DNA from: Monilinia fructicola
Lineage: Eukaryota > Ascomycota > Leotiomycetes > Helotiales > Sclerotiniaceae
DNA: 64,000 nt
Direction: 5' to 3'
Assembly (NCBI GenBank): GCA_008692225.1
Contig: VICG01000012.1
Coordinates: 1,116,001 to 1,180,000 of the forward strand
Of this stretch, positions 1 through 64,000 are shown in pieces; position 1 is the stretch's first letter; each line of letters starts with the position of its first letter. The notes below the pieces were generated by a model. That model did no database searches, had not been told where the DNA came from, and saw only the letters and a program-made list of their open reading frames with translations. The position numbers and the translations under genes were made by a program.

Positions 1-99
1 ATCTCCTTGAGACGGCGTACTGGGACCGAGTACATAAGCGACGTCTTGAAAGACTTGCCCGGAACGGCCGTCTTGTACGATGCCATGGTGAAGTGGTGA
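1..99 (+). CDS. 3' end of an unidentified CDS (partial)
   Basis: Reading from base 1 in frame 1 gives 32 codons without a stop, ending in TGA at 97-99. The last residues are LPGTAVLYDAMVKW. The codons look protein-like and the frame closes just before a long non-coding stretch, so this is probably the C-terminal tail of a gene that begins outside the window. I do not recognise the family from so short a piece. Confidence 0.4.
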   Translation: MSLRRRTGTEYISDVLKDLPGTAVLYDAMVKW

Positions 100-3000
100 G
101 GTGGTATTTAGATGTAAGATGAGGTGTGGATTTGTACGGTTTGGAATAGTGAAAGAGGGGTGGGTTTCATTAGCCTGCAGTCGAGAATGGTCAAATGAAT
201 AGGGATGTGATGTGTATGCCGTGTTTCTGTGATCTGGCAATGGTTACCCCCCGGGTCCTCAACAACTCAGACAGTAGCCTTGCCGGGCTTGTACTAAATA
301 CGATGTGATGTAGGGTTGGCTTGGACAATTAGACGTAGGATACGTTTTGGTGTAGTCTGGTCTCGTCAACTCGCTTATTGTGTGTTCTGATTGGTCCAGT
401 CGCGATGATACAGGTGGTTTTTTAGTCAGAGTCCACAATACTGGAAATTAGACCTTTGGGAGATCGGCGGTGGATGAGAGACACAACACTTAAAGTATAA
501 AATTAGGTAGAAATATTACTCTGCAGACAAAAAACCATGTGTATAGTTGTGAAGTGTCCGTGGTGCTCTGTGCTGTTTGGATATTGGATGCCTGTAGGTG
601 GTATGCAACGAAATATGGGTGCCTGTAAGGTATGGAGACAGCCACCTTCTGAAGAACCCTAAAATATCTCTTGCGAATGAGGTCAATTCCAAATCACATA
701 AAGATCGTTGGATGCACGCCCAATTCTTCGAATCGATCGGCGACACAATTCGGAGGAAGGAGTATTGTGGTTTGTTGATGGGCAGTTCTGAACTGTATCG
801 GGTAGTTCTTTTGTAGTTGTTGGTATAGCTCGTGCAGCACAGCTCTGTCGATGAAGAAGTGGATAGAAAGCAATTCTCTTCAAGAAGGACGCAGCCGTTC
901 CAAAAGGTGAAGAGAAGAAAAAAAAAACAAAGGTGACAAGTAACGGAGGTGTGGACGGAATCGGTTTAGACGACCAATTGGAGGTAAGACTGAGGCGTCA
1001 TTCGAAGCGTTCTAGAATATCGCGAGGGAGTTCCCAGACTCGCACACTTGGGTCTTGCACCAGATAGGCAATTCTTGAGAATATTTATGTATGGTGACGA
1101 TGAGGGATGGGGATCGGGAGCTAAGAGGATGCGCTTGCGGCTTGAGGCGTGTATAAGGAAGAGTTCTCTCCCATGGCTCCCGCTGGGGAATGTCTCCAAA
1201 CGTGTTGGTTGGAATTCGGGAAATCAGATGAACCGTTGTGGAGACATCAGGAACGGGGTTTCGTGCTTGCTTTGGGCCAGTGGACTCTGGAGGGCTAGTG
1301 GAAAAAGGGTTACAAGATCTTCGATATCCCGGTCCCTGTCGTGTCATCGACCCAACCACGGGATTGTGAGGACTTGAGATTATGTACAGTCAACGCTTAT
1401 TACTCTTTTTTTTTTTTGGTCCCCGAGACATTGGCATGATATGAGGTGTAGAGGATGCATGTGTGGATGTGGATGCAGGTGTACGTTTGAATGCAAATTA
1501 GACGTGAACCAAGGGATTCATGTCATAGACCACCTAGTACTTACGAGAATGTATGGCGCATTTCCAGAGCACTGTAGTTGTAACTTGCAGCAAATGAAAA
1601 TGGAAATTCGCATTGACTAGATTGGTGGGGGTAACTCCCTTTGCCTTGGGTTGCTAGACAGGGGCAAAAGAGAGAAATTCTACGATTGGTCGTGAATAAG
1701 CGAGCTTGCATCGGGAAAGTTGGTTGGTGTGTCCAGGCGATACTAGTTGATGTCTGGGAGAAGATTTGTCATCCCATCCTATATCTATTCAATGATATTG
1801 ATAATGGATAATAACCTTGAGTACGAGATTGATTGAGGGTTTCTTCATACGTACGGATACCATAATTATCATTTACATCACAGTACTGGATCCAGAAGTT
1901 CAATATGGGCTCATGCATCGAACGCATAAATCCAAATTTCGACACTTCTGAAAGGAGTGTACGAAATGGGGGATCGGCGACGGAAATTGGCCAGGGAACA
2001 AAAACTCATGATCATGAAATCATCGAAATGGAGCTGGAAGTGGATATGGGTTCCAGCACTAGAAACAGATCTTTCCGCGTTGAAATCTGGTTTGGTATTT
2101 TTCTGACACTCCACCTCTAATCATCTGATCCGACGAGAAGGTAGAATACATTAAACACGTGGCGGAGGGAAATAAACTCTTCCGTGAATTACGGGCAGTG
2201 TAACCAGGACCAATTTGGTGATATGGTTTACGGAGGAGAGTATGATGTTATGAAAGAAAGCCACCCTTTTGAAGTGATCCAGAGAGTTTTCGTCTGATAT
2301 TATGCATCATTTCATCCAATGCTCCCAATTCATCTCATCTCATTCATCCAATCTCCTCAACCACCCACCAATAACTTAAAGATCCCAAATTCCAAGCTTT
2401 CATATCCAATTTCTCCTCGAAAAAGCCTCGGATCAATCAATTCCATCTCGTTAAATTTCAGCCGATCAGGTTAGCCGCGTTCATCAAAATCCTGGCCCAA
2501 GTACGAATAAAGACGCACCATGTAACACCGATTGGACGGCTTGTAGCGAGGTTGCATACATATATATACAGCATATATACGCATTTGGTACACATAGTTC
2601 TGAGAGATATTATGTATCAGAGTACTGCGTTATTGGAAGCGAGGAGTATACGGACAGGTACAGTTTCAAGCTTTCTGCATATCATCGTACAGAGAATTCT
2701 AGTGAGGTACCATTGTATTTTGTGCGGGTTTGAGAGGTATAGTAACTTAAATTTGAGTGACGGTTCAGCTGGGTTTGTCGATAGAAGTCATAGTGGTATG
2801 TTGGATCATGCAATATTGTGACCAGTATTCTCTCTACATGTACTTGTAATATGCACTTGATCGTACACGAAAACATTGATTTGAAAAAATGATCTATCGT
2901 GAGCCAAGTCACAGGAATTTTCGTCAAGTCCATGGATATCAGGATTTCAGGGGATATTCCCCGCAGCCCACGTTTTTCACTCTTCCAGACTTTCAAGGGT

Positions 3001-3380
3001 AATATTTACGTGCATATGGATCAATTTTTTATTCGAATAGCTGGGAGATGTAGCGGTCAAGCTCGTACTTCTAGATGTCCTAGAAGTCGGATCGGTAGAA
3101 GCCGGATATGCACCCTTATTCCCTGCAATGGAAGAGTGGAATTTCAGGACGAACTTGTCGAGATTTGCGCATCTGGAAAACATTCAATGGGTGAACTGGT
3201 ATGTCATTATATGATTCGAGTAAGGTGAGCTGATCTAAGCGCGTGTGTAGATCGATTATATTGAAATATGCGCAAGCATTAAAACAATCGATTGTGATAT
3301 TTTGTATACTCGAGTATTCTGCGTCACAAGGCATTTGTATTTCTCTAGCGGTAGGAGTGATGCAAGGTGATGCTAGTCAT
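100..3380. other. Long intergenic region, no gene recognised
   Basis: About 3.3 kb with only short overlapping ORFs on both strands, none showing a known motif or a convincing spliced model. It should include the 3' UTR of the upstream gene and that of TAN1. The only visible features are a T-run near 1407-1418 and pyrimidine-rich DNA around 2330-2450. Small lineage-specific or non-coding genes cannot be excluded. Confidence 0.5.
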
Positions 3381-4927
3381 CTAAAGCACTTCATTGTCGT
3401 TTGACTTTTCCAGTAGTGCACGAGTCTCGTCTGTATTTACGCTTTCGGGCGTAGCTTTTAATTCGGCATCTGCTGGTCCCCCAGATTTGGGCTTTGTGGA
3501 AGGAGACTGGAGCTCATAAAGGTTATAGCGTTTAAGCTTTTCCCAGTCATTTCCAACGACACTCATACCACAGATAGTCTAACCAATACGAGTTAGCCTC
3601 TTGAGAACTGCATATATTTGCTGCAGGTGTCCTTGCCTGGTAAATTTCGATTATTATCACTTTGTCTGGCTTAGTGAGGTTGACTTTATGATTGTCATCC
3701 ACGAGAGATGCGACCTGTTTAATCACGGTATCCCGCTTCAAGGTGCTGTGATTGCGTATGGTGGGCCGAATAGCATACTATAACGCAGTTAATGAATGTT
3801 TACCCAACCTCAAACAATCCAATTAGTCCCTGAGGTTGAAAATTAAATGTCGTGGCAGCACTATACGCAAAGGAGGAATACGTACCGAATATGCAGCAGC
3901 CTCGTCAGATTTTGCGGGTTCTCCTGCGAGTCGGAAATGAGAGCTTAGAACGGCCTGTCCGACCTCTTCTACACCTTTTTCTGTTGCTTTTCCAATGATT
4001 GACATTGGCGTTAGACGATTTACAAACCTCAATTTCCTTATTCCGCCCGATGCTGCATCTTCACACAGCCTATGGACAAGATCGGCTGGATCTATTGGTG
4101 ATCGAGTCTTGAAGAACAACACACATTGGATATCTAGGTAAACAGCTGAGAATAGCTTCTCCGCAGGATCTTTGTGCGCTGCAACTTCTTTTCGAATGGA
4201 TGCTTCAATATCGTCAACTGACTCGGTAGCACCTTCCTCTGCTTCTTCATTGTTCCTGTCACTCGACTTTACGGAGATACCGTAGTACTTCTCTGCAGAC
4301 TGGTGGGGTTTTAGCATAAACCGAAGAAGTGTCAGGCTCGAAGGTGATAACTCACCTCCTCGAGTAAACTTCTCAACTCTTCCGTTGCCTTTCCTTCTTT
4401 ACCCTTCACACAAGTTGCCCAAATTCCTTGATCCCCAGGTTCTATCCTCCCACCGCTCTTAGAGGCCATTTTAATTTGCTGATGTGGAGTTTGCCATTTT
4501 CCGTTGGACCCACCCTATACAAAAAGTCAGAGAGGATTCGGAGAGACCGACAAACATATTTGCCAGGTATGAATAGTCGAGTGCGCAGATTATTTGAAAT
4601 ATCATAGTAACACAGCGACACAGGATTGGAATTCGATATCAGATCAAAGATCCTCTCCATCGGATCACAACACATCATAGATCCATGGATAACCCAGACA
4701 AAGCTTGACTCGGCATGAAACCTCACTAGAGGATCAATACTCCCAGTCTCATTCCCATCTCCTTCTCACCACCACCAAAACTGGTCACCAAGCACCTCAA
4801 ATAAAAACTCACAGACCTTAGCTCTCTTTCCCCCTCTATTATCCCCGTTCCCATCCCTCGCATCTCTTCCACCACCTTTCCCACCACCCTCCGACCTCTC
4901 TTTCCTCTTATTATTTGAATCCGCCAT
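3381..4927 (-). CDS. TAN1: tRNA acetyltransferase TAN1 (THUMP domain), five exons
   Basis: TAN1/THUMPD1 proteins act with the Kre33/NAT10 acetyltransferase to form N4-acetylcytidine at position 12 of tRNA-Ser and tRNA-Leu. My exons are 4927-4817, 4514-4356, 4299-3886, 3777-3637 and 3578-3381, giving 340 residues. The N-terminus is a Gly/Lys-rich tail followed by IEPGDQGIWATC, the usual family start. The THUMP domain includes LRFVNRLTPM, then YAIRPTIRNHSTLKRD and TICGMSVVGNDW, which are characteristic of Tan1. The intron between exons 4 and 5 (3636-3579) begins with GC (AG|GCAAGG), a GC-AG intron, and phase and family conservation both require it. The exon 1 donor (GTCTGT) is weak and least certain. 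The gene lies in tandem downstream of PDC. Confidence 0.88.
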
Positions 4928-5431
4928 TCTAATCCTTTAGTTTCTTCCGCTATTTAAACCGAGTCATCAAATCTTTCCCCCAAGTATCAGCAGGAAGATT
5001 TGAAATTCGTTGTCGTTTTCGATGCTTTGTTCGAAACTGAAGATCACGCCGCCTAAATAAAATGGAAAATATCGCTTAGTCATATTGTATCGAACAAAAC
5101 CCCACTTCGCCCGATCGAGTCAAGTGATGAATTTGGGTTTGAAGGTTTGATGAGAATTCAGATACAAAGTTGAGAAGAAATCATACGTATGATTGAAAAA
5201 TGACTTGCTTGCTGATGTGTTCTGCAATCACGGTTGTGATGCATATGGAGTTCTATATTTTTTATAGCGATAGGGTTGGAAGACATAATATGGCAGACCA
5301 TCAACACATCACGACGGGAATCATCATTCTTAAGGATAACAAAATGGAGAGAATTTCATTATTTCGTTAGAATTTCATTAGCCCCCACCAGATATCCAAT
5401 CCATACGTCCCTAAATTACCATTATTTTGAT
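4928..5431. other. Intergenic: TAN1 promoter and PDC 3' flank
   Basis: About 500 bases between two minus-strand genes. It should hold the TAN1 upstream region (near 4928-5100) and the 3' UTR of pyruvate decarboxylase (near 5250-5431). I see no repeats or further ORFs of note. Confidence 0.5.
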
Positions 5432-7257
5432 TTACTGTTTTGCATTATTCTTCGCACTCGCCTCGGCCGTCAAAACCAATGCTCTTGGAGCATCTTCCTT
5501 TGGAATATACAATTCCACGAATTGCAGGTATTCCGCAGCGTTAAACTCCTCGTTGGTGAAAAGTTCATTGACTTGATCCTTGGTCTTGATTTGATGGAGT
5601 CGATATTGGTTTTCTTTACCGCCAAATGCTGGAACTAGATCTTTGTTGTTCCACGTTGCGATGTCGTTGTACTCTGCTTCCATGCCGTGGATAAATCGCT
5701 CGATAGTATAGCCATCATTACAGATCACAAAACTGTATTTGTTATGAGTCATGTTGGTCTAATAAAGGAAGGTGGGTGAACTTACATGATGGGTTTCAAT
5801 CCGAGGCGAAGCATCGTGCTTACTTCTTGGGCCGTGAGCTGGAAACTGCCATCGCCAACAAACAGAATGGTTCTTCCGTCAGAGCCAGCATCTCTAGCAG
5901 CTAGCGCAGCACCCTGGCAGGCTCCAACGGAGTATCCAATACTACCCCATAATACCTGGCTGATGGCTTTAACTCCCTTTGGAAATTTTGTCTCCCAAAT
6001 ACCAAAATTGGCTGTTCCAGTTTCGGTTATGACAACATCGTTCTCCTTCAAGAACTCCCCAGCTCTAGGCCAAAACCATTTTTGTGTAATGGTCTCTGAG
6101 CTATCTTTGTTAATTGCCACTTTATTCTCCATCTTGGGTCCTGCAACAGCAGAAAGCTTTTGAAGGTCAATCTTGTTGATAACCTTTTGCAAAACTCCTC
6201 TCATATGAACACCGGGATATTCGGAATAACGAACCACAATGGTGTCGCTGTGGAAATCGATTGTGTTAAGTTGGGAGGTTTTATAGGAGAACCCAGCGGT
6301 GTTGAAGTCACTCTTGATTGCTCCGATGGTCAAAATGAGGTCTGAGGACTCAACTCGCTCTATGACATCTGGTTGACTACCACTACCAGCGTAAACACCC
6401 CCATAGGTTTCGGAAGTCTCGTCAACAGCCCCCTTTCCCATTGGAGTTACAAAAACAGGCAACCCGGTCTTTTCGATCAATGCGTGCACCTCTTCGACGA
6501 CTCTGTGCCTGATGGCGCATGCATCAACTAAAATGATAGGGTTCTTGGCGGCCTCGAGATACTTGAGAACTACATCAACAACATAATCCTCCTTGTCTGC
6601 ATTATTTGGGGGTAGGGACAAGTCGATGAGGGTCTTCAATCGCTCTCCTTCCACCTTCTTCTGAACCATATCTGTTGGCAGCGCGATGTAGACAGGTTGA
6701 CTACGAATCCAACACTGTTGGAGTGTGTGATCGATCAAGGCAGCCGCTTGATTGGGATCATCGATCTTGGCTGTTGCGCAAGAGATTTCCTTGAACATGT
6801 CTGAGAAAACATTGAAGTTTCCATTTCCGAGGGTGTGATGTAGAAGCATGCCATCCTTTTGGGAGATGGTTGAAGGAGTTCCGACGATATGGACAACGGG
6901 CACTCGCTCAGAGTAGGAACCAGCAATAGCGTTGATTGCTGAGAGTTCTCCCACACCAAATGTAGTCACTATGGCTGAGATACCCTTCACTCGAGCGTAA
7001 CCATCCGCAGCATATCCTTGGGAAGATGATCGTCAGCTAACGCGATGCTACCTAAGGGATGCAAACTGACCTGCGTTCAACTCATTGCAGTTACCAACCC
7101 ATTTCAGACCGAGTTTAGGAATGTAGTCAAGGGCAACTAAGTTATAATCTCCTGGCAAACCATGGATAGACTGGATTCCAATCTGCTGCAGTCTTGTAAA
7201 AAGATACTCAGCAATGTCCACGGGGGATGTGAGAGATTCGGTCCTGAGATCCACCAT
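5432..7257 (-). CDS. PDC1: Pyruvate decarboxylase, three exons
   Basis: Cytosolic, thiamine-diphosphate-dependent decarboxylation of pyruvate to acetaldehyde and CO2, the entry to ethanol fermentation. Exons 7257-7071, 7016-5786 and 5732-5432 give 572 residues, the usual PDC length. Visible marks are GLPGDYNL near the N-terminus, the catalytic Glu in [16 protein letters not shown] spanning the first splice, the catalytic His pair in HHTLGNG, and the ThDP/Mg motif starting [11 protein letters not shown] and ending ICNDG across the second splice. Both introns are short GT-AG with clean phases (GCA G|GA and AT|T). No key residue is missing. The upstream region toward 7.5 kb is pyrimidine-rich, but I see no specific operator. 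Other ThDP decarboxylases such as indolepyruvate decarboxylase are close relatives; the motifs and length favour PDC. Confidence 0.95.
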
Positions 7258-8288
7258 GTTTGATGCTGGTGAGATTGCGGGAAGAGCTATGCGGAGCTTT
7301 GATTGTTTGAATTGTATTGATCAAGTTGAATTGTATGTAAAAGAGATACTGTACTTTGGCAGATGAGAGCGCAGTTGATTGTAGAAATAACGCACGACAC
7401 TCTGGAATCTGTTGAGTCTTTATAACTTCTGATAAAGTTTGTTATTCAGCCGTTCCTCCCGTCGATACCGACATCACCCATCAAATCACCCCACCAAAAG
7501 TGACGTTGTTGGTGAATTTCCCAAGTTATGGCGAAACAGAGGCTCCATCATGGCTTGCCTAGGTGCTAACCTGATTAGTAAGTCGAGCCACGTTCTCTCG
7601 CCCAAACGGATTTGAGATTCATAGCCCCGTCCACGAGAAGCTTTTTGCAAACGAATTGGATGATCTTTATCTCCAATTCGGATGAAAGTGGTCAGATGAA
7701 GAGAGATATCAAAGTTTAAAAAGTCTAGACTGAGTTTTTCTGCAGTTCATCGATCCATGTATGCAGTCAGCTCTCGATATGTAGAAGGAGGATGGCAGAA
7801 TGCGATGAGGTCCATGAGGACGATAAGAGGAGGGAGAGAGAGGTGCAAATAAGAACAAGAGTACCGCCGTTAGAGCTTCACAACTTGGCATACTTACCCA
7901 GGTACTTACTTATTACTGCTAGGGAACTCCAGCTAGGGAGGATCATCTGTTTGTTCTAAGGTACTTCCTACTTTGTTCGGCATTGTACGGTCCTTGAATG
8001 GCTGCCATGTAGTACCTCCCTACCTACCTGGTACGTACGTACCTACCTAGTACCTGCCTAGCACCTACCTAGTACCTCCCGAATACCTACGAGCTACCTA
8101 GTACCTACGAGCTACCTGGTCGCTGGAGAGAGGAAATTTTCCGAATGGGCCGACTGCGCCATCCATGGATTACACTGATTACGCTGATTACAGTACAGCT
8201 ATGGTGGGGACAGGGAAAAAGTCCACGTGCTTTGATAAGGCACCGTAGGGAGTTCTAGCTCTATGTATGTATGTCACGGGTATGTACT

Positions 8289-8315
8289 ATGTATGTATGT
8301 ATGTATGTATGTATG
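8289..8315. repeat. (GTAT)n microsatellite
   Basis: Six to seven tandem GTAT units in intergenic DNA between PDC and BCK1. Confidence 0.85.
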
Positions 8316-9027
8316 CATCTCTCCTCTGATAGGGAATGGCATGATGGTGTTATACATACCTACTACCTGGGTATGTACTGTATACATCTACGTCGGATGG
8401 TCTATATGACATATGACATCTGACATACGTACATGTACGGAGTATATGTATCCATCATACGTCCGTTTCTTTCCACGACCATATTCGAATCGAATCCATT
8501 GCACTCCAGGGCTTCCGTTTTATTTTCTGCGTTCGTTATCTTCCACCCATCTCTCCTGCCATACTCGATTCGCATCCATAGCAAATCCCGTTTTATTTTC
8601 TACGGAGTACACTCGTCAACCTGATCCCTGACACCGCGGAACGCGATTCTGATATAATATGTACATACTTTTTCACAAGATGCCATCGACGATCGTTGGT
8701 TCTGATTCTGATTCTGCTTCCTATATAAAATCTGAGTGGTTTGGTTGGTTTATTATACTTTATAGCCCGGGGGGGTCGGTTGAAACTTGAGAGGATACCT
8801 GTGAAGACATCGCAGATGTGTCTGCTGTAAAAGCTGTGTCTTGATTGTAAACGTATTAGGTACATAGTAGTATGTATTCTGCTATTTATGCTGGATCATA
8901 TCCTAGTTGGTAGCTTTTGCTGGACGGCGTTCTGGCCGTTGCGAACATTGCGAGCGTTACGGACGTCGCGGATGACACGACACGGGACTAAAATAGGACG
9001 ATGGTGTGACAAGAGTTTTCAATCCAC

Positions 9028-9690
9028 TTTATTGAAACTATAACCTTAACATCCATGAATCAATTGTAAGTTGTAACAATGTTCATCATTGTGTGATTAC
9101 ATAATAGAGATCCATGGATACTCGAGCACTCCGTACATCCAATACAAGTAAGAGTAAGTACAGTACATCCAACCGTGGAATCATCTAACATGAACAGATT
9201 CTTCCTTGAGATTAGGTATTATATAAATCAATTGTAGCCATGTGATTTATTATTGTATGATTGATTACCTAATATATCCATGGATACTAGAGATATATCT
9301 ACTCCGTAATTAATGTACATAATAAAATAGATTCCAAGGTTCTTTATTGAAACTACCTATGTATACTTGGTGTTGTTTTGGGCTTATGTTGAGATACAAA
9401 ATTAACTAAAAACAGAATGTATTTTAAAAAAATTATAATAAATCAATGAATTCATTAAAAATGATAAGTAACGCTATTATAGTATTAGTTAAATTAAAAA
9501 ATAAACGTTTAGTATATTTAAATTCTTAAAAATCGAAGTTTTATAATATATAAAAAAGGAATTTAAAAGATATACTATTTTATAAATTTTTACTTCGATA
9601 TAGACCTAAAACAATACTAAGTAATATAAAAATCAATTATAGCTATTTGATTTATTATTATATGATTATATAATAAGGAGAGATATATCT
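9028..9690. repeat. Three decaying copies of an AT-rich intergenic repeat
   Basis: A unit containing AATCAATTGTA, then a TGATT-rich stretch and CCATGGATACT appears near 9055-9125, 9226-9290 and (most AT-shifted) 9630-9690. TTTATTGAAACTA also recurs at about 9028 and 9341. The third copy differs mainly by C-to-T and G-to-A changes, as expected after RIP. The copies look dispersed rather than strictly tandem. The parent element is not recognisable. Confidence 0.55.
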
Positions 9691-10070
9691 TATATAAATA
9701 TATTTTATTTTTCTTTACTTATAGATATTTAATAAATAAATACTTAAATAAGTACCTAGTAATGAATAAGTTTATAAGAGAATTTTATCTAATATATAAA
9801 CTATATCAATAGATCTAACATATTTAATACAATTATCTATTTTTACTTAACACCTAGGTAATTCAAAACATAGAAAAAATAATAACACATCTATCCATGG
9901 ATACTTGTATACCCGTGGACACTGGCATTTGTAGGTGTGGCTGAAGCATTCAACGTGGCTGGTGAAGAAGATCCAATGAGAGGATTTCGACATGATTGTT
10001 TGTTATACTCGAGTACTCCGTACATCGTTTTTTTCTTGCCTTACCTACCTAGGTGCCTAGTAAGGTTACT

Positions 10071-10106
10071 GTGTATCATGTGTATCATGTGTATCATGTG
10101 TATCAT
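10071..10106. repeat. 9-base minisatellite GTGTATCAT x4
   Basis: Four perfect tandem copies of GTGTATCAT in the region upstream of BCK1. Confidence 0.9.
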
Positions 10107-10304
10107 CTGTGTATGCCCAGGTGCCCAGGTGCCCAAGTGGTAGATTCGATGTTCGAAAAGACTTAGCGTGATTTGGAAATTCCCCATCCCCATCCATACA
10201 CCTTGCCAGTGGATTATTGCCTACAGACTATCAACTTACTATCACGACATACAATTCATGGAAATCCCAAGTACAACATACCAAAACTACTTGACCATTG
10301 ACTG

Positions 10305-10391
10305 CTTGCTTGCTACCTGCTACCTGCTACTTGCTACCTGCTACTTGCTACCTGCTACTTGCTACTGGACTACTGGACTACTGGACTACTT
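10305..10391. repeat. CTACCTG/CTACTTG minisatellite
   Basis: Alternating CTACCTG and CTACTTG 7-mers followed by three copies of CTACTGGA, about 330 bases upstream of the BCK1 uORF. Non-coding, likely unstable in length. Confidence 0.8.
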
Positions 10392-10668
10392 GACCACCTA
10401 ACTACCTAACTACCCAACTACTTACCTACCTTCCTACCCACCTACTTATTAGGTAGTAAAAGTCCCTTTTGGTCACAAATTCATAACCTCCATAGCTCAT
10501 GAAAACATATCGATCCAGCCATATCTGTTACCTACCCAGTATAGATACCACCTATCTACCTACTTAGTAGGTAGATAAAATATTCATACCCTTCTTTTTT
10601 ATAGTTTGGCTTTACTTAGATTGATTTGGTTTTCTTTTTCCTCAAAATTACATACAATAAATAAATAC

Positions 10669-10830
10669 ATGGTAATCAAGGACTCGAATCTGCGACAAGC
10701 TCTCGGCGTCTACATCCATCGTACCTTGGTTGGTTATCTTTGCGAGACTGATACATTCCGAACAAAGACCAACGCGACCAATTTCTTTGGACTTGCTCGA
10801 TTCGATGTAAAAATGCGCAGGCGACCATGA
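10669..10830 (+). promoter_or_regulatory. Upstream ORF overlapping the BCK1 start (ATGA)
   Basis: An ATG at 10669 opens a 53-codon frame ending MRRRP and TGA at 10828-10830, overlapping the chosen BCK1 ATG (10827-10829) as ATGA. A start-stop ATGTAA lies at 10805-10810 in another frame, and a second in-frame ATG at 10813 gives a five-codon version. If the transcript begins upstream of 10669, these uORFs should limit BCK1 translation or allow reinitiation. The peptide itself resembles nothing I know. A 5' UTR intron could remove part of it. Confidence 0.55.
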
Positions 10831-13800
10831 ACCAGCGTCCCGGAAGCTCTCATACTATCAGATCGAATACAAGCCTTTCGGAAGCAAGTCGCGCTGTGCA
10901 GGCCTCGCCTCGAAATAAACCTTCGAACTCCGAGCTTACAGTTTCTGAAAGTATCTTACTGCTGAACAACGTGCCAACTTACGCCGTGAGTAGTTCTGCG
11001 AGTCTACTCATACCAACGGCCTACGAAACAGGTTCTTCTTATCCCACAATTGTTGAATCGAGCTCCCCCTCCCGACCGAGAGCCCATTCCGCGGCGGCCA
11101 ATCCACAACCTCCTTCTTTGTATTCTCCGGCCACCTATTCCCAACAATCTACGCGATCCGGCTCAGACCTTTCAATGTATCAACCAGGAAGACACCCGTC
11201 GAGCGGCGACCAAAGACAATATGTCGTTCCGCCTCCGCCTCCACCCCCAATGTCTCCGCCATCTCAACCGCATATGAACCAGCTGAGCATGAACATGAGC
11301 AACATACCTCCACCGCCACCGCGAAATCCTCCAAATCAAGCATTCCAACATGGACTACCTCCACCACCACCTCTGCCACATCCAACTAGCTGGCAACAAC
11401 CACAGCAAACTTGGCTAGTCAATAACAATAGATCCTTTCCTGGGCCACCCGCAAATCCTCCAAGCACAAGCCAATACCACGCCTACAATCCTGGCCAACA
11501 CCACCAGCCTGCCCCGTTATCGATTGGGCAGTCTCAAGTCAATAGTGAACAAATGTCAGCTACATATATACCGCGCGGGGAATCGTTCGGACCGGGTGTT
11601 GGGATACCTGGCTTGGGATGGAGCAGTCAAGAAAGCTTCAGAGATAGTGCAGACTTTTCTGCTGTCTCGGATAGCTCACGGGGGACACCATTGGATGATA
11701 GTAGTTATTATAAGGATCGATCATATCCGTCACAGACGCCCCAGCGGTTCAATAATATCCAGCTTCCTGAATATGATCCACCAGGCCCCCCTACAGCAAC
11801 CATAATGAATCCACAATTGTCTTCGACCACAAATAGAGGCTTGACAGCAACGTCGAACAATTCACACACTAATAATAACTCAAACACCCCAATCTCGCCA
11901 AACGATGCCGGTTCCCAGTGGTCCATGAATCGCGTCTTGTTGTGGCTGGCCAACAATCACTTTTCGAATGATTGGCAGGAAACTTTCAGAGCGTTGAATA
12001 TATATGGCACCGTGTTCCTCGAACTAGGCAGTGTTCATGGGGGTAGAGGTAACTTCGGGATGATGCATCAGCAAGTATATCCACGGCTGGCAAAGGAGTG
12101 CTCGAGTAGTGGAACTGGCTGGGATCAAGCCAGAGAGCGTGAAGAAGGGAAAAGAATGCGGCGTTTGATCAAAGCTATTGTGACTGGGAAGAGCCTAGAT
12201 GGGACTAAGTCGTCGCAAATTCGACGGCAGTCTTCTGCAGCCAATCTTATCTCAAGTGCTGGTGCTAGTACGGAAGGCATCATGGATAATTCTTCACATC
12301 TTGGCCGTGGAAACCCAGTCTCGATATCCACGCCGAATACAGCCAATGGTGATGATAACAGCCCAGGTAAGCCAATGTTTACAAGTTCTGGGCAACTTTT
12401 AGGGTCGAGAAGGCTTTCGGGGAGGAGTACAACCATGCCGATTTTGAGCAATATCAATACTGCAGAAGAAAATGATTTCAACAGTGGTCGAAGTTCCCAT
12501 CGCAATGTTTTGAAAAACATCGATAACGATGGCACCCGGCGGCATAGTCCTAGCGCTAGTAATGAAATTAATGAAGGCGCGTTTAAGCCGCAGTCTCTTC
12601 GTCTAGACGGAAGCCCGAAGAGCGGTAGTCCTGCTGGCACCTTTGCGACTCTTCACACGCCAACTGGACAAAATCTGTCAGCCTCGCCCCGCAGTGCCGT
12701 ATTTGGTCATCGATCAAGCAACAGTACGGATTCTATTTCTTCGAGTCAAGCAATTTACGGATCCGGAGTACCACCGGGTGCTAGCCAGGCACTCAGAGGT
12801 GGGATGGGGGGAGCAGTAGGTGAACCCAACCTAGTCAGAAACCAAGATACCCGAAGACATGGGGTTGATGTGTCACGCCCCTCCCCTCTGGATGGTGAGC
12901 GTTCCGCCAGCTCAGAACAACCAACTTCCGCAAAAGAATCGAAAGGTTTCCTTAAGCACTTTAGAAAACGACGTGGAAAAGAAGATGGTCTGGCTCCATC
13001 ACCAGAAGATCCGAGCCTGGATTCTCCTACTAGCCCATCTCTTGGTTTCAAAGCTGCGTCGTTCTTGGGCAATGGTAAGATTAGCAACTCCAGCGAAACT
13101 TCTCTGGACCGACCTTTGTCCACATTCTCCGCGTCAGAGTATGATAAATTTGCTCACACAACGGGATTTCGCGGTGTGCGAGCTCCAGGAAGGAACTATG
13201 TCTTAGCTACTATGGACGGTTGGAACTTTCGTATGTGCGATCTCACAGATGTCGATAATGCCCAGGACGTTAGGACTACTATTTGTTCGAATCTAGGCGT
13301 TCATGACTCAGACTTTACACAAATTTATCTCACTGAGCTAGGTAAGATGGAGCATGATGAAGCATTGGATGATCACAAACTTCTACTTTGCAAAAAGACC
13401 AAAAGTGATCAGTCGGGTAACCTCAAGTTTTTCGTTAGAGGCCCAACAAATTCAGCAGTATCACTTCCTCTGTCGCAATCCGCCAATCTTGGTGCAAACT
13501 TTACTACAAAACCCGGACTTTCCCCTGTTCTACCACCAACTGCACCTCTCGATGAAGAAGCTTATGCTCGACTGAATGGAAATAGAAGACGTTCTAGCTC
13601 GTCCCCACCAACTTCACGCCAGAATACTATCAAGGAGGAAGTATCGCCAAACAAAGACCAGTCGGTGCCCACAACTGAAGCACCAGACGCACTCCGCGAG
13701 CGCCTAATGGCGTACCGAGCGTCACACCTAGGGGAGAGAGAGATTCCCGAAGCTGATAGACAAGCGTTCATAGCAATGGCATCAGCAGAACACAAAGCCG

Positions 13801-16457
13801 AAATGGACCGAAGACAAAAAGAATATCTGGCCAAGAAGAAGGCAAATAAAGGAACGCCAACGTCCGCCGATGGTTCTCTGGGGATTATTGGTCGTAATGT
13901 GGATTTTGATCAACCACGACTTTCACCTTTTGAAGACAAAAAGCCGGATATTCTCTTCCCTCAAAGAAGGGCACCACCAGTCCCTGGAGAGTCGGCTACC
14001 TTGATCAAAGCCAATTCTTTGAGCAGAAAGTCTGGTCAACAAAATCGTCCATCACATAACAATGTTGATGGCGAAGGCAATCGTTTATCTGGGGGTGATG
14101 CTGCCGATGGTTCCAGCACCAAACGGAAACAGATTCCGGCCTCGCCTATAAATCCCGGCGGCATTGGCGCTGCTCTCTTCGTTATGGGCAAAGGCTTTTC
14201 ATCGTTGGGATACCCAACAAGCACCATGTCCCAAGTCAAAAAGTCACCCCCAGCTAACGGCTCCGAGAATCATGTGAAAAATTCCATGTCGATGGTTGAT
14301 CACGGGAATACAGGTTCTGGTAGGAGCAGCCCTAAATCCAGTGGCACTCCAGGCAGTGTTACCTGGGGCAAAGGCGATACATCGTTCATCATCCCTGATT
14401 ATGCTGGTGAGGAAGAAAGTCTGTCCGCAAGCATTGCGATATCTTTGAGGGATTCTGACAATGCTGCAATGGCAAAGATGAGGGAGGAAGAGATCAGAAG
14501 AGGCCCTTCTCCTCATGATATCAGTCCAAACAGTGCTCATGCATCAGAACTTAACGTCCCAGGAAATCGAAAATCTTACGGACCCAACCTTGACTTCACC
14601 GAGGCAAGCGTGGTTTTTGATAAGCCTGCTCAGCCATCAGAGCAAGAAGATTCCGACTCAGATTCCGACTCCGGTCTCTTTAGTATACCAATACAAAAAA
14701 CGCAGAAAGCCACGGAGAGCAGCGGTGGAGATGAGTCTTCAGGCATCACTAAGCGACCAAGCTTGACTGTGAAAACCGCAAGATCCAAAAAGGGACTTTC
14801 AGTATCGTGGGGCTCACCTCAACAGGATAGCTCATCCTCATCCAGCCTACCAAAACTTCCTGATTTTGATCAACGGAGAGATGAAACCGAGCGAACTGTT
14901 GAGGAAACCGAGGAGGAGAAACAGGCAAAAGTACTCCGGCGACGATCCTTTGCCCGGACCGACACCTGGGCCCCCAGACCTCCCGAGGAAAACATTCTCG
15001 ATAATCTTGAGGATTTCTTCCCTAATCTCAACGTAGATCAGCCTATAGTAGATGAGGGTACTAGTGGTTCCCCGCCAGTTTCTCCCATTGCAGAACAGGA
15101 TACACTGGATTCAACTACAACACCCATGTCTTCATTGTCAGCCGCTGGACCTTCTGTGCTTTCTCCGCCTAGATCTAGTGTGTACAGCGATGGAGATACT
15201 CTTGGCTCAGATGAATCAACCCTGAAAGCACTTGAAAGATCGGGTTCGGTGCAAAATGTTGCGCAACGAAATGTTCGCCGTTCTGGTGGTTTGGGTCGGA
15301 TGAAGTCAATTCGTGAAGTCGCAAGGGGAGCTCACGAAGCAAACAAGCGTTATACCTCAGCTACTGTGGCGCCGCAAAAGGGCGACAAGACTTCAAGCAT
15401 GATCCAGCGTCGTAAAAGTACTAAAATGTTTGGTGCTAACATCGTGCAAATTAAACCACAGCGTGGTAGCCTGCTCATTCCTCAGATCCCACAAGACACA
15501 ATACCTAAACGACAAGCAACCTTCCGGTGGTTTAAGGGTCAGTTGATTGGCAAGGGCACCTATGGGCGCGTTTATCTGGGTATGAATGCAACAACTGGAG
15601 AGTTTTTGGCTGTCAAACAAGTTGAAGTTAATCCGAAAGCGGCCGGCAATGACAAGGAAAAGATACGAGAGATGGTAGCAGCACTGGATCAAGAAATCGA
15701 TACTATGCAACATCTTGATCATGCGAATATTGTGCAATATCTTGGTTGCGAGAGAGGCGAGATGTCCATTAGTATCTTTTTGGAATATATTTCTGGTGGT
15801 AGTGTAGGAGGGTGCCTTCGAAAGCATGGAAAATTCGAAGAGACCGTGGTGAGCTCTTTGACTCGTCAAACTTTAGATGGGTTGGCATACCTTCATCGAG
15901 AAGGTATTCTTCATCGTGATCTTAAGGCTGATAACATCCTTCTCGATGTTGATGGAACGTGCAAAATCTCTGATTTTGGTATCTCAAAGAAGTCGGACAA
16001 TATCTATGGCAATGATGCATCCAACAACATGCAGGGGTCTGTATTCTGGATGGCCCCTGAAGTCGTCCGATCACAGGGCGAGGGGTATTCAGCGAAAGTC
16101 GACATTTGGTCACTTGGCTGTGTTGTCCTAGAAATGCTTGGTGGGAAACGGCCTTGGTCCAAGGAAGAAACTGTGGGAGCTATCTACAAACTGGGAAGCT
16201 TGAATGAGGCGCCACCCATTCCGGATGACGTTGCTCAGGCCATCAGCCCGGGGGCTCTGGGCTTCATGATGGACTGTTGGACCATGTATGTGTTCACTCT
16301 TACTATCATCTTAAGTTTTTACTAACGGTTTTGTAGTGTCCCGAGTGAACGACCAACGGCCGAGACTCTCCTTACCCAACATCCCTTCTGTGAACTGGAC
16401 ACACATTACAATTTCCTGGATACTGAACTATACGCGAAGATTCGGGGCACATATTAA
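10827..16457 (+). CDS. BCK1: Cell-wall-integrity MAPKKK, BCK1 family, two exons
   Basis: Serine/threonine kinase that relays the Pkc1 signal to Mkk and Slt2/Mpk1 in the cell wall integrity pathway. Exons 10827-16285 and 16337-16457 give 1859 residues, normal for filamentous fungi. The N-terminus is long, disordered and proline-rich. A SAM-like region (WSMNRVLLWLANNHFSNDW) lies near residues 362-450, a Ras-association-like region (NYVLATMDGWNFRMCDL) near 790-870, and the kinase domain runs from about 1567 to the end. Kinase marks are GKGTYGRVYLG, AVKQVEV, HRDLKADN, DFGISKK (instead of DFG-L-K), and the APE-type WMAPEVV. The short intron has a TACTAACG branch point; exon 2 supplies the C-terminal SERPTAETLLTQHPF lobe. 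An apparent GTGAGT-ACAG intron near 10986 would break the frame and was not used. It faces HAUS1 tail to tail. Confidence 0.95.
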
Positions 16458-17211
16458 TTAGATATATAACATTTCCACGACATTTATTTTTTTTTGAAAC
16501 AACCTCGCCCACATCTATCATCTATCATCATAAGAGTTTTAATCAACAATCCCTGGTTTGAAATCTAGAGCCAATTATCAATACTTCTTCATCTTTATTA
16601 TCTGCCCCGAGTTAAACCTTTTACCAGCAAGCATGGTGATTTGCGATTTCGCGGACAATACACTGACCGTCGAAGAAAAAGTACCTACTACATTTGATAC
16701 CATCTCCTTTATTTTATTTATTTTCGGTGTGTTTACGGGGAATATTATCGATATACGGAATCCTTGAATGGAGGAATCGGTCGGTCTATTTATGGTCTAT
16801 ATTATATGATTGGTCGGCATTTGAGCGATATGGAAGCAGGCGATTGGAAGCAGGCGGTTTGGATGAAGAGTTGTGTATGTATACTACGATTCTAGCGAAA
16901 CGATGAAGGTTTTGCATGATCTTTTCCGGGCCATATTTTTGTGACAGATAGCATATGTCTAAGTGGAAGCATTGTCGTGAATTGGTGTCTAAAACGAGAC
17001 GTTTTGGATGCAACTATGCTCTTCTTCGGCAACCATTGATGCACGGTTTTTGAACAAATACATCAATGCATACCCCAATCTAGGTGTCCGTCCGGTACCC
17101 TTCATAACTGGATCCTACCTAGATACCTAATGCATAAACCAAATACAGACCCCTGAGAATTCATTCGCCCCTTCTCGCAAACGAAGATCCGTAAATGCCC
17201 GTTCACGTCCG
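16458..17211. other. Convergent intergenic region, BCK1 and HAUS1 3' flanks
   Basis: About 750 bases between tail-to-tail genes. AT-rich just after the BCK1 stop (T-run near 16487-16495). No further gene or repeat seen. Confidence 0.5.
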
Positions 17212-18105
17212 TCATCTCCCCCTTTTCTTTGGACTTTCCCTCTCCACCAGCCCCTCAAATAGCCCATCTCTTTCTCTTGTAAGATCCCTCAATTCCATTC
17301 TCAAACTTTCCAGTTCCAGTCTTGCCAAATCAGTATCTTGTGGTAAACCATGGAATGCTTTCACCTGTGTCTCCAGATCTTTCACTGTCTCTAACCACTC
17401 CTTAAACTTATCTTCTTCTGCTTTAATGGTCTCAATGGTTATTTTGGGTGTAGATTTATTGGATGGAGAAGATAGGGCGGCTATACGCTCGCGTATTTCC
17501 GGGAGTTTGCTGGCGAGGATTTTCGTTTTGCGTTGAAGATCAACGGTCTGTTTGGGCAGGTCAGACGGAGCTTGGTAGGAGGAGGATTGTAGGGAGGCGA
17601 TCAGGTTGTTTAGGTTTGTGAGTTCGGTGGTGAGGGCGCGTTGCAGGGTGGCTACGCGGGAGCTGGCCTGAGAAAGAGTATAGGATGTGGTTTGTAGCGA
17701 GAGGAGTTTGCGGCCGATGAGTTCCGGGGCGGGGGTGGGAAGATTGAGGGTCGTAGACAAGGATGCAATGGTTTCGAGAGCGGTTTGACCTTCGGGGGTG
17801 AGGGAGTCTTCGAGAGTATTTAGGAGCTCGGTATTGGGGTCATTTTTGAGGGAAGTTTGAAGGGCGGTGAGGGCATTTTCTCGGGATCGAGCTAGAAGTT
17901 CCTGCTCCTCGTCAGCTGTCTCGTTAATCGAGGCAAGTGAGAGCAGAGCTTTGAGCGTAGAGGGGTTTCGCTCAAAGGGTGGGACGGGCTGGTTGGCGAA
18001 TTTTATCGAGAGCCAGTTGTCAATATAGGACCAATCTTTGGCAGCTGCGAGTTGCTGGCGAGCGACTGTAGGGGAGAAGATTGATGCGGGCGAGAGATGA
18101 GACAT
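17212..18105 (-). CDS. HAUS1: HAUS augmin-like complex subunit 1
   Basis: Augmin recruits gamma-tubulin to existing microtubules so that new ones branch off within the spindle. HAUS1 is one of its coiled-coil subunits. The single-exon protein of 297 residues is about the size of animal HAUS1. The diagnostic region is near the N-terminus: WLSIKFANQPVPPFERNPST, which aligns by eye with the WL..iF....iP.ye.NprT region of human HAUS1. The rest is heptad-rich helix, including LQRKTKILASKLPEIRERI and the C-terminal ELESLRMELRDLTRERDG, ending in a basic KKRGR tail. I chose the ATG at 18105 (MSHLSPASIF) over one 11 codons upstream because this form is usual in fungi. It is divergent from DNJ1 with a 626-base shared upstream region. 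Confidence 0.8.
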   Translation of the reverse strand: MSHLSPASIFSPTVARQQLAAAKDWSYIDNWLSIKFANQPVPPFERNPSTLKALLSLASINETADEEQELLARSRENALTALQTSLKNDPNTELLNTLEDSLTPEGQTALETIASLSTTLNLPTPAPELIGRKLLSLQTTSYTLSQASSRVATLQRALTTELTNLNNLIASLQSSSYQAPSDLPKQTVDLQRKTKILASKLPEIRERIAALSSPSNKSTPKITIETIKAEEDKFKEWLETVKDLETQVKAFHGLPQDTDLARLELESLRMELRDLTRERDGLFEGLVERESPKKRGR

Positions 18106-18731
18106 GTCGGATATAGGAAATGAACACGCAAATCTCAAGTCGAGGGATGAGAAGTGGCCGAAACTCTAAAAAAGGTTTGGCATCTGTAGGAAAATAGGAA
18201 TTGTGGCTTTTGGTAAAGAAAAGTATAATGTTCTATTACAAACTTGGACAGAGAAAGATCCAACAATCTCATAGAACAGAGCTTTCCTAGGGATTCTCAG
18301 TGAAAACTTGACTCACGAGAGCTCTGAATATTTTGATTGATTGAGATGTGAGATGAAGATATATTTTTGTTGGAAGTAAACAAATCGCCAACAAGGTGAC
18401 GAGGCTGTAGGACGCTAAGCATGGGTCAGTCGGAACTATTACCCAATTAGGACAAGACCCAAAATAATCCAATACAGTAGTAATATAACCCTGGAAGTAA
18501 CTAGTGAGATCTAATGCGAACGCCACACCGGCTCCTCTTTGACAGCCTTAAAAGACATCCATGGATCCCAAAGTCGAAAAGGCCACCTAATTCTGCACTT
18601 CGGACTAGCACGTGTAATAGTCATTTATATTGTTATGGGATCTCCTTAAATATATCACTGAATTTACTTTTCTCATTCATCTTCATTTTTTCTTTCATGT
18701 TTTGGACCATCAGTACCCTCATTCAATCAAT
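18106..18731. other. Shared upstream region of HAUS1 and DNJ1
   Basis: 626 bases between divergent starts, so it should contain both promoters. ATCCATGGAT occurs at 18557-18566. No ORF of note. Confidence 0.5.
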
Positions 18732-20370
18732 ATGATTGTGAAAGTAAAGTTGTCAGTTCTTGCGTTTGCTGCAACTCTCTTATCCTCAAACTCCTTGTGT
18801 GTGTCTGCTCTTTCTGCGGCCGATATCCCATCGGATACACCCATATCATCCTTATTGGCATCTGCCAATGCTCATTTGGCAAAGGGCGAAACGAACGATG
18901 CTTTAACTTACTACGATATTGCGATCGCCCGTGATCCATCGAATTATCTAAGCCATTTTCGTCGTGGAGCCGCCTACTTGTCTCTTGGTCGAATGGCCCA
19001 AGCTGCCCAAGACTTCGATAAGGTCTTGACAATCAAACCTGGACACGAGCCAGCATTATCACAACGGGCGAAAATTAGAGCAAAGAATGGCGATTGGGAG
19101 GCAGCGAAGCAAGATTACCTTACTTTGGGCTCAGCTCAGGGGGCTGAGGAAGAACTCGAAAAGCTAATTGAGGCCCAAGGGGCAGCTAGTTTGGCAACGG
19201 ATGCAGAGAAGAGCCAAAACTGGGAAGAATGTGTGACACAAGCTGGAGCGGCAATCATGGTTGCCTCCAAAGTGGTATCACTTCGCAAAACTAGGGCCCA
19301 TTGTCGATTCGAGCGCGGAGAAGTTCAGGAGGGAATGAGTGATCTCAAACATGTTCTTCAAATGCAGCCAGGACTTACGGATCCCCATCTTCAGATTTCT
19401 ACGATCAACTTTTACAACTTGGGAGAGTTGGAACAGGGCATGGATCAGTTGAGAAAATGCTTGCATTCAGATCCGGATTCAAAGAGCTGCAAGAAACTGT
19501 ACAGGAGAGAGAAGACTATTGATAAAACATTAGCTCAGGTTCAAAAACATTTTGACAAGCATCAATACTCGAGTGGGGTGAAACTTCTCGTTCCATCCGG
19601 GGAGGAGGTTGGATTGGTTCAAGAGATCAAGGATGATATCAAAGAATCCCGGGAGTCTGGTATAATACCGGAACATGCGCCAAATCACCTTGTCACTCGA
19701 CTCGTGGAATTGGTTTGCCAGGCTTATCATGAGGTATATTTAAAGTTTAGAGACTCTTCCTTTACTTACTAACACGATACAGACCAAGAATGTGAAAAAG
19801 GCTACCACATACTGCGAGGAAGCTCTTTCACTCAACGAAAACTCACTTTATGGACTTCTTCACAAAGCCCAGCGACATATAGAAGCGGAGAATTACGAAG
19901 CTGCAATCAGCGCCCTTAACACCGCAAAAGAAAATCACCCGGATGCTAACCAGATAGGGGGGCTCCTGCAAAACGCTCATGTAGAGTTGAAGCGAAGCAA
20001 AACAAAAGATTACTACAAGATTTTAGGGGTTTCTAAGGATGCGGACGAGCTTCAGATCAAGGCAGCATACAGGAGAGCCATAAAGCTAAATCATCCCGAC
20101 AAGGCCCACAAGCAAGGAATTACCAAGGAAGTTGCCGAAAAGAAGATGGCTGCCATTAATGAAGCATATGAAGTCCTTAGTGATCCTGAACTAAAGGCTC
20201 GATTCGATCAAGGAGATGATCCGAATGATCACGAGCAACAAAGAGGTAACCCATTCCAAGGAGGTAGCCCCTTTGGTGGTGGTGGTTTCCCTTTCCAACA
20301 TGGCGGACACCATGGCGGTGGTCAGCAATTTAACTTCAAGTTTGGTCAAGGGGGATTCAACTTCGGCTAA
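18732..20370 (+). CDS. DNJ1: ER co-chaperone with TPR repeats and J domain (DNAJC3/P58IPK-like), two exons
   Basis: Luminal endoplasmic reticulum Hsp40 that holds unfolded clients through TPR repeats and stimulates BiP/Kar2 through its J domain. The Ustilago and Cryptococcus homologues are called Dnj1. Exons 18732-19733 and 19783-20370 give 529 residues. The start at 18732 gives a signal peptide (VKLSVLAFAATLL, cleavage probably near VSALSAA). TPR units fill residues 35-400 (for example ALTYYDIAIARDPSNYLSHF and ALSLNENSLYGLLHKAQ). The J domain is at about 409-475 with HPD at 438-440. The tail is Gly/Phe-rich and lacks a KDEL-type signal, as in other fungal members. The intron is 49 bases with an ACTTACTAAC branch. 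A longer upstream frame was rejected because it would hide the signal peptide. Confidence 0.93.
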
Positions 20371-21045
20371 AAAGAAATTCCGATTTAAGGCGTTCATAGG
20401 GGTTTCATTAGTTGACGGCGATTCAACCATTCAGCTTATCTGTAAAAATATCTACTTACAAACACAAATCATGGAGTTAAAGATGGATGCTCGCTCATGT
20501 GGTAACCTTCGAGCAAGAAGACAAGTTTCAAAATTCGAGTTTTTTATACTTGAGCGATTAAGGAATGACAACATAAGCAATCCATTCCTCATTGATCGTA
20601 ACATGTGATGATGATGATGATGATGATGATGATGTTGATGTTGATGATTGTGATTGTGATTGGACATCAAACTTAAACCAAACAATGAAATCATGACAAG
20701 GCTTCGTCGATATTCCTCAGCCTTGTTAAATTTCGGGCGATAAAGTAAGAAACGCCCGAGTGGATTGACATTGGATTGGCATTGACCACAAACACCTGCA
20801 ACTTCAAAAAAGTATCAATCGACCACTTCTATAATTAAACGGCGCAACAGTATTCAGTCAGTGTCTGTGTTGATCGCGACAACTTGGGGATTAGATTTAT
20901 AAACTTGTCTTATTCGTTCATTCCGTTCTCTTCCTTGACTATAATAATATATTGCACATAGCTCTACAGTACTTCGGGATGCTCTTACGATAGCATAAAT
21001 ACGTATACCTTCTCTACAATCTCTCTCGCCTTCGACCAACCAACT
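20371..21045. other. Intergenic with TGA microsatellite
   Basis: 675 bases between tandem genes. A (TGA)n tract of about nine units lies at 20606-20634, followed by TTGATG and TGATTG variants. The rest should hold the DNJ1 3' UTR and LDB17 promoter. Confidence 0.6.
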
Positions 21046-22604
21046 ATGGACGAATTCGAGGTCGCATACACTTTAGATAATGAACAACAATTCTGGGATG
21101 GTATGTGCAGATGGCTGGCCCCTTTCGATTTGTGTCACTTGGGGTGGAGTAACTAAGAACTGTTTTTAGAAATCGATGACATCGTTTCTGCGAAATGTGC
21201 CTCACATCAATTAATTGATAATGCGTTACGATCCTACCTACATTTCACAACCAACTTCAAAGAAGAATACCTCCAATCAGAGTTTGAGGTCGCAAAATGT
21301 CTGCAAAAGTTGATGCAGAGCGAGCTATTCGCAGCCAACAAGGACTATGTGAGGACGCAGATTGTTTACAGTCTAATGCAGGAGGATATACCAGCCACAC
21401 TGCATGTTATATCGAGCTTTCTACTATTCGATGGACGCAATAATGAGACAACTTTTGAGATAATGAATAAGGAGGGTTGTTTTCCAAGGTTGTTGGAGTT
21501 AGTCAAGAAAGGGAATAGAGAAGATCCAATTTTGCATAGACTGCTGTTGGAACTTCTGTATGAGATGTCAAGAATGCAAAGACTCAGTTTCGAGGACTTG
21601 GGCCAGGTCGATGATGAATTCATCTCATTTCTCTTTCAAATAATTGAAGAGCTTTCAGATGATGTTGATGACCCGTACCATTACCCTGTTATTCGGGTTT
21701 TAGTAAGATCTTGCTCAAGGCTTTTTGCGCCAACTGCTAATACCTTTTCTAGTTAGTCTTGAATGAGCAGTACATGGTTGCTTCTACATCCAAACTGGAT
21801 CCCTCACATCACCTAACAAATCGAGTGGTTAAAATTCTCAGCCATAAGGGGTCATCATATATGACCTTTGGGGAGAACATCATTCTTTTGCTAAATCGCG
21901 AGACTGAAACCTCTCTGCAACTTCTGATACTCAAGCTTTTATACTTACTGTTTACTACAAACGCTACCTACGAATATTTCTACACTAATGATCTCCGCGT
22001 CCTCTTGGACGTCATAATCCGTAACCTCCTCGATCTCCCTAATGAGTTTGTCTCCCTACGTCACACATATCTTCGAGTCCTATACCCCTTACTTGCACAT
22101 ACACAATTGAAAGAACCACCGCATTACAAAAGAGACGAAGTAGTAAAGGTTCTAAGCATCCTTGGAGGATCAGGGAATGCACATTGGGAGCCAGCAGACG
22201 AAACCACCATACGACTGGTTGAGCGAGTTGCAAAAGTTCCCTGGCTTCGAGAAGATGACATCAGCGAAGGAGAAGTAGCGCGGAAACTCCTTGGTATAAG
22301 CCTCACGCCATCGCAAACTGGTAGCTCGATTAGTGTATCAGATGTAGCTGCTGTTACAGAAAAACCTGGTGTCCAAACACCAAGTCGGAAAGCGGAAAGT
22401 GAAACCATCGTGCCTGATCATGACGCGCATGTAATCATCTCCCCAGATGAACTCCCAAAGAAAAAGCGTGCGCTGCCTCCACTTCCACCAGCGGTTAGAG
22501 CAAGTAATACCCAGAAGAAAGTGCCTCCCAAGACACCGCCGAGGAGGAGAACAAGACTTAAGGCTATGATTACACAACCACCTGAGGCGACGGAGGTTGA
22601 ATAA
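21046..22604 (+). CDS. LDB17: SPIN90/Ldb17/Dip1 family Arp2/3 activator, three exons
   Basis: Ldb17 (budding yeast) and Dip1 (fission yeast) activate Arp2/3 without a pre-existing filament and so seed actin patches during endocytosis. Exons 21046-21100, 21170-21702 and 21753-22604 give 479 residues. The armadillo-like leucine-rich domain (Pfam SPIN90_LRD, formerly DUF2013) covers most of the protein; recognisable parts are [32 protein letters not shown] and, across the second splice, [14 protein letters not shown]. The C-terminal 100 residues are low complexity and proline-rich ([25 protein letters not shown]), a typical SH3-binding tail. Both introns are short GT-AG with clean phases. The start gives [18 protein letters not shown], a plausible family N-terminus. 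Confidence 0.88.
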
Positions 22605-24318
22605 TGGACGGCGGGGAGTATGTGTATTATAGGTGAAATGGGAGTTATCGTGGGGTTAGCATTAGGATGGGAAGGTCTAGTCTATGTTTCTCCATAAATA
22701 CATAAAGTGGCGTTGGAGTGAGGAGTGTGGGCATGCATGGTTGTTCATTCCTATTCAAACGTTGAAGTTGAATAGTAGTCGTCTTAAGTTTGAGAGTTAT
22801 CGAGTAGGGCACTCACTCAAGTTGTATTGAAGATCGGGGGTTAGCAAATATTATCGTAAGAGACAGTGAGATGATAGAATATAACCGGCCGCGAGCCCAT
22901 ACTCATTGCTCTAGATATCCTCCAAACCTACCATATATGCAGGACTTAGATCTATATGGAGAGAAATGGCAATGAATAAGTATTCGTTCCAAGCAATTGT
23001 TCTCATCAATTTTTTTAGGGGTCTTTCTTACCCTATCTCGCTTATCGCTTTTTCCATTAGCATCATATCGTAAAATGGATTATTCGATACTTCTACCAAC
23101 TTCCATCATGAGGATGAATATGCGTTTACGGAAATGGCCATAAAGTTTTGCGGTGAGAGCCTCCCTCCTGCTATCTTTTCTCTCGCAATTTTTTCTTATC
23201 ACAGTAACAGATTATATAGTTTAGTTTGAAGATTTTCTGGCGGTATTGCTACCTGCACTCGCTCACCACGTACCTGGGAGGGATCGACATATTCAGGTAC
23301 GTATGTGATGATGGTTTCTTTGGCGCAATCTGGGCTTCACGTCAGGGTGGCTCGATTGCTGTCCCTGGAATAGATACAGCGCTGCGAAGCGATAGTTTTG
23401 CGGTGGTATTTTTCAATATTCAATTCTGGGTTGGCAAAATGGAGTTTTGACGATTTGGTGTTTTTCATTGAGGATTCCACGGCTTTGGATTGTGCAGGTG
23501 AGTGCGAGAGATGTTGGGGTTGTTTGGGAGTTTGTTGTTGATTGGTTTCGCTGTGGGATTGGTCTAGTCGTGGATGGAAGTATGTATGTAGTTGATCGTC
23601 TTCGGTATCGAGGAGAGTCTCTTGGATACTATGTTTCTGGATTTAGCACCTTCGCGAAGTTCAAACGTCTCATTCGTTGTTCGGTGAGGGGCCTTGGGAG
23701 CCAATGAGGTGATCTGGATACGTATTTGTGATGTGAACGATGGGGGGAGGAAGACGTATTAGATAAAATGAAAAGGGCTAGCAGACTCTATCGTTTTTCT
23801 CTTGGGCCCAACCTGAATTTATGGCAGTGTAAGGATAAAAGGGGATACTGTACTACATGGTGCCCTTTCAACTCCTATTAACGAGCTTTAAGCAGTCCGT
23901 ACAATGGATGTTTCATTTGTTCAATCAGATGCCATCTTCAAATACTAAATAGAATGCAAACCTTTTACATCCAGTTAGTAAGAGAATTTTATTTTATTGA
24001 TTATTTTATAAATGCATATATTGGCTGCTTTCTTACGTTATATTGAAATTGGAGAATATGGTAAACGAAACCTCCTTCTGAAAACTAAGAGGAGGGATAG
24101 CAACTTCTAAAAGAGCAGATCGAAAGCTCTATAAGAGCTGGATATACAAGAGTGAAAGTACAGTATTTAGAGGTACAAGTGGCCAGCCATAATTTTTCGC
24201 TCTTGCGCTAATACTACTTTGGCTTTCAGCTACTTCTTCCATCGATATAAAAATGGACATTCTAATATGAAAGAGGCAATGAATAGCTCTGGATAATAGG
24301 AAAGATTACCACCCTCCT
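22605..24318. other. Convergent intergenic region, nothing recognised
   Basis: 1.7 kb between the 3' ends of LDB17 and the rhodopsin-like gene. Only short unremarkable ORFs, the longest (about 86 codons, near 23447-23707) without known motifs. Moderately AT-rich near 23980-24060. Confidence 0.5.
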
Positions 24319-26038
24319 TCATCCATTGACTGAACGGCGCATTTGGGAGTTTTCAATGTCGATATCGATTTGGCGCTGTATCCCCTTTGCTTCTGTGACT
24401 TTAGCTTGTGAAGAACCTGTTATGGTAGTCATGGAGGTTCCTGTATTCTGTATGCCAGTGCTACCGGACGTGAGTATATCAAGGTTGAAATAACGGGCAT
24501 ACTTTCGATCAGTAGACTTCAAAGCATTCTCTTCGTCGCCTTTATGTGTCTGCCGGGTACGTATTCGCGAGGAAATACTGCTACTCTTTGATTCACGCAA
24601 GGTCGATCTAAAAGACTCAAAAGGAACCGTCATAACTCTGAGGATTCTCCGATATATGGACTGTGTAATCAGATGGTGAGCTACTGCTTTCCTTGCATGC
24701 GAGGACAAAAGCGAGAGCGATCAAACGAATTTCCACGGGTAAAAAAATGGCTTGATGACACTTACATCTTCATGACGCGCTGTATATGCCGCTGCGGGCA
24801 TGCACGCACAAATAACCCCCACTAACATCTCGCTCAATCTAGGCAAGGTGAGCTTTATAGGCCAATCAAGCGGTTTTAGGGCGTTAATTTGTTTCACTCA
24901 CGTTGATATATTCACAGGTATAAGGTGCCAGGTTGTGTCCGCGCTCGCAGTTAGAATATGTCGATAATAAATGCTGCAAATTGAGCAGATACAAGCCCTA
25001 GTGACACAGAATCAGCGAATTAGAACGATTGCAGGAGGAATAATCCTTTACATGACACCAGAAAAGAACATTGACATAACTCCAAACTTTCTTCTGGGAG
25101 ACATCCGAAGCGATGACACTCCTGCCATCGGAAGCACCAGTATGTATAAGTCTAATATAAGTCCTATGGCAGACTGCGGCACTGATAATTGGGTGATATG
25201 CTTCTCGGCCTCAGAAGTCTGGTGTGTTAACCATGACTCTCCGTGTCGAGGTGTTGAAAATACAAACACGATAATGGTCAGGACCGTATACGTTAGGGCT
25301 GTTGTAGCTAATCCGAACCAAGCACAAATTCGAAGCCACTGTAGTTGACTGAAGACCTGCAAATATAAGATGAAGAAACTCGTCTTGAGAAACAGGAAAG
25401 TGAGGGGTGTAAGGACGGTGATGAGGAAGGCTGGCTATAAAATCATTAATGAGTTTTGTACTTCCATCATACCAGTCTAGATCTCCTCCTCGGCGGACTT
25501 TCACTCACAATGAGGAGATCCAAGCTCGATGCTTGCAGAATGCTGATATCCCATTCATGAATCCCAATACGTCCCCTTTGAGCACCTGGGTGTCAATGTT
25601 AGCTACGTTGTTCCCTCGGAAAAGTAAAGAATGGCGTACCCCAGACACACGCAACATAATATGCTACGCATCCGACCTGTAACGCATCAGTTAACAGAGC
25701 ATAGGGAGAGATGAAAACAATTGTCATTACCACACCTAAAACCAAGGTGCCTGCCACTTGATTAATAGTTGGTCAACGAAAGGGGGGCGCTATCTCTACG
25801 AACCATCATCCCACGTAACCTTTTTCATCAAAAAAACTTTGACATAGACTCTATTGATGAAAAATAGGAGCATTATACCTAAAATCACTGAGGTGACAGT
25901 GATTTGGGTGGACCCTTTGCTATGAGGATGTACAAAGTTCGGGCTCACGCCTTCAGGCGGAGGTATTGCAGGGGTGCTACCGAGGAGAGCGAGCACCTCT
26001 GGGGGTAAATTCGTCAAAGAAGGAGTGATCTGAGACAT
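24319..26038 (-). CDS. Fungal rhodopsin-fold (SAT4/PTH11-type) 7TM membrane protein, eight exons
   Basis: Member of the fungal rhodopsin-domain family, which includes PTH11-like receptors; ligand and role are unknown for most. Exons are 26038-25804, 25750-25731, 25676-25640, 25585-25509, 25434-25052, 24997-24902, 24838-24766 and 24660-24319, giving 420 residues. Family marks appear in order: TM1 TSVILGIMLLFFINRVYV, WDDG entering TM2, IGIHEWDI, LKTSFFILYLQVF, the loop before TM6 with GESWL, TTWHLIPVNIST across a splice, and EMLVGVICACMPAAA in TM7, then a Ser/Thr-rich cytosolic tail. There is no CFEM domain. Exon 2 is only 20 bases. The following 54-base intron (25730-25677) is stop-free and a multiple of three, so retention would add 18 residues. 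The extracellular loop after TM4 lacks the cysteines usual in the family. Single-gene models that join fewer exons hit stops. Confidence 0.85.
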
Positions 26039-27160
26039 GAGAAATACCAATAGAGTATTTTGTTGCTTTGGGAAAATTGGCAAACGAAATCAACAGCACA
26101 TCGAAAGGAAGAAAAGAACAATATTTTTGATTGTCAACACGAAGTAAAGATGATATACAAGTGACAGTTGGGGGCAGTGAGCTTTGTGCCATTATTCTGT
26201 AACAACAATCAAGTCATGGTGGTTACAGTCTGACCGGAGGTATTGTGCCATGACTTCGCAGCAGAACATCTTCATCAATGTACTTAATACCAGATCCCCG
26301 AACCACTACTTGTATTAACCGTATTGATGTGAGCAAATGAAGAAATGCACGTCGCTTACCACCAATGAAACCTTTTGCAGAAGGATCTACAACTTCACCA
26401 GACAAAGCATATCAACGTTCTTCCAAGTATGTTGGCTTAATATAGATGACAATGTCAATGCTGCGCTGACAGACATATATCACTCTACGCATTGTAAGCC
26501 TCACCGAGTCGGCCAATCAACTATGATTGGACGATATCCAGCAAGCTAGAGTGGTGCATCAACAATTTCAATTCTTCAAATCATCATCATACACCAGGTA
26601 TCGGCATATATGTATGTGCGTATGTGCGTATGTATGTGTGTATAAAAGTAGAAAATATAAGCACAGAGAGGCACAACATTAACATGAGGCATAAAAACGT
26701 TCTCGAAGCCCAAAATCATCTTTCGATTGATATAAATGTCATGGTTTGTGGATAAATGCACTCCTTGTCAAATGCAACATGCAACATGCAACAACATGCA
26801 TCCTGGCGGCACAATAAACTGTGGCGTGCTTCATGCGTTCAAGCAGCAATTGGTGTAGGACAAACTCGCAACCAGTTTGGATGAACGAGCACACCGATAG
26901 TGAATCTTGATGTCAACAAGAATAATAATAATAATAACATGTTGAGAGAATTGGATTGAACTCTTAAGACTTGTTTCTAGTTTCTAGCACGAGGTAATCA
27001 GTGAATATACACAATAACGCTTGCGAGTTGTGGGGGAGCTGGATGACCAACAAGAACGACCTACAGCCTCACACCTGAAACTATTTATATTTCATGAATC
27101 ATCAGCATTGCATCCTCCCTCTATCATTCGACATTCACCTTGACGCAAATCTTACAATTG
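26039..27160. other. Divergent intergenic region
   Basis: 1.1 kb between the rhodopsin-like gene and the 3-beta-HSD gene. A short GTATGTGC tract lies near 26608-26645 and an AATA repeat near 26920-26937. No gene recognised. Confidence 0.5.
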
Positions 27161-28345
27161 ATGACAATGATGACAACAGCTCAGGAGCTAGGTAGTGGAG
27201 GTGAGCCGCTCAGTGTCCTCGTCATTGGAGGCTGTGGTTTTGTTGGCTATCACCTTGTGTGCCATTTTGTCGAGGATGCAACGTTTTCCATTGTCGCCGC
27301 CGCCAGTCGTTCCGCCCACCAGACCAAAGATCAAGTTAGTGGAGCGAGTTATCACGACCTTGATCTCACCAACGATGGTTCAATTGAGAAGGTGATCAAC
27401 AGTGTAAAGCCCACGGTGGTCGTACACGCCGCATCTCCATCTCCCGTAACCGGAACCCCCAAAGAATACGACAAGGTGACGGTCCAGGGAACGAAAGACC
27501 TTCTCAGAATCGCGAAAAAGTCGAAGGATGTCCGAGCTCTTATTTACACCTCTTCGTCGCTTCTATGCCAAGGCCCACAGCATGTTAACCTTACCGAAGA
27601 ATCCCCACTTGCCGACAGCGATCTCAGAGCTCCCGCGTATGCAAAAGCCAAAGCGCTGGCAGAGAAACTAGTCTTACGTGCCAATGAGCCTCTGCCAACT
27701 GATGAGCTTGCCAAGGAAGCGGTTTCGTGGGAGGGCTACCTCTGCACCGGGGCGCTGAGATTCCCAATAGTCTACGGAACGCACGACTTGGTTTGCATTC
27801 CCGGCGCTCTCAACGCTTTGCAAAAAGGTCAGACGAACGTGATCCTGGGTGATGGCAGCAACCTCTGGAGTTTTTGCAGCGTGGAAAATACAGCCGTCTC
27901 TCACCTTTTGCTCGCACGAGCACTCCTTGACACACACAAGCGAAGATCTTCTCGTCTTCCCGCGGCAGATGGAGAGGCTTTCCATATTCACGATGGCGAA
28001 TCGCGCAGGTTTTGGGACTTTGCAAGAATGGTTTGGGAGCTTGCTGGGCACGCGCCGAAGAACGAGAGAATTTTTCACTTGCCAGCATGGTTCGTCTTGG
28101 GCCTTTCATCGTGCTTGGAATGGCTGTTCTGGGTCTTTACATTTGGCACTAAGCGACCATACCAGTTGGGAAAGCAGCAGGTAGAGTATGCGCTATTTGA
28201 GCATACGTATAGTATAGAAAAGTCGAGGAAGGTGCTCGGGTATGAGCCAAAACAAGATTTCGAGAGGGGTGTCAAGGAGGCTGTGATGTGGTCTCTGGAG
28301 TATGATGGTTGGGCAAAGAGACTCGAGAAAAGAATCTCCAAGTAA
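27161..28345 (+). CDS. 3-beta-hydroxysteroid dehydrogenase/isomerase family reductase
   Basis: NAD(P)-dependent extended short-chain dehydrogenase related to sterol C4-decarboxylase Erg26/NSDHL. The single exon encodes 394 residues from the ATG at 27161. The nucleotide-binding motif GGCGFVG is at residues 23-29, an acidic DLDLT strand follows, HAASPSPV is the family's HxAs/p segment, and the catalytic Tyr-Lys pair is Y160-x3-K164 in AYAKAKALAEK with Ser residues at 131-133. LRFPIVYGTHD and the C-terminal FERGVKEAVMWSLEYDGWA are also typical. A hydrophobic stretch (AWFVLGLSSCLEWLFWVF) could be a membrane helix. It is convergent with a P450 gene 297 bases away and opens a locus of oxidative enzymes, which suggests specialised metabolism rather than ergosterol synthesis. 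That role is inferred from context. Confidence 0.85.
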   Translation: MTMMTTAQELGSGGEPLSVLVIGGCGFVGYHLVCHFVEDATFSIVAAASRSAHQTKDQVSGASYHDLDLTNDGSIEKVINSVKPTVVVHAASPSPVTGTPKEYDKVTVQGTKDLLRIAKKSKDVRALIYTSSSLLCQGPQHVNLTEESPLADSDLRAPAYAKAKALAEKLVLRANEPLPTDELAKEAVSWEGYLCTGALRFPIVYGTHDLVCIPGALNALQKGQTNVILGDGSNLWSFCSVENTAVSHLLLARALLDTHKRRSSRLPAADGEAFHIHDGESRRFWDFARMVWELAGHAPKNERIFHLPAWFVLGLSSCLEWLFWVFTFGTKRPYQLGKQQVEYALFEHTYSIEKSRKVLGYEPKQDFERGVKEAVMWSLEYDGWAKRLEKRISK

Positions 28346-28642
28346 GCGAAAGGGTGGCCTGAATTTTGCATTCTAGTTTTCTTGAATTCATGCCTACTAG
28401 TATTACTTCTCAACTAAAATAACAAGTCAATGGTTTAACCTGATATGTATAACCAATCGTCAATGTTCCAACTTGGTTTGGATATCTAGAAAGAGACAAC
28501 ATCTTTGTGACTTTATAATTTGTCAACTATATGAAAATCTTTGTCCACCATTTCCGCAACTCAGGGCGCATCGCCCAATAGCAAATCTGTCCCTTCAATA
28601 ATGAAATCATGCAGCCCCTCGTGAAAAGGGAAAAGTCTAAAA

Positions 28643-30300
28643 CTACGACTCGAAAGACCATTTCTCCTCTCCTTGATCTTTCCTCGGTGATATGTTGACC
28701 ATGACTTTCCTCCCAGGTGGAGCAATCTGGACTGACATATTGCTCAGATCTTGATCTGGCTCAATCCATATCTTCTCCACCGGCAGTACATCGAACCTCA
28801 TTGCTAGCATTGCGACAAATGCTGCGACCTCAGCCATAGCGAAACCTCGGCCAGGACATAAATTCACACCCCCACCAAAACCTCGGAAAGCATGTCCAGG
28901 AACTTTACCACAAAAGCGATCTGCACGAAATGAGTCTGTAGTCTCACCCCATGTCTCTTTGTCGAAGTGTAATGCTCTATTCGCTATGATCACGACAGAG
29001 TCTTTCTTGAGCAGATACTGACCATTAACGACCATATCTTCCATAATCATGCGTGGCCCCGATCCAGTAGCTCGGAATCGTAAGGCTTCTTGCTGAGTAG
29101 AGAAGAGTAGTGGCGCATCCTTTAGCCTCCGAAGACTTATCTTGCTTTGTAAAACACCGGTCTCCGGTGATTTTTTTGTTGTGGTAATTGCTCTAACCTG
29201 CTTCTGTACTTCTTGTAGAAGATCTGGATCGGAGAATATATGGAATATTGTCCAGAAAGCTGTAGGTACCGTATTCGTCATTATAGCAATGCCATTCACA
29301 CACTCAAACCTAGCGAGATCGTCAGGACTCATCTCGGAAGAAAGAGCCAAATGTCTTGCTTTGACCAGCGATGAGCCAGTCTCTTGAGAATTGTTCGCGA
29401 AGTAATGGCTCATAGCCTCCACTACCACGGCTCTACCATCATAGGCCTTTGAAGCAATGAAACGAGGAAGAAACTTTGTTAGCAAGAGCGTGATGTTATC
29501 ATCAGCGAAGTTCCTACATTATGTTTAGCTGGATCCTGCGGGGTGAGATGTTCGAATGCCACATACCAAAACCCAGCTTCAACCTTTGGATCTCGATATG
29601 GATTCATGGGGCCATAGACACTCTCCGTCGTCGCAACTGTGATTTCATGCTGAACCCACGCCCAAAGATCTTTGCTTGAAGCTTTGTTGCCTACTTCTTT
29701 TTCCAAGTTGTCAAGACGGGCCTTGACAACATCAGCTGCAGCGCAAATCATGTCATCAACTCCACCAAGAGAAGAGATTGATTGCTGTGTAGCCTTCAAT
29801 CCATCTATCAGAAGACTAGGTTTCTCGGACGGAGGCTCCAGATTAGCAACCAGTTTCCTCGATGCATCTTTGCTTAGATCCCCAAGCTCCGCTGTAAACC
29901 GAGCCTCCAGGTACCAAAAAGAAGCTGTCCTGCCCTGTCGTTGAAGAGAGGGCATCAGCTCTGCAGAACCAACAATGTGGACTGTGCCTCCAAACATATA
30001 AATGGAAATGATTGGCGCTTTCCATTTTTGGCTATGCATTTGGAAGTGCGTTTGTCAGCACTCAAATTTGCTGTTACCAAACATTCTGTTCTCTACGAGC
30101 ATGACTCACCAAAGTCTGGTGTAGTACGCACTTCGGTGCCAAAAGAGACCTATAGCATGGCCGATGTATGGAATGATTGCTGGAACTTCTTGGGGTTCCC
30201 GAGGATCTTTGCTAATCCTGCCACGAAAAGTACTGCTTAGAATAAAATACAACACCCATATACTTGCTAGAAGTAGAAAAATCTCGAGGGTGCCCATCAT
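28643..30300 (-). CDS. Cytochrome P450 (CYP7/CYP8-like layout), three exons
   Basis: Haem monooxygenase, substrate unknown. Exons 30300-30110, 30031-29567 and 29513-28643 give 508 residues, full length for a microsomal P450. There is an N-terminal membrane anchor (IFLLLASIWVLYFIL) followed by basic residues and a short proline-containing linker (PREPQEVPAIIPYIGHA). The K-helix ExxR is in EALRFR and the haem-binding loop is FGGGVNLCPGRGFA, with Cys at about residue 438. Val-Asn replace the usual His/Arg before Leu-Cys. I-helix region: NTVPTAFWTIFHIF. Fungal proteins of this look are often labelled 7-alpha-hydroxylase-like, which says little about substrate. It shares a 939-base divergent upstream region with a second, unrelated-subfamily P450. 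Confidence 0.88.
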
Positions 30301-31239
30301 CTTTTGCTCCGGAATGCTTTTCTTTGTTGTTAGATTGACATGAATCTTGATTCAATCGATATAACTCCCCTTAAAGCGTTGCATTCGAGCGATCTTTCGT
30401 CTAATAAATGCCATTACATAATCTTGTGGCTTGCAGCTTCTATTCATAGCTAAAACCCTACTGGTCAGCTAATGTTGCCCGTTTGTACTCCGTACCTTGG
30501 TTGAGATTGGAACATGGAGTGATGGCGTGGCTTACGGTATCACTCTTCCGTGGTACTTCTTTCTTTATACATCGATGCCCGAAGAACGGGCTTCATTACA
30601 CAGTAGGATCCGCTGTCAGCGGCAAATCTCATCCTATGAGAGTCAGCTCTTTTCGGTCTAAATAGTTGTCCGATGGATGCATGTCAGCCACCATGTTTTA
30701 ATTTGGGTAGCAGAGACTGCAAGGCCCTGGCTCTGACCCTGTCACACAAACTCTATTTGCTGCGTCTTTGATCAATGATTACTTTTCTTATTCGCATGCT
30801 ATCAATTTACCCAGATTGAGGTCGCAATCGACAAGAGGTGTGCCCGTTTGTTGGTTGAAGATGACAGCGTTGTTCTACATCTTTATCCAGCTGCCAATGT
30901 TGCATATTTGACGTACTCTGAGGCACAGTACAGTATTGTGTACTCTCAACGTATCATTCTTTACGTATTCAGACTCCTGAATGCGAATAGATCAAGTAAG
31001 CTGTTCTATTTTGTCTTCTCGGGGCAGAATCTTGTGTCTGCCCAGTCAGTACTCGGTTGAAAAGCACAGAGATTCCGACCGCTGTGCCTTATTGTCTCTC
31101 CTAAGTGGAAGATAACTAGTAGTCAAAATGCCATGTATATTCCCTTGAGCAAGAATTTATCGGCCTTGAGTTTTATTGTATGATGAATAGCCTTGATATT
31201 GCAATTAGTATGATTTTAATTACCCTCCCAGACAAGAAA
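30301..31239. other. Divergent upstream region of two P450 genes
   Basis: 939 bases between divergent starts, so both P450 promoters should be here. TACTCCGTA occurs at 30486-30494. No pathway-specific operator could be identified by eye. Confidence 0.5.
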
Positions 31240-33388
31240 ATGCTCGTTCTTCCTGTTTTTGTGACGTTATTATGCCTTGTTTATATCTCCTGCTCATCCC
31301 TGCTCAGTAAAGCTTGCTTTCAGTACCTGGTGCAAGTAAGTCCTCGAAATGTGGATTGAAGCTTTTTGGTCATGAAAGTTCTCTGTGTTGACTATGTCTC
31401 TAGTGTAGGAGACTCTCCTCGGCCATACGAGAAAGGTTTCTGGCATACAGATATCTCTTCAATGGCACATCCATCATAGAAGACAAGTACAGGAAAGTAG
31501 GTTCAACCATAGTTTTATTCTCAAGATCGTTGCGCTAATAAAATCATTTCAGTCAGCTCATGAGCCATTCAAGATCATGACGCCAGAAGGGAAGATCACC
31601 ATGATTACATCTCAGCGCCACATCAGAGAATTGGATAAGGCGCCCAGACATGTGCTGTCTCTTCATGCTGTTGCAAAAAAGGTTCAATGTATAAAACCTT
31701 AGGTATTTCATTCGCTAACCCGGAAAAGTTTCTTCAGCCAAAGTATACTATGCACGGATTTGAGTGGAAAGACCAGCGGGGTATAGAAGGAACCGGTTTC
31801 GTTCGCGCCTTGCGAAGTCTCCTTACGACTCGCTTGCCGCAACTTATCCCCAGTTTAAAGGGAGGGGTACAAGATCAAGTCGCAACTGAGATAAGTAATG
31901 AAAAAGTGCTAAAAAATGGTCAGTTTGATTCAAAAGTCTCTCTCAATAGAGAGCTAATTTTGCGCAGGTTGGCGACGCGTTCCTTTATTTGCGGCTTCGA
32001 AAAGAATGATTACCCGGCTTAATTGCCTAGTTTTCTTTCCTAGAGAATTATGTTAGTGCAATACCTACCTGGTGATTTCGCTTTACCTGGCAACTAACAT
32101 AGCCGTCCGCAATACAGCTGAAGATCCTAGTTTTGTGAAAGCGGCCCTTGAGTTCCCTGAAGACGTTTATTTAGCTGCAGAAACGATACGCATCTTGCCT
32201 CGCAATATTGCACCGTACATTACATTCCATATCTTCCCCTAAGTTGACCTCGGCTAACACTGGATAGTTTTATTGCGAAACTATTGACACACAATCATCG
32301 ATCAACATCAGTCATGTATGAATACCTCTCACCACTTGTAAAACAAAGAATGGAAAATGCAGCTACAGGGTCCGGAGACTACAATGGTATACAAGCAGTA
32401 AGTCAGCCATGGCCGAAGGAGCCTTTTCGTTTCGGCTATATGCAGCGGGCTGCTACCTGCCTCTTCCCTACTTCCACTGGAAATCTGAAAGAAAAGTATC
32501 TAACTCCAGTGTCAGGATGATTGCGTACAATGGCTCATCGATACCATTCCCAAGTCCGAGGTCTGGAGTGTCGATAGACTGGTAGGTGAGATTATGGCAA
32601 TATGGTACGGATCCCTCCACACCCTGGCCATTGTAAGTTACCTCCAGCATCTCTCTCGACCCAACGAAAAGCTCTTCCACTAACCATTTATCATTAGGCC
32701 ACTACATACGCTCTCGTTGACCTGTATTCCCATCCGGAATACTTAGCTTCATTAAAGGCCGAAGTAGACGGCCCCCTATTTGCACGATTTGAAACGACGG
32801 CTACAGGTTTGCCGGAGCTTGATAGCTTCCTCAAAGAATCGGCAAGATTAAGTGCATTCGAGAGCAGTAAGCTTCATTTTGGGCACTCAAATGAATCATG
32901 GTATTGACCTTGCAATAGCTGGGATACGACGCCATGCTCTTGAAGAATTCAAGTTTTCGGATGGCTTACGCATTCCAAAAGGCACGGAGGTGAGCGTTCC
33001 ATACCGCACCATGATGCGGGACGATGAGTACTTTTACAATGCTTTGACATTTGACGGCCGACGATTCTTGAAAAATGTAACTGGGCCAGAGAGTGTCGAA
33101 AAAGATTCATCCATGCTCTCTGAGCCATCAGACTCTTGGCTAGTATGGGGCGCGGGAAGGATCTCGTGGTAAGCTGGACCCTAACTTTGCAGACAGAAGT
33201 GCTGACGAAATGGAAGTCCTGGTAGATTCTACGCTGTCGTAGTCCTGAAGCTCGTTCTCTCGCAAATCCTCACGGGCTACGAGTGTGAATTGGAAGAAAT
33301 CAAGGGGTCGAGATCGGTTCAATGGAGAACGGCTTTGATACCAAAAGCTAGCATCACTTTGAGAATGAGACCTCGAGCAAAGGATTAG
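31240..33388 (+). CDS. Cytochrome P450, ent-kaurene-oxidase-like, eleven exons
   Basis: Fungal haem monooxygenase, substrate unknown. Exons: 31240-31335, 31404-31496, 31553-31681, 31729-31918, 31968-32051, 32103-32214, 32268-32397, 32516-32632, 32698-32866, 32919-33168, 33217-33388. They total 514 codons with every phase consistent and no internal stop, so the gene appears intact despite looking broken in any single frame. N-terminal anchor: VLPVFVTLLCLVYISCS. Recognisable family segments are LFNGTSIIEDKY, LQPKYTMHGFEW, LNCLVFFPREL, ILPRNIAPFIAKLL, MAIWYGSLHTLAIATT (I-helix), ExxR in KESARLSAFES, and WGAGRISCPGRFYA with the haem Cys at about residue 457, created by the last splice. It resembles P450s of fungal diterpene and related pathways. 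The weakest junctions are the GTTCAA donor after exon 3 and the AAG acceptor of exon 11. A TIR element starts 60 bases downstream. Confidence 0.85.
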
Positions 33389-33448
33389 ATGACGTGGTAG
33401 ATAGATCTTGAAATCGAAAGAAATTACAGGAACTGTTTTTGACCCTTC

Positions 33449-34229
33449 CCCTAGAGTACCAGAAATATGGCTATATGCCATATCCGGTTTATGGCATAAT
33501 TCCATATTTAAAATGGTTTTTTGATATATAACATTTGGGAATCTATAGATCTCAGGGTATATAGTATAGGAATAGGAGTTAATACTAATAGTTTATATTT
33601 TATTTTGAGTTTAGTCTATTAATCTTAGTATATTAAGCTAAACTTATTTAAGCATACTATAAGATTTCGGCCTATTTAAATGTATTGCCTTATTTGGGTA
33701 TATTCGAGTATATTACAATTTATAGTATTATCATTGTTATTGTTGTTGTTATTGTTATTATTGGTAGTATTGAAGCTATTCAGAATCTAAAGTGGTTAAT
33801 ACGTTATTAAGGGGGAGGGAGGCATTTTCGAAATAGGGGAATGGAAGCGAGGTAGAAAAAGCAATGCTTTAACGAATAGAATAACTTATTATTTATAAAA
33901 TAATAATAGTATTAATGGTATTAATGGTATTGATAGTATTGATGGTATTGATGGTATTAATGGTATTAATGGTATTGATGGTATTGATGGTATTGATGGT
34001 ATTAATAATGTCAAAGTAAAGTTGAAGAGTCGAAATGGGATTGAGAATGGTATACTAGTATTTGAAGCTATTTTGAAGCTATTTTGAAGTTAATATAATA
34101 TTCTGAAAATTTTTCAATATAGACGCTTTAAAGCTCCTACCACTATATACATAAAATATACGCTATAGTAAGATTTAGGGAGAATTCTACGAATATATGG
34201 CATCTTGCCAGAAAAGTGGTACTCTAGGG
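33449..34229. mobile_element. 781-base TIR element (MITE-like), TTC target duplication
   Basis: The left end CCCTAGAGTACCA (33449-33461) is the exact inverted complement of the right end TGGTACTCTAGGG (34217-34229). Imperfect complementarity continues inward to about 36 bases (GGC..ATGCCATAT shared). The element is flanked by TTC at 33446-33448 and 34230-34232, consistent with a 3-base target duplication of PIF/Harbinger type. The interior is AT-rich, has no transposase frame, and contains a 9-base minisatellite. Family assignment rests only on termini and duplication length. Confidence 0.7.
33911..34004. repeat. 9-base minisatellite ATTRATGGT, about ten units
   Basis: Tandem nine-base units alternating ATTAATGGT and ATTGATGGT inside the TIR element. 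The period of nine keeps one frame open, but there is no start codon or wider ORF, so I treat it as non-coding. Confidence 0.85.
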
Positions 34230-34714
34230 TTCGCAGATTTATTGTAATGCCACTTTGATTAAGGTGAAAGGCTTCCCCCCAAGCATTTCCACCAGCTTGT
34301 GCAAAGAAAGGTATATTGTTGGCGTTAGAATATTGTATCTATTGCAATATATATCAGATGGTTGTTTTGATCAGCGAGATACAGGAAGTTGGATGGACGT
34401 CCACCTGAGCTCATATGGATTCGGTATTTCGGTTTAACGTCGGATGGACTTGTATTAAACTTTTTTTTCTCCACAAGTCCATCTGATCTACATACCATTC
34501 TACTCCGTACTGCCCCGTTGATATTTCAGTACGCCACATCGGATGGATCTGATTATGCTACAGCAGGACCAATATGCATCCACGAGGCTGTGAGCTAATG
34601 AGAAAGATTGTTTTGGTCAAAGAAGCCGGATAAGGGATAATGGTATGATCATCTCATACATATTTATGCTACCCCGTGCAGTTGCTGCTATTTCTTACTC
34701 CCTTTAGGTAGTCA
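34230..34714. other. Intergenic between TIR element and RiPP relic
   Basis: About 480 bases. An imperfect inverted repeat of the 13-mer GGATGGACTTGT type lies at about 34440-34490 around a T-run, and TACTCCGTA at 34501-34509. No gene recognised. Confidence 0.4.
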
Positions 34715-35113
34715 TCATTTGCAAATAGCCTGGTCATCGGCATCTGCTTGTTCTGCACGCTTCATATCCCTCTCAGGAAGTGACCAGGTATAGATGACCC
34801 GATCATCAGCATCTGTACTCTGCTCACGCTTCGTTTTCTCGCTAGACACAAGGACCATGTTTAAACACCCTGATCATCAGCATCCGCAATTTTCGCACGT
34901 TTCACTCTGAATCTAGTTTCGGGGTGTGACCAAGTATAAACAATATGGTCGTCTGCTGCGACTTTTTCGGCTCGCTTGGTGTCTTGATTTGAACCAACCA
35001 GTACGAGTCCTCTCCATGTAGTGCCAGATTATCAAATCACGAAAGTCTGTAGGAATGGCAGATCAGAAAGAGCCGATGGCCAGGAACGCAGAGAGGTGAC
35101 TCTGAAGCTGCAT
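34715..35113 (-). pseudogene. Relic of a kexin-processed, repeat-bearing RiPP precursor (dikaritin/UstA-like layout)
   Basis: On the minus strand an ATG at 35113 begins a short signal-peptide-like start (MQLQSHLSAFLAIGSF), then a stop. Further on come four evenly spaced units. Each begins with a dibasic Lys-Arg (34977-34972, 34902-34897, 34831-34826, 34762-34757), followed by 11 acidic residues of the ADADD type. The first and third end in YTWS, the second in stop-TWS (TAA at 34863-34861 in the Tyr place), and the last in Cys-Lys-stop (TGA 34717-34715). A weaker remnant precedes the first unit. There is a frameshift between units 2 and 3 and stops between the signal and repeats. Fungal precursors cut by Kex2 at KR and cyclised by UstYa-type oxidases (ustiloxin, phomopsin, asperipin) have this layout with an acidic spacer and a Tyr-containing core. 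The identity is inference; the repeat pattern is directly visible. I found no DUF3328/UstYa gene in the window. Confidence 0.65.
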
Positions 35114-35326
35114 TGTGGCTGTTCTCGCAGAGTTCAGTCAACCAGGATAGTGTGATGGTATGAACTCTGGTATGTTGAAGTCATGCATTGCTTCAAAGAT
35201 GCCTGGACCTGAACATGAAAACCCAAGGATACACCACGAGGCGCTGGTTTTCATAGACTTCCTTCGCCTCGAGCCGCTCTATCTATTCCCATTGAGAGAC
35301 GTATCAGGGTTGAATCCCAACGCACT

Positions 35327-35590
35327 TCAAAATGTCCAATTGCAAGTTACCACTCGAGTGGAGTCGAGTAGATTGAAGGAGATGAATTCGGTCAAATTGT
35401 CTACAACACTGGTGAGCTTACTCGAGGCGCCATCATTCTTGATGAGAACGTCAAGTTTTCCATACAACTCCTTGATATGACTAACGGCTGCACCAATGGA
35501 ATCGGAGTTTCTAATATCGAGTTCGACAGTAGAGATATTGGACTGGTGTGTTTCAGCCTGGGCTGTCTGCTCGGATGCCACAAATGTCAT
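35327..35590 (-). pseudogene. Fragment of a short-chain dehydrogenase/reductase
   Basis: The frame contains ELDIRNSDSIGAAV, then a YGKLDVLIKNDGAS segment, which is the middle of a classical SDR: the Asp-containing strand, then GKLDVLxNNAG with the NNAG motif altered to KNDG. There is no preceding TGxxxGIG cofactor motif and no following Ser-Tyr-Lys catalytic segment in any nearby frame. It is a gene fragment rather than a working enzyme. It lies between the RiPP relic and a broken FAD oxidase and may be part of the same decayed locus. Confidence 0.6.
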
Positions 35591-36361
35591 GAGATGAGGG
35601 GGAAAACGGGGTGATAGCTTTAGCAGGTGCGAGACCTAAGTCGCGGCTAGCACCTAGTTAATTTAAATGTAAATGTAAATGTAAATATTAGATTCGAACC
35701 TTTTATAAACTCGAGAAGACGCATCACTTGCTAGTGATTAGAACAATCTTCTCCGAGGCTGCCATACTGTGACTTGCTGTGGCTTGATGTATGCTGGTGT
35801 TTGTATTGAGAATTATGTAAGGATAAGACTTATTGGTTAATGGAGCCTTGACTGGTTGATAACCCGTCCCCTCTTCAGAAAACTGTCAGGAATTAGCGAA
35901 TATAAACTCCGAACATATCTATCCATTGTATCTGGTATGGGTCACTGTATGCGCCTTCATCATGCATCATGCATCGAGAGAGAATGCTGCGCCCCTTGTG
36001 AACATTCTCATACCCATTGGGTTTTGATCGGGGCAGGAACATCCGCCGAGCACCCTCCAGGTGATTGAGAAGAACTAGTACGCAAAGCTATAATTACTTG
36101 TACACCTATTTGTTTGTTTATTACCAATCTTTACAACCAATTTTGGGGGCGATTGCATGTTGCATTACAACAACAGGAGATTCAATACTGCAATTAGCGT
36201 TGTGGGAAATCAGCCAGCTGGTGGATCTTAAGAACTTAAGATTAAAGTTCTAAGCGTCTGTTGCCTTCCCCCAACTTTCTGGAGGGGTCATTCGATATCA
36301 CCTTTACCTTTCTATTCTCATCAGCCTTGATCGCTCCCGAACCAGTTGATAGGAACTAGCC

Positions 36362-38044
36362 ATGACATTTGCCGATTTTATTTCCACCCTCACTCGAACG
36401 CTTTCACGAGGGACGGAGATTCTTACAGATTCTTCTCAGGACAAATTCAGAATCGTCCTGAACCGTGATCGAAGATAATTGTACACATCCCAGGAGCAAT
36501 TCGGAGGCCAGCTAAGTAAGTTGATGCCGTCACCATGGTAAGTAGTTACCGCAGGAAGCTAGGAGAGCCCCAGGCATGACAGATCATAGGCCAAAACCGC
36601 CCATGAGAGGTTAATTCCTTTTGGTGCCAGCCAGTTGCGGTCATAGCCCATGGTCGACCAATAGCTCATTGGGATATTTCCTTTGCCTAGTAGGGCTCTG
36701 CAAACAGATCCTTATTGATGTTGAATCCAAATCGGTCATTGTCACTGGGGCTGTTCTAACGAAAGAACTATCTACTGCTCTGTCCGGAGCCAGTCGGTGT
36801 ACAGGCAAGATGTGGCTTTGTGAATCATTCATCAGTGATCTTATGTTCTGTTATCGATGTTGCTGGTCCTAGCAACCGGTAAGGGTGAAACGGTCGGAGT
36901 CATCCCTTTCTGCCTTGGGGGCGATACAAGTACTCTGTCTGGGATGGTTGGTTTCGGGTACGACCAAATATTAGCAGCAAAGATCATCACTGTGAATGGC
37001 ACAATTATACGCACAAGCGCAGAGGCTGAACCCGAACTCCTGTGGGTGATTATAGGACCTGGCCAACTGTTTGATGTCGTGCTAAGACTGACCATAAAGA
37101 TCTATCCATAGTCAATCTTTGGTTCCCCATCCGGCATGCATTGGGTTGGTAACTTCTTGCACCCTTTAGATCGTGCGAAAGATGTTTGTAGTGCAATGAA
37201 ACGGTTGATGATCACTACTAAATACAACACATCTGGAATTTTGATAATAATAGCGCCACCAGCGTTTCAACCAATGCTTGCTGTTGGGCCTCATTTCATG
37301 TGAGTCTCCGTTCTGTCTCAATCTTCTTCCTTCAGTCTTAAGCATATTGGACTGGCTGCGTGGGCAAAAGGATGGCTGAGCAAAATGCATGTCAACCTTC
37401 ATGACAGTCCGGAATGCGGCGGAGATCCAGCGGAAGCACCCCATGCATTCTAAACGCTCACGGATCTCAATCCAATCATGGCATCGGCATCAAAGCCGCC
37501 CCGCTACCCGAATTCGAGTGGTCACTTACTTAGACTTCGCCTGCGCAAAAGGGAATTTCCAACGGTTCGGCTTGGCAGGCTTTCCCAAATTCAGAGCCCA
37601 AAACTTTCTCAAGGTCGTCGAAAATTTAGAGTTGTTAGCTACTTGTCCTGACGCTGGTACCACGGGCTACACCTTCGAGTGGCATACTGGAACTTCCAAA
37701 TCACCACCCATCAATTCGGCATTTGCCAATGACCATATTCATTTATGGCTGTAAGAGATATTCCCAACGATATTCATCACACCAATGCTGATCCTACTCT
37801 TTTTCGTGCATAGCCATTGCTTCTCACGGTCCGACAAGGCAGAAAACCATGACATCGTGCTAGACTTTGAGAACAAAGCGATTGCAGGCATGAGAGATGG
37901 TCATCCTGAAGAGGAATGCAAACGGTAATCGCACGGAACCGATTCAAAGACGACATCGAGAAGCCGAAAGGTTACCCAAGTTGAATTAATGCATTGAAAC
38001 AGAGATGGGATCCGCAAGGTGTTTTCACCCGACGGTTGTTGTAA
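36362..38044 (+). pseudogene. Broken FAD-linked oxidase (berberine-bridge-enzyme-like)
   Basis: Pieces of a BBE/6-hydroxynicotine-oxidase-type flavoprotein occur in the right order but in different frames. They are a start MTFADFISTL (36362), then VPASCGHSPWST (normally GGHSPW), then VIVTGAVLTKELSTALSGA, then GGDTSTLSGMVGFGYDQILAA and TVNGTIIRTSAEAEPELLW. Next come MHWVGNFLHPLDRAKDVCSA, LDFACAKGNFQRFGLAGF, and at the end RWDPQGVFTRRLL-TAA at 38042-38044. Stops (such as TAA at 36474) and several frameshifts separate them, and the Gly-Gly-His flavin motif reads CGH. Introns may account for some breaks but not all. In intact relatives the flavin is often covalently bound and the enzymes oxidise secondary metabolites. 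Confidence 0.7.
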
Positions 38045-38590
38045 TTTTCATCAAGACACTTCCATCGGTGAATGGAGATGAGAAGGAAGGATGGATGGGT
38101 ATTATTATTAATAACCTTAATGATTGAATTTCATTGTACTGTAAAATTCAAGGCCCAACCAGTCAAACGGTTGAGATTGGTCTATAAAAGCATCCAACGA
38201 TGATCTTCATAATTTCCGTGGGTCAACTGGGTTGGTTGGTACTGTAGTGGTGAAAGGTGGATGATGCACTGGGTGGAATGGTTGACGGGGGATGATTTGT
38301 AAGGATGACACAGACCCAAATTATTGAAATCAGATTACAGTCAACCTTATTATTCATGACTGTACGGTACAGTATGAATGCCAGTGACCGGGGGGAGTAG
38401 TGGGAGAGCGGGAGTGTATGGTGCGGTGCAGTAAGGTTCTTTTTCAGATTCCCTATTTGGTTGATGGATCTGAACAAATTGTCGAGGCCGGTGAGCTTGA
38501 GGATTTAGAACGAACTTTAAGAACCATGAAGTAATTAACTGCCTAGGTAGGTTGCAACATCCATCAGTAGATTTTCATCAACTCAAATGT

Positions 38591-38775
38591 AAGGTAGGTA
38601 GGTAGGTGGGTAGGTAGGCAGGTAGGTAGGTAGGTAGGTAGGTAGGTAGGTAGGTAGGTAAGTAAGTAAGTAAGTAGGTAAGAAGGTAGATAAGTAAATA
38701 GGTAGATGAGTAAGCAAGTAGGTAAGTAAGATTAGGTAAGTAGGTAAATAGATAAATAGATACTAGGTAGGTACC
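38591..38775. repeat. GTAG/TAGG tetranucleotide tract
   Basis: A long (GTAG)n run, near perfect in its first part (38591-38660) and degenerating into AAGTAGGTA variants. It is adjacent to the AT-rich island. Confidence 0.9.
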
Positions 38776-39189
38776 TTAGATAACATAACACCTCCTCCTA
38801 AAATAATGAGTGCTCTATACTTCCTACCTCATCGTCGCGTCTTGTAATCTTGATTCATTCATACTGATATTTACCCACTAGCTTGTCTGAGAAGAGAAGC
38901 ACGCTTCTTGCAAACTTATACTCGAGCACTCTGTAATTCTGATCCTCCTCCTCATATAAGAGAAGCCGGGATAACCTGGTACATCGAATCATATGCGGGG
39001 AATATAAAGATCATCATCGGTCCAGGAAAGTCAAATCAAGCCAAGAGAGACCCTTGATCGTACTGTGCGGTAGATTGATCATCCATGATATACAGGACAG
39101 TCATACAGTAAGTACAGTAGTAAATTGCTATGGGGCCATTCTGAGTTTGTCCGAAGATTGAGTATAGGATAGTATAGTAAACGGTATTT

Positions 39190-40480
39190 ACTTATTATAC
39201 TCTAGGGTTATATACCTAGGTAATGTATATATTTTAGCTAATGAATATATATCTTTATATTATAACACTTATTAAGCGTTATAAAAATATAATATTAAAT
39301 ATATTATATATAATATATACGATTATATTATTTTCTTTTTTCATTTAATAAAATCGTTAAAATAAAAAGAAATAGAGTAGAATTTAAGAGATTTTTAAAT
39401 AAGAATAAAAATTTCTTTTTATAAAAAGATTATTCTATAGCTTTTTAATTATAAAAAGTAAATTCTATTAAATTATTTAATTTAATTTATTTATTTAATT
39501 TAATTTATTTAATTTATTTATTTAATATTCTTAATATATCTTTTAAGATTTTAATTTTAATTTATTAGTATATTATTTATTTTTTATATTTTATATTTTT
39601 ATATTTTTATATTTTTATATTTTATATTTTTTATATTTTTATATTTTTATATTTTTATATTTTTATATTTTTATATTTTTATATTTTTATATTTTTATAT
39701 CTTATATATACTATTTATAATTTACTTTATATTTTATAATACTTTTAAAAAAGTACTTTTTAATAAAATAGGATTTAAATCTTTTATATTTTATAATACT
39801 TTTAAAAAAGCAAGCACCTTTTAATAAAATAGAATTTAAATCTTTTATATATTAAAAACTTAATAAAAAGATATTTAAATTAAGTTATTAATAAATAAAA
39901 CTATAAATTTTAAAGATAGTTAATATAATTTTATATATTTAATTTATTAATAAAAATTTTATAAAAATTATTAATATAAAGATAATTTTTTTATAATTAA
40001 TACTTAGTTATATTATTAGAGATACTTTATAATTTAAAAAAATCTTAAAATACTTAATTTATTATAAATTATATTTTCTAATAAGATAAAAAATAGTTAA
40101 TACTTAATTAATATAAAAGATAATATTATTTCTTATAAAAATATAATCGTTAATATAAGTAAAGTTAAAAAGGAATTAAATTCTAAAGATATAGATTATA
40201 TAGATATTTTTTAATTATTTAATTTATAAGAATTTATTATTTTCCTTTTAGAATATTTTACGAAATAATCTTTATTTAAAATTATTCTTTCTTATTTTAA
40301 AAATACTCTTAATCTTTATTTAAATAAATTAAGAATTCCTTTTAAAATCTATTAATATATAATATATATACTTACCTTAAGCGATATTATATATTATTAT
40401 AAGCTAATCGATATACGTTATAGTATATTAATATAAATAATAACCCTATTATTACTCTCTATTCTTATAGTCCGTTGACT
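39190..40480. repeat. AT-rich block, probable RIP-degraded repeat DNA
   Basis: About 1.3 kb of almost pure A/T with few G or C. It contains a TATTTTTATA-type satellite at about 39570-39712 and a direct duplication of a 70-base unit (near 39723-39788 and 39788-39850). The parent element is unreadable. The base composition contrasts sharply with the gene blocks. Confidence 0.75.
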
Positions 40481-40516
40481 TAACGTTGTTGATATGAATG
40501 AATTCGGAAGTAGATG

Positions 40517-41518
40517 TATAAGTCGCCTACCCTACTTCTCGCCACCCCCCATTTGGCCAGCATTTCACACCAAAAACGGCCATTTTAACGTATTTATAAC
40601 TTTACAAAAAATAAATATATATTTTTTTAAATTTTAATTAGAAGCTTCTATATATAATTATTAATAAATTCTTGAAAATCTTAAATTTTTGCGAATTTTT
40701 TTATAAAAAGTAATAAAAGATTATAGAAAATTAGAATTTTCGGTTTTGGATTTGTATGGAAATTACATACAAAATTGAAAACTTTGAAAATAAATATTTA
40801 TAATTTCTTAAACAAAAATAATTAAAAATAATCTATAAATTTTTATAGAAATCTATTAATTAATATATATAGAAAATAAGCTATTTAAAATATATATAAT
40901 AATTTGAAAATTTCTATTGAAGTAAATTGAAAATTAGAAAATTTTTTACTTAAAATTTTATCGTTAAAATCTTAAGAATCTATATTAAACATTTATTATA
41001 AATAATAATATATTATTAAAATTGTTGTGTCAATATATTCGATTAAGATTGGTTTTAGGATTCTTTAATTTTTTTTAGATTATTTTTAGCTATTTTTATT
41101 AAATATAATGTGACGAGGTACGAGGAAAACAGAGGGGTTAATTGAAATAAGGTAGTTATTCTAAGGAGAAAAGGAAAGGATTTAGAATCCTTTCCTCTTA
41201 AATACTAGATTTTGATTTAGAAGGGTGTTCCTGATATAACTTTCTTAAAAGATTCTGATTTTGTATAGGATTTATATACAAATCTAAAATTAGAATTAGA
41301 ATTTTTTATAATCTTTTATTACTCTTTATAAAAAAATCGCAAAAATTTGAGATTTTTCAGAATCTTATTAATTATTATATATAGAAGCTTTAATTAAAAT
41401 TTAAAAAATATATATATTCATTTTTCGTAGAGTTATAAATATGTTAAAATGGTCGTTTTTGGTGTAAAATGCTGGCCAAATGGGGGGGGGTGGCGAGAAG
41501 TAGGGTAGGCGACTTATA
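40517..41518. mobile_element. 1.0-kb DNA element with inverted termini of about 240 bases
   Basis: The left end reads TATAAGTCGCCTACCC inward from 40517. The right end is its inverted complement finishing at 41518. Complementarity continues for roughly 240 bases (left to about 40760, right from about 41275) with mismatches that are mostly C/T or G/A, as RIP would leave. TA flanks both ends, which would fit a Tc1/mariner or pogo-type TA duplication. The interior has no transposase frame; it does contain a near-perfect hairpin around AGGAAAGGATT/AATCCTTTCCT at about 41172-41197. It is best seen as a foldback or MITE-like non-autonomous element. Confidence 0.75.
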
Positions 41519-43379
41519 GAGAATAATCTAGTCTATAGGTTTAGATTTGCAATATACGATAGACCCTGTCAGATCCATTTATATAAGGTTATACGACGGG
41601 AAGATCTGAAATTATATAGATTTGGTTTAAGTAAGTATGGATGAATGATGGATGGATGTACGGAGTATATATCAATATCAATATCATTACTTTATAGGAA
41701 AATAAGTAAAGTTTATTAATTGTCCACGGGTATGTGAATATGCGAATATGCGAATATGTGAATATGTGAATAAATATATATATATATATGCATTTAGATA
41801 TATATATATATCTAGGTACATACATCTCTCTCTCTCTCTCTTGTCTTTATATATAGGTACCTAGTAGATAAAAAAGAGAAAGGATCACTTAAGTATCTAC
41901 CTAAGTATATAGTAAAAGCGATGGAAGTATCCATTGTACTCAATTGCTTAATTTGAATATAAAGGGACTTCGGATCTGGATAAGAAAGAAGAAATAAACG
42001 AATGGATGAAGGAGTGGATAGATCATATTGTATGTACAGTACTGTATTGTACTGTATTGTATTGTATTGTAGATGATTTGAGTGACCGGGGATGAACGAA
42101 TACTGTAAAATGAACGAACAAACGAACAAGCGAACAAATGAACAAGTGGATACCGACTTGCAATATTATTACTGTATTGCCAGGTATATGATGTACAGTG
42201 TCGATCTCTATTTACATACAGTACTGTGTTTGTACTAGTCATAAGTATCCTCCTTCTCCATCCATAAGGATCAAGAAGAAAAGACGAGAAGCAGCTGGGA
42301 AGATCAGGATGAGATGCTTTATTAGTAATCATGAATGAATCATCAATCATCAATCATCACTAGGTAATCATTTACAGTAAGTAACCTTATTGAATCAAAG
42401 GTCTAGGACGGAGCAGATCATTTATTATTATAATTGTACGATCTTCACCATACATACATACAGTACACCGTTCGCCGTTTACCGTTCTTGCCTATCAAGG
42501 GATTAAGAGAACCCATCCGTCCATGGATATCGCAAATGCGACGGGATCATTCTGTACCTACCTAGGTATCTACCTAGTAGGTAATGTCAGATTCCAGATG
42601 CGAAGGTGATGATTGATGTAAATACATGCAGGCAGGTGTAGTGAGATCCAGACCCTCTCTCTACTTATTAGATACCTATCACATGTCTGTGATAGATACT
42701 GGATACTATGTAATTAATCATGAATTCACCGTTTCTGCTCTTCATCCTTGTTTTCATTGTACTCCGTATGATTATGATTCCATCATGGATATTCAGGTCA
42801 GGATAACATAACGACTAGGTGGTAAGGATGCAGAGACAGATATCTTTCCATACTTACCGAAAACAAGATTCTCTGCCGTCTTTCAACCAATTGAGATTGG
42901 TGATAAGTTATAATTGATAAGTAGAAGATGGATGGATGGATGTATGGAGAAGGTCTTGTGGATGTATGTCATGGCTTTTTCTCTTCTCTGCTTTGTTCGT
43001 TCCATTGCTTGATTCTTCCCTTCTTGGCTTCTTTCCCCTTCCCTTCGTGCCTTCCTCCCTTTGTTCCTTCCAAGATTGGTTGATGAAGTTTAATTAATAT
43101 CTGACCCCTCCTCCTCCTTTGCTTCCCCCCGGCCCCCCCCTGGTCAATGAACGTGGTGGAGTATTCTGTACAGTAACCTTACAAGTAAGTACTCTGTACC
43201 GTACAGTCGAAATTCATCCACGTCATGGGGAAGGAAAATCACATCCTGCATGAAAACCTGGTCAGATATGATTCCTGTACTGGGATCCATGGATAGAACT
43301 AATTGTAAAGTCAACGACGAAAAGAAATCATTAATTCTACTTGTATACTAGCAGGTTGATATACAGAGGATATACACTC

Positions 43380-43521
43380 GTAATAAAAATTGATTTTATA
43401 AGAATTTAACATTTTAACAAATACTAGTACCCAAAGAAAGATATAAGCAAATAAGAATTATCTACGTATCTACTTATTCTAAGTATAAAATAGATATAAG
43501 TAAGTATATAAATAATATATA

Positions 43522-43563
<42 letters not shown>

Positions 43564-43800
43564 GACTTAGTAGATAACTAATTATATATTATCTCTAATA
43601 ACTCTTATAAAGTTTAATAAGTTTAATAAATATTTATATACGTATTATATACCTTAATTAATCTTAATATTATTTATATATAATAATTAATTTCCTTATC
43701 TATTTATATATTTATACTCATTTACTTACCTATTACTTACCTACTCTCTTATATAAAAAATATATAAATACTTCTATATTTAAATATATCTATTTATTCA
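43380..43800. repeat. AT-rich block with (TA)n
   Basis: Strongly AT-rich stretch including a (TA)n microsatellite near 43530-43556. No coding features. Confidence 0.7.
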
Positions 43801-44789
43801 TTCCTCTTCCTCTTCCTCTTCCTCTCTCCCTTTTAATTAATCCATTTTATCTACATACCAAATATCAAACCCTCCTTCCCGAATAGAGATATTAGATACT
43901 CTCTCCTCTTCCATCGACACCACATCCATCCATCCATCCATTCATCTACATCCATCTACAAGTACCCAGTACCTCTCTACCTTTATATTTCTGTGCGAAA
44001 GCGTCATCATTCCATTTTTCTCTTTATTCTATTCGCCTCACAAAGCCAATCACGTAGAGCAAAAGTTATTATTGATCATCGGTAAATTCATCTGGGCATG
44101 AAGGAGAGTCGCCTGTTTTTTAACATATTTATCTCATCTACCCATCCCATCCCGCATACAATCAAAAAACTACATCCATACAATAACGATTTACAATAAC
44201 TACATACAACCTTTGGAATACTACATCCATACATTCATCCATACATTCATACATACATACATTCATACATACATTCAAGACATACATTATATTACATTAC
44301 ATACATCATTCTTCCCCTTATTCCTCTTGTTTTGAAAGATCCAAAATAATAAATCCCTAGGTAGGTAGATATTCATATATATATATATATATATATATAT
44401 TATTCATTAGCTACATACAATATATCCATCCATCATCCATCCATTCATTCCTTCCTTTTCTCTGTTGTCTCATTCTCCCATTCTCTTCTTCTCCCCACCC
44501 ATCCTCTCATTCTCCCAGATCCAAAGAATCCTCTGTTTCTAAAATATCACTCTCAAATGATCAAATTTCCTTGTTCTTTCCAGCTTATTTTAACTTTTGG
44601 GGGTCTTTGATCTTCATTATTGCCCTGTCTAATGTCCTTGACCCTTAGCACATAACCCAATTTAGCTTGAGCAGCTACGTCAACACTCAACCGCCTCCCA
44701 CCACCCACCACCCACCTCCCACCATCGCCTTCCCTCTCTCCTTTCACACTTGTTGTTATTACGTTTCGCCGTAACCTTATTAATTGGTC

Positions 44790-47595
44790 ATGTCTACCAT
44801 CGGCACCAATTCCGCAATTCCTGCTCCATCGCAATCATACCTGGATCGAGGATACGGCGCTGCAAGTACGCCACGAGCTCGTCCACATTCTCAAATCCTC
44901 AACGGAGATCCTGCAGTGACGGATTTTCGGTACAGACAACCTTGAAGCTCCTGCCCATACGCAAAATTCACAAGGGAAATTCAACGAGGAGTGGGACGCA
45001 AGTCAAAGAGGTAGTTCGATAATAGACGGGCAGTATGCATCGATCACATTCAGTCATGTCGCAAGGCGATACCTTGATTCCCTCGAGAGGTGGAACGCTG
45101 AAGAAGAAGGCTTCGTTGAGGAGAAGTGGGCAGTAGGCGAAGCTCAAGGGGCCGGTAGCGTTCGCAGTTTGGCGGTGCATCCACAAGGGGATATCGACGA
45201 GTTGCACAGTGCTTTCTATTCTCCCGTCCCTACCAGTGGCAATCCCACCGAGATATTGGCAAACAGATTTCAGTGTAATTATAAACAACTTCTGGTCTTG
45301 GTGGCAATCTGCGGCAGCATACTGACAATCATCTCTACCTACAGCTTGGCGTAAGGTCCTCAAAGATCTTATTGTTTATTTCAAAAGAAATCCAAAGTCA
45401 ATATGAGCACCGAGCCAAGAGTCTTTTGAAAGTCTCCAATGTCATAAACAACACGACGGCCCCTTCTGCCTTTTTGCCGGCCGGTGGAATCGATGACGCT
45501 CTCCAAATCCTTCGCAACTACCACAAGTCCGCAATTGCAGAGGCAAACAAGTCCAGAGACATTGAGCAAGATGTCATCCTTGCGTTGACCGGCTTTGCGC
45601 AGCGACCTGCAGCAGAAGATCAAAGAGATCAAGGCTTGTCCGGCGATTTCAAAAATTCCGTGGATAAGGAGATGGAAGCAACGCGAAAAGCCGTGACCGC
45701 ATTACAAGAGGGCTTGGGTCAGTCGGATGTTGACCCTTCTCAGATGACGGGCAAGCATGACCCATACTTGCTCAGACTGGCTGTGGATCGTCAGGTCGAG
45801 AAGCAAATTGATGAGGAGAATTACTTACACCAGGTATGTTTCAATGATGTTTCCATGATCGCTTAGGAACTAAAAGATCACCAGGCATACCTCAATTTGG
45901 AAGCCTCTGGACGCGAACTCGAGGCAATCGTCGTTGGGGAGATTCAAAAAATCTTACAACGCTCTCGCAGGTATCTTGAAACGTGAGGCAGATGGTGCTT
46001 ATAACGCCGTGGACGAATTGCGTACGGGCCCTATCGCCATGCCCAAAGATCATGAATGGACAGCATTTGTCGAAAATGATGAACACTTCATTGACCCCAA
46101 GATTCCTGTAAGAAGACCCGAGATTATCAGATATCCTGGTCAGGATAACGAGCTTGCTGGATGCATCAGAGAGGGCCTCCTCGAGAGAAAGTCTAAATTT
46201 TTAAAGGTAACCCCTTGCTACCACGATCACCCTGTGAAATCTCATGCTAACGTCAACTTAGTCTTACACGTAAGAGACCATATGATTGATTGATCATCCC
46301 ATGATTGTGCTAATGTTAATTCTAGTCCTGGCTGGTACGTCCTTTCTCCTACTCATCTACATGAGTTCCGTTCTGCGGATAAACTTCAGGCACCCATCAT
46401 GTCTCTCTACCTCCCCGAGCAAAAACTCGGTTCTCATTCAAACGAGGGAGGATCCTCCAACAAGTTTATCCTCAAAGGTCGTCAAACTGGAACATTGCAT
46501 CGTGGGCACTCTTGGGTCTTTAGAGCAGAAACGCGCGATACCTTACTCGCGTGGTACGAGGACATCAAGACTTTGACGGAAAAGTCTCCACAAGAACGCA
46601 ATGCGTTTGTGCGTCAGCATGCCCGCAGCGTGAGTGGTACATCACAACGGGCCAATTCCATCAGTAGCGACGGTGTCATGGACGAGGAGGACGAAGAACC
46701 GTTTTCGACAAATGCGTCAGCCATTGTAGGCACTCAAGGACTCAAACAAGAGCAGAAACGTCCTGAACCAGGTGGGAGATTTCCCTCAGATCTACAAGTT
46801 AATGCGGCGCGTGGCTTACAGGCTCCTCTCTCGCCTTCTAGCGGAAGTTCCCTTGTGGGAGGAGATGCAGAAGATGCAGTAGTCGCTGCTGCAGCTCTGC
46901 CCGCGAGTGGTGTAGGCCAACATTATGGAGAGGACCCTAACCCCGCGTCGCCGACACACGCACAGATGATAAATCAAGCTGCTAAAGAAGATGGTGTAAA
47001 CCCTTATACTTACGAACCTATTCAGAATATGAACACTACGCATGATGATCATCACGAGTTACCTGCCGCGGCTGCAGTTGGCCTCGGCGGCGCTGCCGTG
47101 GGCGCTGCAGGTACAGCCATGTATCACGAGCACGAACTCCAAAAACAACGTGAGCAAGCAGCTATGGAAGCAACAGTAATAGCCGCACCTGACACGGATC
47201 AACTTCGAGAACAAGCGGATAGGGAGGCGGCTTTGATTGCGGCCCCCGATGATCATGTCTACGAAGGTAACGCACAACAACAAGCAGACCTAGCAGCCAC
47301 GGCCACGGCCACGGCCGCTCCCGATACGAACATGTCTGGCGGGCGTAGCCTCGGCGATATCAGCGCCGCCCCTTGGTTTAATGAAGCCCAGGAGACCGCG
47401 GCTCTGACAGCTGCCGTCCCTAATCCGGAACCAAAGTCAGCCGAGACGATTTTCGACCCTCTCGCTCAAGATCTCGAACGTCCAACTTTGGCTGCTGGAC
47501 AAAACCATCAGAGTGTCGGGAGTATTAGTCAATTGCATGTGCCCGGTGAATTTCCTAGGGCCAGAACAGACACAGAAAGTTCTTTTGAGTCGTGA
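44790..47595 (+). CDS. SLM1: SLM1/SLM2-type F-BAR and PH domain protein, frame disturbed by homopolymer indels
   Basis: Slm proteins bind PI(4,5)P2 at plasma-membrane eisosomes and feed TORC2 and calcineurin signalling. Exons: 44790-45274, 45345-45833, 45885-46206, 46262-46269 (8 bases) and 46326-47595. The F-BAR-like helices include NPTEILANRF, WRKVLKDLIVYFK, EIQSQYEHRAKSLLKV and HDPYLLRLAVDRQVEKQI. The PH domain has GLLERKSKFLK, YTPGWYVLSPTHLHEFRSAD, MSLYLPEQKLGSHS and GHSWVFRAETRDTLLAWYED. The C-terminus is Ala/Pro-rich and disordered. The family frame needs five one-base changes: extra T at about 44924-44927, extra A at 45383-45386, extra T at 45594-45596, missing T at 45636-45637, extra A at 45946-45951. 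With these the coding length is 857 codons. All sit in homopolymers, so I favour consensus error over pseudogene. The first could instead be a short intron (44866-44935). Confidence 0.85.
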
Positions 47596-50339
47596 AACCC
47601 CCTTTATTTCTTTTTTTTTTCTCTCTTTTCATTTTGGTAGGACGCCACTGGACCGCGATAGGAACCGGATATTTAGGAGGGAAAGAAGGACTTTTGGAAT
47701 GATTCTCAGCATGTATACCTATTTGGTGGGATGGGGGGTTGGGCAGTGAATGGTATGGTACATGGTATGGATGGATTGGATGGATTGGAATGGAAAGGGA
47801 GGGACTAGGTTATAAGACTTAAGCATGAGGGTACGCTACGGTATGGTATAGGTTGGTCTGGTAAAATTTTTGCAAATTTTTTCACTCGAGGCGGACGCAA
47901 TGGAATGCAATGGGATGGGATGATTTTCTCTGTGGATTGATTTACTGCTGGCTACTTAGGTGCCGCCAACTAGATTTATCCTCAATAGGAAAATATTAGT
48001 TTACCGTTTCACGTTCACTTTCATCTCGCTTACTCTGCCTCATATCTTGCAACCAAGGATTCAACAATCAGCCGTTGGATCTTTCAAAGAGATATAATTG
48101 TGGAAAAGAGAGGTACAATAATGCAGAGTTTCTGAGCAATTTTAAAGGCTCTTACGATTATCCTCGACTTGAAGCTCCCTGGTAGCTCAACAATTAAGTA
48201 ATGGTGATGGGACACATATATTATGATCGCTAGACTGCTAGATTTTTGCGTCTCACATCAAGTTCCCATGTCTGTGGGGACATCCAGAACGGAGGATAGA
48301 ATATGTACCCAGGGATAAATCAAATGCTATGCTAGCGACGATAGATGGATGGGAAGACCCGAAGGCGAGTGTGAAGGGAAGGGAAGGGAAGGGGAGGGAA
48401 GGGAAGGGAAGAGATGAGGGGAGAAGGAGAAGGAGGAATCTTTTGATCGTACCAGAGCTTCAGTTGGTACGTTGTTCGGGCGCTTGCTTGCTCTTAGAAG
48501 GGATCTTTTGTCTTACTTTTCATCTTTTGTATGTTGTATCGCTTTGTGTTAGGGGGAAGGGGGGGAGAGGGGTTTCTATTTGTTTTGTCTTGTCTTGTCC
48601 TGGGCTGAGTGCGGTATGCGAGGTGGTTTTCTACATTGTGGGGTTTTTGTCGTTTACTTTTATTAGGGCACTTTTTCTCCCCCCTCCTATCTTTTGCGGG
48701 TTGGGATGATTTCGTGTGATGGGATGTGTATGTGAGATTTGTGACCAGTTTGCCGCTCTCTTTGGGATTGTAGCCGTGAAGATTTATCTGAAGATGGCTC
48801 TGTTGTTTGATGGGGTATGTTGGGGCGAGAAGAGGGATAGGGGGGTAGGTGTTGGGCTGGGACTGGAGATTGGAATTGATGGAGGTTGGATTAAGAGATG
48901 ACTGGTATTCAAAAGAGAACACGATTTCAAAGATTGGGGTGAAAGTTAGCGACTCTGATTTACAATTCCGGGAAACGCTCCTTGGATCTTTACACATACT
49001 GATGTGATCTCTGTTGGCACGATTTTTGCTTCTGGTTTATTGGATAGATCTTGGAAGATTGGGAATATCATCTTGCGGGTTGAGAGGGAGTTCTATACCC
49101 GAGTTCCTTTTTGACACCAGCTTGCTGAGTTGAGCTCGTATAATGCATCTAGGATCTAAAATCCAACCCCTGTTGGGTAGAATGAGAGTGATAGCACAAG
49201 ACACAAAACACTGGGCTCTTGTACTCTCCCATGCAGTCGAAATAAATAACTTGATTCTCACTCCATTGCCAGGGAATCGGGTCAGGTTTAAGGTATGCTT
49301 CGTGACTGAATCTGTATCATATTCTGAATCATGTCGAACCGCCGAAGAAGTCTTACAGTCACAAATCCGGCATCTATCAACGCAAATTGCTGCCCGATAT
49401 ACACCCTGGGCCAGCCTTGAACTTGTGACATCAATCACGTATGGAAAAAGGGGCTTTTCATCCAAACTTACGGATAAAAGTTCCCACCCGACTTTTTGTC
49501 TCTCCCAATCTCTGGTAGAAGTTCCTCGACACCTTAGGGGAACCCTCGTATATTCTTTCTACAATGCATGACAAAAATGCTCAATTGGGTAAGAAAAAGC
49601 CCCTTTAGAAGCGAAACTTTTGATATCTCGTCCTTTTCGCCACCAGACGGTAGTGTTGTGTCCACATTCGCGTATTTACGTTTGAAGGGCACCGCGGGAT
49701 AAACTCGCAAAGCTTCATTCGTATAATACTAAACATATCAGCGGCTTTTGAGGTTCTAGAAATTATCTCGGAAGGATTCTCGTATATTCTGAAGTGACTG
49801 AGGACAACACTGCGCAGCTTTTGGGGAGAACTGGGGGCTGGAGTAAGCCATAGAAATAAACATCCCAGCAAAGAAGCTATGCAAATTGGCCTGCTACAAT
49901 TAAGTGTATGCATGGAAACGGAGCTCTATTGATCTTGAGTTTCTTTCACGAGGGCACTCAGGTCAACGTAACCTTTCCTTCCTAACGGATGGGACATATA
50001 CATCCCAAGGTTTGGCTCGCGAGTGTAGGGCGGAGAGCGAGTTGATTGAGTGATCAAAAAACTCGGTGCAATTGTCGCGAGAACCTCTGAGCTCTTGCTT
50101 GTGATCAACCAGTATTGATCGGCGAAGCGACCCCAGGTGGAGACTTGGGACAGAACATTATAAAATGTAGGTGCAAAGTCTCTTCTGGTATTCTTGGCTT
50201 TTATGTGATCTTCTGGCAGGGCGAGAAGTTGGCCATTGGCAGACTTGGAATCGATGTCCGCGTATCTGTCATTATAAAATCAATCATCATCATGAGATAT
50301 ACCCCACATCACCTTAGAAAAGACGCCAACTGGGCGTGA
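47596..50339. other. Gene-poor region downstream of SLM1
   Basis: Contains purine-rich GGGAA repeats (48375-48412) and overlapping ORFs on both strands near 49037-49571 (142 codons each way) without recognisable motifs. Some of it may be further relic of the P450 fragment next to it, since that reads toward lower coordinates, but I could not align it. Confidence 0.4.
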
Positions 50340-50910
50340 TAAAAATCTTACTCCTTCACTGGCCAAGCAGAACTTCCATTGTAGAATGGATAGTCGAAAG
50401 AAACCACCTGTGGATCAAGCTCTTTAGTCCATACATTCTGGAGCCTAGCATCTATAGCCTTCATAAAATATTGAATATGCTTCTCCTCTCCGTCGATATT
50501 GCTGATCTGATACTGAGTAAATTGTGGTTTCATCATATCCCTTGCAGCCTTCTACCCAGGACCACCCTACGTGAATATCTCCTTCCCAACATGTGCTACC
50601 AGGCTCCTAACCCGAGAATACCTTTTTCATCCGAGATCAAAACCATCAAATTACATGGCTAGAATGGACGTAACATTCTCAGAATATACTTCCTGAACGA
50701 GACTTGACACGCTCATGATCGAATATTTCTACGTGATACCATAACGGGCCACATTCTTTTGGAGGAAGTCTGGGAAGACATTTCCTGTCAGCTTCCAAGG
50801 AGTCTTTGACAATATCGATCCCGAAAGGTCAGCGAGTGAACCCTTCTCGTACTACTGCTGTTTCTTCACATCCGAGGTTGCGAGCTTTTGCGGAAAAGGC
50901 TCTTGCCTTG
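50340..50910 (-). pseudogene. Relic of a CYP52-like cytochrome P450 N-terminal half
   Basis: The minus strand carries pieces in order: ARNLGCEETAVV, IDIVKDSLEADRK, ENVTSILAM, FDGFDLG, then GGPG and KAARDMMKPQFTQYQIS, then EEKHIQYFMKAIDAR. This matches the N-terminal half of alkane/fatty-acid hydroxylase P450s of the CYP52 type (xxENVkaiLatqFxdFdLG...GIFTxDGPxWkhsRallrPQFtr). In-frame stops replace expected residues: TAA after ILAM, TGA after DLG, TAG before GGPG and TAG in the conserved Trp of GPxWK. These are the C-to-T or G-to-A changes typical of RIP. There is also a frameshift before ENV. No haem-binding half was found. Confidence 0.6.
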
Positions 50911-51649
50911 TATAGCTAGTTGGCAAGATAATGTAAGGAAAGAAAGGAAGTCACCCAAAGGTTGGTCGAGGTCATGTTTCCACTATATCCATAGATACCA
51001 ACGATAAATCTCCAAATGAGTCTTGATGTTTAGGAGATGTGGTACTCTGGAAGATACCGCAGATACTGGAGTATGAATGGTAAACGGTGAAACGATCAAT
51101 GGCCACACTAGCGAACCAAATTCTGCGTGATTATACGCCCATATCAATACAATGCTTAGCTGACGGCGTATACACAATGTAATGTTGGGAAATGATAAAT
51201 ATAGTATTGAAATAAGCTGACAGACATGGAGTATACATACCTACCTACCTACCTACATACATACATACATACCTACCCAGAAACAAATGAGAGACATGTC
51301 GCATGTTTTAGCTATCAAACTCAATCACCCTCAGCATGTTGGCTGGAAGTACTTTTTGTAAGCCAATGTATCAATATATCAATATATCAATCAACCAATC
51401 AACCAATCATATAATATTTTTAATAACTTATCTGAGCTACTCGCGAATTCAACACGAAAATTCGCCAAATTGAGTAAGTAAAAAGACACGCGTCTCGAGG
51501 ATTTCTTTTCCTACCCTTTCCTAGTCCTATAGAGCTTCTCGCCGTCTTCCCATATCATATATTTTCTTACCACCATAACGTAGAATACAACAAAACCAAC
51601 AAATATAATCGCTTCCTTGTATCCCTGCCAGGGAATTTTATCCAGGATA
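50911..51649. other. Intergenic, short TACC/CATA repeats
   Basis: Contains a (CTAC)/(CATA) tract at about 51237-51272 and AATATATC repeats at about 51370-51392. No gene recognised; it includes the 3' flank of the WHI5-like gene. Confidence 0.5.
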
Positions 51650-53022
51650 TTAGTTTCCTCCAAACACCAAATTTCTGCTGGCCAACGCATGCAGAAGGAA
51701 CATTATAAGAAGAGCCATCAATTTCATATACAAAGTAACATAGTCGTGAGAACAGAAGTTGATGCCGTAAACATCAAAGTGAATCGTAAACGTGAAAAAA
51801 GAACAAAAAAAATACATCAGGGGTAGTAGATCACCGCCTAGTTGCATACCAAGTCCAGTGTGCTTAGACGCCGGACTTTCACGCATGGATGGACTTGAAT
51901 TTGGGGGATGGAAGTTTTCGAATGTCAAGCGCCTGCGTGCAACAGCAGTCAATGGCGTTTTCGCGGCTCTTGGAGTCCAAGTCGTCTGGGCGGGACTTGG
52001 TGTGATATTGACAAAGTCGGCAAAGTCGAATCCTTGTGAGGGCGTGGCTGGTGCACCAAATATTGAAAGACCACCGCTATAACTAGGAGTCGTCATCATA
52101 GATGATGGCAAAATCCAGCTTCCTGGACGGTGGCGTAGATGGTGGTTGCATGCTAGTTCGTGCAGCCGGATTTGCGGGGCTACTGAGGTACAGTAGGAGA
52201 TCTGCTTCTTCTTGGGCCGACCTGCCATTAACCTCTTTGCTTCGACGATGTGGATTGCCTCTGCTTCGAATAGGAGATGGGGTTCGTGGGGATGAGGGTC
52301 GGATATTAAAAGAATGTAGGGGAAGGTGATCGTCCTCATCATCAGATAGGGCAGCAAAGTTAGGAGAGGTAAGATTATCTGGCATATGTGAAGACCCTCT
52401 GTAGAAGGATATATCCGGTCCTGCCGAGGTAGTAAAGTGAGGTTTGCGTGGCTTAATAGGGGATGACTGAGTTAATTGGCGGTGGTTCTTCCAGGAGCTA
52501 TTCGGGTGACGTAGTAATCTACTCGGAGTGGGAGAAGAGCGAACCCTCTTTCGAGATCCAGTAGTTGAGCTTGGTGGTTGGAAAGTGGTGTGGTACGACC
52601 TCTTCCTAGGCCCCGTGCTGCTACCACTTGATGCAATTCGATCGGAAAAGATGGCAGCAGCTTTCAAAGGGGAGCTCAGTAAGGTTCTCTGGTTCGAGTA
52701 GGGCAGATCAGACGCAGCACTGGAGGATGAATCCGACAACATCTCTCCGCTTGAGGTTGGCCGTCTTCTCCTCAGTTCCTCTTCCATCCTCGGCTCTATT
52801 GTATCCAGGGTAAGATCCTCCCAACCTCGTTCGGTTTTGAATTGTGCGAGCGCCAGTCGATTCTGCAGTTTCCGGGCTATCTAGACAAATATAACGTTAG
52901 TATGGCATTGGGGGAGGACTTGACCTAATGGCACAAAAGAGTCTGTCTACCTTGCTCAACTCAGCTCTTTTCAGGATTGCACCTGCTACCTCCTCTGGTT
53001 GCTTTTTCCATGGGGAAGACAT
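51650..53022 (-). CDS. WHI5: Whi5/Nrm1-type G1/S transcription repressor, with one apparent frameshift
   Basis: Whi5 and Nrm1 hold SBF/MBF inactive until cyclin-CDK phosphorylation. Exon 1 is 53022-52951 (MSSPWKKQPEEVAGAILKRA). Exon 2 starts at 52880 with the GTB motif (ARKLQNRLALAQFKTERGWE), by which I recognise the family. A Ser/Pro-rich region with many S/T-P sites follows. The first frame ends at 52083, but the family C-terminus (LSIFGAPATPSQGFDFADFV, TPSPAQ) continues in another frame up to LGMQLGGDLLP. The two join if the A-run at 52110-52113 (T-run on the coding strand) is one base too long. The frame then runs to 51650, but the natural stop may be TGA at 51819-51817 if the G-run 51820-51823 is also one too long, because the residues beyond look non-conserved. 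Whi5 versus Nrm1 cannot be decided here. Confidence 0.75.
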
Positions 53023-53689
53023 GTCCTCTATCAATATCCAAATTTTGCTATAGATATTAATCTTCTTGCTGCTGAGGTTATGAAAGAACGGCACTCCAAT
53101 GGTAGATATCCTGAAATTGTTGAAGGTAAGAAGAGAGGGTCGGCTCCAAAAGTGAAATTAGCCTTAGCTTCTTCTTCCACCTGGGGGGGGTTTTTTTTCT
53201 CTCGAGTGAGTTTTCCGTTGCGGGTCAACAGCAATGTGGATAAAAGGATTGTGCAGAAATTTTTATTTAAAATATATCGAAAAGAATCGGAGCTATAGCA
53301 TAATTTTTGGGGGGGGGGGGGGATTATTTCCAAAAAGGTGAATGAATTGTACGGTGGCAGAATGGTAAAAATGGTAGAATGGTATTGAATTGAAGACGAA
53401 GACGAAGACGAAGATGAAGAGGTTGGAATTCCGTTCCTCCATTCCTGGTGCTCTCTACTGTACTGGACTTACCTAGGTACTACTACCACCTGGGCAAGGC
53501 TACTTACCTCTTTACCTACCTTGCTTGCCTTGCTCACCTTGCTTACCGGGGAGAAAAGTGGTCAGACTGAGCTGCTAAGGGGCTATTGGTTCGGCGGGCT
53601 GGCGAGACAGCTATACGTGTTGTTGGGTCGGTCTTCAAACACTCAAAGGAATAAAAAGACGTCCACGGTACGAATTGTAAGAGACTGTT

Positions 53690-54460
53690 AGGAGTAAATA
53701 AATATGTACTATCTAACATGAAGGAGAAAGAGAAATAGAAATAGGAAAAGGAATATAAAACGGTATTAACTAATACCTAGGTAGTATATGGATAAATACT
53801 AATACTAAAAGAGAACTAAAATATATATATATTAAGTTATTAACTTAGCTTTTATAATCTAAAAGAAATTAGAATATCTATTTATATATTTATTAATAAC
53901 TTATATATATATATTATATATTCTATTATATAATAAGTATCAAAATAATAAATCTTATTTATTAAATAATATATTAAATTAAGTTTAAATTTAAAAAAGA
54001 TATAATTAGTATTTAAATCTTAAATAATAATACTTATTATAATTAATTTTAATCTAATAATTATAGAAATATATTTACTTTTCTTTATATCTTATTCGCT
54101 CTTATACTTAGAATATATAATTAATATTTTAAGAACATATATTAATAGGAATAAATAAGTCGTAGTATAGATTTATAACTTTATAGATTTATATAATTAT
54201 ATAATTATATAATGCTTAGGTAGATAGAAATATATTAAATAATTAGATTAAGATTAATTTTAGAAGACAAGTGTTATTTTAGTTCACTTATATATATATC
54301 TATCTAGGTATATATAGGGTAATGTATTATACTATAGTGGTAGATAACAAACATCTATAAATCACGTATATATATCTAAATATGTATGTATGTATATATC
54401 TATCCATGGATATCTATGGATGTCTGGGCATTCCATATGTATATACATTTGCTACTGTAC
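53690..54460. repeat. AT-rich block
   Basis: About 770 bases, mostly A/T, with TATATATC and TAATAATA runs, resembling the block at 39-40 kb. Probably RIP-degraded repeat DNA, parent unknown. Confidence 0.65.
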
Positions 54461-55497
54461 GGTTGGAAATATTAGAACTATAGAACAAGAAGAACAACTA
54501 AACCATCAAACAACCTGAATCCTTCGCCCCTCCCAAAATGAAGCTTTTCTTGTATGGTAGTTTCTTATCTTCCTCTCCATACCCAGGTTCCTATTGGTGC
54601 ATTTACAAGCTACCTACCTACCTCCTTAGTCTCTACCTACCTCAGTATTTATCATTCATTACTGACTGTCCTCTGTGCTGATATGAAAATGAGATCCAAT
54701 ACAACCTTGGAATTCCTTTGAAGTTGGTAGATGTTGAGGAGGTGCACATGAGTGGAGATGGCTGGATTGAATGGATTATGGATAACAAAGCTCATCCTGC
54801 CTCCACAAGGAAGATCCTGGTAATGCCCAGACACTAAGATGCTGTAGGTACTTTCTATGCACGCTCCCCGCCATATTGATCATCTACTCCGTCGACGGGT
54901 CTAAATACTACGAGCACTACTGTACTGTTGCTATGATTGTTACATGCAGTCTACCGAGCTGGATGGAGTACGAAGAGCGAACTTGGAAGGGATGGATGAA
55001 GTGATTGTATACCGATGGATGAAGTGATTGTATATCGATGGATGTTGTCATGATATAAATCACCCCGGTAGATGTATTAGAGGTTTGATCTTTATTAGGT
55101 ATTTATATAATACCTCTTATGAGTATATCCATCGATTTATTACCTTTTAAATATTATTATCTTAACCTTAGAGCTATAGATATCCATGGATGATCTAAGA
55201 TCTATTTACTACCATTAATCAAAACTATAAAATAGATATTTTCAAAGTTTACCTAGTAATTTTTAGTAATCTATTATTGTCATCTTTTATTTATTTATAT
55301 TTTTCTCTATTCTGTACCTAGATATCTACTAACAAGTAGATGTCTCTACTTCTACCTAAGTCCTTGAGTGTAGAACTATCTACCTAGGTGTATCCATAGA
55401 TCCAAGCTAACCTTGGAAAAGCATACCATCCCGACCTGTTATATCATCTCAATTCAATCCAATACAATCAACTGCCCAGATGGCATCTTTCATCACA

Positions 55498-55499
55498 AT

Positions 55500-55541
<42 letters not shown>

Positions 55542-55776
55542 CCTACCTACTCCGTCTTGATACCCATGGATATATCTACCCAGGTATTTATAAACCTCCA
55601 GCTACTTTATTTACAACAACGCTTGTACTGCACTGTCCATATCCTTCCAAGATTACATCATCCGATCCCCAGCTTCAAATCATTGCCTAGTATTTGTACG
55701 GTGTATATCCATCCAATCAATATCAATATCAATATCAATCTCATTCATTCATTCATTCATTCATTCATTCATTCAT
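55498..55776. repeat. (ATCA)n and (ATTC)n microsatellites
   Basis: A run of about ten ATCA units at 55498-55540 and about ten ATTC units at 55737-55776, separated by unique sequence. Confidence 0.85.
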
Positions 55777-56450
55777 TGCTTTCGTGATGCTTGTGATGTC
55801 TACGGAGTACTAAATTACTAATACTGTATGTACTCTGTATTCATGTTTGAGATGCGCAAGTATCTATTTCTCTATCCATGAATCTCTTTATCTCCGGGGC
55901 GCCTCTCTATCTCTCCTATCATCAACCAATATAAAAGAATGAAAAAAACGTTAATCAGATCATCAAATTAATTTAAAACTTCACTTCACATCATCATTCA
56001 CCATTCACCATTCACCACTCACCATTCACCATTCACAATCATTGATCTTCCTACCTGCTTACCTCCTTGTCCTTCGTTGATACCAACCACAACCTTCGCT
56101 TTTCTTGTTTCCAAAAACAAAACAAAAAGATCAACCTTGGAACCCTCATTTATTCATTTAAAGTATTCATACATACATACATTCATTCATTCATTCAATC
56201 ATTCATTCATTTTTCCATTTATCCATTCGTTTCCCCATTTTAATCAACATCCTTGAAGAACCTCTTGCCCATCCCCATCAATCACCAGCGCCCTCAATCA
56301 AGGAAGGAGCTTCGTCATCTTATATTATCATGGTACAGAACAAGTAGAGTAGTCGCAGAAATTATAACACCTCCTCCTCTTTCTCCAACCTTATCTTCCT
56401 CTTACTGCTTGCTCATTGAGGAAGCATTGACTTCTCCAGCTGGGAGAATA

Positions 56451-56518
56451 AAAAGAAGAAGAAGAAGAAGAAGAAGAAGAAGAAGAAGAAGAAGAAGAGA
56501 AAGAAAAGAAAAGAAAGG
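56451..56518. repeat. (GAA)n tract in the 5' leader of the metallopeptidase gene
   Basis: About 15 GAA units followed by GAAAA variants, about 200 bases before the start codon and followed by a C-run at 56574-56587. It probably lies in the promoter or 5' UTR. The poly-Arg ORF reading through it is an artefact. Confidence 0.85.
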
Positions 56519-56712
56519 AAGAAAGAAGATAAAAACCCATATCTCCAGAAGGTCTGCCATCTGCACCCCCTCACCCCCCCCCCCCCCAAAATGATCATTT
56601 TCAATGTCCTTCCTGAATACCATCCCCTAACTTGAAGCTAATCAATTGTTTTTCCTGTCTTTTAGCCGTTAGCTGTTAACTACACTCCCTCCTTGCTCTA
56701 GCTACCTACAGC

Positions 56713-59628
56713 ATGGCCCCCTCCTTCTTGAAGGATTTTAAGAGGCGTTCTAAATCCAGCGCCAAAACAACCGACTCCAGTACCGGGGAGTCTAATGCCA
56801 GTCATGTAAGCAATGGAAGTGGGCTTAGAAGCAACACATTCACCTCGACCAAATCGCAAGTTTCTTTGAATTCTTCTTATGGCGCTACAACACCGCCAGT
56901 CATATCAAATTCCCAGTCATCATCAAACCTCAACAGTGTGGGAGCAGGTCGTCCAACAGTTTTGACAACTGGATCGAATAGACAAAGTGTTTCTGGGATG
57001 TCGGGCGTAGGATCCCCTTCTTCGAAATCGGCTTTGCCCGTCTCGCCATATTCGCCCCGAATTTTGTCGATTTCTGACAACACCTGGGTAAGAGCTTTCT
57101 CGTTAGTGATTCGGCATTTGGCAGAACTAACAAATCCGGAATAGGTATATCAAAAGGTGTTATCGATATACGGCACAATATCGGATCCGTCAGAGGTGCA
57201 AATAGACGGAACGCTCACAGTCACTCGTCTAGATGATGGCTTTCCTCCGACCTGCTGGCCGGTCTCCGAGTCCCATTTCAAGGCACTTATCTACCTTACC
57301 CCGGGGCCCAATCGATTAAGATTCGACTTCACATCTCCCAAACTCGCGAACAGCAACTCTCCTAATCCCATACACTCCTCTTTCCTCACTCTTCACATGC
57401 TGCCAACTCTTACGAATCCACCACTTCAATTGGTTATACTACTCGGAAAGGATTCACCAGGAACATTCGATGCTGTGCCCTCGCGCATCGAGAGAGAAGG
57501 CAATGGCTTGGATATTGCGATACGAAAATTCCGAATGGCAGCTTATCTGTATGTATATTTTTCTTCCATATAACTTCTGCTATGCTGGCAGCAGGGTATT
57601 GAGCCATGCTTGCGAGAGTTAGCAAGACAGAATAGGTCTGGCCCCGATGATTCAGAGGGCAAAATTGTTTCTCCGAGACGTGAGACGTGGAATTTGGCCA
57701 AGTGCCATATGCTATCAAGCGTAGCCTTATCCATCTAGATGGATATGAAGATCCTTTCTATCCGAAGAGAATGAACTAACACGACTACTAGTTGGCAAGC
57801 ATTTACCGCTGAGCAGATGTATCGAAATAGGCTTGGCAGAAGGGCATTTAGATTCGAAGAAGAATGGATCACAGGCACTTCGAACTATAGAGATCATGAA
57901 CTCGGAACAATGAGAAGCGAGGCAAAGGTTCATGTTATCCGAAGCTCGAAGACTGTTGCTGAGCTTCGAGATCTTAATGTTGCCCAGCAGAACCAAAATG
58001 CTACTCGCAAAGGGGATCTTTTTTCGTTCGCCTCTGAAGATGTCAAGAATTACTTTAAGCCTCAACCAGGCCAGAAGCAGTATGTGACGGTTCTTCTCCT
58101 GGATGCTCACTGGGAGAAACAGCACAACATGATCACAGGACACGCCGCCCTTGGAGGTGGAGGCGGCGAGCTCCAACTAGCTATTTTCGGTAGCCAGGCA
58201 TTACAAAGTTATCCATCAACCATCGAAGAAGTTGTACCGGCATTTTCTGATTGCACGGTCACGGACACTAATCATGTAGCGAATGACTGTAATGAATCTG
58301 GCAGCAATTGGGAGGCTGCCAATATTGGAATAGGTGCCCACCTACATGAAGTGGGGCATCTGTTTGGATGCCCTCATCAAGAGAACGGGGTAATGCTTCG
58401 CGACTATGTTAAGTTGAATCGATCTTTTACCATCAGAGAACCTTATTCAACGCGCACAAAATCGAAGGGTGGCCTGGTTTTGCCAAGAGATGAATGCACT
58501 TGGCATAGATTGGACACTTTGCGTTTTAGAAGCCACCCATCGTTCGCACTTCCCACTGACCCTCCACGAGTTAGCGATGAATCAATCCAAGTATGGCCTG
58601 TAGATAATGGTAGTGTGATTGTTACGGCCGCATCAGGGGTGGCGTTTCTCGAAATCTTTACAGACGGCGACGATCTTTGCCATCACTGGCAAGAGTTCGG
58701 AGACGGGAATGGCAACGGGCCCATTCAACGACAGATCACCCTGACAGAGCAAGATTTAAGGAGTCAGCTACCCGAGGACCGCCGAAAGTCGAAACTGAAG
58801 CTATCTGTGAAGTCATTCGGTGGTGGCAGCCATGAGGTTGATGATTTTGCTCGCTTGGTTTCCAAATCGAGCAAACTGAAGCTGAAGAATGGACAGCTGG
58901 CGTTCAGAAGCAGCAAACTGGGTGCATCACAGATGGATGGCTCCCAGCCGCAGGAAGTCATATTTGATAGCACAATTTATCAAACAAAATTGATGATACA
59001 AGTGAGGGTGTAAGTAGAGAAGTTGCCTGAAGACAACTGAAGAGACTCTATGGGGGTCGCTATTCTCCGTATCCCCAAGATAGCTTACCCGAGTGCGAAT
59101 GCTGACTTGTCTCCTATCTAGCTGGGCTGGTTTCGCGCTGGACGGTATAGAGTTTATTTACGAGGATGCGACCTCACAACTTTTTGGCAAGAGAGGTGGA
59201 TCATCGTCGGATTTTAGCCTTGGTTTGTATCATGCTTCTCAAAATCTCATCTCAATCACTCATCGTTTTCGTAGACACACGTCGAGGAGAGTATATTACT
59301 GGGTTCTACGTTAGAAGTGGGTTATGGCTGGATGGGATTGCAATTATGACTAGTTTAGGGAGGAAGTCCCAGGTTTTTGGAAACCCTGTTGGCGGTTCTG
59401 GGTTAGTATTCATCCACCCTCTCCTGATTGTTATGATGGTGTATCATCTGTGTTGCAACCTTTTGGGGGTTCATTTTATATTTATGGCTACCATTGGGCT
59501 ACCATCATGCACATTTACTGACACTCTGCAGGCATACTTTGATACCCCCAAGAGGATACACAATTGCAGGCGTTTCAGGATCATGTGCAGCGTGGATTGA
59601 TGGCTTTGGTATTATTCTTACTCGGTGA
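56713..59628 (+). CDS. Putative zinc metallopeptidase (Metallopep family) with C-terminal jacalin-like domain, six exons
   Basis: Homologue of the uncharacterised S. cerevisiae YIL108W. Exons 56713-57087, 57145-57548, 57792-59009, 59122-59222, 59275-59401 and 59532-59628 give 773 residues with all phases consistent. Residues 1-125 are Ser-rich and disordered (MAPSFLKDFKRRSK). The peptidase region includes LTPGPNRLRFDF, LLLDAHWEKQHNMITGHAALG and the zinc motif HEVGH at about 445-449, followed by FGCPHQENGVM. That gives two zinc His and the catalytic Glu. The final three exons encode a jacalin-like lectin fold (RRGEYITGFYVRSGLWLDGI and GVSGSCAAWIDGFGIIL). There is no signal peptide, so it is probably cytosolic. 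Intron 2 is 243 bases, long compared with its neighbours, and contains only shadow ORFs. Substrate unknown. Confidence 0.88.
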
Positions 59629-60440
59629 GAGTATACACGCAATTGCTTGGAATGGGAATAGTACACAGTAGTATTGTATAATTTGGCTTGAGGCGACCTG
59701 GCTCAAAAAACGGTTTTGGCAAATTCCTGTTTATCCCATGATATCATTTTCTCAGGGCGGCTTCAGCAACGATGGCTCGGCAAAGCACGAGTGCAAATGG
59801 CGTACTTGGGAACATCTATAGAGAGGGTTTAGAATAAATGACAGGGTTTTGACAATTGCCTGGTTTTGCATCTTGGAGGTGTGTGTTCAATTTGACTGTG
59901 ATATGAATCTCCATAAAGGCTCTCTTGATGAATAGTCAGTCACATTGAGACCAACAGCCACTGATTAGATGGGTACCAAAAAGAAGAAGAAGAAGAAGAA
60001 AGTATTTCAATAAAGACGTTGAAGATGTGAATGAGTAACTACGAGTAGATTGGATAGTTCTCACCTGGCCTTGATCTTTGCTTGTCTATGAGGTGGGTGA
60101 ATGAATGTAGTAGGTTGGTAGGTATCTACCTAGGTAGGTAGGCTGTGCACTGTGCAGTACATTCAGATTTCGTTCAACCTTGGAAGTCAAGGCATTTCTC
60201 AATAAATACTAGTGAGTTGGTTGCTTGATTGGTGTTTTTAAGTTTGCTCAAGCCCCATGCATAACTGTGGCTTGGCGATCCCTCAACGTCATGGGTTTTT
60301 ACTAAACCAAGCTCTTCTCTAACGAAAGAAAACAAACCTAGAAAACCACTTCCCGCAAAACCTCAAACCAACAATCTCGCGATACCTCACCACCCTTTCC
60401 GTACACTTTCACATACGCCGTGAGACTTTGTATATCTCAG
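59629..60440. other. Intergenic between tandem genes
   Basis: About 810 bases with a short AAG microsatellite (59982-60000) and a palindromic CTACCTAGGTAGGTAGG stretch near 60127-60143. Should contain the promoter of the phosphatidylserine synthase gene. Confidence 0.5.
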
Positions 60441-61381
60441 ATGTCGAAAAGAAATAGCAATAATGCCGCAAATGGCGCAACAAAGGATTCAACAGTCGGT
60501 GGGCCGGGTATGCTTACCATTGCTTCCTTCATTAATTGCCCCTCCCTCTCTTCCGTCGATGGCTCGAATTCGGAAAACTGTAATGGATGCTAATGGGAAC
60601 TCTAGCTGAGGACAAACAAAAGAGGTTGTTGGAGAAGGATACGGGTCATTTCTCTATGATCAAGATGCTGCATCTTGCAGATTTGATCACAGAACTCAAT
60701 GGTAACGCTGCTCTTCGAACATTCTCCCGCATATGTATACTGATTCATGGATCCTAGGGTTCTGTGGTGTAATGTCTGTTTTCTCCTCCATGCGGTATTG
60801 TTTGGGCCCACACGATGCATATGGAAATCTATGGGCCGCTTTGGCTTTTATGCCTTTTGGGTTGTTTTTCGATTTCATGGATGGAAAGGTTGCGAGATGG
60901 AGAAAGAAGAGTAGTTTGATGGGTCAGGAATTGGATTCTTTGGCTGATTTGGTATTGTTCCCCATTGCTACTTCTACATATCTTTTTGACGATTCTAACA
61001 CTTGTACTCTAGGTATCCTTTGGCGTCTCACCCGCCGCCGCAGCCTTTGCCATCGGTCTCCGCACTCCCGTCGACCATCTCTTCCTCACCTTTTTCGTCC
61101 TTTGTGGTCTGACGCGTCTGGCTCGTTTCAACATTACCGTAGCCAATGTTCCCAAGGACGCAACTGGGAAGAGTAAATATTTTGAGGGCACACCTATTCC
61201 CACTTCCCTCTCCATTGCGGCTCTAATGGCGTACTGGGTATCCAAGGGATGGGTTTTAGACAACATACCTTTGGGAACAGTGGGTGCTGGTACGGTCTTT
61301 GAATTCCATCCTGTTGTGGGACTTTTTGTTCTTTGGGGTTGCATGATGACTAGTAAGACTATTCATATTCCCAAGCCATGA
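60441..61381 (+). CDS. CHO1: CDP-diacylglycerol-serine O-phosphatidyltransferase, four exons
   Basis: Makes phosphatidylserine from CDP-diacylglycerol and serine in the ER membrane. Exons 60441-60507, 60606-60701, 60758-60951 and 61013-61381 give 241 residues, slightly shorter than the yeast enzyme. The CDP-alcohol phosphatidyltransferase signature DG-x2-AR-x8-G-x3-D-x3-D is complete at about residues 96-118 ([15 protein letters not shown], then DSLAD). [17 protein letters not shown] precedes it and [14 protein letters not shown] follows directly after the splice, as in Cho1 proteins. Several membrane helices are evident ([38 protein letters not shown]). All introns are short with clean phases. 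Related transferases (inositol, glycerol phosphate) differ in the flanking segments, so serine specificity is likely. Confidence 0.92.
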
Positions 61382-62217
61382 TTGTCTGTTATGCTGGGAG
61401 CGCGACATGGCACATTGTTGGCAAAAGTAGCAGTGGAAGGAAACAAAGGGAATAAACATACCCGGCATGGTGGTAGGATGGAGATGATGTACGTATTATG
61501 ATACCTCGAAGTTCACGAACTGGCGCAATAAGCCTAATAACTGCATTCCTCTTTTCAAAATATATAAAAGTGATTCTCCGATCAATTCATGCGTTACATA
61601 ATCATGTATCTCTTTGGGTTATCTCTGCCTCAAATCCAATACTCCACTTCGCATAAGAAATCACCATCATCCCTAGCGAGTACCCAAATCGCAGAACTGA
61701 AGCAAGCAGAAACCTAGCTACTGAATTTAGCCGGAACAACCCCCAATTAAGACTCGTTTCATGGAATGCTTGCCCGTGATTTGTATTTCGCCATCAGACT
61801 TTAGAGATCTAGCTACATCGAATTGCAATGTATAGTCTTGCGGAAAGACGGCGTCGATGGAAGGTAAGTAGGATTAAACATTCATCTATTGTAGAATCCA
61901 ATGATTGGATTGGGATAATGAGAGGGGTATGGAACTAAAGGTACATGCATGGATGGATGATAGAGTGCGCAAGAGCCTTGCTGAGCCATCACCTTTGGCT
62001 GGGTGCCTGATTTCACTCTAGAGCGGGTTCCTCATGGTGAAATATGTATAACATGTTGCCCAACATTTCATATTTTTCATATCGTCCACCGACTTTATTG
62101 ACTATGAAAGTACAGTTTTTGCACAGAAGTTCGCAGCAGCCCAAGCCGTACCTACAAACATACCCTTAAAACGCCATATACCCAGGTTTGGTCTACTTTA
62201 GCCCTTTCTCCTTTCAT
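61382..62217. other. Convergent intergenic region
   Basis: 836 bases between the 3' ends of CHO1 and GAR1. Nothing beyond short shadow ORFs. Confidence 0.5.
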
Positions 62218-63061
62218 TTAACGTCCACCTCGGGAAAATCCTCCTCTCGAACCACCCCTCGCTCCACCTCGGGGAGTGAAACCGCCACCACCTCTAGAGA
62301 AGCCACCACCGCCTCCTCTGGAGAAGCCTCCACTGCCACCTCTTGGGGTAAAACCGCCTCTTCCTCCACGTGGTGCACCTCTTCCACCACCTCGTCCTCC
62401 TCTCACTGGTCCTCCTCTACCACCTCTGGCACCACCGGCTCTCTTTGGTTTTGGTGCTCCTGGAGGTGGCTTAGGCTTTGGAAGGAATTTCTCCAAAGGA
62501 AGAAGTTTGTCGCCGCCAATGAAAAATTTGTCGCCGGTCTTGAATGAAGTAGCTTGGATACCTTCGGTGGGCTTGATGGTGAAGTAGACTTGGTTGATGG
62601 GTCCGAGAATTTCATCGACTTTACCAATTGCGGTCTATGAATTGTTAATTGGGATATGCTCTTCAAACATCATGTAAATTAGGGAGATTCGCACCTTGTT
62701 CTCTAGGTAGATTGGCGCATTGAAGTAAGGAATTTTAGTGTTGATCGATTCGCAGACAATTTCTCCTTCACTGGCATGGAGGAAAGAACCCATAGCTATA
62801 TCCAATATTAGCAATTGACTCTGATAATTCGAATTGAAATGTGCGTACCAAATACATCTGCTGGAGGGCCATTGTCTCTTTGCTGGAAAACCGCCGCGTC
62901 CTATGATAAAATGTTAGCAATTGCGCACAATTGATCTTCTCAAATTCGCAAACAAATATTAACATACCTCCACCACGACCACCGAATCCTCCTCTACCAC
63001 CACCGAAACCAGCATTGGCGCCGGTACCACGACCGCCTCTAGATCCGCCTCGGAAAGACAT
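62218..63061 (-). CDS. GAR1: H/ACA snoRNP subunit GAR1, four exons, one homopolymer frameshift
   Basis: Nucleolar component of H/ACA RNPs that guide rRNA pseudouridylation. Exons 63061-62968, 62900-62849, 62795-62695 and 62634-62218. It has an N-terminal RGG domain ([12 protein letters not shown]), a core with [20 protein letters not shown] and [39 protein letters not shown], and a long C-terminal RGG domain ending GGFSRGGR. In exon 2 the coding-strand run TTTT at 62890-62887 is one base longer than the family frame allows. With three Ts the segment reads [18 protein letters not shown] and the whole gene is 221 codons. Because GAR1 is essential and otherwise perfect, a consensus error is the simplest explanation. 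The gene is divergent from ThrRS. Confidence 0.92.
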
Positions 63062-63217
63062 TGTATAATATTGTCGATTGTTTCGAGGGTGTTTTTGGCG
63101 TTATCGTTGGAGAGGTACAAAAATTAAAGCTCTCCAAAAAATTATTCCAAGCGAAAACTGGGTAGCGTGGAGCGAAAGCTGAGAGCGATTTTCATTGGCT
63201 GTTCATACATGAATGGC

Positions 63218-63224
63218 TGAGTCA
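63218..63224. promoter_or_regulatory. TGAGTCA, Gcn4/CPC1-type site
   Basis: An exact TGAGTCA within the 323-base divergent promoter of GAR1 and threonyl-tRNA synthetase. This is the consensus of the bZIP amino-acid-starvation regulator (Gcn4, CPC-1, CpcA), whose targets often include aminoacyl-tRNA synthetases. Binding is inferred from sequence only. Confidence 0.5.
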
Positions 63225-63279
63225 TCTGTAAAGCGCACGGTTCATGTAAAGAGCGGGCAAACGAATAATATATTCTGCT

Positions 63280-63286
63280 TGAGTCA
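63280..63286. promoter_or_regulatory. Second TGAGTCA site
   Basis: A second exact copy 62 bases from the first and 99 bases before the ThrRS start codon. Two exact 7-mers in so short a promoter are unlikely by chance. Confidence 0.5.
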
Positions 63287-63384
63287 TAAAAATATTATAT
63301 GATCTAAAAAGGACACCTCGAGTTGCATCTTGACTCCTCCTTTAGGTACAACGAAGTCGAGTAACAATCCTGCCTCCGAACGTC

Positions 63385-64000
63385 ATGGAGCAAGCAAAAG
63401 AGGTCGTAGATAAGGTGTCAGAGGGCATTAAAAACGTTGCCATTGGAGAAAAGAAGCCAAAAGCGCCTAAAGCACCAAAACCAAAGAAGGAAAAGGGAGG
63501 GGATAGTGGGGCAGATGCTGGACCTTTGGAGCTCAGCCCAGCACCAGAATTCATCGCTCATCGTATAGCGGTTTTCGACAGGTTGAAGGCCAAATACGAT
63601 GCCGAGATTGCTGCCAAACCAAGAGTACCTATCACCATTACTCTTGCCGATGGATCTGTCAAGGAGGGTATCGCTTGGGAAACCACACCGGCACAAATCG
63701 CAGAGGGAATCTCGAAGAGTCTTCTTAAGCGTACCGTCGTTGCAAAATTGAATGGGGACTCTGAACAGTTGTGGGATTTGGAGAGACCCTTGGAAAAGGA
63801 TTGCAAACTCGAGTTGCTTCCTTTTGAAAACGAGGAGGGGCGAAGAGTCTTTTGGCATTCTAGTGCTCACATCTTGGGTGAGGCTTCAGAGAGACGATTC
63901 GGTTGCAGTTTGTGTATTGGTCCCCCAATCGACAACGGCTTTTATTATGAAATGGGCCTACCAGATCAGGGATCAGTTACTGCGGATGACTGGCAGCCAT
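63385..64000 (+). CDS. THS1: Threonyl-tRNA synthetase, 5' part (runs off the window)
   Basis: Class II synthetase that charges tRNA-Thr. The frame from the ATG at 63385 is open to the end of the window (about 205 residues). It has a basic N-terminal extension rich in KPKAPKAPKPKKEK, the eukaryotic start of the domain (PEFIAHRIAVFDRLKAKYDA), a TGS domain (VPITITLADGSVKEG, then LLKRTVVAKLNGD) at about residues 80-145, and the start of the editing domain. That start has WHSSAHILGEASE with the HxxxH motif, and IGPPIDNGFYYEM. No intron seen so far. The catalytic core lies beyond the window. Confidence 0.95.
   Translation, partial: MEQAKEVVDKVSEGIKNVAIGEKKPKAPKAPKPKKEKGGDSGADAGPLELSPAPEFIAHRIAVFDRLKAKYDAEIAAKPRVPITITLADGSVKEGIAWETTPAQIAEGISKSLLKRTVVAKLNGDSEQLWDLERPLEKDCKLELLPFENEEGRRVFWHSSAHILGEASERRFGCSLCIGPPIDNGFYYEMGLPDQGSVTADDWQP

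What the first reader, a model, noticed from the sequence alone, without database searches (positions are those of the whole stretch)
34715..35113. Relic of a previously unseen kexin-type RiPP precursor with KR-x11-YTWS repeats
Seen: four Lys-Arg sites on the minus strand, each followed by exactly 11 residues containing ADDH, ADADD or DADD and then YTWS (units 1 and 3), stop-TWS (unit 2) or a diverged end (unit 4), behind a signal-peptide-like start. Known: ustiloxin, phomopsin and asperipin precursors have the same layout of signal peptide, KR sites, acidic spacer and short Tyr-containing core. I know of no described core ending YTWS. Inference: this locus once made a dikaritin-like cyclic peptide and has decayed through a nonsense change at 34861-34863, a frameshift and upstream stops. 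Intact orthologues in related species would be a new RiPP family.
Basis: partly seen in the sequence, partly recalled or inferred. Interest (0 to 1): 0.88.

Follow-up and report, generated by a model that had tools for sequence, protein, structure and literature searches.

The report
Dead fungal repeat-peptide precursor gene
This looks like the decayed remains of a fungal gene that once encoded a protein cut at Lys-Arg sites into several similar small peptides, a common and very variable kind of fungal gene, and nothing found nearby shows that the peptides were ever made into a cyclic natural product.

Summary
Four Lys-Arg (KR) units lie on the minus strand at 34715-34977; each KR is followed by exactly 11 residues and then YTWS (units 1, 3), a stop then TWS (unit 2) or a diverged end (unit 4). 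It is not chance: each half finds only itself and the other half in the 44-Mb genome (E 6e-8 and 3.8e-8), and differences between units pile up at third codon positions. So the repeats were once translated. Now stops and frame changes break them, and no intron model tested opens the frame. Best reading: a pseudogene of a KEX2-processed repeat protein (KEP), probably in a helotialean fungus. The RiPP/dikaritin claim is not supported: none of 31 UstYa matches lies in the window (nearest about 424 kb away), none of 13 tyrosinase matches is on this contig, units are 21-23 residues and do not end at YTWS, and the 'signal peptide' is no better than 130 of 1232 ATGs. The nearest published KEP core is YVW[G/A][G/S], a resemblance only. 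No homologue was found, which is not unusual: 2560 of 7878 surveyed KEPs stand alone.

The parts
35066..35113 (-). ATG plus 16-codon hydrophobic stretch, possible remains of a signal peptide (weak)
   Evidence: same frame as units 3-4; hydrophobicity matched by 130 of 1232 ATGs
35063..35065 (-). nonsense codon ending the ATG frame
34903..34977 (-). unit 1: KR, 11 residues, YTWS, 8 more residues
34832..34902 (-). unit 2: KR, 11 residues, stop, TWS; the frame changes before unit 3
   Evidence: 71 nt to the next KR, not a multiple of 3
34861..34863 (-). nonsense codon inside unit 2
34763..34831 (-). unit 3: KR, 11 residues, YTWS, 6 more residues
34715..34762 (-). unit 4: KR, 11 residues, diverged end and terminal stop
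35330..35635 (-). neighbouring fragment of a short-chain dehydrogenase, probably a relic, upstream of the repeats
   Evidence: adh_short E 4.2e-7 over profile positions 42-93 of 195; only itself at E <= 0.01; other pieces of the gene were not found but not sought exhaustively
36839..37108 (+). neighbouring FAD-linked oxidase fragment, possibly a relic
   Evidence: FAD_binding_4 E 0.013, below cut-off; 15 other places in the genome, best 39% identity, E 1.2e-9
32852..33169 (+). neighbouring cytochrome P450 exon; whether the gene is intact is not settled
   Evidence: p450 E 1.7e-9

Best explanation
The interval is a pseudogene of a KEX2-processed repeat protein (KEP). Inferred working state: the precursor entered the secretory pathway, the kexin protease cut after each Lys-Arg, and 21-23-residue peptides were released. 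Each had an Ala/Asp-rich amino-terminal spacer (about A-x-x-A-D-A-D-D), probably trimmed or used for recognition, and a carboxy-terminal aromatic part around [VI]-Y-T-W-S-[LH]-P. Shown: the repeats, their coding signature in this frame, and that the frame is broken in this assembly. Inferred: secretion, cleavage and trimming. Unknown: what the peptide did and whether it was modified; with no cyclisation gene found nearby, a linear secreted peptide is the simpler guess.
For: Similarity between the two halves at E 6e-8 and 3.8e-8 in whole-genome searches. Pairwise differences by codon position 9/13/34 over units 1-3, 17 codons; 2 of 100000 column shuffles reach the third-position count. Synonymous share of differing codon pairs 22 of 55 in this frame against 1 of 53 and 9 of 58 in the other two minus-strand frames. 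KR-x11-(Y or stop)-T-W occurs three times in the window, all three here. A kexin-type P domain is in the genome, on C2. No intron model tested opens the frame from the ATG to the last stop. A probable relic, a dehydrogenase fragment, lies beside it. The repeat part of the KEP definition in PMC7329392 (at least 3 tandem repeats of at least 8 residues between Kex2 sites) is met in layout.
Against: The published KEP definition also needs a signal peptide, which is not shown here. The plus-strand reading at offset 2 also has a fair synonymous share (20 of 58), although the repeat similarity and KR sites belong to the minus strand. Units 1 and 4 are only weakly alike at the DNA level (12 of 500 shuffles reach the score). 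No homologue supports any step.
Confidence: 0.75

Rival explanations
1. It was the precursor of a cyclised RiPP (dikaritin-like), whose UstYa genes have been lost or lie elsewhere.
For: KR sites, acid-rich spacer and a repeated Tyr recall ustiloxin-type precursors; 65.6% of repeated sequences in DUF3328-linked KEPs hold Tyr against 38.2% in the rest, and 30.1% of ascomycete KEPs have such a neighbour. The genome has 31 UstYa matches at about 17 places. A P450 exon, an oxidase fragment and a dehydrogenase fragment lie within about 2 kb.
Against: No UstYa match in the window, nearest about 424 kb off; no tyrosinase match on this contig; unit length 21-23 against typically 13, 14 and 8; YTWS is not followed directly by KR.
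Confidence: 0.15
2. It is a decayed alpha-type mating pheromone precursor.
For: Same precursor layout; Ala-containing dipeptides after KR recall the Ste13 signature.
Against: Leotiomycete pheromones are described with two conserved cysteines, and units 1 and 3 have none; the dipeptides are not in strict X-Ala register. A recalled pheromone motif was not found anywhere in the genome, so a separate pheromone gene was not shown.
Confidence: 0.04
3. The gene is alive and the stops and frame changes are assembly errors.
For: Reads cannot be inspected here; differences between units still favour third positions, so any decay is not old (inference).
Against: Several independent breaks within about 250 nt, a last unit that has lost its core, and a probable relic beside it.
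Confidence: 0.05
4. Chance resemblance in non-coding DNA.
For: Acid- and alanine-rich low-complexity codons could inflate similarity.
Against: Whole-genome E of 6e-8 and 3.8e-8, the third-position excess and the spacing.
Confidence: 0.01

Closest known systems
[quoted passage not shown]
   Same: Tandem repeats of more than 8 residues between KR sites; often without homologues; most without a DUF3328/UstYa neighbour (PMC7329392)
   Different: This copy is broken and its signal peptide is not established
Pezizomycotina KEPs with core YVW[G/A][G/S] (among motifs 3 to 6 of PMC6339444)
   Same: Tyr, one residue, Trp, repeated between Kex2 sites
   Different: YTWS followed by L or H differs at positions 2, 4 and 5 of the five; the full sequences are in supplements that I could not read
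Dikaritin precursors (ustiloxin, phomopsin, asperipin)
   Same: Kex2 sites, acidic residues before a Tyr-containing segment
   Different: Units of 21-23 residues, no EDYxI core, residues between YTWS and the next KR, no UstYa or tyrosinase match nearby
Alpha-type pheromone precursors with Ste13 dipeptides
   Same: KR followed by Ala-containing dipeptides before the rest of the unit
   Different: No cysteines in units 1 and 3; dipeptides out of register

Membership tests
KEX2-processed repeat protein (KEP) | at least 3 tandem repeats of 8 or more residues between dibasic Kex2 sites | tested here: met
   (in two frames, as a relic)
KEX2-processed repeat protein (KEP) | signal peptide | tested here: inconclusive
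   hydrophobic start matched by 130 of 1232 ATGs; stop after 16 codons; no SignalP on hand
KEX2-processed repeat protein (KEP) | open reading frame that makes the precursor | tested here: not met
   hence filed as a pseudogene of the family, not a working member
Dikaritin / ustiloxin-type RiPP precursor | UstYa (DUF3328) gene nearby | tested here: not met
   31 matches in the genome at E <= 0.01, none in the 64-kb window; exon-by-exon search with a lower-bound count, so a badly decayed copy could be missed
Dikaritin / ustiloxin-type RiPP precursor | tyrosinase in the cluster (ustiloxin, phomopsin) | tested here: not met
   13 matches, none on contig C12
Dikaritin / ustiloxin-type RiPP precursor | EDYxI core (ustiloxins, phomopsins) | tested here: not met
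Dikaritin / ustiloxin-type RiPP precursor | cyclic modified product | not testable with these tools
   needs mass spectrometry on a species with an intact gene
KEP with core YVW[G/A][G/S] | core fits YVW[G/A][G/S] | tested here: not met
   core reads YTWSH or YTWSL; motif; resemblance only
Alpha-type pheromone precursor | X-Ala/X-Pro dipeptides directly after KR | tested here: inconclusive
   dipeptides AE-KV-AA-DD, AK-IA-DA-DD, EQ-ST-DA-DD, AE-QA-DA-DD
Alpha-type pheromone precursor | two conserved cysteines, as described for Leotiomycetes | tested here: not met
   no Cys in units 1 and 3; description

The most novel reading that the evidence does not exclude
A lost peptide family of helotialean fungi with a Y-T-W-S core in long 21-23-residue Kex2 units, modified by enzymes other than UstYa (for example the neighbouring P450 or the oxidase), surviving intact in relatives not held in the database searched.
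Probability: 0.1. Interest if true: 0.55.

Novelty: new member of a known kind. Interest (0 to 1): 0.28.

Why it matters
It suggests that KEP genes die and can be recognised as relics by a third-codon-position signature between their repeats even without any homologue, which could be used to ask how fast fungi gain and lose such peptides. If intact relatives with a modified YTWS peptide existed, a Tyr/Trp-bearing core with a new tailoring enzyme would interest natural-product chemists; nothing found here shows that.

Tried and rejected
Chance repeats: rejected. High-copy element: a 601-base stretch over the locus matches only itself in the genome (the tool skips very common words). Rescue by introns: 28 GT-YAG candidates of 40-160 nt with a fair donor and a branch-like site were tried singly and in pairs; none opens the frame from the ATG at 35113 (weaker donors and other starts were not tried). 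A fifth diverged unit upstream or downstream: not supported, at best 61 and 90 of 500 shuffles reach the score. RIP as the cause of decay: dinucleotide ratios at the relic (0.59, 1.47) are like those of two gene stretches in the window (0.62, 1.29 and 0.54, 1.54) and unlike the AT-rich block (1.09, 0.53) (how such ratios are read is recalled).

Other repeat precursors near UstYa genes: 55 sequences, 334,840 bases, partly overlapping, were loaded; five loci that repeat the relic were skipped. Of 4098 stop-to-stop frames, 75 had two or more scorable KR segments, and the 30 best were printed: the top two are KR-rich low complexity and the rest score at most 16, against 44 for units 1 and 3 of the relic. 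Limits: the scan needs two 14-residue segments in one frame, so it does not recover the relic itself, and only 7 of about 17 UstYa places were covered to about 10 kb, the rest to 1.5 kb.

Other YTWS clusters in the genome: a YTWS DNA pattern with TCN serine codons has 108 places (161 for the reversed control pattern, so no enrichment); among the 100 listed the only pairs closer than 300 nt are this locus and a doublet on C8. The YVW[GA] pattern has 197 places (355 for the control); the 100 listed, all on C1-C6, hold no pair closer than 300 nt.

Homologues: one search found no candidate sharing three words; one search found 1 candidate, not significant at E <= 1. A control protein from the window found 1116 relatives (best 120 listed), named fungi among them, so the database does hold fungal proteins; short fast-evolving precursors may still be missed.

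Literature: YTWS with 'fung' gave 7 papers; I opened one passage, a yeast killer-toxin loop, and judged the other six by title and abstract start. Other searches. KEP sequence tables are in supplements that could not be read, so YTWS may be listed there.

Full report
Setting. The window is G000:C12:1116001-1180000 in a 44.0-Mb, 20-contig genome. A window metallopeptidase exon (57775-59010) is 81% identical to Lachnellula suecica and 80% to Botrytis cinerea over 99% of its length, and 91% to Botryotinia narcissicola over 67%, so the source is most likely a helotialean (Leotiomycetes) fungus; the species is not known. Among the 30 open frames scanned against Pfam, HAUS1, TPR, SPIN90, BAR/PH, Whi5, TPP-enzyme, metallopeptidase, 3-beta-HSD-like, fungal-rhodopsin and P450 domains were found: an ordinary neighbourhood. 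The finding lies near an AT-rich block (39001-41000, 14-16% GC).

The repeats. KR starts are 34977, 34902, 34831 and 34762 on the minus strand. The 11-residue spacing to YTWS, or to its place, is exact in all four. The segment does not end there: units 1 and 3 run on for 8 and 6 residues to the next KR, so the peptides between KR sites are 23 and 21 residues long. The ATG at 35113 is in frame with units 3-4 and out of frame with units 1-2.

More than chance. Whole-genome searches with either half find only the half itself and its partner (53% identity, E 6e-8; 56%, E 3.8e-8). KR-x11-xTW is expected 0.325 times in 64 kb; 4 were seen, 3 of them here. Differences between units fall 9, 13 and 34 at codon positions 1, 2 and 3 over units 1-3 (17 codons), with 2 of 100000 column shuffles as extreme at the third position, and 18, 22 and 47 over four units (13 codons), with 54 of 100000. 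The pairs of units are not independent, but the excess is what selection on the encoded peptide leaves. Against: units 1 and 4 are weakly alike as DNA (12 of 500 shuffles reach the score), and one plus-strand reading also shows a fair synonymous share (20 of 58).

Broken. A nonsense codon stands inside unit 2 (34861-34863) and the frame changes between units 2 and 3; if the ATG at 35113 was the start, there is also a nonsense codon at 35063-35065 and a second frame change. The 28 candidate introns tried, alone or paired, do not open the frame. A dehydrogenase fragment, probably a relic, lies upstream (profile positions 42-93 of 195), and an oxidase fragment beyond it; of seven pieces of the latter only one matched paralogues convincingly, so its decay is not shown. 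Dinucleotide ratios at the relic do not point to RIP.

What it was. By the definition in PMC7329392 (section 13) a secreted protein with at least three repeats of at least 8 residues between Kex2 sites is a KEP. The hydrophobic start here is too common to count (130 of 1232 ATGs), so membership rests on the repeats. KEPs average 5.25 per ascomycete strain, 2560 of 7878 have no homologue, and 22% have a DUF3328 neighbour (abstract; 30.1% in Ascomycota). A KEP with no relative and no UstYa is therefore unremarkable.

Not shown to be a RiPP. The genome has 31 UstYa matches at about 17 places; none is in the window and the nearest is about 424 kb off on the same contig. None of 13 tyrosinase matches is on this contig. 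Both counts are lower bounds. Ustiloxin, phomopsin and asperipin repeats are typically 13, 14 and 8 residues (section 9 of PMC7329392), and the first two carry EDYxI (PMC6339444). The Trp content of KEP repeats is similar with and without DUF3328 neighbours (20.5% and 24.5%), while Tyr differs (65.6% and 38.2%), so the Tyr is a mild hint for cyclisation and the Trp none. A P450 exon, an oxidase fragment and a dehydrogenase fragment nearby leave modification by other enzymes open, without evidence.

Relatives. Two protein searches with separate pieces found nothing in a database that does hold fungal proteins. The nearest described motif is YVW[G/A][G/S], one of the conserved Pezizomycotina KEP cores of PMC6339444 (section 10). 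YTWS followed by H or L differs from it at three of five positions; I call it a resemblance. A YTWS DNA pattern with TCN serine codons has 108 places in the genome; of the 100 listed, the only pairs closer than 300 nt are this locus and a doublet on C8.

Papers: PMC7329392, abstract and outline, sections 3, 7, 9 and 13, part 1 of 2 of section 6, and passages. PMC6339444, passages and sections 10 and 17. PMC6514808, passages. PMC13211469, one passage. Others by search listing only.

Noticed in passing
35330-35635 (-): Fragment of a short-chain dehydrogenase (adh_short, E 4.2e-7, profile 42-93 of 195) directly upstream of the repeats, probably a relic; only itself at E <= 0.01 in the genome.
   Followed up: partly
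36839-37108 (+): FAD-linked oxidase fragment followed by a stop at 37109-37111; 15 other places in the genome match it, best 39% identity.
   Followed up: partly
32698-33169 (+) and 28646-29518 (-): Cytochrome P450 pieces of two divergently oriented genes, the first about 1.5 kb from the relic; by eye its heme-motif region seems to be split by an intron after 33169.
   Followed up: partly
39001-41000: Very AT-rich block (14-16% GC) with dinucleotide ratios of 1.09 and 0.53 over 39500-41000, as after RIP (reading of the ratios recalled).
   Followed up: no
33904-34007 and 38592-38746: Tandem arrays of 9/36-bp and AGGT units on either side of the relic and its neighbouring fragments.
   Followed up: no
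G000:C8:259065-259095 (-): Two copies of a YTWS-coding 11-mer 20 nt apart; not read further.
   Followed up: no
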